Shown: one piece after another, positions 1 to 43,373 of the stretch | Numbering within the stretch: position 1 is the first letter of the stretch | Layout: every line of letters begins with the position of its first letter | Virus record (IMG/VR): IMGVR_UViG_3300042453_002500 | Coordinates: 1 to 43,373 of that record | DNA: 43,373 nucleotides | DNA from: a virus | Direction: 5' to 3' (one strand) | Notes under the pieces: generated by a model | Database searches by the model: none | What the model saw: only the letters and a program-made list of their open reading frames with translations | What the model was told of the DNA's origin: nothing | Position numbers and translations under genes: made by a program

Positions 1-111
1 GGCATTTGGATTTCGTGCCATCACAACTTGCTGTGCTTCACGAGGACTGTTTGCGTGAACCTGCTCACTCAATCGCTGACTGCCAGCAACAAAAATGACT
101 TCGTATTTCAT
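1..111 (-). CDS. Partial small hypothetical protein (N-terminal 37 residues)
   Basis: The reading frame begins with ATG at 111 and runs off the left edge of the window, so only the first 37 residues are visible (beginning MKYEVIFVAGSQRLSEQV). I do not recognise the family. An AGGAGA ribosome-binding site lies about 6 bases before the ATG, which supports this start. A TATAAT box lies at 141-146 with a weak TTCTCA -35 at 164-169, so the gene probably has its own promoter just past the helicase terminator. The frame is open throughout and uses codons like its neighbours. Function cannot be stated. Confidence 0.7.
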   Translation of the reverse strand, partial: MKYEVIFVAGSQRLSEQVHANSPREAQQVVMARNPNA

Positions 112-140
112 TTGGAGAATCTCCTTTTGTGTATGTTAGT

Positions 141-169
141 ATTATAGCAGGAAAGGGGTCCGTTGAGAA
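141..169 (-). promoter_or_regulatory. Sigma70-type promoter (TTCTCA-N17-TATAAT)
   Basis: The -10 TATAAT at 141-146 is perfect. The -35 at 164-169 matches 4 of 6 and lies in the loop side of the helicase terminator. It would drive the partial gene at the left edge. Confidence 0.5.
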
Positions 170-176
170 CCCCTTG
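149..176 (-). terminator. Rho-independent terminator after the helicase gene
   Basis: On the minus strand AAGGGGT and ACCCCTT arms pair around a 9-base loop and are followed by a short T-rich run. It starts about 10 bases after the helicase stop codon. The 13-mer GAACTGGCACAAG immediately precedes it, as it does at the terminator near 2060. Confidence 0.65.
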
Positions 177-185
177 TGCCAGTTC
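173..185 (-). repeat. 13-mer repeat GAACTGGCACAAG, copy 1 (at helicase stop)
   Basis: The repeat overlaps the helicase TGA stop and leads straight into the terminator. Confidence 0.85.
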
Positions 186-1413
186 ATCTGGTGATGGTGC
201 TGACAGCCACATCCCCCTTCTGGAAGATGATGTCCACGACGTTCTGAACCTTCTGTGCGGTGCTCGTGGATGCCTTGTCAAAGGTCGGGCAGACCACCAG
301 ACCATAGGATTTGGTGTAAGAGTCCAGATCACCTGCCACAAGGGCACCAGAGCGGATTCCAGCGGCATCTGCGGGGTGCAAACGCAGCGTCCGACCGACC
401 GTTTGACCGATACCTACGATGTCCATAGAACGCATAAACACAACCGCTTCCAGAGCAGAAATGTTAATGCCTTCTGCCAGAATGCTGTGATGAAGAACCA
501 CAAACTTCTTGTCTGCATCCTTACCCCACTCATTCAAAGTGTCAAAGAACACCTCACGGTTGACTTTCTGACCGTCAATAAATGCACCGTGCTTAGAAGT
601 AATGTGCATCACGGAATAACCTTCCTCTGCCAGTTGTTCGGCAAAGTCAGATTCGGACAGAAGTTGAATGATATTCTTGGTAGTCTTGGCACAAATCAGA
701 ATCTTATCAACAGGATTATCCTGAATAATCTCAAGCAGATACTCACAGTCCCGTTGACCCACATCCTCACCTTTGATGGAAAGACGAAGTTGCTTGGCAA
801 TCACCTTAGGAGGAATGATATAACCGTTCTGCACCAGTTGAGGTGCGGGAACCTTAGAGATGATGCTACCGTAGATCTCAGTGTCATTCATACCTGCCTT
901 ACCAATTACATTGCTGTATTTTGGGGTTGCAGTAAAGAAGTAACAACGACCTGCTTCCTGTGAGAAATACTCTACTGCAGGAAAGAAGTGACGTTGAATA
1001 CTATTGTGTGCCTCGTCAAAGTAGATGGTATCTACGGCGATTTCTGCCCGTTGTAGTTGCTGCAGAGAGTTATAGGTGGTGAAGATAAGTTTGTGACCCG
1101 AAGTGTTCTCGGCAAACCAGTGAATATCAGAAGGTTTGGTAGAAGAATAGTGATGAGTCTCACCACTATGAACGTGCATCACAGTTGCATTAGTGATAAA
1201 CTCAAGATACTCAGAAGACAGTTGCTCTGCCAGCAGAATACGAGGAGCAACGACTACGATAGTCTTAGGAGCAGCAGACTCCAGTTGCTTCATTGCATCA
1301 AAGATTCCCACGTTGGTTTTACCACCGCCGGTTGGCATCACGAGCACCCCTTTACTATGATTTTTCATAGCATCAAGACTACTCTGTTGGTGAGGACGGA
1401 GTTGGAACATCAT
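184..1413 (-). CDS. SF2 DEAD/DEAH-box DNA helicase (UvsW/type III restriction-like)
   Basis: This protein of about 409 residues is a superfamily 2 helicase. Visible motifs in order: an LRPHQ start motif near residue 6, Walker A MPTGGGKT near 28-35, a DEAH box (FDEAHN) near 130, motif III FFTATP near 160, and motif VI GQTVGRTLRLHP near 340. It probably unwinds or branch-migrates DNA in recombination and repair, as UvsW does in T4. It lacks the roughly 100-residue N-terminal domain of T4 UvsW, so it is shorter and may be a different phage helicase. ATG at 1413 is preferred to the in-line TTG at 1416. No clear ribosome-binding site is seen. A short out-of-frame ATG frame (17 codons, start 1430) precedes it and overlaps its start. 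Confidence 0.9.
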   Translation of the reverse strand: MMFQLRPHQQSSLDAMKNHSKGVLVMPTGGGKTNVGIFDAMKQLESAAPKTIVVVAPRILLAEQLSSEYLEFITNATVMHVHSGETHHYSSTKPSDIHWFAENTSGHKLIFTTYNSLQQLQRAEIAVDTIYFDEAHNSIQRHFFPAVEYFSQEAGRCYFFTATPKYSNVIGKAGMNDTEIYGSIISKVPAPQLVQNGYIIPPKVIAKQLRLSIKGEDVGQRDCEYLLEIIQDNPVDKILICAKTTKNIIQLLSESDFAEQLAEEGYSVMHITSKHGAFIDGQKVNREVFFDTLNEWGKDADKKFVVLHHSILAEGINISALEAVVFMRSMDIVGIGQTVGRTLRLHPADAAGIRSGALVAGDLDSYTKSYGLVVCPTFDKASTSTAQKVQNVVDIIFQKGDVAVSTITR

Positions 1414-1457
1414 CAATCAATTCAATACTCATATCATAGGGCATTACCAGGCAGAAC

Positions 1458-1970
1458 TCAAGGGTCTTGTGCCAGTTCCTCAAGCGTCACAATCGTTTTG
1501 TTTCCTATAGTTTCAATAGATACCACCCTTTTACCGACAGCAAGATTATTACAATCGTGATTTACTAAAGTTTTATGTTGATGACAGGTTTCACATAGCA
1601 ATTGACATTTATTTGCTTCTTCAACTAATTTTTCCAATTTTGATGCCAAAGAAGAACCAATACAAAATGACTTTTCTGTTCTATCAATATGATCAAATTG
1701 TAGATTTTTAGTTGTACCACAACCTAAACATTTTCCACCCAACATTTCAATTAAATATTGTTTATGTTTTCTTTTCCTATCTTGTCTTTTTTTGTTTATT
1801 TCTTCTCTATTTTTATCTACCCATTCTTTTCTTTTTTGTTTTTGTTCCTCTATTTTTTCTTCAGATCTATTATGCCAGTTTTCTCTATTTTTTTTGTTTA
1901 GTTCTTCTTTATTTTTTTCCAAATATTGTTTACGATTAGAAATTCTATCTTCTTTATTTTTATAAGGCAT
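1458..1970 (-). CDS. HNH homing-type endonuclease
   Basis: A 170-residue protein with a long, highly charged, Lys/Glu/Asn-rich first half (about residues 1-75, probable coiled coil or DNA-binding arm). An HNH zinc-finger nuclease follows: CLGC near 81-84, FDHID near 93 and CQLLCETCHQHK near 123-134. The second CxxC plus the DH and H residues give the beta-beta-alpha-metal fold. Such genes are free-standing mobile endonucleases in T4-like phages. The last residues (TLEELAQDP) are encoded by a copy of the 13-mer found at two nearby terminators, suggesting that the gene was placed into, or duplicated with, that sequence. A perfect late promoter (1994-2001) lies just before it. Confidence 0.85.
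   Translation of the reverse strand: MPYKNKEDRISNRKQYLEKNKEELNKKNRENWHNRSEEKIEEQKQKRKEWVDKNREEINKKRQDRKRKHKQYLIEMLGGKCLGCGTTKNLQFDHIDRTEKSFCIGSSLASKLEKLVEEANKCQLLCETCHQHKTLVNHDCNNLAVGKRVVSIETIGNKTIVTLEELAQDP
1466..1478 (-). repeat. 13-mer repeat GAACTGGCACAAG, copy 2 (inside HNH 3' end)
   Basis: Identical to the 13-mers at 173-185 and 2073-2085. The other two copies directly precede terminator hairpins; this one is in the coding end of the HNH gene and has lost the hairpin's first arm. Confidence 0.85.
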
Positions 1971-1993
1971 AGGTATTAGTGTATTGCTATATA

Positions 1994-2001
1994 TATTTAT
2001 A
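1994..2001 (-). promoter_or_regulatory. T4-type late promoter (TATAAATA)
   Basis: Perfect match to the T4 late -10 element, about 24 bases before the HNH start at 1970. Confidence 0.7.
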
Positions 2002-2047
2002 CAAAAAAATACACAAATACCCTTATAATGATAGGACTATTATGCAG

Positions 2048-2076
2048 CAAAAAAGGGGTCTTGTGGGACCCCCTTG
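2048..2076 (-). terminator. Rho-independent terminator
   Basis: On the minus strand GGGGTC and GACCCC arms pair around a 6-base loop and are followed by six T. No annotated gene ends just before it except a 17-codon open stretch ending in TAA near 2086. Confidence 0.75.
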
Positions 2077-2085
2077 TGCCAGTTC
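2073..2085 (-). repeat. 13-mer repeat GAACTGGCACAAG, copy 3 (before terminator)
   Basis: The repeat follows a TAA and leads straight into the terminator at 2048-2076. Confidence 0.85.
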
Positions 2086-2136
2086 TTAAAGTGTCCTATA
2101 GAAGCTTAGATTCTCATCTTCAACGGAGACAAACCT

Positions 2137-2166
2137 AGTCTAGCAGTATTATGGTACTTATGTCAA
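2137..2166 (-). promoter_or_regulatory. Sigma70-type promoter (TTGACA-N18-TAGACT)
   Basis: The -35 is perfect at 2161-2166 and contains the TGA stop codon of the 2163-2492 gene. The -10 matches 4 of 6 with an 18-base spacer. Confidence 0.5.
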
Positions 2167-2492
2167 GGTTCTGGGTTCTTTTGATCTTCTATTTCTGCAA
2201 TCATTTGTTTATATGCTTTTTCCCAATTTTCTAAAGATTCAGTCCATTTTCCTAATGGACAACTATCAAGAATAATTCTTGCTTTTGATGTTAAAAAACA
2301 ACCACATTCAAAACATCTCTGTTGTTCAGAATCATATTTTTCGCATTTTTTACATATCTCTAATCTCTCATTAAAAAGTTTATCATCTGCAAATAAATTT
2401 TTTGCATTTGTTTTGTTGAGATGTTTAATTATATCTAAAGTAAATTTGGACAAATTTTTACTTTGCTCAAACAAGGATGGGTGATTTTCCAT
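2163..2492 (-). CDS. Small Cys-rich (probable zinc-binding) hypothetical protein
   Basis: A 109-residue protein read from ATG at 2492; an upstream TTG at 2504 would add four residues and is less likely. It carries CKKC near 51-54, CFECGCF near 64-70 and CPLGKW near 82-87, a pattern of Cys pairs that suggests zinc binding. Similar short Cys proteins occur in cyanophages near tail fibre genes, but I know of no assigned function. Its TGA stop lies within the TTGACA box of the following promoter. It follows the Gly-rich adhesin gene with a gap of only about 23 bases, so it is probably transcribed with the tail fibre genes. Confidence 0.65.
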   Translation of the reverse strand: MENHPSLFEQSKNLSKFTLDIIKHLNKTNAKNLFADDKLFNERLEICKKCEKYDSEQQRCFECGCFLTSKARIILDSCPLGKWTESLENWEKAYKQMIAEIEDQKNPEP

Positions 2493-2515
2493 AATTAATT
2501 TCAAAAATAACTGAA

Positions 2516-3736
2516 TTATTTAGAACCTAGAATTAAATCAGTTCTGCCAATAATTGAATAGTTAGATCCACTGATTGCTCTTCCTGGAGAACCTCCATTA
2601 GATCCATTATATCCGGAAGAAATATAAAATGCATCGCTCAAAGATTGGAGATCTGTTCTTATGGTGTTTCCTCCCGATTGTGCCCAATCACCACCATTTC
2701 CACCAACTTTTCCATCCTCTCCAGTTGTTGCATACGTTGGACAATTTGCTACAGTTCCTGATGATGGTCCATCTGTTACATCTAATGTTGATATTGAATT
2801 GGATCTTGTTTGATTATATCCTTGACCCAAACCACCATTTCCACCTGTTCCTCCAGGAGCACCAGATTTTTCCTTTGGATCATAGACTTCGCAAAATGCA
2901 GGTCCTATGCAAGTATTACTGCACCAAATAAAGCAATTACATCCTCCACCAACATTATGACCTCCATATCGACGAGCATCCTTAGAATTATATTGTGTGC
3001 CATTAATAGTTACTGGAGTATCTGGAGATCCACAATCTGGATACCATTCACAATTACAACCACCTCCCGATTCATATGTTCTTCTTTCCCAACATGGACC
3101 ATTTGGACCTGTCCATCCATCTCCTCCTCTAGCGCCACCGCCACCGCCACTCTTAATTGTAGATAAATCATTCATAATTATTGATATTAAAGATCCGGTA
3201 GAAAAAGTATACAATGAATTTCCGCCCGATCCAGAATTTCTTGCTCCTCCTGCACCCAAAATTTGTCCTCCAGATCTCAATTCAATTGAAAAATTATAAG
3301 ACTCTGCACTAAAGTATGCTGCTTCTTTTGTTGCTGATACCGATCCTATTGTACCATCAACATAAAAAACTTTTTTAATATTTTTATTTAAATTTGAATT
3401 CCAATTTTGAGCAGATATGTCAATTCCATAATTGCTGGGATTTGATACATTGTCATTAGTCCCAGTCTGTACTAAATCATAATATTTGATAGATGTATAA
3501 AATTGTGATATTTTTAAATTTTGAGATGTTGAAATTGATGTGTTTTCAGTGCAGTCGGGAACTATCGGATTTGCATCTGTTACTGTTATATTTCTTTTTA
3601 ATTCGGATGCACTAATTGAACCTGATGAAACTTCTTTGAAATTTAACCTTAATGAAGAAAATGAAATTGGAATAGTCCCAATTGCCGCATTATAAAATCT
3701 TCCCGATCCTTTATTGTAAGAAAGTGATACTGCCAT
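2516..3736 (-). CDS. Gly-rich tail fibre tip / adhesin protein
   Basis: A 406-residue probable virion protein. The first half (residues 1-180) carries SFSSLRLNF and ISASELKRN, the kind of linker-fold start seen in phage tail fibre proteins. The second half (about 190-400) is dominated by Gly-rich runs (GGGGGARGGDGW, GGTGGNGGLGQG, GSNGGSPG). These resemble the poly-glycine receptor-binding blocks of gp38-type adhesins of T2-like phages. Two GGGCNC motifs (about residues 225 and 265) and other Cys make about 11 Cys in all, unusual for an adhesin. It is the last fibre gene of the cluster, the usual place for a receptor-binding tip or its partner. The adhesin role is an inference from composition and position. 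Confidence 0.65.
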   Translation of the reverse strand: MAVSLSYNKGSGRFYNAAIGTIPISFSSLRLNFKEVSSGSISASELKRNITVTDANPIVPDCTENTSISTSQNLKISQFYTSIKYYDLVQTGTNDNVSNPSNYGIDISAQNWNSNLNKNIKKVFYVDGTIGSVSATKEAAYFSAESYNFSIELRSGGQILGAGGARNSGSGGNSLYTFSTGSLISIIMNDLSTIKSGGGGGARGGDGWTGPNGPCWERRTYESGGGCNCEWYPDCGSPDTPVTINGTQYNSKDARRYGGHNVGGGCNCFIWCSNTCIGPAFCEVYDPKEKSGAPGGTGGNGGLGQGYNQTRSNSISTLDVTDGPSSGTVANCPTYATTGEDGKVGGNGGDWAQSGGNTIRTDLQSLSDAFYISSGYNGSNGGSPGRAISGSNYSIIGRTDLILGSK

Positions 3737-3744
3737 AATTTTCT

Positions 3745-5787
3745 CTAATAAAGATTATTCCAAGCAAATGTCACTCCACCATCAGTGCTTCCATAACCTT
3801 GATGTTTATGTATGGTTTCGTTGTAAATAATTGCTCCCGGTACAGTAGTAAGACCAGAAATATCTGCAAAAGTGCTTCTACCGGTATTATTTACAGTTGG
3901 TGGAATAAAATATGCTTGAGAAGTTGCACTACCAACTAATCCAAAATCAAGTATTGATCTTTGGTTATAAGTTCCAAATCCAATTCCAGATCCCCTTTGA
4001 TTACTTATAAGTAAAGATCCATTAAATATTCTTATTGAACTATTATGAACTTGCAGAGAACCTGTCTGAACATCTCCAGTATAAAGTGCAGTTGTTCCGA
4101 TTCCAATTGATCCAAATCTAGAAAATCCATTACATGCCAGATCTTCATTGCTCAAAATTATTGTATTAATTCCTACTCTTCCAAAAAGAGCATTAGATCC
4201 TTTAGCATCAAATGCAACAGAAGGATTTGAAGTATTAATTCCTATATTTGCAGTTACATTTAATTTTTGTAATGTTGTTATTCCAGAAGTATTATTTAAA
4301 TTTGTATTAGATATTATGCTTGGATAATTAATTGTTGCGGTTAAAGTGCCATCTACATTTAAATTACTTTTCACATAAAGATTATCTTGAATTGTAACTG
4401 TACTTATTCCAGATGAACCTAAAAATACATCTCCAGTTGCGATTAAAGTTCCATCATAGTCCAAACTCATAATTTCATTATTGGTTTGACCATAAATCCA
4501 TCTAAATTTTCCTGTACCGATACCGGAAGGTCCGGCGTGCAGATAAAGATTTACATCTCCAGTATCATTATTTAAAATATCAAGTGTTTTGGATGCATTT
4601 CCAAACCTTAAGACGGCAGTACTCTTACCAACACCAACAGATTGTCCAATACTAATTTGCGATTTTCCAGTATTAGATATGACTTCCAATAAAGAATTGG
4701 ATTCTTTTCTAATTTGCACTTCTGATGTTGGCAATCCAGTTCCAATGCCAATTCTTCCAGAATTTAATGCGGAAAATGAAGTTCCTCCAAGTGCAACATT
4801 AATAGATGAACCATTGATATCTGTTGCGGTTACAATTCCAACTTGAATATTTGGAGTTCCTGTTAATGATCTTGCAGTACTAGCAATACCAATTAAATTA
4901 GCAGTAATATTATTAGCAGTAATATTACTTATAGCAGTAATATTACTAGCAGTTATAATTCCAGCAACATTTATATTTGATGGAAGTCTACTATTATCTA
5001 AAGTCCCACTAGAAATATTAGTGGCATTTAATGATGTAATGTTATTACCAGATCCAGCAAAACTTAAAGCAGTTACAATTCCGCCGACATTTATATTTGA
5101 TGGAAGTCTACTATTATTTAAAGTTCCACTAGTAATATTGGTTGCATTTAATGTTGTAATATCAGTTCCAAATCCAGAAAAAGAATTTGCAGTTATAATT
5201 CCAGAAACATTTATATTTGATGGAAGTCTACTATTATTTAAAGTTCCACTAGTAATATTGGTTGCATTTAATGCTGTTAAAGAAGATCCATTACCATTAA
5301 AATATCCTGATGTGATAATTCCTGTTGCATTTACATTTCCGGTAAGTGCATCAACTGAAAGTCCATTTCCGATCAGTGGATCCTGACCTACCTGTAGTGA
5401 ATAATATGGAAGATCAGTTCCTATGCCAACTTTAGAGGTTGTAGAAAGACTTCCAGCATTAACATACCAACCACTCGTTGATATTGCAAATATTCCAGTC
5501 AGTCCGGCAGCACTTCCATAAAACGTTCCTGCTCTTACGGCACCAGTTGAAGAATTGAATGTAATTGCAGAACCAATTTTTACATCATTATAAAAAGTAG
5601 AAACTCCAGTAATTGCCAGATTTGTTGCCGTAATTAATCCAGTAACCTTTGTGGTTCCATAAACATCCAGAAATTGAGTTGGAATTGATGTTCCAATTCC
5701 AACCAAACCATTTGCATTTACAACAAAGTTGTCATTATCAACTTGGACTCCATTCTTAAAATTAAATGACTTATTATAATTTGCCAT
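3745..5787 (-). CDS. Tail fibre-like virion protein with internal 40-residue repeats
   Basis: A 680-residue beta-rich protein, rich in Gly, Thr, Ser, Asn and Ile. It is built of GIGT, ITGVST and TATN-type segments like the long trimeric shaft proteins of cyanophages. Three close copies of a 40-residue unit containing LNATN(I)SSGTL and SRLPSNIN lie at about residues 165-275. The N-terminus (NKSFNFKNGVQVDNDNFVVNANGLVGIGTSIPTQFLDVYGTTKVTG) is a common start of such proteins; a related segment is in the 1359-residue protein. The C-terminus (residues 590-680, ending SFAWNNLY-like) resembles a fibre tip. A late-promoter-like GATAAATA lies just before it, overlapping the stop of the preceding gene. 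No enzymatic motif is seen. Confidence 0.75.
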   Translation of the reverse strand: MANYNKSFNFKNGVQVDNDNFVVNANGLVGIGTSIPTQFLDVYGTTKVTGLITATNLAITGVSTFYNDVKIGSAITFNSSTGAVRAGTFYGSAAGLTGIFAISTSGWYVNAGSLSTTSKVGIGTDLPYYSLQVGQDPLIGNGLSVDALTGNVNATGIITSGYFNGNGSSLTALNATNITSGTLNNSRLPSNINVSGIITANSFSGFGTDITTLNATNITSGTLNNSRLPSNINVGGIVTALSFAGSGNNITSLNATNISSGTLDNSRLPSNINVAGIITASNITAISNITANNITANLIGIASTARSLTGTPNIQVGIVTATDINGSSINVALGGTSFSALNSGRIGIGTGLPTSEVQIRKESNSLLEVISNTGKSQISIGQSVGVGKSTAVLRFGNASKTLDILNNDTGDVNLYLHAGPSGIGTGKFRWIYGQTNNEIMSLDYDGTLIATGDVFLGSSGISTVTIQDNLYVKSNLNVDGTLTATINYPSIISNTNLNNTSGITTLQKLNVTANIGINTSNPSVAFDAKGSNALFGRVGINTIILSNEDLACNGFSRFGSIGIGTTALYTGDVQTGSLQVHNSSIRIFNGSLLISNQRGSGIGFGTYNQRSILDFGLVGSATSQAYFIPPTVNNTGRSTFADISGLTTVPGAIIYNETIHKHQGYGSTDGGVTFAWNNLY
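4965..5285 (-). repeat. Three 120-bp direct repeats within the 680-residue fibre gene
   Basis: About 65 bases per unit are nearly identical (near 4970-5033, 5089-5153 and 5209-5273), at a 120-base period. Each encodes LPSNIN / TSGTLNNSR-type residues. Confidence 0.85.
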
Positions 5788-5806
5788 TTTTTGAGTCTAT
5801 TTCTAG

Positions 5807-8800
5807 TTATTTATCATTCAGTTTTTGTTGAAGTTCATCAACTTTTCCTGATAGTTCTTTAACTGCCTCAATCAGTAGGGGAACAAGTTTTTGATAAGAA
5901 ACTGATAGATGACCATCTTCTCTTTCATTTACTGCTTCCGGAAGAATATCACGAACTTCTTGTGCAATTACACCAAGATCTCTACCACTTTGATTGGATT
6001 TTTCATTCCAATCAAAAGTATTGCCACTAATTGAAAGAACTTTAGAAAGTGGATTCTCAATAGGAGTAATATTATCTTTCCAATTTCTATCTGATGGTGA
6101 ATAATAAGCAATAATGTCTTGTGTAACTCTCAATTCACCATTAATTGTTGTAACACTACTATTCGAATTACCTAAAGTTACATTTGCTCCAGAAAAAGAA
6201 ATGGCAGTTGAACCATCAGACGCTTGAATATCATTACCATTGATCCTAAGATCTCCGGCAAGTGTAGTTAATGTATTAGAAGTTAGTGTAACATTAATAT
6301 TGCCATCAGATGCTAGAATATCATTACCATTGATCCTAAGATCTCCGGCAAGTGTAGTTAATGTATTAGAATTTAATGTAATATTGGTGTTTCCATCAGA
6401 CGCTTGAATATCATTACCAACTATACGAAGATCACCAGCAAGTGTAGTTAATGTATTAGAAGTTAGAGTAATGTTAGTGTTTCCATCAGATGCCTGAATA
6501 TCATTACCACCTATACGAAGATCACTGCTTACAATTACAATTCCTGCTCCGTTTGGTGTAAATGTGATACTTCCATTTGTATCTGTAGAACTCAATACAT
6601 TTCCATCCAATCTCAAATTATCAATATCAAGTGAAGTATTAATATTAACACTTCCGACAAATGTAGAGATACCAGAAACTGTAGAGTTACCAGAAACTGT
6701 AGAATTACCAGTAGCTGATAAAGTTCCACCAACATTCAGATTCTTAGCAATACCAACGCCACCAGATACAACCAGTGCTCCATTTGCCGTAGTTGTGGAC
6801 TGAGTATCAGAACTTACTTTTAATTGAGATCTAGCATTTACGGCATCCGTAAATTTAACTTCTTTATTAAATGTAACAGGTCCATCAAACTGAGAAAGAA
6901 TTGTGCCGGAATTACCACCCTCAACAACAAGTCTTTCTTTAACCGTAACCTCATCAAATACGGCACTTAATCTAGATGGGTCTTCGCCAGTAACCGTTGG
7001 AATTGGATTATCAAATGTAACTTCCTCACCAGTTGATGAAGATGTCTTACGATTACCAATAAAAGAGTCTCCATTGTTGTTCATACCAGTATAAACAACA
7101 ATGCCACCAGACCTTTCTTGAGACTGTACCAAGAACTCTTCTCTTTCGGTCAAGGTTATGCTCTGAACCTGAGGCAATCCGGTTGAATAGTTTCCTGGAC
7201 CATATCCAAGATACTCAAAGGTATGCCCCGATGCTCTCACAATCGAAGGTCTTCTAAATTCAATTGAGATTGGTTTAATCTTTCTGATAAGTGAATCACT
7301 ATCGTGAGCAGTTTGTTTCGTGGATAGTGAACCACGAATCACCGTAATCTCATTTCCTCCACCACCACTGAGAGTGCTACTCGCAACTCTCATAATCTCT
7401 TCATCAATCTGAATATAAGAACCTAGTGGAAATCTCTTGGTGATTGCTGCGGCACCTACAGGGCTTGATACTGCAACTGTGGGAGAGGTTGTTGTAATTC
7501 CACTAGCGGCAACAAGTGTTTCTTTATCAAATAGTGGAACACTTCTAATTGCCAGATTTTCTGCGGTAGAATCGGAACTGGCATCATTTGCAGATAGACC
7601 GTGTTTGAGGACATATCCACCATTCACACTTATGGTAGGTGTAAGTGCCGTAAATGTATTCACACCAACTCTATCTCTTACAATATAATCGCCGTGATTA
7701 TTATTTGAGGAATCAATCACTCTAAATCTATTACCAGAAACCAATCCGTGAGGTCCAGAGCAATTAAAAGTTATTACACCAGAAGAATAAGTGGTAGTTG
7801 TAATCTGAACCGAAGGTCCAACAACAAAGGCATATTGATTCGCCGTAATTACAGGGTCTCCTGCGGTCTTAGCAATTGAAATCTGATTGTCTGCAGAAAC
7901 TGCAGTAATACGATGATAGGTATCTGATGTTGTTCCGGCACCCGTAAACTGAACCACATTACCAATTGCCGTTGTGATTCCTGTTGTGGCAATAGTGTAT
8001 CTGGCATTACCATTACCATTACCAATCACAGAGGCATCAAAGAATAATGGACCGGCAGAATATCCAGAACCAGAAGAAACAACATCTACAGAAACAACTC
8101 CACCACCAGATACAATAACTCTTGCCGTTGCTCCTTGCCAGGTTCCGGTTTGAGAGGTATTGAGAAGTTTGAGGTTCTGATATGTTCCGGAAGTATAAGA
8201 AGCACCACCAGTTATAGTTCCAGTAACAATACCGGCAAGACCATGTTCTCTTGTAAAAGTAATTGTTGAAATTCCAGCAGAATTAACAACATTAGAAACA
8301 TCAAGACCAATACCAAAACTTGTAAGTAAAGTATCCGTTGATTCTTTTGTAATACTCTTCTTGAGGTCATTTGTTACGACTTCACCAAGAGGGTCTCTTT
8401 TCGCAAATGATTTAGCAGATGTTGGATTATCGTTAATGTTATCTCTGTCTAACTGTGGATATAAATCAACAACATTCTGACTATACTTAATATTTGTGAA
8501 TTCTGTTGGTACTGCCTTATCGGCACTTAAAGTATAGATGTGATAAACACCATCCTGAATACCACTAATGTATGGAGTAATTACTTCACTTCTATAGTTG
8601 TAAAGATTTGCTTGTAAGTCATTTCTCTCAAATCTTGGAAGTAAAGTTGTTCTGTTGGAAGTTACATTTGTGAATGACCCAGGAGTTCTCGTTGTTGTAT
8701 GAGTAAAGGTCATATCATCAACAACCGATGCAACCACAAAGGTTCCGTTATAACCAAGGTTATCTTCACCGGTTGTATTGGTACTGTCCGTTACATTTTT

Positions 8801-11377
8801 AATAATAATACCATCACCAACCTGAAGATTGTGTGGAAGTTCAGAAATTACAGTTACGGTTGAGGATGCACGAGAACAAGTGCTAATAAATCTTGGATTT
8901 CGGTTATACTCATAATCGGATGCCGTAAGACTCGAAAGACTAAAATCAGTATCATTACGATATCCAGTTGAACTTGATTCTTGAATTACAAATCCGTCCT
9001 CTGGATTTTTAGAACCCACAAGTTCTTTTGGAATTACAACTCTAATTTTATAAAGTTTTTCATCCAAACTTCTAGTGTCTTCGGTTCTCTTCACATAAGA
9101 AGGTTCGGTTCTATTAGTTAAACCAGCAACACCCAATGCAATTATTGCATTGTAGGCATCACTACCAGCATTTGTGGTAATATACCATTGAGTTCCATCA
9201 TATTGAACCGGATGTCCAATATCTCCGGCAAACTTATCCGATACTCTGCTCAGAATTCTTAAATTAGTTCCTTTATATGCGGCAATTTCATTACCACTGA
9301 CCGCTGCTGATTCTGAAGATGCGAGTTTAATTTCAGTAGAAGAATGTCTGATTGCATAATAAACGGTATTTTCTACAATATTCTCGGGTAAGTCTCCAGC
9401 ATCACTCAGAATAATAACTTTTTCACCAGTCTGGATATTATGAGTTCCAAGTGTAAAGATATTGGATGATGGTATGGATGATGTATATTCTTTGACGGAA
9501 CTTGTGACTCCATCGGACATTAAAATATTTGCCGAATATTCTGTTCCGTTTCCTACAAAATATAGTTTATCATTTACTTTCGCACCAATTCTATATCCCT
9601 GAGTCAGAATTGGAGGAACATCATCTTCAGAAGTGAATCCAAAAAGATATAGTCTTGTATTGTTTGCGGCAGATATAGTTTTAGCAACATCCAATGAGAT
9701 CCAGTCAATGTCTTCCTCCGTTTCAACAATTGCTCTTGGTGAGATAATTGAGGTGATGAATGCCTTATTGTCTTTGGCGAATGCCTCTTTTTTAAATCCA
9801 GAAGAAGTAAGTGAAATTTGACCGAAGTTGGAGTTTGAGTTGGTGATACTCAGGTCTCCACCACTTTCAGAATCAAAGTGCTTATTAAAACCAATTGCAA
9901 AGACGGATACAATCTGAATAAAGGAATCATTCGTTGCCTTTATGTGAAATGTTTCCCATCCACTTCTGTAAATTGATAATGGATCTAGGTGATAAACAGT
10001 TCCGAGTGAGGATGAATTGCTGGATAAAGTTGCTCCTGCTTCTCTGGTAAGAGTAATATTATCAGAATAATCTCTGTTTGTTGGATTGTATTTTACAAAT
10101 GCACGGTCGTCTTTTTGTAGAGATACACCCGTAAATTGCGCCACAACCATCGAACGGAAACCCGATGCCTTACTACCATCGGCAAGCATTCCGTTCATAC
10201 CATAAACAGAACGCAAGGAGATATTAAAGATATATGGAGATGCTCCAGATACGGTATCGGTCTCAATGGTTACGAATCCACTTGATGCATTTCCAGGTGT
10301 TGTTAAATTAAGCGGAAAGTTTGGAAGAAGATATGTAAATACCGTTGGGTCGGTATCGCTAATACTCTGAACTTTTGTTGAGATATTATAGTTTGCCGGA
10401 GAAACACCACTAATCTTAATCGGAGTTCCATCCGTAAATTCGTGAGGTATTGTTGTCTTAACCGTAACCTGACCGTTTGGCGTTCCACCAGATCCGGATT
10501 CAATTGTAGAGATCTGAATAGGATCTGCTGCAAAGGCACCTACAATCTCCCATTCTGGTCTTTGCTTTTCAAAACCAAGAGGATTGGCAGGGTACTTCTG
10601 ATCAATATCTCTACCGGACGCAAGATTAAATGCATTAGAGAGTTTTGCATAATACATATCAAGGTCAGTTAGACCATAAGAACCTACTGTATTCACACCA
10701 TCGGCATACTCGAAGCAGGTGAGTTTGTGGTGAGAGAATGTTGGTACTGATTGATTATTGGCGGAGAAATCTGCTGGGTCAGTATATACTGTGCCTTCTG
10801 TACTACCATCAAAAATACAGAACTGCCAGAAATAACAGGCACCGGTAATTCTAAAAATTGCCGAGTTTGGAACAGAAGAATCTGTTGGGTTCGGAACATA
10901 TTTTGGACGAATCTTGGTCTTTCTTAAATCTAGACCAACAATTGAGGTTCCTCTGGGTACAACAACACCACCGTTTACACTATTAAACTTATAAAGAATA
11001 TTATCGTCTTGTGTGAGGTCAAATACCGAATTAAGTGTAAGTGATAATGTATCTATCGCCGCTGATGTTTGTCCGCTTGGTGATACTGCTCTTGCGACTC
11101 CACCATCATTATATACGGAAAAACCAGGTCTGTTATCAACCGTATGTGCTCCCGGCATCAAAAGAATTGTAGTCTTCTCTACTTCATCATTACTATTTCC
11201 TCTTTGATAGGAAAATCTTGCTGCCTCTAAAAGTGCTCTCTGTAGCGTCTTAAAGGGTTGGGCAAGTGAATTACCCTGATTACTAATACTATCAGTAGAA
11301 TCAAGGTCACTTGGACTTACATAAAGAATACGACCTTCTGTATTCTTTATGAAATTGTCTAATTTATTTAATCCCAT
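5807..11377 (-). CDS. Very large tail fibre-like protein with C-terminal S74 intramolecular chaperone
   Basis: A 1856-residue virion protein. Residues about 15-90 (GRILYVSPSDLDS, AQPFKTLQRALLEAARF, TTILLMPGAHTV) look like the start of a pectate-lyase-like right-handed beta-helix with a phage-specific front. The middle is Gly/Ser/Thr-rich beta structure. Four copies of a 30-residue unit with GNDIQASDGNTNITL occur near residues 1620-1730. The last 110 residues are a Peptidase_S74 chaperone domain: SDRNWKDN near 1760, DLGVIAQEV near 1800, and an ending coiled coil (LIEAVKELSGKVDELQQKL). In endosialidases and other fibres this domain trimerises the protein and cleaves itself off at the Ser of the SD motif. 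Host binding is likely but the receptor is unknown. Confidence 0.85.
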   Translation of the reverse strand: MGLNKLDNFIKNTEGRILYVSPSDLDSTDSISNQGNSLAQPFKTLQRALLEAARFSYQRGNSNDEVEKTTILLMPGAHTVDNRPGFSVYNDGGVARAVSPSGQTSAAIDTLSLTLNSVFDLTQDDNILYKFNSVNGGVVVPRGTSIVGLDLRKTKIRPKYVPNPTDSSVPNSAIFRITGACYFWQFCIFDGSTEGTVYTDPADFSANNQSVPTFSHHKLTCFEYADGVNTVGSYGLTDLDMYYAKLSNAFNLASGRDIDQKYPANPLGFEKQRPEWEIVGAFAADPIQISTIESGSGGTPNGQVTVKTTIPHEFTDGTPIKISGVSPANYNISTKVQSISDTDPTVFTYLLPNFPLNLTTPGNASSGFVTIETDTVSGASPYIFNISLRSVYGMNGMLADGSKASGFRSMVVAQFTGVSLQKDDRAFVKYNPTNRDYSDNITLTREAGATLSSNSSSLGTVYHLDPLSIYRSGWETFHIKATNDSFIQIVSVFAIGFNKHFDSESGGDLSITNSNSNFGQISLTSSGFKKEAFAKDNKAFITSIISPRAIVETEEDIDWISLDVAKTISAANNTRLYLFGFTSEDDVPPILTQGYRIGAKVNDKLYFVGNGTEYSANILMSDGVTSSVKEYTSSIPSSNIFTLGTHNIQTGEKVIILSDAGDLPENIVENTVYYAIRHSSTEIKLASSESAAVSGNEIAAYKGTNLRILSRVSDKFAGDIGHPVQYDGTQWYITTNAGSDAYNAIIALGVAGLTNRTEPSYVKRTEDTRSLDEKLYKIRVVIPKELVGSKNPEDGFVIQESSSTGYRNDTDFSLSSLTASDYEYNRNPRFISTCSRASSTVTVISELPHNLQVGDGIIIKNVTDSTNTTGEDNLGYNGTFVVASVVDDMTFTHTTTRTPGSFTNVTSNRTTLLPRFERNDLQANLYNYRSEVITPYISGIQDGVYHIYTLSADKAVPTEFTNIKYSQNVVDLYPQLDRDNINDNPTSAKSFAKRDPLGEVVTNDLKKSITKESTDTLLTSFGIGLDVSNVVNSAGISTITFTREHGLAGIVTGTITGGASYTSGTYQNLKLLNTSQTGTWQGATARVIVSGGGVVSVDVVSSGSGYSAGPLFFDASVIGNGNGNARYTIATTGITTAIGNVVQFTGAGTTSDTYHRITAVSADNQISIAKTAGDPVITANQYAFVVGPSVQITTTTYSSGVITFNCSGPHGLVSGNRFRVIDSSNNNHGDYIVRDRVGVNTFTALTPTISVNGGYVLKHGLSANDASSDSTAENLAIRSVPLFDKETLVAASGITTTSPTVAVSSPVGAAAITKRFPLGSYIQIDEEIMRVASSTLSGGGGNEITVIRGSLSTKQTAHDSDSLIRKIKPISIEFRRPSIVRASGHTFEYLGYGPGNYSTGLPQVQSITLTEREEFLVQSQERSGGIVVYTGMNNNGDSFIGNRKTSSSTGEEVTFDNPIPTVTGEDPSRLSAVFDEVTVKERLVVEGGNSGTILSQFDGPVTFNKEVKFTDAVNARSQLKVSSDTQSTTTANGALVVSGGVGIAKNLNVGGTLSATGNSTVSGNSTVSGISTFVGSVNINTSLDIDNLRLDGNVLSSTDTNGSITFTPNGAGIVIVSSDLRIGGNDIQASDGNTNITLTSNTLTTLAGDLRIVGNDIQASDGNTNITLNSNTLTTLAGDLRINGNDILASDGNINVTLTSNTLTTLAGDLRINGNDIQASDGSTAISFSGANVTLGNSNSSVTTINGELRVTQDIIAYYSPSDRNWKDNITPIENPLSKVLSISGNTFDWNEKSNQSGRDLGVIAQEVRDILPEAVNEREDGHLSVSYQKLVPLLIEAVKELSGKVDELQQKLNDK
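5808..5815 (-). promoter_or_regulatory. Late promoter-like GATAAATA
   Basis: Matches 7 of 8 bases of TATAAATA, 20 bases before the ATG at 5787. It overlaps the TAA stop of the 1856-residue gene. Confidence 0.5.
6205..6520 (-). repeat. Four tandem 90-bp repeats in the S74 fibre gene
   Basis: Each 90-base unit encodes a 30-residue segment with GDLRI-GNDI-ASDGN-TLTSNTLTTLA. Copies differ at scattered bases, and two adjacent copies are almost identical. Confidence 0.85.
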
Positions 11378-11405
11378 ATTTATTACTGATAGACCTAATA
11401 TGTTT

Positions 11406-11413
11406 TATTTATG
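11406..11413 (-). promoter_or_regulatory. Late promoter-like CATAAATA
   Basis: Matches 7 of 8 bases, about 29 bases before the ATG at 11377. It contains the TAA stop of the 11409-11720 gene. Confidence 0.55.
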
Positions 11414-11720
11414 AAGTTAAATCCTCCTCATCAAAAAGATATTCTACGTCTGGTGGCATATCTTCTGGGTTTTCTAGGTCCATCATAAACAGGCAAGGAT
11501 GTGCCTCTTCATCTATCAGATAGAAAGAGTTTTTATATAAGTCTTCTGGTTCAAATGTTCTGTATTTATCTGCTGTTTTACAGAGTTCTTGGTCGTATAA
11601 GTGCCCATCTGGGAGCTCATCAAATGTGAAAGGAATTTCAGAAATAAAATACATTTTCACTATCATACTACCTTTATTATACCAACAGTATGCGTGAGTG
11701 ATTTTGTACTTATAAGACAT
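11409..11720 (-). CDS. Small acidic hypothetical protein
   Basis: A 103-residue protein of unknown family, with an acidic C-terminal third (LENPEDMPPDVEYLFDEEDLTS) and several aromatic residues. It lies between the tRNA cluster and the fibre genes. A late-promoter-like AATAAATA is at 11742-11749, about 22 bases before the ATG. Its TAA stop is part of the late-promoter-like box of the next gene. No motif allows a function to be named. Confidence 0.7.
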   Translation of the reverse strand: MSYKYKITHAYCWYNKGSMIVKMYFISEIPFTFDELPDGHLYDQELCKTADKYRTFEPEDLYKNSFYLIDEEAHPCLFMMDLENPEDMPPDVEYLFDEEDLTS

Positions 11721-11741
11721 TTGGTTATTGTTGATATCTTA

Positions 11742-11749
11742 TATTTATT
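11742..11749 (-). promoter_or_regulatory. Late promoter-like AATAAATA
   Basis: Matches 7 of 8 bases of the T4 late element, 22 bases before the 11720 start. Confidence 0.4.
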
Positions 11750-11754
11750 TTAAG

Positions 11755-11827
11755 TGCCCGTGGTCGGATTCGAACCGACCCTGGAAGGATTTTAAGTCCT
11801 CTGTCTCTTCCGCTGGACTACACGGGC
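11755..11827 (-). tRNA. tRNA-Leu (anticodon UAA) with a short variable arm
   Basis: A 73-nt cloverleaf. The acceptor GCCCGTG/CACGGGC pairs fully. The D stem is GTC/GAC. The anticodon stem GAGGA/TCCTT closes a CTTAAAA loop with T33 and anticodon TAA. The variable region is five bases (CCAGG), the T arm is GTCGG-TTCGAAT-CCGAC, and the discriminator is A. The anticodon reads UUA (Leu). Bacterial tRNA-Leu is normally class II with a long variable arm; this one is class I in shape, which is odd. CCA is not encoded. Confidence 0.85.
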
Positions 11828-11869
11828 GTGTATAAGACCATTATAACTCAAAAAGTCATAGTGGTCAAG

Positions 11870-11943
11870 TGCAGGTTAAGAGGATCGAACTCTTCTTCGC
11901 GGAATTATGAGTTCCGAGCATTCCACCAGATTGCTAAACCTGC
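11870..11943 (-). tRNA. tRNA-Met (anticodon CAU; elongator type, or Ile2)
   Basis: A 74-nt cloverleaf with acceptor GCAGGTT/AACCTGC, D arm GCA…TGC, anticodon stem CGGAA/TTCCG with loop CTCATAA, and T arm AAGAG-TTCGATC-CTCTT. G1-C72 pairing and the lack of three G-C pairs at the base of the anticodon stem argue against an initiator. A lysidine-modified Ile2 tRNA cannot be excluded. Its 5' end overlaps the last 10 bases of the HNH gene at 11934-12365. Confidence 0.88.
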
Positions 11944-12365
11944 TCGTTTAAAAATTGTTGCCAACTGTTTCCATAATGTAATATATGGTGACAATTTTGG
12001 CATAAAAGATCACATTTTTCAACTTCCTCCTGAACAAGTTCCCATTTTCGATTTGCAAAAGTTCTGCCATCAAGTTGAAATTCTTTTTGAGAAGGATCTC
12101 TATGATGAAAACATAAAGTTGCTGGTCTACTTTCTCCACAAGATTGGCACTTACCTCCTTTATATTGAAGGGCTTTCCATTTATTGGAATAACCTCTTGC
12201 TTTTTGTTCAGTATAAGTGTTTCTGTTTATAACACTTTTATCATTCTTATAACGCCATTTTTGTCTACAAGCATTACTACACCATTTTTTTAGTCGTCCT
12301 TTTGTCATTCTTTCATTAAGAATGTCACATCCACAACCTTGACAATTAGTAATAGTAGTAAACAT
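11934..12365 (-). CDS. HNH homing-type endonuclease within the tRNA cluster
   Basis: A 143-residue protein read from ATG at 12365 (MFTTITNCQGCGCD); an upstream ATG at 12392 would add nine residues and lies inside the late promoter region, so it is less likely. It has an N-terminal Cys cluster (CQGCGCD…WCSNACRQKW), probably a treble-clef DNA-binding zinc finger. An HNH module follows: CQSCGESRPATLCFHHRD and CDLLCQNCHHILHYG. It sits between two tRNA genes, a common landing place for mobile endonucleases, and its stop codon lies inside tRNA-Met. A perfect TATAAATA at 12394-12401 suggests late expression on its own besides read-through from the tRNA promoter. Confidence 0.85.
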   Translation of the reverse strand: MFTTITNCQGCGCDILNERMTKGRLKKWCSNACRQKWRYKNDKSVINRNTYTEQKARGYSNKWKALQYKGGKCQSCGESRPATLCFHHRDPSQKEFQLDGRTFANRKWELVQEEVEKCDLLCQNCHHILHYGNSWQQFLNEQV

Positions 12366-12393
12366 AATGGTGCTATGAAAATATACATACACC

Positions 12394-12401
12394 TATTTAT
12401 A
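12394..12401 (-). promoter_or_regulatory. T4-type late promoter (TATAAATA)
   Basis: Perfect match, about 29 bases before the HNH start at 12365 and just after the 88-nt tRNA. Confidence 0.7.
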
Positions 12402-12416
12402 ATAGAATGTATGTAA

Positions 12417-12504
12417 TACGAGTGCCTGGATTCGAACCAGGTCAAAGCCGCTAATCTGGCGGAAAGAGTTTATAAGACTCCTCTGACTACCAAGTCTCAC
12501 TCGC
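12417..12504 (-). tRNA. tRNA with long variable arm, positional anticodon UAU (Ile?), identity uncertain
   Basis: An 88-nt class II-shaped tRNA. The acceptor GCGAGTG/CACTCGT ends in a G-T pair. The D stem GAC/GTC has a short TTGGTA loop. The anticodon stem GGAGT/ACTCT closes CTTATAA, giving UAU by position. The variable arm has a CCGC/GCGG stem, the T arm is CCTGG-TTCGAAT-CCAGG, and the discriminator is A. UAU would read AUA (Ile), useful to an AT-rich phage, but Ile tRNAs normally have a short variable arm. Base 8 is A rather than T and the D loop is small, so it may be atypical or decayed. It begins about seven bases after the predicted start of a perfect promoter. Confidence 0.6.
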
Positions 12505-12517
12505 TTGAACCAGATCA

Positions 12518-12546
12518 ATTATAGAGGATCTGGAACTCTTTGTCAA
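12518..12546 (-). promoter_or_regulatory. Perfect sigma70 promoter (TTGACA-N17-TATAAT) for the tRNA cluster
   Basis: -35 at 12541-12546 and -10 at 12518-12523 with 17 bases between. The TTGACA contains the TGA stop of the Phd-like gene. A 7-bp inverted repeat (CCAGATC / GATCTGG, 12510-12533) brackets the -10 box and may be an operator. Confidence 0.85.
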
Positions 12547-12713
12547 CAACCTTCTTTGTGGTCCGTGTGTATTCGAATCAAGTCATCAACTGCAGGCATC
12601 ATTACTGCTGCATTTCCATTTTCGCCAACAATTCCAATGTGCTCTCCATTTTCGACTCGTTCGATAAGTTCGTCAAAGCGTTCTTGAAATTCTTCCACTG
12701 TGAAAACTTCCAT
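12543..12713 (-). CDS. Phd/YefM-like antitoxin-type small protein
   Basis: A 56-residue protein (begins MEVFTVEEFQERFDELIERV). The helix with spaced Leu/Val, then NGEHIGIVGENGNAAVMMPA, follows the pattern of Phd/YefM antitoxins: FxxxxDELIxRVxxGExIxI, a turn, then AVMxP. Such proteins bind DNA as dimers and repress their own operon in toxin-antitoxin loci. No toxin frame accompanies it here; it follows a 61-residue gene by 3 bases. The long C-terminal toxin-binding tail of a full antitoxin is short. In phages a lone antitoxin could block a host toxin or act as a repressor. Family assignment is by pattern only. Confidence 0.65.
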   Translation of the reverse strand: MEVFTVEEFQERFDELIERVENGEHIGIVGENGNAAVMMPAVDDLIRIHTDHKEGC

Positions 12714-12716
12714 TTA

Positions 12717-12902
12717 TCAAAGAGGATCTGAGTAAGCAAGACAATCATCACTTACCTGAGCACGAACCACTTCAAGAACATTCATAAACTGGTTCACACT
12801 CTCACATTCCACAACACGTTCTTCACCCTCACTAGAATACAAATAGAACTTACGAGCAAGCGTATCAATAACACAGCGGGTCAGAACTTCTTCGGCAGGC
12901 AT
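12717..12902 (-). CDS. Small conserved-type hypothetical protein
   Basis: A 61-residue protein (MPAEEVLTRCVIDTLARKFYLY…SVNQFMNVLEVVRAQ) of unknown function. It probably has a beta strand-rich first half and a helix. A perfect promoter at 12929-12957 lies just before it, giving an untranslated leader of about 20 bases without a clear ribosome-binding site. Its ATG overlaps the TGA of the preceding oxygenase (TGATG). The Phd-like gene follows three bases after its stop, so the two form an operon. Confidence 0.7.
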   Translation of the reverse strand: MPAEEVLTRCVIDTLARKFYLYSSEGEERVVECESVNQFMNVLEVVRAQVSDDCLAYSDPL

Positions 12903-13492
12903 CAGGCGTTTCGTTTGATTACCTGAGTATTATAGGGCGTCTGGGGCGGGTTGTCAAGCATTCTATGATTTATATTTTTTGTATACCAAGTTGCCATAGT
13001 ATATCTTTTTCCACTCAAGATTTCTTTTACTCCATGAATATGTTTTGCTCCTGATGTGAAAATAATTAATTTTCCAGGTTTGGGAGTGATACTATAATTA
13101 TAATCTCGGAAATAAGTTTCTCCACCAGTAAAATCATCATTCAAATATAATACAGAAGAATAATCACGATTTGAAGAATAATGTGGTTTTTGTGGGTCAT
13201 CAATCCAATAATTGTCAGCATGTGCTTCTAGTTTCATTCCAACTCCCCAATAAACTAGATTTGTAAATTCAAGATAAATATTTTCTTCCTCATAAAATTT
13301 CATACAACTATTGATTATTCTTTGATGAATGATATTTGTTAAATCTTTGATACTTTCATCATAAGAACTAACAATTCTACTATCCCAAAATCCTTTAGAT
13401 ACATCATTAGGTGAATTTTTTTCTTGATATCTTATCAAGGTTTTACATTCTTCAAGAGTTATAAAATTATTTTTTTCTAATATTTTTTCCAT
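12902..13492 (-). CDS. 2OG-Fe(II) oxygenase (prolyl 4-hydroxylase-like)
   Basis: A 196-residue enzyme of the 2-oxoglutarate and Fe(II) dioxygenase fold. The iron ligands are H91 and D93 (HAD) and a distal His (H153 in KHIHGV). The 2OG-binding basic residue is R163 (GKRYTMATWY). SVLYLNDDFTGGETYF (about 113-128) is the typical core strand pair. Such genes are common in cyanophage tail regions; substrates are unknown. The last 18 residues (from MLDNPPQTPYN) are encoded by the promoter of the next gene, so the end of the protein may be an extension gained at insertion. It follows a second oxygenase by 5 bases. Confidence 0.88.
   Translation of the reverse strand: MEKILEKNNFITLEECKTLIRYQEKNSPNDVSKGFWDSRIVSSYDESIKDLTNIIHQRIINSCMKFYEEENIYLEFTNLVYWGVGMKLEAHADNYWIDDPQKPHYSSNRDYSSVLYLNDDFTGGETYFRDYNYSITPKPGKLIIFTSGAKHIHGVKEILSGKRYTMATWYTKNINHRMLDNPPQTPYNTQVIKRNA
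12929..12957 (-). promoter_or_regulatory. Perfect sigma70 promoter (TTGACA-N17-TATAAT) inside oxygenase 3' end
   Basis: -35 at 12952-12957 and -10 at 12929-12934. It drives the 12902 and 12713 genes and lies wholly within the coding end of the oxygenase. Confidence 0.85.
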
Positions 13493-13497
13493 AAAAA

Positions 13498-14094
13498 TTA
13501 AGCACTTGTATCATTAACATAATACCATGTTACTGCGACTCTTTTTTTTCCACTCAAAACCTTTTGCCCGGAATGAGGAAAGCACCAATTTGATGGGAAA
13601 AATAATCCATATCCCGGAGAAGGTTTATATGTTTGATGAGGAAATTCTGTGCCTCCACCATCAAATTCATCATTTAGATATAAAACAATACTTATGATTC
13701 TATGATATTCTTTGGAATTTGGATCATTTGAAACATCGTGATGAAACTTATATTCTTGATTTGAAGAATATTCTAAAACCTGAATTGATTCTCGGTGACA
13801 AGTAGTAGAATATCCAGCAGGGACAGGATAATATTGAAACATAGAATTAATAGGAATAACTCTTTCTTTATAAACTAAGAGAGATTCATTTATCCTATCG
13901 TGCAAAAGTTTAGTTGCAATATGCTCTTCATTTAATGTAGACCCAAGACTTGATCTTACTGAGGTATCAATTCTAGATTCCCCATTTGAATCAAAAACAG
14001 TATTTTCTTGAAAAATTAAAGTGTCAACATAATCGTTGATAATTTTTAATTCTTCTTCATTTAAAATTTTAATGTTTTGAATAAGTTCGTTCAT
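13498..14094 (-). CDS. 2OG-Fe(II) oxygenase
   Basis: A 198-residue dioxygenase. The iron ligands are H118 and D120 (HHD) and H174 (CFPHSG); the 2OG-binding basic residue is K183 or R185 (SGKKRVAVTWY). SIVLYLNDEFDGGGTEF (about 135-151) is the family's core segment. It is related to, but clearly diverged from, the adjacent 12902-13492 enzyme, so the pair may be an old duplication. It follows the 201-residue structural gene by about 20 bases and probably shares its transcript. Protein hydroxylation of a virion or host target is possible but not shown. Confidence 0.88.
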   Translation of the reverse strand: MNELIQNIKILNEEELKIINDYVDTLIFQENTVFDSNGESRIDTSVRSSLGSTLNEEHIATKLLHDRINESLLVYKERVIPINSMFQYYPVPAGYSTTCHRESIQVLEYSSNQEYKFHHDVSNDPNSKEYHRIISIVLYLNDEFDGGGTEFPHQTYKPSPGYGLFFPSNWCFPHSGQKVLSGKKRVAVTWYYVNDTSA

Positions 14095-14115
14095 GATATT
14101 TAATAATGGTTAATG

Positions 14116-14721
14116 TTAATTTAATGCAAATACTTGCACACCAAAGTCAATAGCATCATCGGTTCCTTCAAGCATGTTAATCCAAGAAGAATTACCAAAG
14201 TTTTGATAATACTTTTTCCAAACCCCACCTTGCTTTATATATGCATTAGTAACCTCTTTCCAAATTCCCGATTGCTTTACAAATATATTACCAGCATTTT
14301 TCCAAGATCCACTCTGTTTTACACCTACAGCTATTGGATTTGCAATATACCCACTACCCGGATAAGCAAAATCTCCCCAAGTTAATGATTCTCCACCAAG
14401 ATAAAATTGTGTTCCTGGAGAAGGTTCTGATGTAAAAGACAAAATATAATCTCTTGTTCCAGACCCAGAAAAAGTATGTGCAGTTTCTGTTCCAGGAAAT
14501 CTACTGTCATCTAATATTCCATCAGAAGGAACTGGATTTGCACTAGAACTGTAGAAAGTAAATTCATCACCAAATGGTTTTGAAACATATTCAGTTCCAC
14601 CAACGCTGAAAGTATAAGTATTGCCAGCCTCAGATACTGCAGCAAACTTAACTGAAGTTGTACTATCAGTCAATCTTAAATAATAATTTCCATCATTTTT
14701 TTTAATAAAAGTAGCTGCCAT
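14116..14721 (-). CDS. Small virion/tail-associated protein with VKQSGxWK repeats
   Basis: A 201-residue protein. Near residues 135-175 are three copies of a short repeat: VKQSGSWKNAG, VKQSGIWKEVT and IKQGGVWKKYY. Such W-containing repeats occur in phage tail fibre and fibre-accessory proteins. The first part is Ser/Thr/Gly-rich beta structure (residues 1-125). It is placed 4 bases after the collagen-repeat fibre gene and before the oxygenases. A fibre tip or decoration role is inferred from context. Confidence 0.65.
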   Translation of the reverse strand: MAATFIKKNDGNYYLRLTDSTTSVKFAAVSEAGNTYTFSVGGTEYVSKPFGDEFTFYSSSANPVPSDGILDDSRFPGTETAHTFSGSGTRDYILSFTSEPSPGTQFYLGGESLTWGDFAYPGSGYIANPIAVGVKQSGSWKNAGNIFVKQSGIWKEVTNAYIKQGGVWKKYYQNFGNSSWINMLEGTDDAIDFGVQVFALN

Positions 14722-14725
14722 AATT

Positions 14726-17700
14726 TTATGTTATTTGATACCAAACATCTCCATCATATCCTTCGGTAGTTGGAGTATATGTCTGTATGTATCTGGTTCC
14801 ATAAGAATTGCTATTTGATGCAATCGATATTGTAGCACCGCTAGTAGTTATTGGATTCGTACCCGTATATCCAGTTTGAGTTACAGTTATATTAGTAATT
14901 CCAGGAGGACCAGGAGGACCAGTAACACTAGGACCAGGAGGACCAGGAGGACCAGGAGGACCAGTAACACTAGGACCAGGAGGACCAGGAGGACCAGTAA
15001 CACTAGGACCAGGAGGACCAGGAGGACCAGTAACACTAGGACCAGGAGGACCAGGAGGACCAGTAACACTAGGACCAGGAGGACCAGTAACACTAGGACC
15101 AGGAGGACCAGGAGGACCAGTAACACTAGGACCAGGAGGACCAGGAGGACCAGACAAACTATAACTAGCAACATTTGATGATGTTACAACTTCAGACCAA
15201 GATGTATTTCCATTTGCATTAGTTGCCCTAAAATATAAGTTTTGACTAAAAAATGGTGCTGCTAGTTGTAGAGCATAATAATTTGATTCATTAGAATGTG
15301 TAGAAGTAATTAAATGATACCAACTATTAGTTGTTGTTGGCCAACCTTCTGCAGTTGTTGCAGAAGATGTTTGCCAGAAACCACTATTAGTTCTTGTAGT
15401 AATATCATCTTTATCAGAAGAACTCTGAGCAGTATTTAAATATAGTGCAGTAGTTGCAGAAGTTGCATTACCACTGATAGTACCAACAAAAGTATTAGCA
15501 TGTACTTCATTCCAGCGATTAGTAGATTCGCCAAGATTTAAATTTCCATTTGATGATGGATATAACCTACTTCCAGCAACTATACCACCAGTAAAATCTC
15601 CAGCATAATTTAATGTAAGAATTGATCCAGCCTCTTTGACTAATGCTCTAGAAGTTCCAGAATTACCTCTAGATGATTGATCACCATTACCTAAAATAAA
15701 ATCAAAACCACTGTTTATAAGTTGTGGAGATGTAAGAGCATTAGAAACATTAACTATAGATGCTTCTAAGTAAATATCATCGTCATTTCCCGATACGGCA
15801 TCATTTCTAATGCCAATATGTAATCTTGTATCTTCTCCAGATTCTACATAATATCTAATAAATGCTTCATCACCAGCACCACCGGCAGGATTAGGTTGCC
15901 AGTAAATTCCTTTATCTGCACCAGAACCAACAGAAGGTCTAAAGAATCCATTGACTGTAGCAATACCAGTAACCAATAAGTTACCAGTTTGAAGATCTGT
16001 GGTGGTAACATTAGTTAAACCATTAAAAGTATTAGCATAAACTGTATCCCAACGATTAGAAGGACCACCAAGATTTAAAGTTCCATTAGTGGAAGGTGTG
16101 ATTCCAGTACCAACTCTGGCAGTAAAACTTACTGTATCGATAAGAGCATTATCTCCTAAAGTTACATTACCATTAAATACTGCATTACTATTAAAAGTAG
16201 AAATACCAGATACAATTAATTGATCATCAATAGTTGTTGTACCACCGGCAGAATCAATTGTTAGATTACCAGTAGAAGTATCAATTTCATTATCACCAGT
16301 AATTCCTATTTGAATATTATCAATTGTTGCTCCTGCATTAGCATCTACTAGTCCATTAAAAGTAGAAATACCAGATACAATTAAGTTTATAGTTGTAGTT
16401 AATCCAGAAACACCTAAGTTTCCTGCCGTCAATAAGTCTGTAGAAGGATTATAAGAAATACCAGCATCGGTATAAAGAAACTCATTACCTCTTGTGGAAT
16501 TATTAGAATCAACAAAAGTTGGATAATAAGTTATGGTTCCGGTAGTAGTTCCTGTTGATACTTGAGACGCACTATCGGCATTACCAACAAAAGCACCATT
16601 AAATTCTCTAGCATATACTTTACGCCAATAATTTGATGTACCACCTAAATCCTTACCATTAGCATCTGTACTGGATGATGAATTGGTGGATGGAAGAACA
16701 TTACTAGAAATTCTAGAAGTAAATGTTACTGTATCGGTATCGAGGTCACCTAAAGTTACATTACCATTAAATGTTGATATTCCTGATACAGTTAAATTAT
16801 TACCAACATTTAAATTCTTTTCAATACCAACACCACCTTCAACAATTAATGCCCCGGTGTCTTTATTTGTAGAATCTGTAGTATTTGATATTGTGGCGAT
16901 TCCAGATACAATTAATTGGTCATCAATAGTTGTTGTACCACCAAAGGAGTCCAGAATTAGATTACCAGTTGAGGTATCAATTTCATTATCACCAGTAATT
17001 CCTATTTGAATATTATCAATATAAGCACCACCATTGGCATCAATATAGTCATCAAATGTACTGATTCCAATTACCTTAAGATTTCTAGTTGTTGTTAGTC
17101 CAGAAACACCTAATGTTGCTATAGTTGCAATACCAGTGACCTGAAAATCTTTGGTTTTTAGAAACTCTGTAAATTCTGCTCTTCTACCACTAATTTCATC
17201 ATAAAAAATATCATCTTTTACATATAGGTCTCCACCAACATAAAAGTCACCTCCAGTTGTGGTAATTCCACCATTAGATGCTAATGTTGTGACTCCAACA
17301 ACACTTAATTGCCCACCAACATTCAGATTTTTTTCAATTCCAACGCCACCTTCAGTAACAATAGAACCAGTATTCTTATCGGTAGATTCAGTCGCATCAT
17401 TTACATAAATAGCATCATTGATTTGAGTTGTACCAGCACTCGAATCTAGAATAAGATTTCCAATAGTAGTTTCAATATTATTATCGTATATTTTAATGTT
17501 ATCGAATGTACCGACTCCGGTAATCCTTAAGTTATTGATATTAACTTGAGAACTAAAAGTTCCCACTCCAGATACATTTAAATTTTGAGTTCCAATTCTA
17601 GTAACATCAATTTCACCACCATTTATATCAACAGTTGTGAAAGTTGATAATCCAGTAGCGTTTAATCTATTCAGAGTAGTTGATTGATAAACCTGAAGAT

Positions 17701-18805
17701 TTTGAGTTGTGGTAATTCCAGTTATACCCAAATCACTATTGATATTAACTTTCTGTAAGAATGTTGATACTCCAGTTACATAAAGTTGAGATACATTAAG
17801 TTCACCAACAAACTTAGTTGCAGTTACGATTCCAGTAAAGAATGCACTTGTCCCCGTTACAAATCCAATTGTACTAACACCAGTTACTGTAAGATTGCGA
17901 GTTGTTGTAACACCAGTTACATTGAGATTATCAATAGTTGTTCCACCTTTAAAACTAGATATTCCTAAAACATCTAGTGAAACCTTTGGTTGAGTGCTAC
18001 CAACACCGACTCTATTATTGATATCATCAAATACGAAATTAAGGGCACCATCAACTAATCCGGTAGAATTATGAAACTGAACTTGTTGATATGTTCCACC
18101 GGCACCCGCTCTAATTGTACTTTGGTTTGCCCAAGTTAATCCACCAAAAATATTTTTAATTAATACTTCTGATGTATTTCCTGGTTGATTATTAAAATCA
18201 TAAATTGTTCCGGTAAGTCTCAAATCACCTTGAAGATGAAGTTCTTGTGTTGGATTTGTGGTTCCTATACCAATCAATCCAGTTGATTGTACATTAAAAA
18301 GAGTTGCTCCAGCACCAACATTTAACCCATTGCCAATGGTTAGAATCCCAACAGAACTATTAAAGACTAAACTAGGAGATGTTGCAAAATCATTTAATTC
18401 TTTAAATAATACACTCCCATTATTACCTGGTGGTGATACGGTTATTGTGGCAGCAATTGCAGGAGACCCATCAGGATTTAAATAACCAAGTACTGTAATA
18501 GCATTTCCCTTAAAATTAAGTTGACTAATACTACTAACTCCACCAGGAGGAGTTATAATTCCTTCATCATAAACACTAATTGATCCAGGAATTAATCCTC
18601 CACCAACAGGAATCCAATATCTTTCTCCCGGTCTTTCAAGAAGAGATATAACTTGATATTGAGTTCCTACAGGTATTACTTCTCCAGGTACAGCAGGATC
18701 GCCAAGATTTGGTTCTGCTTGCTGAAGATCCAAATACCTATATCTATCAGTAGATAGTGAACCCTGTGGAGTTCTTTTGACTCTATTACTAAGGTATCTT
18801 GGCAT
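14726..18805 (-). CDS. Very large tail fibre-like protein with a C-terminal collagen-like block
   Basis: A 1359-residue virion protein. The N-terminus ([14 protein letters not shown]) is followed by long Thr/Gly/Ile beta repeats ([40 protein letters not shown]). About residues 1090-1210 ([40 protein letters not shown]) resemble a fibre head or pyocin-knob-like module. Residues about 1218-1302 are collagen-like GPP triplets in blocks of [12 protein letters not shown] short C-terminal domain ends …[14 protein letters not shown]. Collagen-like triple helices are known in phage fibres as trimeric shafts. It starts 3 bases after the 18808-19476 gene. Confidence 0.78.
14904..15153 (-). repeat. Collagen-like GPP repeat array (about 33-bp units)
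   Basis: Seven GPSVT-ended blocks of two to four GPP or GPS triplets, plus a final GPPGPPGI. The DNA units are almost identical and use the same codons throughout, which suggests recent expansion by slippage or unequal exchange. Confidence 0.9.
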
Positions 18806-18807
18806 AA

Positions 18808-19476
18808 TTATGTCGTACTATTTTCTAGAATGCTACAAATAAATTCCATATGCAGTGGTCCAACTTGTCCACCACTTACATAAGTATGAGCAATACCAAC
18901 AACCACACCAGAATTAGTTACGAAAGTTTTGGATGTTCCAACAGATCCAATTATAGAATCAACAACGAAAGATTGTTGAGGTGATGGGAAGATTGATGTG
19001 GTTAGTCCAAATGACCCACTACAAGTAAATGCCAATCCACTCATCGTAACTTCATCACCAATATTGAAGTTATGAGGAGTGGCAGTTACAATTGTTGTTA
19101 TACCAGTAGTATTATTGTAAAAACAAGTAGAAACTGAAACAATACCCGATTGAGTTCCTTGAATTACAATAGAATCATTAATTACGGCATTTCTTTCTAG
19201 AACTAATCTTCCATCAACGATTACTACCGCATCGTTTGGTGGTACTTCTACGTCTTTAATAACTCTAATATCTCTAGTATTTCCGGAAGTTCTTGCTGAT
19301 GTACTCTTTCTTCTATGAGTAAGAGATACTGTTGGATAAGTATTGACGCCAACATTTGCAACCTGAGCATAAAGGAGAATTGCAGAAACTCCAACAGGAG
19401 TTGTATATACTATCTGTTCTCCTGGAGCAACTGGAACTGCTATAGTTAAAAATTTATTAAGTGGTGCGATTGCCAT
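18808..19476 (-). CDS. Virion structural protein, hypothetical
   Basis: A 222-residue beta-rich protein ([42 protein letters not shown]). LTHRRK near residue 53 and [19 protein letters not shown] near 75-95 suggest a compact beta-sandwich. It lies between two giant fibre genes with gaps of three bases, so it is translated from the same message. Proteins of this type are common in cyanophage tail clusters, but I cannot name the role; a connector between fibre and baseplate is one option. Confidence 0.6.
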
Positions 19477-19479
19477 ATC

Positions 19480-22400
19480 TTATCTCAATGCAAGTATGAG
19501 TGGTGTAACTTCTGCCTGTATTGCCTTACTAAAATCTCTTCCTCTGATAGTTGCAGATGGTTGATTAATTTGAAATCCTTCACCGATATCAAAATTACCT
19601 TTTTGGTCTGTACTTGTAAATGGAATTTGTGCTCCGTCTAAAGCAACAATTTCATTTTCTTTAATGGAAACTCCACCTTTAAACGGTGTTGATGTATTTA
19701 TGTCTGTGCCAGTACCGATATATTCAAAAGAATGAGAGCTTGTAAGTATACGACTGATTCTCTTTAATGAAACTTCTTCTCCACCAAATAGTTCATATGG
19801 GATAAATTCGGTAAATGTAACTGTAGTAATTCCAGTGACAGATGCTGTCTCTGTTGCAGAATCAATTGCATAATAAATTGGTTGAGTAACAACATCTGCA
19901 GCAGCAGTTCCTCCATCAATAAAAACTTTAAGATCTTGCGTTGGTAAATAATTTCTTCCACTATTTACAATATCTATTGCCGTAATTGCACCTGATACTT
20001 CATCAATTGTTGGACTTAATTCCGCAATAATTCCTTGAGGTCCTTTTGGTTGTTGAGACTGGTCATTATCATCATAAACAAATATTGTTGGAGGTGTTGC
20101 AGGACTATATCCAGAACCACTATTTGTAACTTTAATTGATTGAATTTGAACCATTGGTTCTTGAAGTATTCCGGTTCCTTGAGCATCTGGATAATTATCT
20201 AAATTAATCTTAAAGAAAAGTGCCTGACCATCATAAGGTCTTCTTTCAAGTCCGCCACCATCTCTCATATTAGCAAAGGTGACTTTATCACTTCCGGCAT
20301 CAACACCAGGTTGAGTTCTAGTTGGAGGGAAAGTACTTACAATACCAGTAAATTCAGTAGAACCTAATCCAACGGCAACTAGTCCAAAATTACCAAATGA
20401 TGAGTTGGAGTTTGTTAAATCACAAGAACCACCCGTATCAGCATAAATCGCAATATCGCAGTTGATTGTGAAAATAGAAACTAACTGAGCATATCCATTA
20501 TTGGTAATTGATACTCCAATTCCTGCCTCATTATATTGTGTAAATGAATCACAGACCATACACTTCAAATCTGCCCCAATTGTCGATGCAGTTGCGTGGT
20601 CTCCATTAATTTTCATACCAATACTTTTAGTCATAAAGTTGGTACAGTTTCGTATGTATGGACTTCTCCATCTTCCGCTTGGACCTTCATTTGCTGGTCC
20701 TGGGGCAATATAACCAGAAACTGCATAATTTGAAGGATTTGTAGGTGGAAATGCTACTGCACCGGCACCAGTATGAGCAATAGAAATATTAGAACCAGAA
20801 AAATTTACATTTTCTATTAGACATCCTCGTCTTACGTGAAATACATCTTTAGTTATATTATTTGGAACAATAGTAACTAATCTTAAATCTTGCCCGGAAA
20901 CTGAAACATCAGTTCTCAAACCAATTGGATTATTTTCAAAGTAAACACCGGAACGAACAAAAATTGTATCTCCATCTTGAGCAATTGAGGCAGCGGCACC
21001 AATAGTTCTTTTAGAATCTCCCTCCAAATATCCAGTATTTGAGTCATTTCCATCCATCGTAACCCAAATAGCATTTTGAGTTTGAACTCCCGGTGGTCTC
21101 CAAGATACACCAGTTCCTACAGATGATAAGCGATAGTCAAATTTACCAGTAGCAGTACTATTATTTACATCTATTAAAGATGAATTAAGTTCGATTGTTC
21201 CATCAAAAACAGAAGTTCCGTCAACATCTAAGTTTGCCTGAACATTTACTAAATCAGTTGCAGAATCAAGAATTAAGTTTCCAGTTCTAGTATTAATATC
21301 TGCTGCTCCAGCAGATCCAATTGTTACCTCACTAATATAGGCATTCGTAAATGCTGTTGAATTATTACCCAAATAAGCACTTTTATCAGAATCAGGAATT
21401 ATTCCGGTATTTACCTGAACTTGACCGACTAAAGTTGATGTTGAATCAACATTTAGAGTTCCGTCGACATCTAAGTCTGCCTGAACATTTACTAAATTAG
21501 TTGCGGAATCAAGATTTAAGTTTCCAGATGCAGTATCAATAGTATTATCATTAACACCATCGGCAATTCTAATCTCCCCAATATGTGCATCAGAAAATGG
21601 TAATGCGGCAGTTCCTAGATATGCACCTTCATCAGAGTCTGGTACAATACCAGTATCAACAGTTACTAGTCCTCCCAATCTTGAAGTTAAATCAACATCT
21701 AAAGTATTATTAAGAGTAGTGGCACCGTCAACATTTAGAGTTGAATCAAAATCAACCGCACCAGTAGCATGGAGAGTTCCGGTAATATCTAAAGTTGATG
21801 TTGGATTATTATTTTGAATACCAACATTTGTCATTCTATAGATATTACCACCAGCAGTAAATCCCCAAAGATCTTGGGATTGTATATCTGCTATGAATGT
21901 AGGATTACTTGGATTTGGGATGGGAATAATTGTGTCTGTTCCGGATCCAAGACTATTAAGTTGTTTGAAGTTTAATGCAGTAAAAGATTGAGCTATTCCT
22001 GTTGTTGGTATGTAAACTCCTTCATCTTGTATAAAAATACCTTCAGTAAAATTTGGTTCTAAGGATACCCAACGGATTCCATCTTCATCCATACTCAAAT
22101 AGAATCCATTATCGCCAGGAGAATTTACCGAGTCGTAAATATATTCATCAATTTTAATACTACCAATAATATCTAATTTTTGTTCTGGAAAAATACTATT
22201 AATTCCCACATTACCACTTAAACCACTAGCAGATATAACTGTGCTACCAATACCTACACCAAAATATTCAGAAACATTGAGTCTTTTAGCAAATAAATCT
22301 TCATTTGTTACGACATTACCATTAAATGTGGAAATTCCCGAGAACAAAGAATTTCCTAAGACATTAAATCGCTCAGTAACTGTTAAGTCCTTTACAATTA

Positions 22401-22602
22401 ATATATCACCAATCTCAACACTATCATTAAAAATTACTGGTCCATTAAATGTCGCACGACCATTTATTTCAATATCACCAAATATCTCTTTAGTTTTTGA
22501 TTCAAATTCATAATAAAGTGTTCCATAAATGTAAACATCCTTAAAGAACTTGGCATCCTCATTGAAATATGCTTGTTGTCCGATTACATTAATATTGGAC
22601 AT
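19480..22602 (-). CDS. Large tail fibre-like protein with pectate-lyase-type beta-helix
   Basis: A 1040-residue virion protein. The N-terminal part (1-160) has short beta repeats ATFNGPVIFNDSVEIGD and [10 protein letters not shown]. Repeats of LDVDLTSRLGG / GIVPDSDEGAYLG and NLNLDSATNLVNVQADLDVDGT occur near 290-480. From about residue 505 (WVTMDGNDSNTGYLEGDSKRTIGAAASIAQDGDTIF) to 760 the sequence has the form of a right-handed parallel beta-helix related to pectate lyases. The N-terminus (MSNINVIGQQAYFNEDAKFFKDVYIYGTLYYEFES) probably docks to the baseplate. It starts one base after the spike gene's upstream partner. Confidence 0.75.
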   Translation of the reverse strand: MSNINVIGQQAYFNEDAKFFKDVYIYGTLYYEFESKTKEIFGDIEINGRATFNGPVIFNDSVEIGDILIVKDLTVTERFNVLGNSLFSGISTFNGNVVTNEDLFAKRLNVSEYFGVGIGSTVISASGLSGNVGINSIFPEQKLDIIGSIKIDEYIYDSVNSPGDNGFYLSMDEDGIRWVSLEPNFTEGIFIQDEGVYIPTTGIAQSFTALNFKQLNSLGSGTDTIIPIPNPSNPTFIADIQSQDLWGFTAGGNIYRMTNVGIQNNNPTSTLDITGTLHATGAVDFDSTLNVDGATTLNNTLDVDLTSRLGGLVTVDTGIVPDSDEGAYLGTAALPFSDAHIGEIRIADGVNDNTIDTASGNLNLDSATNLVNVQADLDVDGTLNVDSTSTLVGQVQVNTGIIPDSDKSAYLGNNSTAFTNAYISEVTIGSAGAADINTRTGNLILDSATDLVNVQANLDVDGTSVFDGTIELNSSLIDVNNSTATGKFDYRLSSVGTGVSWRPPGVQTQNAIWVTMDGNDSNTGYLEGDSKRTIGAAASIAQDGDTIFVRSGVYFENNPIGLRTDVSVSGQDLRLVTIVPNNITKDVFHVRRGCLIENVNFSGSNISIAHTGAGAVAFPPTNPSNYAVSGYIAPGPANEGPSGRWRSPYIRNCTNFMTKSIGMKINGDHATASTIGADLKCMVCDSFTQYNEAGIGVSITNNGYAQLVSIFTINCDIAIYADTGGSCDLTNSNSSFGNFGLVAVGLGSTEFTGIVSTFPPTRTQPGVDAGSDKVTFANMRDGGGLERRPYDGQALFFKINLDNYPDAQGTGILQEPMVQIQSIKVTNSGSGYSPATPPTIFVYDDNDQSQQPKGPQGIIAELSPTIDEVSGAITAIDIVNSGRNYLPTQDLKVFIDGGTAAADVVTQPIYYAIDSATETASVTGITTVTFTEFIPYELFGGEEVSLKRISRILTSSHSFEYIGTGTDINTSTPFKGGVSIKENEIVALDGAQIPFTSTDQKGNFDIGEGFQINQPSATIRGRDFSKAIQAEVTPLILALR

Positions 22603-22603
22603 T

Positions 22604-23212
22604 TTATAATCCTACAATTGAAGTTACATTGCCACCAATGCCAATATCACCACTATCAACGAATACATCAGCAATATTAAATGCTGCATCAAGAACATCA
22701 GAACCAACAAATGTTCCGGCAAAGACTTGAGCACCCCAATTAGTATTCTTTGGTACTAGATTTCCGGTTAGTGCGTCACAATCTGCCTTATTTGCTTTGA
22801 GTAGGATTCTTCCGGAACCAGAATCTAATGTAATATTTCTCCCTGCTTTAATATCTACATCTTCATCTGCGTCAATCATAATATTTTGAGCACGAATTCT
22901 TACTCTTCCATTTTTTTCTGCGGTTATACAAACATCACCATTTCTTCCACTAATAATAATATCTACACCATTTGACTCACTTTTTTGTCCGGCAATAATT
23001 TCTATTGATCGGTCATTGTATATTCTATAATTTCCACCTTCAGCCAATCCGGTAAGACAAACATCGTTATTATTAGTTACGGCATAAAGATTATAAACCT
23101 CGGTCCCATTACAACCCATTTGAGGGTTATTCATATCTATTCTGAACTTAGGTCCAAAACTTGTTAGACTTCTTCCCTGCCAGTTTTGTTTATCAAAAGG
23201 TCTTTCTGCCAT
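22604..23212 (-). CDS. Spike-tip-like beta-helix protein (gp5 C-terminal domain-like)
   Basis: A 202-residue protein. Residues about 70-140 have the alternating hydrophobic repeat of membrane-piercing needles (GVDIIISGRNGDVCITAEKNGRVRIRAQN, then IMIDADEDVDIKAGRNITLDSGSGRILLKA in sections). This resembles the triple-stranded beta-helix of T4 gp5 and VgrG proteins. In T4 that helix is fused to the OB and lysozyme parts of gp5. Here it is a separate gene, one base after the OB-fold hub gene, so the spike seems to be split over two genes. The role in cell-envelope puncture is an inference from the fold pattern. Confidence 0.65.
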   Translation of the reverse strand: MAERPFDKQNWQGRSLTSFGPKFRIDMNNPQMGCNGTEVYNLYAVTNNNDVCLTGLAEGGNYRIYNDRSIEIIAGQKSESNGVDIIISGRNGDVCITAEKNGRVRIRAQNIMIDADEDVDIKAGRNITLDSGSGRILLKANKADCDALTGNLVPKNTNWGAQVFAGTFVGSDVLDAAFNIADVFVDSGDIGIGGNVTSIVGL

Positions 23213-23213
23213 T

Positions 23214-25265
23214 TTATGTTACACAATCTATTACTTGTTTTACTTCACCTTGGAAATCTGCTGGTGGTATATCTAGTATGGGTCTTAATATTGCACCAGA
23301 ACCAGTATCAGATTTAATAGTAATTATTGGAAGATCGTTCACAATAACTATAGTATTTATTGGTTGTATCTTAGTAATAGAACCCTCAAATATTTCAATA
23401 GAGTATTCATTACCAAATTGATCTGTTGCCGTGTCTCCACCATCTCCCCCGATATAATTTTGACCCGGATTTTGAATAATAATTTTATTCACACTATAAT
23501 TTCTGGCAATTAATGATTGTGTTTGATTTTCTGTTGAATTATTAATTACAGTATCTGCAGTTGTAGATGTGGAATTATCATATAAATCTCCTGTTGGATA
23601 ATTTTCACCTTCAGATACAATATAAATTGAATCAACCTCTCCGGCATCATTAATAGTTGCTCTGGCAACCGCACCATATCCCTGATTACAATTATCTCTA
23701 ATCTCCACGAATGGTGGGAATCTATATCCAGAACCTCCATCCGTTACTTTTGTACCAATAATACTTCCGGTTGAACCAGAAATTGCCCCAATTAATGGTA
23801 TTGCAGTTGCTCCTGTTCCACCACCACCAAAAATAGTCACAACAGGAGCACTACAAAATAGTGGTGGTCCGGTATAACAACCACCATTTTGATTTGGAAT
23901 ATTGTTTATTGCACTAAATGCACCCGCAATTCCTGAGACTCCACTCAATACATCACTGCCAGTTGCTATTGCATTAGTAGTATTTGCATTTTCAAGAATT
24001 TCATCAAAACTAGGTGCGGGTGCATTTGCCGGTCCACAACCAATTATCCATTCATCAACAATCCCATTAGATTTTCCTTTACTCTGGTTACAATCAAATA
24101 ATCCAACAAGACCTTTGATTGAATCTATACTATTACGCAAAAATCTATCAACACTAAATGATGGAACAAATTCTAAAATTGGCTGAATTCCTGCAAGTGA
24201 GTCACTTAATCCGCTTGATATTTTATTAATAATATCATTAACAAGTACTCCAGTAAATTGATTTGCGGCACAAGAAACAAAATTTTGAACATTATCAACT
24301 ACAGAATTAAGTATTTCTCCTATGAGACTGCCAAGACCACTTACGATTGCACCGGCAACACAGGAGATTTCCTGTTCTACTGCTTTAATTGGATTAACCA
24401 TCGCAGTTTGTGCGGCAACACCATCAAGATGAGCAGCAGCAGGACTTCCAGTTGCTGCTAAAGTTATACTATAAACTGAGTTATAAAGTAATTGAAGACC
24501 ACTGTTTAATATTGGTATCATACCTTTATATAAACCATTAACCATATTACCAACAAGACCATTTGTAATTGCCTGTATCTTATCGGTTACACGAGTAATT
24601 TCATTTGCAATATTTGTAAAGATTGCTGGTGCCTTAACTTTATTCAGTAAATTACCAACCTCAGTAGATATTTTACCAATAATAGTATTGTTTACTGTGT
24701 TTCCAAGTTGAATTTTGTCACCAATTGCACTAAAAGAGGAAATCTCATCATCTGCAATTGCTTCTGCTTGTTGCGGAGAAACACTTCTTGTAGACTTTTG
24801 TGATTTTGCATTTTGTTCAAGTGATTGATCAGGTTTTAAAGTTCCATTTGGTTTTGTAATCTTACTAGTATATCCGGTGAAAGGTTGAAAAGGTCCGGCA
24901 TAATCTGCAGAAGGAACCTGAGAAGTCCTACCAAAACATCCCATAATAACTGGAATCTGAGCATTATCACCATCTAAAAAGAATCCAAATACAGTATCAC
25001 CAGGAGATACTTTTATAGTAGTTGCATTATTTCCTGCTCCAGTACCTGAAGTTGTTGGTAATAAGCACTGAGCCCAGGGTAAATCTTCATTAGGAAGTTC
25101 TACCGTATTATAAGGATGATATCCCATAATACGAACCTTAAATCTATTTCCCCACCCTGCTCCATTAATTTGACCACCGTGAGCAGATTCTGGTGGAATT
25201 TGACCTACCCACCAACGAAATCCATCTCTTCCTAAAAAATTACTTTTGAGTAAAGATTCTTCCAT
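23214..25265 (-). CDS. gp5-like baseplate hub/spike protein (OB-fold), no lysozyme seen
   Basis: A 683-residue protein. The first 150 residues (FLGRDGFRWWVGQIPP, GNRFKVRIMGYHP, LPWAQCLLP, PGDTVFGFFLDGDNAQIPVIMG) match the gp5 N-terminal OB-fold that sits on the hub in contractile tails. I see no catalytic lysozyme motif; a peptidoglycan-cutting protein lies two genes upstream instead. The middle (150-430) is helical and Ala/Ile-rich. The C-terminal part (about 470-683) has two GSGYRFPP and GENYPTG-type repeats (beta-strand, PGQNYIGG). It starts at the base after the gp27-like gene, and in T4 gp5 binds gp27. Confidence 0.8.
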   Translation of the reverse strand: MEESLLKSNFLGRDGFRWWVGQIPPESAHGGQINGAGWGNRFKVRIMGYHPYNTVELPNEDLPWAQCLLPTTSGTGAGNNATTIKVSPGDTVFGFFLDGDNAQIPVIMGCFGRTSQVPSADYAGPFQPFTGYTSKITKPNGTLKPDQSLEQNAKSQKSTRSVSPQQAEAIADDEISSFSAIGDKIQLGNTVNNTIIGKISTEVGNLLNKVKAPAIFTNIANEITRVTDKIQAITNGLVGNMVNGLYKGMIPILNSGLQLLYNSVYSITLAATGSPAAAHLDGVAAQTAMVNPIKAVEQEISCVAGAIVSGLGSLIGEILNSVVDNVQNFVSCAANQFTGVLVNDIINKISSGLSDSLAGIQPILEFVPSFSVDRFLRNSIDSIKGLVGLFDCNQSKGKSNGIVDEWIIGCGPANAPAPSFDEILENANTTNAIATGSDVLSGVSGIAGAFSAINNIPNQNGGCYTGPPLFCSAPVVTIFGGGGTGATAIPLIGAISGSTGSIIGTKVTDGGSGYRFPPFVEIRDNCNQGYGAVARATINDAGEVDSIYIVSEGENYPTGDLYDNSTSTTADTVINNSTENQTQSLIARNYSVNKIIIQNPGQNYIGGDGGDTATDQFGNEYSIEIFEGSITKIQPINTIVIVNDLPIITIKSDTGSGAILRPILDIPPADFQGEVKQVIDCVT

Positions 25266-26612
25266 TTATGATTGTCCAGTATTCGTTCCGTAACTTCCAA
25301 ATGTATCCCTAATCAATGTCATTGAAGTATATGAACCTTCAGTATCAAAATGGTGACACAATTCCTTTATCATATATAGACCACTTTGCTCATCATCATA
25401 AGTTTCTCCATCTTCTCTAGAAATCTTAGGAAACTTACAAGTTATAATATCACCAGCTCTTAAATTAGTATTTGAAGGTACGGTCATACTCAAAGTCTGA
25501 GTAAAGAGTATGTTGTATCTCATAATTGCCTGAGATTGATACTTAAACGGGTCTGAGTTTTCTTCTCTAGAAACATCTGGTTCCATAGTACCAATATCTA
25601 AAACCTGTGTCAAAATCCTTGAAGGAGAATCTCCAAGACTTACATTAGAACTACTTGAAATCTTTGGTAGTTGGAGCTCCTGCCCTAAATTATTCACACC
25701 GCTTACATAATTACCTAATCTAAATGTTCCTTGCTCTGGTGGTGTAAATTCAAATGTTAATGGATTGTAAAACATTCTATAACTAGAATAGGTTCCTAGT
25801 CTAAGTTTTTCAATTAGATTTTGATTTCTGTTTGTGGTATACTGTAAAATAGTAAAGTCATTATTTCTTTCATATCCTGTCTGGTTTACGTCAGTGTAGA
25901 CATACTCTGCTTTTGATGTCTGCGAAATTAATTTATCAATTGACCTAAAATTAAATCCATCCTGCGTTTGAAAAAATACATATCCTGCTGTTGCATCTTT
26001 CTTTGAAATATCAGGAACTCCCTTGGATGCCAACCATACTAATACTGTAAATGGTTTTCTAAGATTACCAATAAATCCATACTTATTTTGTGTCTTATCA
26101 ATTTTATCAATCTTGTCCGTCTTTAGATATTCTTTAATGATACTTTCGGCAGAATCACTGATTGATTGACTAGTTGGGAATTTTTTAGGAACTCTTGTGG
26201 TTTCATTTGTAATTGCTTCTCTTGAAACTAGATTAAGTTCAAAGAATTCTCGTTGTGATTCTGAAATAACATTTGTAATACTAGAAACATAAAGATAGTC
26301 TTTCTCGTCGGTTGCAAAATCTAGTCCGGGATTTGTGGCAGAATTACCGGCAATTTTCAAAGAAACTCTCTCACCACCTCTTAAAGGAAGACCATTATAA
26401 ATTGACTGAAATGTTCCTGTTGCATTTCCTTCATTATCCTGTGCCTGAATAGAATCACCGGTATTTCCCACCTGAATCTTTACGGTGATTGTGGGTGAAA
26501 AAATATCTTCATAGTAATCAATAGAAACTGTACCAGTTCTAATATCAACGGTTCTCTTCTGGTCGTTGGATTCTAGTATAAGTTCTTCGTATATTGACTT
26601 TTTAATTGACAT
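25266..26612 (-). CDS. gp27-like baseplate hub protein
   Basis: A 448-residue protein. Residues 1-110 (RTVDIRTGTVSIDYYEDIFSPTITVKIQV, then GGERVSLKI) resemble the first tube-like domain of T4 gp27 and VgrG hubs. A middle segment (150-260: LKTDKI…NLRKPFTVLVWLASKG) and a C-terminal domain follow. It lies directly upstream of the OB-fold spike gene, as gene 27 relates to the gp5 partner in T4. Overlap with the preceding gene is a single base. The hub forms the trimeric ring between tail tube and spike. Similarity to gp27 is judged by eye; length fits (T4 gp27 is 391). Confidence 0.65.
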   Translation of the reverse strand: MSIKKSIYEELILESNDQKRTVDIRTGTVSIDYYEDIFSPTITVKIQVGNTGDSIQAQDNEGNATGTFQSIYNGLPLRGGERVSLKIAGNSATNPGLDFATDEKDYLYVSSITNVISESQREFFELNLVSREAITNETTRVPKKFPTSQSISDSAESIIKEYLKTDKIDKIDKTQNKYGFIGNLRKPFTVLVWLASKGVPDISKKDATAGYVFFQTQDGFNFRSIDKLISQTSKAEYVYTDVNQTGYERNNDFTILQYTTNRNQNLIEKLRLGTYSSYRMFYNPLTFEFTPPEQGTFRLGNYVSGVNNLGQELQLPKISSSSNVSLGDSPSRILTQVLDIGTMEPDVSREENSDPFKYQSQAIMRYNILFTQTLSMTVPSNTNLRAGDIITCKFPKISREDGETYDDEQSGLYMIKELCHHFDTEGSYTSMTLIRDTFGSYGTNTGQS

Positions 26613-28564
26613 TATGTGTATGCTAAGTCTAGTAGAAGTTTCTTTGTGATGAAACTATTTAACGGATTAATTACAATAGGAATCATCATCGCCCCTCCAC
26701 CACCAACAGAGACTTGTGGTTGTGGTGCAGGAGGTTCTTCTTCTATGATAACAACACTAGGTCCTGCTGGTCGTTGTGCTAATTGCTGAGATGCTTGTCG
26801 TCTCTGTTGAGTTCCTGGTGATGTTATTTGTGCTGGTGTTGGTCTGGGTGTAGCAACTTGTGCTGGTGCAGGACTAAATGATCCTTGATTTGGAGAGTTT
26901 GTAAGCAAAAGAACTGAAACATACGCAGAAGGATCTCCAGATCCTCCATAATCTGAGCGACCTTTTATAGTATCATATTCAAAGTGTATGTGTGGTCCTG
27001 TTGCTCTTCCAGATTGACCAACTCTGGCAAATGATGTTCCTGCTTTAATTCTACCAGATTTGATTAAAACAGCACTTAAATGCGACATTCTCAATTGAAC
27101 TTTGAGTTGAGGAACCCAAACATCTATTAGTAATCCATATCTACCATAGGTTCCAGTAGCAACCACCTCACAATCATATCGTAATGCAATATATGTTCCC
27201 AAAGGAGCCGCAATATCCAATCCTTTATGTGTTCCACCTCTAGAACCATAAAGGTCCGTAATTACTATGTTATTAACACCTCTTCCAATAGTTGGCATAT
27301 CATTTACCTTAAATCTTTTTCCAGGTTGTATTGGTGCTGGAGTAGATGATGCCGCTGTTGTTTGTGCTGATGACGTTTGTGCTGGTTTTGGTGTTGATTG
27401 TTGCTGCGGTGTTCCTAATGATTTTTGATATACTGCCTGAATAGACTTTAATCCTTTAGTTGGTTGATCTAATCCAATAGTTTTTCCTGGAAATGAAGCC
27501 CATTGTCTTCCTAATAAAGCGGAAACTTTAGGACTCATACCTTCTTTAGATAACAATTCCTGAGTTACGCCATATTCTCTAGCTAACTCTATAGCGGCTT
27601 TATCCTGATTTTCTGGACTAAAATCCTTCAACCCAAGTCTTTTAGCAAGAGAATCCCAAGTTGTGGATAAAAATTGATATCTTCCTGCAGCATCAGAAGC
27701 ATATCCATTACTACGTTGAATTTTTCTGGGATGATCTTTATATCCGCTAAATTGTTTCCCAGTAAACATAGTATTATAACCATTATTTGGATAATTTTGC
27801 GTTCCTTCAGCAAAAGCAATAGAGTCCAACATAGACTTCTGCTCTTTTGTTCCACTTCTAGAAGAACTAGAACCAGAAGGTTGCTCTTGCATACTCTCAT
27901 TTTCATATTGAGTTCCAAAAGGAGCAGCATCTTCTCCACTTACAACTCCTTCTCCAAGAGATGTTGTGAGTAACTTAAATCCTTCATCAAACTGACTTTG
28001 CATATCATCAAAAGTACCGCCCAAATCTTTTAAGGCACTTTCAACTCTTCCCTTACTATCGGTAAAATCAAAGGTTAGAATATTTTTACCAACGGCACCA
28101 AGGAGATTTCCGAATCCTCTAAACAATTTTATGGTATTATCAAAAAATCCAGTTACAATAGTATAAAGTCTTTGTATTCTGGCAATTAATTCTTGTGCCA
28201 TCGTGATAATTGATGGCAAATTAGTAAGCAACCAACCAACTAATAGTGTTCCCAAGAAGTCCATAATTCTTCCCAGAAATCCTTTGGCACTTGAGGCAAT
28301 TACCTTTGCCTGCCTCTTAACAGCACCACCAATACTTGATGCCTCTAAAAGGTCTTCTTTATTTTTTCTTCTTTCTTCTTCTTTTCTTCTTTGAGAAAGT
28401 ATGTAATTCCTCGCAATTGATTCTCTTTTTACTTTTGTTTTTTTCAGCACAACCTCATTCAGGTTTTCACTATTCTTTCTCAGTCCAGAGAATGAATCTT
28501 TTATGGACTTAATTCCAGAACGAATATTAAGTAAACTTTTGGATGGTTTTACTGCTACTGCCAT
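26612..28564 (-). CDS. Tail-associated peptidoglycan hydrolase with lysozyme-like and M23 peptidase domains
   Basis: A 650-residue protein. Residues 40-75 are a charged coiled coil (RRKEEERRKNKEDLLEA). Residues about 95-125 are hydrophobic (FLGRIMDFLGTLLVGWLL). A lysozyme-like domain lies near 245-375, with IAFAEGT, FTGKQFSGYKDHPR and GRYQFLSTTWD, related to the lambda-endolysin type. A Pro/Ala/Gln-rich linker follows, then an M23 zinc metallopeptidase near 430-545 with HKGLDIAAP (first metal His and Asp) and HIHFE (second metal His). One enzyme would cut the glycan, the other the peptide. This is rare within one structural protein. It likely acts as the tail opens a path through the cell wall. 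Confidence 0.85.
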   Translation of the reverse strand: MAVAVKPSKSLLNIRSGIKSIKDSFSGLRKNSENLNEVVLKKTKVKRESIARNYILSQRRKEEERRKNKEDLLEASSIGGAVKRQAKVIASSAKGFLGRIMDFLGTLLVGWLLTNLPSIITMAQELIARIQRLYTIVTGFFDNTIKLFRGFGNLLGAVGKNILTFDFTDSKGRVESALKDLGGTFDDMQSQFDEGFKLLTTSLGEGVVSGEDAAPFGTQYENESMQEQPSGSSSSRSGTKEQKSMLDSIAFAEGTQNYPNNGYNTMFTGKQFSGYKDHPRKIQRSNGYASDAAGRYQFLSTTWDSLAKRLGLKDFSPENQDKAAIELAREYGVTQELLSKEGMSPKVSALLGRQWASFPGKTIGLDQPTKGLKSIQAVYQKSLGTPQQQSTPKPAQTSSAQTTAASSTPAPIQPGKRFKVNDMPTIGRGVNNIVITDLYGSRGGTHKGLDIAAPLGTYIALRYDCEVVATGTYGRYGLLIDVWVPQLKVQLRMSHLSAVLIKSGRIKAGTSFARVGQSGRATGPHIHFEYDTIKGRSDYGGSGDPSAYVSVLLLTNSPNQGSFSPAPAQVATPRPTPAQITSPGTQQRRQASQQLAQRPAGPSVVIIEEEPPAPQPQVSVGGGGAMMIPIVINPLNSFITKKLLLDLAYT

Positions 28565-28565
28565 C

Positions 28566-30257
28566 TTATGTCACCACATTATAATTTACTTGTGAGTAGA
28601 GCACATAGAAATTATCTGGATTTGATGCTGATATTGATGGAACTTGATTTACGGGTCCGCCAGTAGGAGCGGCACCCGACCTTTGTTGTGCAGAAGACCC
28701 AACTCTTCTGTAAATTACATTTGGTGCGGGAGCGGGTGCTGGACCAACATTAACTTGAGTAGAAATCCTCTCAGTCTGTGCTGGTAGTGGTTTTATATTT
28801 ACCTGAGTTGATTGAGATGAAACCTGTCTATTATCCTCTGGTGTTATATTAACTTCTCCATATTGTGGTGCCTGAGTGAAATCAATTGAATTTGCCTGTG
28901 CCTTTAGATCACTCATTTGCTGCTCAAATGGTTTATCGTTAATAGCAGTAGTTGGTTCAGATTTTGCAGATGATGGTATTACTGGGCTTTGTGGTTTTAC
29001 TGCAGTAGTTGTTGTCTTTGTTGGTGCTGGAGAAGTTGCTGATGGTGTTTGTGGTTTATTATCAGTTCCGCCTGCTATTCTTGTTCCCTCAAGAGCCAAT
29101 CTTCCAAGAGTTCCTGCCCAACCAAAAGGTCCAGGAAGCATTCCAATAGTATTTAAAGCACCTCCAAGAGGGTCTCCTCTAGAAAAATCATATAAAGCAG
29201 CACCTCCGGAAATAATTGCTCCTAATCCAGGAACAAATCTTCCTGCTGTTTTCGCAGTTGCCTTAGCGGCATCATCTGCAACAGCGGCACCAGCCCGAGC
29301 AGCTGGAGCAGCGGCACGAGCAGCATCATCAACAGAACCGGCAGCAGGAGTTGCAGGTGTTGGTGCTTTTGTTCCTTTTCCTGTTATTACTGCTGCTCCA
29401 GCCTTTGCTGTTGAAACTATTGCACTTCCAGCACTCTTCAAAAGAGCTCCAAGTGCTCCAAAAAATCTACCAATTGTATTCTTAAGCAACCATCCCCCAA
29501 TTTTAAGAGATAGTCTTGTAATGGTTCCGGCAATGGCAAAAAATCCACCATTTAATAGGAATAACGTTGCGGCACCAATTCCCAGAGCCTTTAGAACATT
29601 ATCTCTAATTTCTATTAATTTTTTGCCATTATCCTCAGATAATGCTCTAAGAGTTTCAATTCCTTGATTGGTCAACCATCCGAGCAATAATGTTCCAAAG
29701 AACTGTGATAATCTACTTAGAATAGATTGTGTTTTTTGTGCAATTGCCTGAACCGGAGCAATTAATGCATTTTGTATTGCTTTTTCTAAAAGACTTTCTC
29801 TACCTGCTCTTAATCCTAATTCTGTTGCTCTTCTTTGCTCTTCGTTTTCTTGCTTTATACGATTCTGTTCTAGAACACTATCGGCATTGATTGCCTTTGC
29901 AACGTTATTTAAAGAAGAATTAAACCCAGTAACTTCACCCCTTAAACTTCCTACTAGTTCTTGAACTCCATTTACGGTTTGGGTCTGAATGAAGATTACT
30001 TTATTTAAATTAGCAACCTCAGAACTTAAGGTATTAACCTGCTGTTGTACGGAAGTTATTGATGATGATTGAGACTTTACAATTGCCAGAGTCTCTGGAT
30101 CTGATTTTTTACTAATTGGAACAAGTGCTCCACCTCCACCAAAAATATTTGATGAAACTTTACTTCTTTTGAACAGTGCCTTTCTTTTTTCCGCAGACAA
30201 ATAGGACCCTGATATAGGATCTACCCCACTTTGAGCTATTTGTGCTAAATCAGCCAT
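28566..30257 (-). CDS. Tape-measure-like hub protein with membrane-type segments
   Basis: A 563-residue protein. Residues 60-130 form a coiled coil (VQQQVNTLSSEVANLNKVIF). The segment near 180-200 (LSRLSQFFGTLLLGWLTNQG) is close to LGTLLVGWL in the preceding gene. A second hydrophobic stretch is near 225-250 (AATLFLLNGGFFAIAGTITRL). A long Ala/Thr/Pro-rich tail follows (290-520). Its place after the gp26/gp51-like chaperones and before the hub genes is that of a tape-measure gene, such as lambda H or T4 gp29. This assignment is by position and composition. ATG overlaps the stop of the gp51-like frame by 8 bases. Confidence 0.6.
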   Translation of the reverse strand: MADLAQIAQSGVDPISGSYLSAEKRKALFKRSKVSSNIFGGGGALVPISKKSDPETLAIVKSQSSSITSVQQQVNTLSSEVANLNKVIFIQTQTVNGVQELVGSLRGEVTGFNSSLNNVAKAINADSVLEQNRIKQENEEQRRATELGLRAGRESLLEKAIQNALIAPVQAIAQKTQSILSRLSQFFGTLLLGWLTNQGIETLRALSEDNGKKLIEIRDNVLKALGIGAATLFLLNGGFFAIAGTITRLSLKIGGWLLKNTIGRFFGALGALLKSAGSAIVSTAKAGAAVITGKGTKAPTPATPAAGSVDDAARAAAPAARAGAAVADDAAKATAKTAGRFVPGLGAIISGGAALYDFSRGDPLGGALNTIGMLPGPFGWAGTLGRLALEGTRIAGGTDNKPQTPSATSPAPTKTTTTAVKPQSPVIPSSAKSEPTTAINDKPFEQQMSDLKAQANSIDFTQAPQYGEVNITPEDNRQVSSQSTQVNIKPLPAQTERISTQVNVGPAPAPAPNVIYRRVGSSAQQRSGAAPTGGPVNQVPSISASNPDNFYVLYSQVNYNVVT

Positions 30258-30423
30258 TTGCTTGATTCTTTAGGTTTTCTTCTTCAATATAATTTTGTAG
30301 GAGAGTTATGTATATTTCCCTTTCCCAAGGAATCATATCTTCTAGTTCAGTCAAAGAGTATTTATGATGCTGCATCAGAGCAAAGTTTGTCTTATAGTAT
30401 GACGCAAGATCAGTATGCGCCAT
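30250..30423 (-). CDS. gp51-like small frame; probable -1 frameshift extension of the gp26-like protein
   Basis: A 57-codon frame (MAHTDLASYYKTNFAL…SLTELEDMIPWEREIYIT) with no good ribosome-binding site of its own. The motif (hydrophobic)TELEDMIPWEREIYI resembles the C-terminal segment of T4 gp26/gp51 family proteins as I recall it. Its ATG lies inside the 10-bp hairpin that follows the T TTT TTC slippery site of the gp26-like gene, and it is in the -1 frame. It is thus likely made mainly as a tail of the 298-residue fusion (238 + RVG + 57). It overlaps the tape-measure-like gene start by 8 bases. A separate start at the ATG cannot be excluded. Confidence 0.7.
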   Translation of the reverse strand: MAHTDLASYYKTNFALMQHHKYSLTELEDMIPWEREIYITLLQNYIEEENLKNQANG

Positions 30424-30438
30424 ACCTACACGAAAAAA
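30397..30438 (-). promoter_or_regulatory. -1 programmed frameshift signal (T TTT TTC + hairpin)
   Basis: The slippery heptamer T TTT TTC is at 30432-30438 in the correct phase (the last T of the GCT codon, then TTT TTC). It is followed by a 6-base spacer GTGTAG (which contains the zero-frame stop TAG at 30426-30428) and then a 10-bp stem (30416-30425 with 30397-30406, one G-T pair) closing a 9-base loop. All three parts match the classic -1 signal. A -1 shift continues into the 57-codon frame. Confidence 0.8.
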
Positions 30439-31145
30439 GCTGAAAGACCCTCCAATACAACTTCACTTTCCACGCCAGTCTTTGGATTTTTAACTTTAAT
30501 AGTATGAGAAAGTTTAGGCATAGTCTCAAAGAACTTTTCAACTTCTTTGAATTGCTTGGAACTTAACTGCTCTACGAATTCTAGCAGTTCTTTTTTAGTA
30601 GAATCACTTGCTGTCCAAGATTCTTCTTCCGAATAAATTTGATCAATACAGGATATAATTAAATCAAAAGTATCATCAACACTTACACCATCACCAGAAT
30701 CAAAATTATTCTTAATGAATTCTGTCATAGATGGATATCTCATTCTCAAAGTCAGAGTATCATCTAACTTAATATCACGAGAATGTTTTGGATCAACCTC
30801 AACAGTAATTTCATCTAGATTAATACTCATCGGAACCTGAGTTGTTTCATCATCAGGACAAGTGATTAAAACATCAACAGTTTCTCCAACTGACTTACCT
30901 CTGATATTGAGAAACAAATACTCAATATCAAATGTGGATAAGTCTTCTACTTTAACACCTTTGCTTAAAATGCAATTTGAAATAACATTCTTAACTGCAT
31001 TTGCAATTTGCTTAGAATCTTCACTTTCCAAGGCAATAATCAGAATTTTTTCTTCTTTAACCAGAAATGGTCTATATCTAATTTTCTTTTTTAATGATGG
31101 AATTTCCAACTCATAAATTGGAGTTGCAATCTTTGGTAAAGGCAT
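30426..31145 (-). CDS. gp26: gp26-like baseplate hub assembly protein (T4_baseplate family)
   Basis: A 239-residue protein (MPLPKIATPIYELEIPSLKKKIRYRPFLVKEEKILIIALES). This opening and the later LRMRYPSMTEFIKNNFD are typical of the cyanophage gp26/gp51-type hub assembly proteins (Pfam T4_baseplate family). It probably helps assemble the baseplate hub or tail tube together with the 57-codon -1 frame. It ends AFFV with the slippery site T TTT TTC at the two Phe codons. A 7/8 late promoter (TCTAAATA, 31172-31179) and an AGGA ribosome-binding site lie before it. Confidence 0.8.
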   Translation of the reverse strand: MPLPKIATPIYELEIPSLKKKIRYRPFLVKEEKILIIALESEDSKQIANAVKNVISNCILSKGVKVEDLSTFDIEYLFLNIRGKSVGETVDVLITCPDDETTQVPMSINLDEITVEVDPKHSRDIKLDDTLTLRMRYPSMTEFIKNNFDSGDGVSVDDTFDLIISCIDQIYSEEESWTASDSTKKELLEFVEQLSSKQFKEVEKFFETMPKLSHTIKVKNPKTGVESEVVLEGLSAFFV

Positions 31146-31171
31146 AATATCCTATAAAGTTCAGTTAAAAT

Positions 31172-31179
31172 TATTTAGA
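31172..31179 (-). promoter_or_regulatory. Late promoter-like TCTAAATA
   Basis: Matches 7 of 8 bases, about 27 bases before the gp26-like start. Confidence 0.5.
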
Positions 31180-31183
31180 CGAC

Positions 31184-31954
31184 TTAGGCAACCCCAACTG
31201 GTCTTGGGTCATCTAGTCTGCCAGTACCAAGATTGAGATTTCTATTAATCAACTCATCTCTTCCTGTTGCAAGTCTATTTTGTCTATTTACTTGATTTAT
31301 AGTGCTGTTGACAACAGTATTAGAAACTTTATTATTGTCATCATTTCGGTTAAAATCCAAACTTAGTGTTCTGCCACAAACATATCTTTCATAATTAAAT
31401 GTGGCACTCATTTTCAATATATCAGAACCATTATACTGAACTGGTACTGAATTTAAAGAAAGTGGAAATAGTCCGAAAAAATTATACTCAATTTCTACAT
31501 TATAATCTCTATCAAACTTAATAATTTTAGTCATATCACTCTTATAATCTCTTGGATATCTCATTCTAAAGTAATATCCGTCTCTTGATGGATTTTCATT
31601 AGAACCACTAGCAATAAACTCCATCCAGTGCTCTATAAATTTTAAAGTGGTATAATTACTATCAACATAAAACTCTAGACCAATTTCTGTAAAGATTCTA
31701 CGATGAGCAACTCTTTCGTTTACTCCCGTATAGTTATTGGTAATATCTGCGGTTGCTAGTGTGGTTCCTGGTAGTGATGCCGAAAAACAAAGTAGTCCGG
31801 CATCATTAGCAATAAATAATGGGTTAACACCTCTTATTGCAAGATGTGATAAAAGCGGACCGGGCAAACCACCAAATATGACCTGAAAGTGAGAACTCTG
31901 AGCCAGATTCGTAAATAGTGGTTTAAAGTCGGATATTCTGCGGATACTAGGCAC
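31184..31954 (-). CDS. Baseplate tail-tube initiator, gp54/gp19-like
   Basis: A 256-residue protein. FKPLFTNLAQSSHFQVIFGGLP (two parts, residues 10-30), LCFSASLPGTTL (near 55-66) and RRIFTEIGLEFYVD (near 84-98) follow the pattern of the phage tail-tube fold (gp19/gp48/gp54: SxxFxVxI, CxxASLPG, RxIxxDIxxxFY). With gp48 and gp53 encoded on the other side, gp54 is the missing junction protein and the most likely identity. The C-terminus (200-256) is Asn/Arg-rich and disordered-looking. The start is preceded by a 7/8 late promoter at 31989-31996. Confidence 0.65.
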   Translation of the reverse strand: MPSIRRISDFKPLFTNLAQSSHFQVIFGGLPGPLLSHLAIRGVNPLFIANDAGLLCFSASLPGTTLATADITNNYTGVNERVAHRRIFTEIGLEFYVDSNYTTLKFIEHWMEFIASGSNENPSRDGYYFRMRYPRDYKSDMTKIIKFDRDYNVEIEYNFFGLFPLSLNSVPVQYNGSDILKMSATFNYERYVCGRTLSLDFNRNDDNNKVSNTVVNSTINQVNRQNRLATGRDELINRNLNLGTGRLDDPRPVGVA

Positions 31955-31988
31955 TCTAAATACCTTTTATGAGTCTTATTAGTATAAG

Positions 31989-31996
31989 TATTTAGA
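31989..31996 (-). promoter_or_regulatory. Late promoter-like TCTAAATA for gp54-like gene
   Basis: Matches 7 of 8 bases and continues CTTAT, as do the elements at 36863 and 36931. It is 35 bases before the 31954 start and faces away from the plus-strand late promoter at 32021. Confidence 0.5.
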
Positions 31997-32020
31997 TGTC
32001 TTATAAGGGAAATTAATTAC

Positions 32021-32028
32021 TATAAATA
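32021..32028 (+). promoter_or_regulatory. T4-type late promoter (TATAAATA) for the plus-strand block
   Basis: Perfect match, 25 bases before the ATG at 32053. It would serve the endonuclease, gp4, unknown, gp48 and gp53 genes. AGGGAGA follows as part of the leader. Confidence 0.75.
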
Positions 32029-32052
32029 TAAGGGAGACCTAACATAAAGATA

Positions 32053-32706
32053 ATGTTTGTATATCAAATAGTCAATAAAATTAATAATAAAAAATATATT
32101 GGAATAACATCTAGATCATTAGAAAAAAGATTTAAAGAACATAAGAAGCATTTAAATTGTGGAATAGCGGCAGCAATTATAAAATATGGGGAGGATAATT
32201 TTTATATTGAAAAATTAGAAGAGTGTAGTAATTGGGAAGATTTATTGGAAAAAGAAAAATTATGGATTAATAAAATTAGTCCTGAATATAACAAAACATT
32301 AGGTGGGGAAGGACTATTTGGATTTAATCACTCAGAGGAAACTAAAAGCAAAATAAGTTTAAAAAATAAAGGAAAACCTGCTTCCGATCCTAAAGGTGAT
32401 AAATTAAAAGAATATCGAGAATTATATGGAAATTTTTGGACTGGAAAAAACCATACAGAAGAATATAAAAAATTAAAGTCTATAGATAGATTAAATTATT
32501 ATCAAACTGAAAAAGGAAAACAACAAAAGGAGCAAATATCCAAAACACTAAAAGAAAAAAATATAAAACCACCTGAATGGGCTTTGGGCAAAAACAAAAA
32601 TACCAGGTGGTGGAACAATGGAACAACAAATAAAAGATCTACTGAAAGTCCAGGAGATGATTATGAATTAGGCAGAATTAAGGGTCGGTGGAAGTGGTCT
32701 AAATGA
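32053..32706 (+). CDS. GIY-YIG endonuclease (Seg-like)
   Basis: A 217-residue mobile endonuclease. The GIY-YIG core is VYQIVNKINNKKYIGITSRS (the first motif reads YQI in place of GIY). R at RFKEH and the E in LEKEKLWI support the catalytic core. NUMOD3-type DNA-binding repeats follow: GFNHSEETKSKISLKNKGK near 95-115 and GKNHTEEYKKLK near 140-152. The C-terminus (WWNNGTTNKRSTESP…GRIKGRW) has the W-NNG module also seen in the 38891 endonuclease. It overlaps the start of gp4 (ATGA), so it is coupled to a head gene. Confidence 0.88.
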   Translation: MFVYQIVNKINNKKYIGITSRSLEKRFKEHKKHLNCGIAAAIIKYGEDNFYIEKLEECSNWEDLLEKEKLWINKISPEYNKTLGGEGLFGFNHSEETKSKISLKNKGKPASDPKGDKLKEYRELYGNFWTGKNHTEEYKKLKSIDRLNYYQTEKGKQQKEQISKTLKEKNIKPPEWALGKNKNTRWWNNGTTNKRSTESPGDDYELGRIKGRWKWSK

Positions 32707-33152
32707 AAAATTTTTTACAAGGAAAATATAAACCGAAATTTCCAGAAAAGTATAAAGGAAATCCTTGTGAAATATATTATAGATCTAGTTGGGAATTGAA
32801 GTTTCTAAAATATTGTGATACGAATGAAAATATTTTAGAGTATGCTTCCGAAGAACTTGCAATTCCTTATCGTTCTCCCGTAGATGGCAAAGTTCATAGA
32901 TATTTTCCAGATGCTTATATAAAGGTCAAAGAACCAGATGGTAGTATTAAGAAATATCTGATTGAAATTAAACCCTATAAGCAAACGATGCCACCGGCAA
33001 AACCAAAAAGGCAGACCAAAGGATACATCTATGAAGCTTATGAGTATGCCAAAAACCAATCAAAGTGGGAAGCAGCAAGAGAATACTGCAAAGATAGGGG
33101 ATGGATATTCAAAGTGATCACGGAACACGAATTAGGCATTTCTAAAAAATGA
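32703..33152 (+). CDS. gp4: Head completion nuclease-like protein gp4
   Basis: A 149-residue homologue of T4 gp4 (gp50/65), needed to complete filled heads and joined to tails. The PD-(D/E)XK-like residues are visible: E31 (SSWELKF), D70 (RYFPDAY), E88 and K90 (LIEIKPYK). The length matches T4 gp4 (about 150). It starts inside the endonuclease stop codon and overlaps the next gene by four bases, so the order endonuclease-gp4-unknown-gp48-gp53 is a polycistronic late unit. Confidence 0.9.
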   Translation: MKNFLQGKYKPKFPEKYKGNPCEIYYRSSWELKFLKYCDTNENILEYASEELAIPYRSPVDGKVHRYFPDAYIKVKEPDGSIKKYLIEIKPYKQTMPPAKPKRQTKGYIYEAYEYAKNQSKWEAAREYCKDRGWIFKVITEHELGISKK

Positions 33153-33496
33153 ACCGCATCAAACCCCTGCTTAAAAACTTATACGGAACAGAAAATGCGG
33201 AGGATTTGATGTTAGAAATACTTGATGTATTAAAACAAACAACTACTTCTCCAGAGGCAGGTAATTTTTATACTTTTGTTTATAGACCGAAGACTCCTCG
33301 TGTAAGATATGATGCACATCCTCTGGTTGCCGTTACAAATGTTTATTCTTGGGGATTTAGTGGTATTAACTTTCATTGGGGGGAACAGAGACAATATACC
33401 TTTGAAGAAGTGATTGGACCCCTACATATTGTGGATAAAAATGAAGTTGGTGATTTAAGAAGAATACCTTTCGGACAAATCAAGATAAATAACTAA
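33149..33496 (+). CDS. Conserved hypothetical protein of the baseplate block
   Basis: A 115-residue protein. YTFVYRPKTPRVRYDAHPLVAVTNVYSWGFSGINFHWG (residues about 42-78) is a conserved-looking compact beta region, and QRQYTFEEVIGPLHIV follows. Its place between gp4 and gp48 is common in cyanophages. I cannot name the function; a tail or head completion role is inferred only from the neighbours. It overlaps gp4's stop by four bases. Confidence 0.75.
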   Translation: MNRIKPLLKNLYGTENAEDLMLEILDVLKQTTTSPEAGNFYTFVYRPKTPRVRYDAHPLVAVTNVYSWGFSGINFHWGEQRQYTFEEVIGPLHIVDKNEVGDLRRIPFGQIKINN

Positions 33497-33505
33497 AAAA
33501 GATAA

Positions 33506-34480
33506 ATGGTAAACGGATTTAACATATCAAGAAGTTTATCACCAAATGCGGAAAGAATTGCTGGATCTGCTTCTGCCAAACTTTCTTCGTCTGCGGCACC
33601 TCTTAGATATCCACAGAAGAGTATTGGTAAAAATGACGATTACCTAGAAATAGGTGTGATTGAGTATGTTGCCAATAAATCAACATTAGGGGAAGATAAT
33701 CTTAAATTAAGGTCTCAAACAGAAGCAATACAACAATCCAATCAAAAAGCAAAACAAACAATACAACTACCAATACCATCAAATATTGGAGATACAAATC
33801 AGGTCAATTGGGGCGGTGAGACTTTAAATGCTCTTGAATCTTTTGGAGTAGCAAATGTAGGAAACATTCTTGCAAGTAGCAATTTAGGAAAAGGTCTTAT
33901 TGATGCTCTTAAATCTATTGGAGCAACCGCAAATAATGTTGCAATCCAAGGTGGCGGTCAAGATTTAGTCACAAATTATTTTAGTGCCGAGTTAATAAAT
34001 TCATTAGGTGGAAACACATCTGCGGGAGGACTTCTATCAAGAGCAACGGGTCAAGTCTTAAATCCAAATTTAGAATTACTTTTCAGCGGTGTTAATTTAA
34101 GGTCGTTCGCATTTGATTTTGATTTTGCTCCAAGAGATGAAAAAGAATCTAATATTGTTAAAGAAATTATAAGAGTCTTTAAGCAATCTATGTCTCCAAA
34201 AAGTGGAGGAACTGATGCTGGTGCCGGTCTATTCATCAAAGCACCGAATGTTTTCCTTCTAAAATATAAAAGTGGAAATCAGGACCATCCTTATCTAAAC
34301 AAATTTAAACCCTGTGCTCTCACAAGTATGGGTATGAATTATACGGGTTCAGGTTCGTATGCTACTTATGCAGATAAAACTCCGGTTCATATGAAATTAT
34401 CTCTTAGTTTTACCGAACTCAATCCGATTTATAATGAAGATTATAATAGTAATGTTGGTCGTCAAGCAGTAGGTTACTAA
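33506..34480 (+). CDS. gp48: Baseplate tail-tube cap gp48
   Basis: A 324-residue protein. The Ala/Gly-rich middle (120-195) is followed by the typical tube-fold segment FSGVNLRSFAFDFDFAPRD (near 197-215), GAGLFIKAPNVFLLKY and KFKPCALTSMGMNYT (near 270-285). T4 gp48 is 364 residues. It caps the baseplate and starts the tail tube with gp54. It overlaps gp53 by a single base. Confidence 0.85.
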   Translation: MVNGFNISRSLSPNAERIAGSASAKLSSSAAPLRYPQKSIGKNDDYLEIGVIEYVANKSTLGEDNLKLRSQTEAIQQSNQKAKQTIQLPIPSNIGDTNQVNWGGETLNALESFGVANVGNILASSNLGKGLIDALKSIGATANNVAIQGGGQDLVTNYFSAELINSLGGNTSAGGLLSRATGQVLNPNLELLFSGVNLRSFAFDFDFAPRDEKESNIVKEIIRVFKQSMSPKSGGTDAGAGLFIKAPNVFLLKYKSGNQDHPYLNKFKPCALTSMGMNYTGSGSYATYADKTPVHMKLSLSFTELNPIYNEDYNSNVGRQAVGY

Positions 34481-35127
34481 TGTCATTTTTTAGAGAACTA
34501 CCCGACCTAGAGTATCAATCACCTTTTTCTGATAGTAATTCCTCACAGAATTATGTAAGGGCAAAGAATCTATTTCGTCGTGTAAAACTTCGTGATGACT
34601 TACAGAATGTTTTCACTCTGTTTAATAAGTATCAGATTCCAGAAGGTGCAAGACCCGATACTGTTGCAGAAGAAGTTTATGGTAAGGCAGATTATGATTG
34701 GGTAGTTCTATTAACTGCCGGTATTGTAAATGCAAGAGATGAATGGCCTCTTTCTGATAGAGACTTATACAGATATGCCGAAAATGTTTATGGAAATGAC
34801 TTAAATGCGGTTCATCACTATGAAACTACAGAAGTCAAAGATTCTAATGGAAGATTAATCCTTCCGGCCGGTAAAATTGTTGATTCAAACTTTACCATTC
34901 CAGACCCTAATATTCCTATACAAACTTTAAATCCTGTTGTTGGTATTAGTAATTATGAATACGAAACCAGAAAGAACATAGAAAAAAGAACGATATATCT
35001 ACTGAGACCTGATTATCTACAACAATATTTAAATGATATGAGAAAGATTATGTATTATGATAAATCTTCTCAATATGTTGATAAGAAACTAATCCGTACC
35101 GAAAACACAAGAATCACGATGCCATAA
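34480..35127 (+). CDS. gp53: Baseplate wedge protein gp53
   Basis: A 215-residue protein. Typical marks are RRVKLRDDLQNVFTLFNKYQIPEGARPDTVAEEVYG (residues 34-70) and DYDWVVLLTAGIVNARDEWPLSDRDLYRYAENVYG (73-105). T4 gp53 is 196 residues and joins the wedge to the hub. It is the last gene of the plus-strand block and meets gp32 tail to tail over a two-way terminator. Confidence 0.9.
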   Translation: MSFFRELPDLEYQSPFSDSNSSQNYVRAKNLFRRVKLRDDLQNVFTLFNKYQIPEGARPDTVAEEVYGKADYDWVVLLTAGIVNARDEWPLSDRDLYRYAENVYGNDLNAVHHYETTEVKDSNGRLILPAGKIVDSNFTIPDPNIPIQTLNPVVGISNYEYETRKNIEKRTIYLLRPDYLQQYLNDMRKIMYYDKSSQYVDKKLIRTENTRITMP

Positions 35128-35154
35128 AAAAGGGGAGAAAAATCTCCCCTTTAG
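35125..35154. terminator. Bidirectional rho-independent terminator between gp53 and gp32
   Basis: GGGGAGA and TCTCCCC arms enclose a 4-base A loop and are bounded by A run and T run, so it works in both directions between the convergent genes. Confidence 0.85.
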
Positions 35155-35165
35155 TGTATTATGAA

Positions 35166-36074
35166 TCAGTCTTCGGCAAGTTTTGCAAAATATGAGAGTG
35201 CATCATCATCGTCATCATCCTCAACAGGGCGAGTCGGTTTCAGATTATTGAGTTCACTACGCAGATCTTCTGTCAGAGAAGGAGCAGGACCACGATAGTC
35301 ATCCTCATCCTCAACTTCAGAATCAACACGAGTAGACTTTCCACCAAGAACGGATTCAAGACGCTTCTTCATTTCCTCATAGGACTTGAATTGGTCAGGA
35401 GAAACAAACTCGGCAAGAGAATACTGCTTCTTCCAGATTGCTTCCATAGCATCATCATCATTCAGAAGAGCACCCTGAGAAGCAAACTCGCTAGAATCAT
35501 AGTTCCTATAACCGGCAACATTCTTTGCCTTCAGTTTGAAGTTGGCACCAGTCCAGAAGTCAAACGGATCAATAGGAGTCTCATCTTCAAACTCGGGTTG
35601 CATCGCTTCCGTGAGTTTGTCAAAGATTTTCTTGCCATACTTGAACAGAAAGACTTTACCCTCGTTTTCAGGATTGGCAGGGTCTTTCACCACATAAATG
35701 TTGCTCACATAAGTCAGTTTACGCTTCTGCTTACGTGCGACTTCTTTATTGGAATCCATACCGGAGTTCCAGAGACCAGAGTTATGCTCACACACGGGGC
35801 ACTTCTGATTCAGAGTAGTGAGGCAATTGTCTATCAACCATCCAGATGAACCTTGGAATGCGTGACTATAAATCTTTACAAACGGCAAGTCTTCACCATC
35901 AGGAGCAGGCAGGAAACGAATGACGGCATAACCATTTTGCGCTTTATCTACGGTCAAAGACCAAAAACGTTCATCTACAGAATTACCAGAAGAGTTCATC
36001 TTCTCAACTTCTTTAACAAGTTTTTCAGTTAAAGAACCAAGTTTAGATTGTTTTTTTAAATTTGCGAATGACAT
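35166..36074 (-). CDS. gp32: Single-stranded DNA-binding protein gp32
   Basis: A 302-residue homologue of T4 gp32 (301). The N-terminal basic LAST-like segment (about 1-25) is for cooperativity. The zinc site has H71, C84, C92 and C95 (spacing 13, 8, 3; T4 has 13, 10, 3). The OB core follows, and the acid tail (residues 250-302, EVEDEDDY and VEDDDDDDA) recruits partners. It coats ssDNA in replication, recombination and repair. It has its own perfect promoter at 36118-36146; the leader of about 40 bases is T-rich and may serve autoregulation as in T4. Confidence 0.95.
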   Translation of the reverse strand: MSFANLKKQSKLGSLTEKLVKEVEKMNSSGNSVDERFWSLTVDKAQNGYAVIRFLPAPDGEDLPFVKIYSHAFQGSSGWLIDNCLTTLNQKCPVCEHNSGLWNSGMDSNKEVARKQKRKLTYVSNIYVVKDPANPENEGKVFLFKYGKKIFDKLTEAMQPEFEDETPIDPFDFWTGANFKLKAKNVAGYRNYDSSEFASQGALLNDDDAMEAIWKKQYSLAEFVSPDQFKSYEEMKKRLESVLGGKSTRVDSEVEDEDDYRGPAPSLTEDLRSELNNLKPTRPVEDDDDDDALSYFAKLAED

Positions 36075-36117
36075 TTAGATTTTTTGGATAAATTGGATTT
36101 TGTTTTGCAACAACTTT

Positions 36118-36146
36118 ATTATAAAAGATCTATAAAGGGATGTCAA
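36118..36146 (-). promoter_or_regulatory. Perfect sigma70 promoter (TTGACA-N17-TATAAT) for gp32
   Basis: -35 at 36141-36146 and -10 at 36118-36123. The TTGACA contains the TGA stop codon of the endonuclease gene before it (36143-36145). Confidence 0.9.
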
Positions 36147-36838
36147 GCCCTCGTCCATCCTTTGTGATGATTTCTTTTACCTTTAATAACAAGATGCATA
36201 GCAGAATCTGAAAGATTATTTTGTTCGCAAAAATATTTAAGATTGTTTGCTGTATGTATTCTTCCTTCTGGATCTTTCATTATCCAAGTTTTATTATCCC
36301 TTACGACTTTTCTTTCTCTTATTTGCTCCCTTTGTTCTCGTGTAAGTTTTTTACCAAGCATTCCCTTTGGAGATACTCTTCCTTTATGAGATTCGCTCAT
36401 CTTTCTTCTAGTTTCTTCAGATGCCCTTCTATTTTTAGCAGAATCAGATAGTTTTTTTCTAACTTCTGGTCTTTTTGCTGGATTATTTTCGCCAAGTTTT
36501 CCTACTCTAATTTTCTCTTTAACATCATTTCTTTTTGATGGATTATCCTCACCAAATGCACGACAATAAAACTTTTCAGAAGTTTGTCTTGCTTTGTTAG
36601 CAAAGTGGGGATTTTTATCTACTTCATAAAAGTCGTGAAGAGCACATTCTGCCTCAAGTGTCTCTTCTACACTATCAAAAGTTTCTAATATTATTTTTTG
36701 GGTTGGTTTAAAAGTTTTATCTTTATAGGAACCAAAATATTTTATATCTTGTTCCGGAAGACATTTACATTCTCTTTTTCCAATATACCCTCTCCCATAT
36801 TCTTCATAGGAGTAATACACATAAAAGTGCTTTTTCAT
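36143..36838 (-). CDS. GIY-YIG-like homing endonuclease with NUMOD/HTH C-terminus
   Basis: A 231-residue protein. Its N-terminus HFYVYYSYEEYGRGYIGKREC has the GYIGKR form of the GIY-YIG core, and KYFGSYKDK follows. Middle repeats GEDNPSKRNDVKEKI and GENNPAKRPEVRKK and a further ASEETRRKMSESHKG are NUMOD3-type DNA-binding segments. The C-terminal 45 residues (HTANNLKYFCEQNNLSDSAMHLVIKGKRNHHKGW) form an IENR1-like helix-turn-helix. It sits between the DUF1825-like gene and gp32 and ends inside gp32's promoter. A TATAAATA at 36863 drives it. Confidence 0.85.
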   Translation of the reverse strand: MKKHFYVYYSYEEYGRGYIGKRECKCLPEQDIKYFGSYKDKTFKPTQKIILETFDSVEETLEAECALHDFYEVDKNPHFANKARQTSEKFYCRAFGEDNPSKRNDVKEKIRVGKLGENNPAKRPEVRKKLSDSAKNRRASEETRRKMSESHKGRVSPKGMLGKKLTREQREQIRERKVVRDNKTWIMKDPEGRIHTANNLKYFCEQNNLSDSAMHLVIKGKRNHHKGWTRA

Positions 36839-36862
36839 TCTTCTCTAACCGGGTGACATAAG

Positions 36863-36870
36863 TATTTATA
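36863..36870 (-). promoter_or_regulatory. T4-type late promoter (TATAAATA)
   Basis: Perfect match, 25 bases before the 36838 start. It continues CTTATG. Confidence 0.7.
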
Positions 36871-36873
36871 CAA

Positions 36874-36896
36874 GAAAAGGGCAACAAGTGCCCCTT
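36874..36896 (-). terminator. Rho-independent terminator after DUF1825-like gene
   Basis: GGGCA/TGCCC arms on the minus strand with a 5-base loop, followed by TTTTC. An outer 9-bp inverted repeat (CGGGTGACA at 36850-36858 and TGTCACCCG at 36910-36918) encloses it. Confidence 0.65.
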
Positions 36897-36930
36897 CCCA
36901 CCCGAAAAGTGTCACCCGATCAGGCATAAG

Positions 36931-36938
36931 TATTTATC
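36931..36938 (-). promoter_or_regulatory. Second late promoter-like GATAAATA
   Basis: Matches 7 of 8 bases, and its next bases CTTATG are identical to those after the 36863 element. It lies just after the 36940 stop and upstream of a terminator. Confidence 0.4.
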
Positions 36939-36939
36939 A

Positions 36940-37269
36940 TCAGTCAAGATACTTTTTAAGCGATTCAATTGTTTTTGTCATACTACTGAAAAGAATATTC
37001 ATATCAGTCTCTGGTGGAAATCCCATCAGAGCAACGGACTTTCTCAGATTCTCTTTCATCTCAATTGCCTGAGGGTCATCAGAAAGAGAAAGTCTGGTAT
37101 ACATAATTCTCTGCTTTTCAAGCAGTCGTGTCATCTTATCAATATGTTCCAGCTTATCTTCACGAGGCATCATACCAAAAGTTAAAATACTATTGTATAT
37201 AAACTCTTGAAGTTCGTTAATTTCTTTTAATTCATCCTGAATAATATCAGAATCAAAAAAACTACTCAT
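36940..37269 (-). CDS. DUF1825-like protein (cyanobacterial/cyanophage family)
   Basis: A 109-residue helical protein. The opening SSFFDSDIIQDELKEINELQ and the later DKLEHIDKMTRLLEKQRIMYTRLSLSDDPQA match the DUF1825 family of cyanobacteria and their phages as I recall it. Function is unknown. It lies with gp33 and gp59 upstream of gp32, where T4 has gene 33/59. Its start overlaps gp59's end by 8 bases, so it is translated with it. The terminator at 36874 ends the unit. Confidence 0.75.
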   Translation of the reverse strand: MSSFFDSDIIQDELKEINELQEFIYNSILTFGMMPREDKLEHIDKMTRLLEKQRIMYTRLSLSDDPQAIEMKENLRKSVALMGFPPETDMNILFSSMTKTIESLKKYLD

Positions 37270-37852
37270 TTATAATGTCCCGTAAAAGTTTTTTGTACTG
37301 GAATATGTCTGTATTTAGAAAAGGTTTGTATTTCTTAATTTTTAAACTTACGGTTTCCCATATCGGGTCCAGAAGTTTCTTGTCAAACTTATTCCCGAAC
37401 AGGAATATTATATCATAAATTACCAGAGTTTCAATACAAATCTTCCCGCTCAGGAATTTTTTTAGAATGGGTGGATGCCCTTTGGAGCAGTTCAGAGCAT
37501 CTTCTAATTTTACTTCCGAGAACAATTCTGTTGATTGTTCCTTGAATAAGTAACTCAAACTCTGTTGTCTTTTCATCCATTCTTGGTAGTTTCTTTCTCC
37601 AGAATTGATAATTTCGCCAATCCATAAGTTTTGAGGGTTATCTGTGGATACAAAATTTGATACTAAAAAGTCCACTACTTGTTTATCGGAGTATTTACGA
37701 CTTGTTTTTTCAAACCAATACTTATCCTTTCTTTTATTGAAAGAAGTCATACTGGCACGAGTCTTAGCACCGTACTTGAAGAAATCGTATTTTGGATTTG
37801 TAAAATGAGATTTTAAGGCAAGATAATGTTGATAAGTTTCAAATGGTGACAT
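37262..37852 (-). CDS. gp59: gp59 helicase loader (loads gp41 helicase)
   Basis: A 196-residue protein (T4 gp59 is 217). The opening SPFETYQHYLALKSHFTNPKYDFFKYGAKTR (residues 2-31) is the typical start of gp59. WFEKTSRKYSDKQVVDFLVSNFVS and FGNKFDKKLLDPIWE support it. Gp59 binds gp32 and forked DNA and places gp41 helicase. It overlaps the DUF1825-like gene by 8 bases and follows gp33 by one base. Confidence 0.88.
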   Translation of the reverse strand: MSPFETYQHYLALKSHFTNPKYDFFKYGAKTRASMTSFNKRKDKYWFEKTSRKYSDKQVVDFLVSNFVSTDNPQNLWIGEIINSGERNYQEWMKRQQSLSYLFKEQSTELFSEVKLEDALNCSKGHPPILKKFLSGKICIETLVIYDIIFLFGNKFDKKLLDPIWETVSLKIKKYKPFLNTDIFQYKKLLRDIINE

Positions 37853-38166
37853 CAGATAGGCAACTTGGCTTTAGAGGTTCTCTTCATAAAATTAAGACTA
37901 ATCGCATCATACTTTAGTCTTTCTTTAAGAGGTTTAGAAACTAGTTTAGTAACCGATTCTACATCAATACCGTTGATTTCACAATAATGACAAATAGCAT
38001 CAATATAATTACAGTTTTCTTCCGCAACTATTTTTTCAATTTCTAAAGCAAACTTGGAAGGAGTAAGAAACTTATCTTCTATTGCTTTTTCTAATTCTTT
38101 GTTCGTTTCCGTTTGTTCCATAGATTCTATATTAATTTCTAGAAATGTCTCTAATATATTTGCCAT
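37852..38166 (-). CDS. gp33: Late promoter transcription coactivator gp33
   Basis: A 104-residue protein (T4 gp33 is 112). The C-terminal half (IVAEENCNYIDAICHYCEINGIDVESVTKLVSKPLKERLKYDA) is the typical gp33 pattern. Gp33 links RNA polymerase and the sliding clamp so that gp55-bound polymerase can use the TATAAATA promoters seen in this window. It has a strong promoter (38188-38216) and overlaps gp59 by one base. Confidence 0.88.
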   Translation of the reverse strand: MANILETFLEINIESMEQTETNKELEKAIEDKFLTPSKFALEIEKIVAEENCNYIDAICHYCEINGIDVESVTKLVSKPLKERLKYDAISLNFMKRTSKAKLPI

Positions 38167-38187
38167 AATTTAAGAGTAATAATATGT

Positions 38188-38216
38188 AGTATAAAATAAA
38201 ATAATCAATTAGTCAA
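38188..38216 (-). promoter_or_regulatory. Sigma70 promoter (TTGACT-N17-TATACT) for gp33-gp59-DUF1825
   Basis: Both boxes match 5 of 6, with 17 bases between. The TTGACT (38211-38216) contains the TGA stop of the preceding nuclease gene. Confidence 0.8.
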
Positions 38217-38890
38217 GTAGACATTAGTTCAAGTTTATCATTCACAAACTTTTTAATATATTCCACAACAAGTTTCATATATTTGTTAAGGTCTCTCTCT
38301 TCATAAACAACACATTCACCATTTTCACACGCCATAATGATGACTAGTTTTTTGACTCTAATATCAGTCATCTCATAGAGTGCCATTCCATAGAACATCG
38401 CCTGAACGAAATAATTCTCAATCCAATCTCTTGGTTTTGGTTTTTTAGAAGTCTTAAAGTCTATGATGGCAAGTTCTCCATCAAACTCGGCAATACAATC
38501 AGTAGTACCGGCAACACCAAGTTGTTTACTATATAGAGCCCCTTCCAGACAGTAGATATTATTAATCCTGTTCAGTTCTGATTTAGCAATCTTAAAAAGA
38601 AAATCTGATATGGGTTGAACTGGAGGAAGGTCCCTATTATAAAGATAGTTCTCAACTAAAGTATGTAGGTCTGTTCCACGACTGGTTGCTGCTTTGGTGA
38701 TACGGTCAGCTTCTTCTGTGCCGACTTTTTTTCTCCACTTAACAAAGATTTCCTTATTAAAATGACTGGTTACGGAAGTGATAGAGACCAACTTGAGCAG
38801 TTGGTCCTCATCGGGTACGGAATAATATCGGACTCCATCAATTGTTTCTCTTTCAAGTTGAGGAAGTACATTATCAAGATGATTAAACAT
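38213..38890 (-). CDS. PD-(D/E)XK (RecB/Cas4-type) nuclease
   Basis: A 225-residue nuclease. The catalytic set is H76 (GTDLH), E116, D131 (GTTDCIAEFD), D144 and K146 (IIDFKTSKKPK), with Q in the YFVQAMFYGMAL helix near 163. This matches RecB/Cas4-type exonucleases. Cyanophages commonly carry such an exonuclease near PhoH and gp59. It probably acts on DNA ends in recombination or host DNA breakdown. It is directly followed by gp33's promoter, and a GIY-YIG gene has been inserted right upstream of its start (start 38890, stop of the upstream gene 38891). Confidence 0.85.
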   Translation of the reverse strand: MFNHLDNVLPQLERETIDGVRYYSVPDEDQLLKLVSITSVTSHFNKEIFVKWRKKVGTEEADRITKAATSRGTDLHTLVENYLYNRDLPPVQPISDFLFKIAKSELNRINNIYCLEGALYSKQLGVAGTTDCIAEFDGELAIIDFKTSKKPKPRDWIENYFVQAMFYGMALYEMTDIRVKKLVIIMACENGECVVYEERDLNKYMKLVVEYIKKFVNDKLELMST

Positions 38891-39616
38891 TTAAGACCTC
38901 ACTCTTCCTTTATTATAACCCATAGGTATGGATTCGTCAATATTCATAAGTTTTTCTTCAATACCATTATTAATCCAAACTCTCTTTGGACGATTTTTTG
39001 CCTTTTCTTTTAACTTTTCAATAGTTTCTGGGGAGTGCTTTTTTCCATACATAGGATTATTTTCTCCATTTACATCGTGATGATTTTCACTAATTTTTTT
39101 CTTAGTTTCATCACTAAGAACTCTACCAAGATTTATTTGACGCAATTTTTCAATAGATTCTGGACTCAGTTTTCTTCCAATTAACCAAGGTTTTGATTTA
39201 CCTTTTGAGGCAACACTCATTTTTCTTTTTGTTTCATCACTATGATTCTTACCGTACATACCAACTTTTTTTTCTTTATGAAGTTGCTTAACTCTTTCGG
39301 AACATTCTTGACGATATTCTTCGGTTACTTCCCAACCAAAAATGCCGTCACCACCATCAGTTAAATTATAACCATAAGGAACTTTGGTATTATATTCTTT
39401 AATGTAATACTGCTCTAATTCATATGCTCTTCCAGCAGAGTCAACTTCTTCAATCAATTCAATAAAGAACTTATCTTCTCCATATTTTTTGATTGCTTCA
39501 GTTAAAAGAAATCCTCTTTTAGAGTGCTGATAAAATCTTTCAGTAATAGAGAATTTAGTTATTCCAACGTACTGTTTTTTATTTTCTAAATTAGTAATTA
39601 AGTAAATATTATACAT
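38891..39616 (-). CDS. GIY-YIG homing endonuclease with NUMOD3 repeats
   Basis: A 241-residue protein. The GIY-YIG core is NIYLITNLENKKQYVGITKFSITERFYQH with AYELEQYYIKEY. NUMOD3-type segments follow: GKNHSDETKRKMSVASKGK, GRKLSPESIEKLRQINLGR, and GKKHSPETIEKLKEKAK. The C-terminal module RVWINNGIEEKLMNIDES (W-NNG) resembles the end of the 32053 endonuclease. A perfect TATAAATA at 39643 is before it. It sits between PhoH and the PD-(D/E)XK gene with no gap to the latter. Confidence 0.88.
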   Translation of the reverse strand: MYNIYLITNLENKKQYVGITKFSITERFYQHSKRGFLLTEAIKKYGEDKFFIELIEEVDSAGRAYELEQYYIKEYNTKVPYGYNLTDGGDGIFGWEVTEEYRQECSERVKQLHKEKKVGMYGKNHSDETKRKMSVASKGKSKPWLIGRKLSPESIEKLRQINLGRVLSDETKKKISENHHDVNGENNPMYGKKHSPETIEKLKEKAKNRPKRVWINNGIEEKLMNIDESIPMGYNKGRVRS

Positions 39617-39642
39617 TATCTAACTCATAAAAGGTTATAATT

Positions 39643-39650
39643 ATTTATAT
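39643..39650 (-). promoter_or_regulatory. T4-type late promoter (TATAAATA)
   Basis: Perfect match, 27 bases before the endonuclease start at 39616. Confidence 0.7.
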
Positions 39651-39681
39651 AAATCTAAACCTCCACGAGTTAGACATATTA

Positions 39682-40434
39682 TTATAATCCGAGTGCGTGT
39701 TGGGCGATTAAAAATTCCTTAACCAATCCTGAACGAATCACATCATCAATACCAAACTCAATTATATCAATAGACGGCATAGTTCTCAAAATTTTCATAA
39801 AATCAATTACACCATTCTTTTCATTTGTTTTAATTAAATCTGATTGAGTAGCATCTCCACAGAACATAATCTTGGAGTTTTCACCCACACGAGTAATAAT
39901 AGAACATAATTCGTGGAAATTTGCGTTCTGGAACTCATCCACAATAATAATAGAATTATCAAGCGTAGTTCCTCTGAGGAATGAGGTGCTCCAGAACTTA
40001 ATTGTTTCCTGTGCCTTAAGATTGCCATAAAGCATCTCAAATTCGGCATCACTTGAAAGTTGGAACATATACTTCACCATATTCTTATAAGGAATCTGGT
40101 AAATATCTGACTTGTCATCATAAGAACCGGGAAGAAATCCAATTTCTCGTGTGGCAACTAAAGAACGAACAAGGTAGATTTTTTCGTAAGGTGTTCTTTC
40201 ATCCAAAACCTCACGAAGAGCATTATAAAGAGTAATGAAAGTTTTACCGGTTCCGGCACACCCATAAGCAACTAAATGTTTTTGAGCGGCATAAGAATTG
40301 AAAAGTTTCTTTTGATTTTCGGTAAGTGGATCAATATCTACTAGATATTCAGAACTTAACGGTTTTTTACGCTTTGCCTGACGAGTTGTAAGACCAACAC
40401 CGATTGGTTGCTCTGCTCTTTTTCTTCTTGCCAT
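39682..40434 (-). CDS. phoH: PhoH-family ATPase
   Basis: A 250-residue P-loop protein. Walker A is AYGCAGTGKTFITL (near 56-70) and Walker B is SIIIVDEFQN (near 163-172). The sensor RVGENSKIMFCGDATQSD is near 185-200, and a C-terminal PSIDIIEFGIDDVIRSGLVKEF follows. PhoH-like proteins are RNA/DNA helicase-like ATPases, common in cyanophages; phosphate-starvation roles are suggested but not proven. It follows the FmdB-like small gene by six bases. Confidence 0.92.
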   Translation of the reverse strand: MARRKRAEQPIGVGLTTRQAKRKKPLSSEYLVDIDPLTENQKKLFNSYAAQKHLVAYGCAGTGKTFITLYNALREVLDERTPYEKIYLVRSLVATREIGFLPGSYDDKSDIYQIPYKNMVKYMFQLSSDAEFEMLYGNLKAQETIKFWSTSFLRGTTLDNSIIIVDEFQNANFHELCSIITRVGENSKIMFCGDATQSDLIKTNEKNGVIDFMKILRTMPSIDIIEFGIDDVIRSGLVKEFLIAQHALGL

Positions 40435-40440
40435 AAGTGT

Positions 40441-40680
40441 TTAGAGTTTTTGTACTTTTGATCCGGGCATCTTTTGGGCACGACCCAATACATCATTCCA
40501 CGAAGGGTGCTTGGAGGTTAGTTTATTCCGCCAATCACCTACTTCACCAACATTCATTTGTGTTGGAATGAGTGCTTTGATATGAGGGTTTTCTTTGAGA
40601 TATGGGTCCTTGTCTGCCATATACATCCATTTCTCAAAGATTTCACCCGTTTCCGTATTCTCAAATCTATAAGTAGGCAT
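40441..40680 (-). CDS. FmdB-like N-terminal small protein (no zinc Cys)
   Basis: A 79-residue protein. MPTYRFENTETGEIFEKWMYM is the start of FmdB-family zinc ribbons, but the two CxxC pairs of that family are absent, so the fold is likely kept without zinc. The C-terminus (NKLTSKHPSWNDVLGRAQKMPGSKV) is also FmdB-like. Similar genes are common in T4-like cyanophages next to PhoH. Function is unknown. A CATAAATA box at 40703-40710 overlaps the stop of thyX just upstream. Confidence 0.75.
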   Translation of the reverse strand: MPTYRFENTETGEIFEKWMYMADKDPYLKENPHIKALIPTQMNVGEVGDWRNKLTSKHPSWNDVLGRAQKMPGSKVQKL

Positions 40681-40702
40681 AAGTTATAATAATTTACAAA
40701 AA

Positions 40703-40710
40703 TATTTATG
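40703..40710 (-). promoter_or_regulatory. Late promoter-like CATAAATA overlapping the thyX stop
   Basis: Matches 7 of 8 bases of TATAAATA, 23 bases before the 40680 start, with the TAA of thyX inside. Confidence 0.45.
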
Positions 40711-41458
40711 GACTCAGACGTGCCTTATGAAGACGCTTCTCTTCATAATAACCCCAAACATTTGGTGCCCACTTTTGAATTTCTGGAGCAATTTGTTCAC
40801 ATAATGCCTGAATTTCAAGTTGAGCATCTAATTTAGCACGAAGATCAAGAATATGAAGAATAGAACGAAGATTGCAAGAAACTACAAAGTTTTGACGAAT
40901 TCCTTGTGCTAGACCATCACGAATATGTTCTTCACACATTCCCTTTTCATACTTCACAGCATAACGCTTACATCCTTCTACATACCATTTCATCTCATCA
41001 TCATAATCTTCTTGAGTCCATTCATACTTCTTACCCTTACGATTGGTATAGAAACCAGGAGGACGAGAATAGAAAACTTCATCAGGTTTCAATTCTCCTT
41101 GTGCCACCTTCACAACTCTCTTACCAGTGTATCGTTGAGATTGAACATCAAACGTCACACCTACCCTGTGAGTCCTTGCTTGCACCATAACGTTGTGGAC
41201 ATACCCAGACACCGAGAATGTAATACCGGGGTGTTCTACAGGTCCCCAGTGCCCTCTCTCGTTGCTTAGGAGTTGCTCCACAATCCACTCACCACACTTT
41301 TGCGGTGTAGGAATTTGTTGATGATGAATAGGAATTTCCGAATAGTCACACTTTCCTGCTTGGTAAATTACCTGCTCTGGAATTGGATATCCTTGAAGTT
41401 TTACTACTTCAAGTCTCTTATCAAGTTCAAGAAGATCTTTTGCTTTAATAGGTCTCAT
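40706..41458 (-). CDS. thyX: Flavin-dependent thymidylate synthase ThyX
   Basis: A 250-residue enzyme making dTMP from dUMP with FAD, methylene-THF and NADPH. The ThyX signature RHRxxSxNExSxR appears as RTHRVGVTFDVQSQRY (95-110). HWGPVEHPGITFSVSG (70-85) and RQNFVVSCNLRSILHILDLR (near 190-210) are the dUMP/FAD-binding segments. The signature's Asn-Glu is replaced by Phe-Asp, seen in cyanophage forms. It overlaps the 55-residue gene upstream (ATGA), so it is translated with it. Confidence 0.93.
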   Translation of the reverse strand: MRPIKAKDLLELDKRLEVVKLQGYPIPEQVIYQAGKCDYSEIPIHHQQIPTPQKCGEWIVEQLLSNERGHWGPVEHPGITFSVSGYVHNVMVQARTHRVGVTFDVQSQRYTGKRVVKVAQGELKPDEVFYSRPPGFYTNRKGKKYEWTQEDYDDEMKWYVEGCKRYAVKYEKGMCEEHIRDGLAQGIRQNFVVSCNLRSILHILDLRAKLDAQLEIQALCEQIAPEIQKWAPNVWGYYEEKRLHKARLSP

Positions 41459-41622
41459 TTCTTTCCAAATCCTTTTGATGTTTTTGCTTCAAGTTCTGCA
41501 AGTTCTTGTTTTACAACTCGCAGTTGTGATTTCATTTGCTTAAGTTGTTCATCAGAATAAAGATGATCTTGTTTACTCAATCTTTCAAGCAACTTTACCA
41601 GTTCTTTTGCTCTATTAGTCAT
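41455..41622 (-). CDS. Small helical hypothetical protein upstream of ThyX
   Basis: A 55-residue highly charged coiled-coil-like protein (MTNRAKELVKLLERLSKQDHLYSDEQLKQMKSQL). Its ATG overlaps the stop of the gene before it by 8 bases, and its TGA overlaps the thyX ATG. It is thus translationally coupled on both sides. Similar small helical proteins occur before thyX in cyanophages. No function is known. Confidence 0.75.
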   Translation of the reverse strand: MTNRAKELVKLLERLSKQDHLYSDEQLKQMKSQLRVVKQELAELEAKTSKGFGKK

Positions 41623-41785
41623 CTAAATCACTATCCTCAAAAATTTCGTCATAGTCTAAAACTGCCCGTTTTCTCATCGGTTCCATAGGAGTATAAGCAG
41701 AAACATCAGAATAGATTTCTGCCTTTAATGAATCCACAAGCAATTCCATATTACGAACGATAAGTTTTAATTTTTCTTTGTCCAT
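41615..41785 (-). CDS. Small acidic hypothetical protein, first gene of the thyX operon
   Basis: A 56-residue protein (MDKEKLKLIVRNMELLVDSLKAEI), a helix followed by an acid end (DYDEIFEDSDLDD). The ribosome-binding site GAGGAGAG lies about 12 bases before the ATG. A strong promoter (41807-41835) stands upstream. It overlaps the next gene by 8 bases. I do not know a function. Confidence 0.78.
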   Translation of the reverse strand: MDKEKLKLIVRNMELLVDSLKAEIYSDVSAYTPMEPMRKRAVLDYDEIFEDSDLDD

Positions 41786-41806
41786 ATCTTGTAATACTCT
41801 CCTCTT

Positions 41807-41835
41807 ATTTTACATAAAAAAAGGGAGGATGTCAA
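41807..41835 (-). promoter_or_regulatory. Sigma70 promoter (TTGACA-N17-TAAAAT) for thyX operon
   Basis: -35 at 41830-41835 is perfect and lies in the loop of the preceding gene's terminator. The -10 at 41807-41812 matches 5 of 6. The terminator T run is its spacer. Confidence 0.7.
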
Positions 41836-41841
41836 TCCTCC
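41813..41841 (-). terminator. Rho-independent terminator after riboswitch operon
   Basis: GGGAGGAT and ATCCTCCC arms with a 4-base loop (TGAC), followed by seven T. It ends the transcript of the two tiny genes after the riboswitch and overlaps the next promoter. Confidence 0.85.
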
Positions 41842-41846
41842 CAGTT

Positions 41847-41948
41847 TCAGGCAACTTGTGGTTTTTTTGCCATATTCAGTTGTGCTACTTGAAGGAGTTT
41901 TTCCTTCTTTGCTTTTGTTTTGAGATAGCGAACGAAATAAGTATTCAT
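41847..41948 (-). CDS. 33-residue basic hypothetical protein
   Basis: A 33-residue basic protein (MNTYFVRYLKTKAKKEKLLQVA). The strong AAGGAGG ribosome-binding site and the ATGA overlap with the upstream gene support expression. Function is unknown; it may be a short helical accessory to the preceding 45-residue product. Confidence 0.65.
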   Translation of the reverse strand: MNTYFVRYLKTKAKKEKLLQVAQLNMAKKPQVA

Positions 41949-42082
41949 TTGTGCCCCTCCTTTACATACTTAATACCACGATAGGTTTCGTTGTATTGTT
42001 GGGGTTGCTGCATCATTTGCTGTTGGTATTCAATACGCTTTTGAGTATCATATTCAACACCACGATATACGACTTTGGACAT
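41945..42082 (-). CDS. 45-residue DUF4278-like protein, 'downstream peptide' of the glutamine-riboswitch-like leader
   Basis: A 45-residue protein with VYRGVEYD at residues 5-12 and TYRGIKYVKEG near 33-43. YRGxxY is the motif of the DUF4278 family of cyanobacteria. A strong AAGGAG ribosome-binding site stands before the ATG. It follows the tandem riboswitch-like leader by about 33 bases, just as 'downstream peptide' genes follow the Downstream-peptide glutamine riboswitch in cyanobacteria and cyanophages. Expected control: glutamine level. The protein function is not known. Confidence 0.75.
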   Translation of the reverse strand: MSKVVYRGVEYDTQKRIEYQQQMMQQPQQYNETYRGIKYVKEGHK

Positions 42083-42114
42083 TAGGTTTTCTCCTTAGTT
42101 GTTTAGGTTAAAGA

Positions 42115-42215
42115 GCGTTCCTTCCGTCGGCTTTTGCGTTCGCTATTTGCGAATAGCGAATGAACGATCCGTTCCGAGTCGGCGTACTTCCGTCTGGATA
42201 TTCCAGATGAACGAC
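42115..42215 (-). ncRNA. Tandem glutamine-riboswitch-like leader (glnA/Downstream-peptide type)
   Basis: Two adjacent folds on the minus strand. Copy 1 (about 42170-42214) has CGTTC…GGAACG as P1, a TCTGGA/TCCAGA P2 and the signature GACGGAAGTA. Copy 2 (about 42115-42167) has CGTTC…GGAACGC as P1, a 9-bp TTCGCTATT/AATAGCGAA P2 and GCCGACGGAAGGAACGC. These are the conserved parts of glutamine riboswitches (glnA and Downstream-peptide RNAs) as I recall them. A -10-like box is just upstream (TAATAT/TATAAT at 42218-42228) and the tiny DUF4278-like gene is downstream. Whether it is two aptamers or one composite element is not certain. Confidence 0.7.
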
Positions 42216-42217
42216 AT

Positions 42218-42228
42218 ATTATATATTA
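42218..42228 (-). promoter_or_regulatory. Probable -10 region of the riboswitch transcript
   Basis: Overlapping TAATAT and TATAAT hexamers within an AT stretch. No good -35 box is seen. A start near 42215 would put the first aptamer at the very 5' end. Confidence 0.4.
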
Positions 42229-42238
42229 CCACAAAATT

Positions 42239-42280
42239 AAAAAAGTAGCAACCGATACTAAAGTGTATCGCTACGCTACT
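42239..42280 (-). terminator. Rho-independent terminator before the riboswitch leader
   Basis: Paired arms AGTAGC/GCTACT and CGATAC/GTATCG with a small internal loop and a 6-base apex, followed by six T on the minus strand. It ends the 42690-42340 gene pair. Confidence 0.8.
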
Positions 42281-42297
42281 GTTTTAAAAACCTTAAG

Positions 42298-42328
42298 GGG
42301 CAAAAATTTTGGGGGAATTTTTTTGCCC
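42298..42328 (-). other. Stem-loop directly after the 42340 gene
   Basis: Perfect 9-bp arms GGGCAAAAA and TTTTTGCCC with a 13-base loop, 12 bases after the stop codon. It may be a first terminator or a mRNA 3'-end guard ahead of the terminator at 42239-42280. Confidence 0.6.
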
Positions 42329-42339
42329 GATATGAGAAA

Positions 42340-42708
42340 TCACTTTCTCTTTTTCTTTTCGGGTGCTTTGTATCCCCAAATCCTAGGAGATACTCTTCCA
42401 TATCCCCAATCAATTTTTGTAACTACGTCTGGACCGAACTTATCGTAATACATATCAAAGATTTTAACTCTTGTACCACGACACAAATCCATATAAGAGT
42501 TTCCTTTTAATGTATAAGACACAACATAGGCATCATTGGGAAAAGAGGTATCTTTAATCTGAGCAAGAGTTCCGTTCTCAACCAGAATCTCACAACCATA
42601 GCGAGGAGGAATATCTTTTTTTTCTTCTGGAGTCCATTCCACTGTAGTATTATCCTCGATTGTATTTCTTTTTATATCACGAACTCGACTCACGAACGAC
42701 CTCCCCAT
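42340..42708 (-). CDS. Conserved-type hypothetical protein, basic C-terminus
   Basis: A 122-residue protein. The middle (GCEILVENGTLAQIKDTSFPNDAYVVSYTLKGNSYMDLCRGTRVKIFDMYYDKF) looks like a small beta-barrel, and the end is basic (KAPEKKKRK). Proteins of this type are known from cyanophages, without a known role. It overlaps the upstream gene by 19 bases, so it is translated with it. It ends 12 bases before a stem-loop. Confidence 0.75.
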   Translation of the reverse strand: MGRSFVSRVRDIKRNTIEDNTTVEWTPEEKKDIPPRYGCEILVENGTLAQIKDTSFPNDAYVVSYTLKGNSYMDLCRGTRVKIFDMYYDKFGPDVVTKIDWGYGRVSPRIWGYKAPEKKKRK

Positions 42709-43265
42709 ACGATTTCTGGGTATGCCTGAGAAACAATTTCCTTCGTGATTTTATATTTCGTTTCAAGTTTCTTATCTTTGACCAGACATAGAATCTCTGC
42801 CTCTAGAGGATGAAGACCCTGAAGAATATTAATGAACATCGTTTCTCTACGAAGAGAACTCAGTCCATCATTACCACCTTTAATAAAGTTATAAAATCTT
42901 TGATATTCCTTACGAATTGATGAAAAACCTTGATCTTGTGAACCAAGTGAATTAGAACCAAGTTCACTCATTTTTCCCACAGCATCATCAATCTTTTCAC
43001 TGAGAGTTCCACTGAAAGAACCTTGCTCCCCAACACTCGAATAAGGAACAATACCTTCGGGAAGAGATGATGTTATACTTTCATCAAAGTTCCAGATAAA
43101 AATTGCCCTCAGTGATGGGTCATTATATTTTTGTAGAACCTCAACTTTTTTGATATTGGTTCTTTGCTTTGATACTAAATTCAGAACCTCAAAGGTAAAA
43201 GGATTTGCTGGCAAATCAATACTTACCGATGGGGTTGTTTTTGGTTTTGCTTTTGTCGCTGTCAT
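42690..43265 (-). CDS. Conserved phage hypothetical protein (DUF6433-like?)
   Basis: A 191-residue protein. NPFTFEVLNLVSKQRTNIKKVEVLQKYNDPSLRAIFIWNFDESITSSLPEG (about residues 21-71) is the most conserved-looking part. A helical end with LHPLEAEILCLVKDKKLETKYKITKEIVSQAYPE (about 153-186) follows. This form is common in T4-like phages; I recall a DUF6433 family of this kind but cannot be certain. Function is unknown. A 7/8 late promoter (TCTAAATA, 43298-43305) lies before its start. Confidence 0.75.
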   Translation of the reverse strand: MTATKAKPKTTPSVSIDLPANPFTFEVLNLVSKQRTNIKKVEVLQKYNDPSLRAIFIWNFDESITSSLPEGIVPYSSVGEQGSFSGTLSEKIDDAVGKMSELGSNSLGSQDQGFSSIRKEYQRFYNFIKGGNDGLSSLRRETMFINILQGLHPLEAEILCLVKDKKLETKYKITKEIVSQAYPEIVWGGRS

Positions 43266-43297
43266 AATTGTTTAATATGTAATTATAATCTTAATGA

Positions 43298-43305
43298 TAT
43301 TTAGA
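43298..43305 (-). promoter_or_regulatory. Late promoter-like TCTAAATA
   Basis: Matches 7 of 8 bases, 33 bases before the 43265 start. Confidence 0.4.
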
Positions 43306-43307
43306 GT

Positions 43308-43373
43308 TTATTCTTCTTCATCATCGTCATCATCGTCATCATCAAAGTATCCGGGTTCAAATCTTACAGAAAC
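43308..43373 (-). CDS. Partial gene, acidic C-terminal tail only
   Basis: The last 21 codons of a gene that enters from the right edge: VSVRFEPGYF, then eight Asp and three Glu, then TAA. An acid tail of this sort is common in DNA-replication or chaperone-like proteins, but the gene cannot be named. Confidence 0.6.
   Translation of the reverse strand, partial: VSVRFEPGYFDDDDDDDDEEE

Follow-up and report, generated by a model that had tools for sequence, protein, structure and literature searches.

A double glutamine-riboswitch-like RNA of cyanophages that probably folds as one interlocked element and carries protein genes in its stem-loops in many relatives

A small transcription unit in a cyanophage-like region

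The window analyzed here is a stretch of 43,373 nucleotides from virus record IMGVR_UViG_3300042453_002500. Its region between 41.5 and 42.4 kb is closest to T4-like cyanophages (Kyanoviridae), which agrees with the cyanophage origin proposed in a preliminary description of this DNA, and cyanophage S-SRM01 matches this region with 77.8% identity over 97%. The minus strand carries a small transcription unit that is bounded by a terminator-like hairpin upstream and by a terminator (GGGAGGATTGACATCCTCCC followed by T7) at 41842-41823. Between these boundaries, a TATAAT box precedes a double aptamer-like RNA of 98 nt (42213-42116), which is followed by a Shine-Dalgarno (SD) region, a gene for a 45-aa DUF4278-like protein of the YRGxxYDT type (41945-42082), and a 33-aa ORF (41847-41948) that overlaps the end of this gene and whose homologue is annotated in S-SRM01.

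The hairpin that precedes the element (42244-42280), already noticed as a terminator in the preliminary description, appears from its fold and sequence to belong to the upstream gene and is followed by a T run. The segment from 42230 to 42290 folds with -20.2 kcal/mol (z -4.75), and none of 200 shuffled sequences is equally stable. A −10 box, TATAAT (42218-42223), lies 4 nt before the first CGTTC, and an NtcA-like box of the form GTA-N8-TAC (GTATCGGTTGCTAC; 42245-42258) lies 21 nt before TATAAT.

Elsewhere, two tRNA genes are present on the minus strand (11755-11827 and 11870-11943), and a search of the whole stretch with Rfam at gathering threshold returned two tRNAs only. A gene for a ThyX-type thymidylate synthase (40706-41458, minus strand) is located downstream of the unit. 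Thymidylate synthase is likewise found downstream of the unit in S-SRM01, S-PM2, and P-TIM68, and talC is found there in P-SSM4 and P-SSM7.

A double aptamer-like element

From 42213 to 42116 on the minus strand, the element reads CGTTC-A-(P2 hairpin)-ACGGAAGTA-CGCCGACT-C-GGAACG-GAT-CGTTC-A-(P2 hairpin)-ACGCAAA-AGCCGACG-GAAG-GAACG. The two aptamer-like copies with CGTTC/GAACG strands and perfect P2 stems (6 bp in copy 1, 42193-42207; 9 bp in copy 2, 42139-42160), which had been placed at 42115-42228, are present slightly inside these limits. A deviation of copy 2 from the usual order after its P2 had also been noted, and ACGCAAA is indeed found at this place.

A relationship to glutamine riboswitches had been proposed as well. 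Rfam model RF01739, which represents the type-1 glutamine riboswitch (glnA RNA), aligns with the two halves at 42168-42112 (33.2 bits, E 1.8e-5) and at 42213-42170 (21.6 bits, E 0.028), both of which are under the gathering score of 35 bits. In some relatives, RF01739 halves score 35.4-35.6 bits. Formally, therefore, neither half in the window is recognized by Rfam, but these scores do not refute the relationship because the canonical core is divided over the two copies, such that each half is without part of it. The additional suggestion of a match to the type-2 riboswitch (Downstream-peptide, RF01704) is not supported, as this model gives no match in the stretch even at E 10. Elsewhere, RF01704 yields sub-threshold matches only, in S-PM2 and P-TIM68.

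A covariance model of the composite, built from 20 other phage loci with the window excluded, finds a single match in the 43-kb stretch, which is the window element (110.9 bits, E 1.5e-27). Because the single-sequence fold of this element is of unremarkable stability (z -1.2, not significant), its fold energy was left out as evidence. The double aptamer-like element is real, and the case for it is stronger than originally stated.

A scan of IMG/VR with a pattern for one half matched at least 120 stretches, and a second scan with a variant core also matched at least 120. The composite pattern was found in 3 of 84,980 bacterial and archaeal species, and all three of these genomic matches look like phage contigs. 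The cyanobacterial aptamers that were compared are single and have ordinary P2 and P3 stems.

Pairing between the two copies

Covariation indicates that the element is probably one composite RNA rather than the two tandem folds of the preliminary description. The P3 strands of the window, CGCCGACU in copy 1 (42177-42184) and AGCCGACG in copy 2 (42125-42132), are antiparallel partners, and P3 is paired between the copies in about 180 phage loci among the matches listed. At the last P3 position, the base that follows GCCGAC in copy 1 faces the one that precedes GCCGAC in copy 2, and in all 92 two-copy loci the two make a standard pair (U-A in 58, G-C in 18, A-U in 15, and U-G in 1). The first P3 pair exhibits an A-U to C-G exchange between the copies. 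In the window and S-SRM01, an A-to-C change in copy 1 is matched by a U-to-G change in copy 2, which preserves the pair. The second of these changes (T to G in the DNA) falls in the second GACGGAAG, which is lineage-specific; most phages have GACTGAAG at the same place.

A second P3 sequence type, found in P-RSM4, S-TIM4, P-TIM40, and metaG-MbCM1, is also complementary between copies (AUUCG/CGAAU, AGUCG/CGACU, and GGUCG/CGACU). This type is fully paired in 91 of 92 further IMG/VR loci among the matches listed, with an extra exchange to AGUCA/UGACU. The window-type P3 contains A-C mismatches at two of its eight positions.

The outer P1 stem would pair CGUUC of copy 1 (42209-42213) with GAACG of copy 2 (42116-42120), the latter forming one unit with the GAAG junction (42116-42124) that is supported by P1 compensation and by the covariance model. 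P1 is almost invariant, with variants in two loci only (L130 and L131). When loci were sought in which the 3′ strand of copy 2 starts with something other than GAACG, two emerged, both with AAACG. In these two P1-variant loci, the 5′ strand of copy 1 is CGUUU in place of CGUUC and thereby complements AAACG, with the 3′ strand of copy 1 and the 5′ strand of copy 2 unchanged. This is a C-G to U-A compensation between copies, although the two variants may share one event. Searches for more variants in the copy-1 3′ strand and at two other P1 positions yielded none of relevance, as their five matches are unrelated sequence.

Because P1 and P3 covary in this manner, both helices join the 5′ part of copy 1 to the 3′ part of copy 2. 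The P2 stem of copy 1 likewise shows covariation. The loci share ancestry, and thus the independent compensatory events are fewer than the loci. The inner P1 hairpin, GAACG-GAU-CGUUC (42162-42174), consists of the copy-1 3′ strand and the copy-2 5′ strand and is present in the minimum-energy fold. It is invariant in 96 of 96 composites, and a hairpin that never varies permits no covariation test. The spacing between the copies is 3-5 nt. In one locus (L051), the cores of the two copies are 600 nt apart, farther than in other loci, and an insertion between or inside the copies is possible.

A canonical outer half and a permuted inner half

The outer half takes its 5′ part from copy 1 and its 3′ end from copy 2, and reads CGUUC-A-P2-ACGGAAGUA-P3-GAAG-GAACG. 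The crystallized type-1 aptamer has the arrangement CGUUG-A-P2-CGGAAGUA-P3-GAAG-CAACG (PMC5393176). Both type-1 junctions are present, with CGGAAGUA after P2 in copy 1 and GAAG before the P1 3′ strand in copy 2. The covariation data support the view that the outer half rebuilds the canonical type-1 core, with the inter-copy helix serving as P3, and in sequence this outer core hardly varies among phages of marine and freshwater origin.

The order of parts in the inner half is circularly permuted (GGAACG-NNN-CGUUCA-P2-ACGCAAA), such that its P1 is closed by 3-5 nt and its P3 is open. ACGCAAA replaces ACGGAAGUA, and CG replaces GAAG. The inner half may serve either as a second site or as a structural partner, and two-site binding is uncertain because these replacements leave it without parts of the core. 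The composite very probably derives from an RF01739 aptamer and may work like one. We do not class it as a plain member of RF01739 because its halves score under the cut-off and neither has a P3 of its own.

Protein genes nested in P2 loops

Among 94 classified composites, 68 carry a whole gene in one or both P2 loops (copy 2 in 32, copy 1 in 17, and both in 19), and 26 have two short P2 hairpins. The window represents the gene-less form and S-SRM01 a filled one: the two share the rare P3 change described above, and copy 2 is filled in S-SRM01 and empty in the window.

The P2 strands that flank copy-2 ORFs are 137-194 nt apart. A P2 stem of at least 5 bp is nevertheless found in all 68 distinct copy-2 inserts, versus 25 expected on reshuffling (maximum 36), and in 28 of 33 copy-1 ORFs, versus 13 expected (maximum 21). 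There are 12 different 5-bp P2 sequences among the copy-2 inserts, including C-G/U-A and A-U/C-G exchanges, and TCTAT/ATAGA forms the P2 of 30 of the 68.

The AUG of the nested genes is located 3-7 nt after CGUUCA, and in 50 of 52 copy-2 genes P2 contains all or part of it. In 50 of 52 copy-2 genes, the stop codon UGA consists of the last P3 base plus the next two junction bases. Because this stop is inside the core, copy-2 proteins end in codons read from the core, usually as ..DAKAD, and the residue before this ending varies with the 5′ strand of P2 (KIDAKAD, WDAKAD, KDAKAD, and RDAKAD). Copy-1 genes stop at UAA, either in the core or shortly before it. In one locus (L075), the ORF nested in copy 2 stops before the core (..FKVGE) and is without the DAKAD end.

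Comparisons among the nested genes (pN/pS of about 0.10-0.19, with third codon positions changing most) show at the sequence level that they are coding and under purifying selection. The encoded proteins are about 50-70 aa in length; their N-terminus is hydrophobic, and two cysteines are often present. They belong to PHROG 504, to PHROG 6471, or to no family, and searches of the nested genes against Pfam returned nothing convincing. The annotations of isolates include several of them as hypothetical CDS (S-SRM01, DSL-LC02, P-SSM4, and P-HM2).

Downstream gene, candidate expression platform, and promoter

The preliminary description had named a 45-codon YRG gene with a DUF4278-like product as the output of the element. 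Its protein matches Pfam DUF4278 with E 5.5e-4, which is under the Pfam cut-off, and PHROG 5049 with E 1.9e-10, in keeping with this proposal; a comparison of the DUF4278-like protein with solved structures gave no match. A YRGxxYDT mini-protein gene is located downstream in nearly all composites checked. In two loci (L082 and L101), the DUF4278-like protein is extended at its N-terminus (MNTLTLIKKQIEKAAALHDAQ..), perhaps through fusion with a neighboring small ORF. Glutamine riboswitches of the hosts control DUF4278 genes, including that for the glutamine synthetase inactivating factor IF17, and are ON switches (PMC6316151).

A single candidate SD-pairing platform was found, located after copy 2 (42091-42115), in which CUCUUUA (42115-42109) is complementary to UAAGGAG (42097-42091), the SD. 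Phages of the same group as the window carry both segments as well. Without the P1 3′ strand, SD accessibility goes down in 20 of 80 leaders and up in 5 of 80. In P-SSM4 (L008, 119-304), the composite is preceded by a manA RNA (RF01745, 184 bits) at a distance of a few hundred bases.

The motif GTA-N8-TAC occurs in 81 of 90 related upstream regions, versus 4.7 expected. It is placed 51-55 nt before CGTTCA in 47 cases, and in about 13 it is a palindrome at the −10 box. Of the same 90 regions, 84 have a TAN3T sequence at a distance of 5-14 nt ahead of CGTTCA, versus 36 expected. The NtcA-like box of the window (42258-42245) is weaker evidence because it lies inside the terminator arm at its distance from TATAAT. 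NtcA sites are already known in cyanophages (PMC3037559). The −10 box is often part of an inverted repeat directly before the aptamer (GGTCTATAATGACC, AGAGGTATAATAATCCTCT, and GGTATGCTAACATACC, for example in L016, L029, and L110). The arms of this repeat differ between phages with complementarity kept. The repeat may act as an operator or form a 5′ hairpin.

Proposed function and alternative explanations

We consider it likely that the locus as a whole is best explained by a composite RNA with a glutamine-binding outer half, control of the DUF4278-like gene, opposition by nested genes, and NtcA. The outer half and the inter-copy P3 would form a type-1-like aptamer, with the far end of P3 capped by the permuted half, and glutamine would most likely be bound by the outer half. 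Folding of P1 would then control translation of the DUF4278-like gene through the SD-pairing segment. By homology with the host switches, glutamine would probably turn this gene ON. Because the nested AUG is in or beside P2 and the stop is usually in the core, the folded aptamer should block the start of the nested gene. Conversely, a ribosome on the nested gene would unfold the aptamer, which would place nested and downstream genes under opposite control. The NtcA-like box, the motif of which is enriched, might add transcriptional control by nitrogen status if NtcA binds there.

A more elaborate version of this proposal is a two-output switch, in which a ligand-closed P2 represses the nested AUG and alters DUF4278-like output, ribosomes melt the aptamer so that the outputs are exclusive, and the halves with their shared P3 may bind two glutamines cooperatively. 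This version is plausible, but we regard it as somewhat less likely than not.

Perhaps the composite fold is real and no longer senses glutamine, having become a structural or ribosome-responsive leader (for translational coupling, RNA stability, or protein binding) that arose from a glutamine aptamer. The sub-cut-off Rfam scores of the halves and the divergence of the inner core are consistent with this possibility, as is the expectation that ribosomes translating nested genes would often occupy the RNA. However, the CGGAAGUA and GAAG junctions of the outer core have the sequence of the crystallized aptamer (PMC5393176) and are nearly invariant in marine and freshwater phages, and the family of the output gene is under glutamine-switch control in hosts. 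We therefore regard the loss of glutamine sensing as unlikely.

Still less probable are two independent tandem aptamers, each with its own P1, P2, and P3, that exert pseudo-cooperative control as the literature reads glutamine doublets. Rfam aligns the halves separately, P1 can pair within either copy, and 157 glutamine doublets have been interpreted in this manner (PMC9481103). Yet the would-be partners of the variable P3 bases within a copy are constant and often mismatched, with 65% of cells paired, and these bases are paired between copies. The P1 variants would leave a C-A mismatch if paired within copy 2, and each copy is short of 2-3 core bases that the composite supplies. Across the alignment, the composite arrangement pairs 97.9% of cells with 10 double-change pairs, versus 92.6% and 8 for the tandem arrangement, and in each of 23 gene-less loci it is also more stable, by a mean of 4.5 kcal/mol. 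Two tandem aptamers were rejected on the covariation of P1 and P3 across copies, as was the type-2 riboswitch on its missing match in the window.

Finally, it is highly improbable that the P2 pairing around nested ORFs merely reflects the context of start codons together with conserved codons at the C-terminal end, rather than an RNA stem. In favor of this explanation, many inserts share ancestry, and a single P2 sequence accounts for 30 of 68. Against it, every one of the 68 copy-2 inserts is paired, through 12 different sequences with base-pair exchanges, and the residue before ..DAKAD follows the P2 5′ strand.

Relationship to known systems

The composite resembles the type-1 glutamine riboswitch in its P1 (CGUUC/GAACG), its P2, and its CGGAAGUA and GAAG junctions. 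Type-1 riboswitches in cyanobacteria also control DUF4278-type genes, and the composite sits upstream of DUF4278-like genes. In contrast to type-1 riboswitches, its P3 is an inter-copy helix rather than a hairpin of its own, a second and permuted half is present, its P2 loops can hold genes, and each half falls under the cut-off. With the type-2 riboswitch it shares a short DUF4278-like peptide gene downstream, a related core, and CGCA after P2, but the pseudoknot topology differs, in addition to the missing RF01704 match.

Tandem glutamine riboswitches are known (Weinberg 2010, PMC2864571; PMC9481103), and, like the composite, they come from cyanobacterial or marine sequence and consist of two consecutive aptamer copies. 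The published interpretation of these doublets is one of separate aptamers whose output is digital or pseudo-cooperative, whereas P1 and P3 of the composite cross the copies. In cyanophage S-CREM1, one 99-nt glnA annotation (44.0 bits) spans a whole unit (PMC9964418). This element is the same composite, and the part of that report considered here does not describe its double, interlocked nature or the nested genes of its relatives. Our literature search found no earlier account of a shared P3, a permuted half, or nested genes, and an earlier mention, for example in supplements, is possible.

If our reading is correct, some "tandem" glutamine riboswitches, at the least, are in fact a single interlocked RNA in which one half is circularly permuted by nature. 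The same reading would also tie small cyanophage proteins of unknown function (PHROG 504, PHROG 6471, and DUF4278-like) to the nitrogen status of the host, which the virus may use to choose between small proteins.

Group I introns carry ORFs in peripheral loops and resemble the composite in that a loop of a structured RNA encloses a protein gene. The composite differs in that it is not an intron and in that the start and stop codons lie in the stem and core of the aptamer itself. We know of no earlier metabolite aptamer that holds protein genes in its stem-loops with aptamer nucleotides as their start and stop codons. Such an arrangement, if true, would permit a direct test of the competition between translation and ligand sensing on one RNA.
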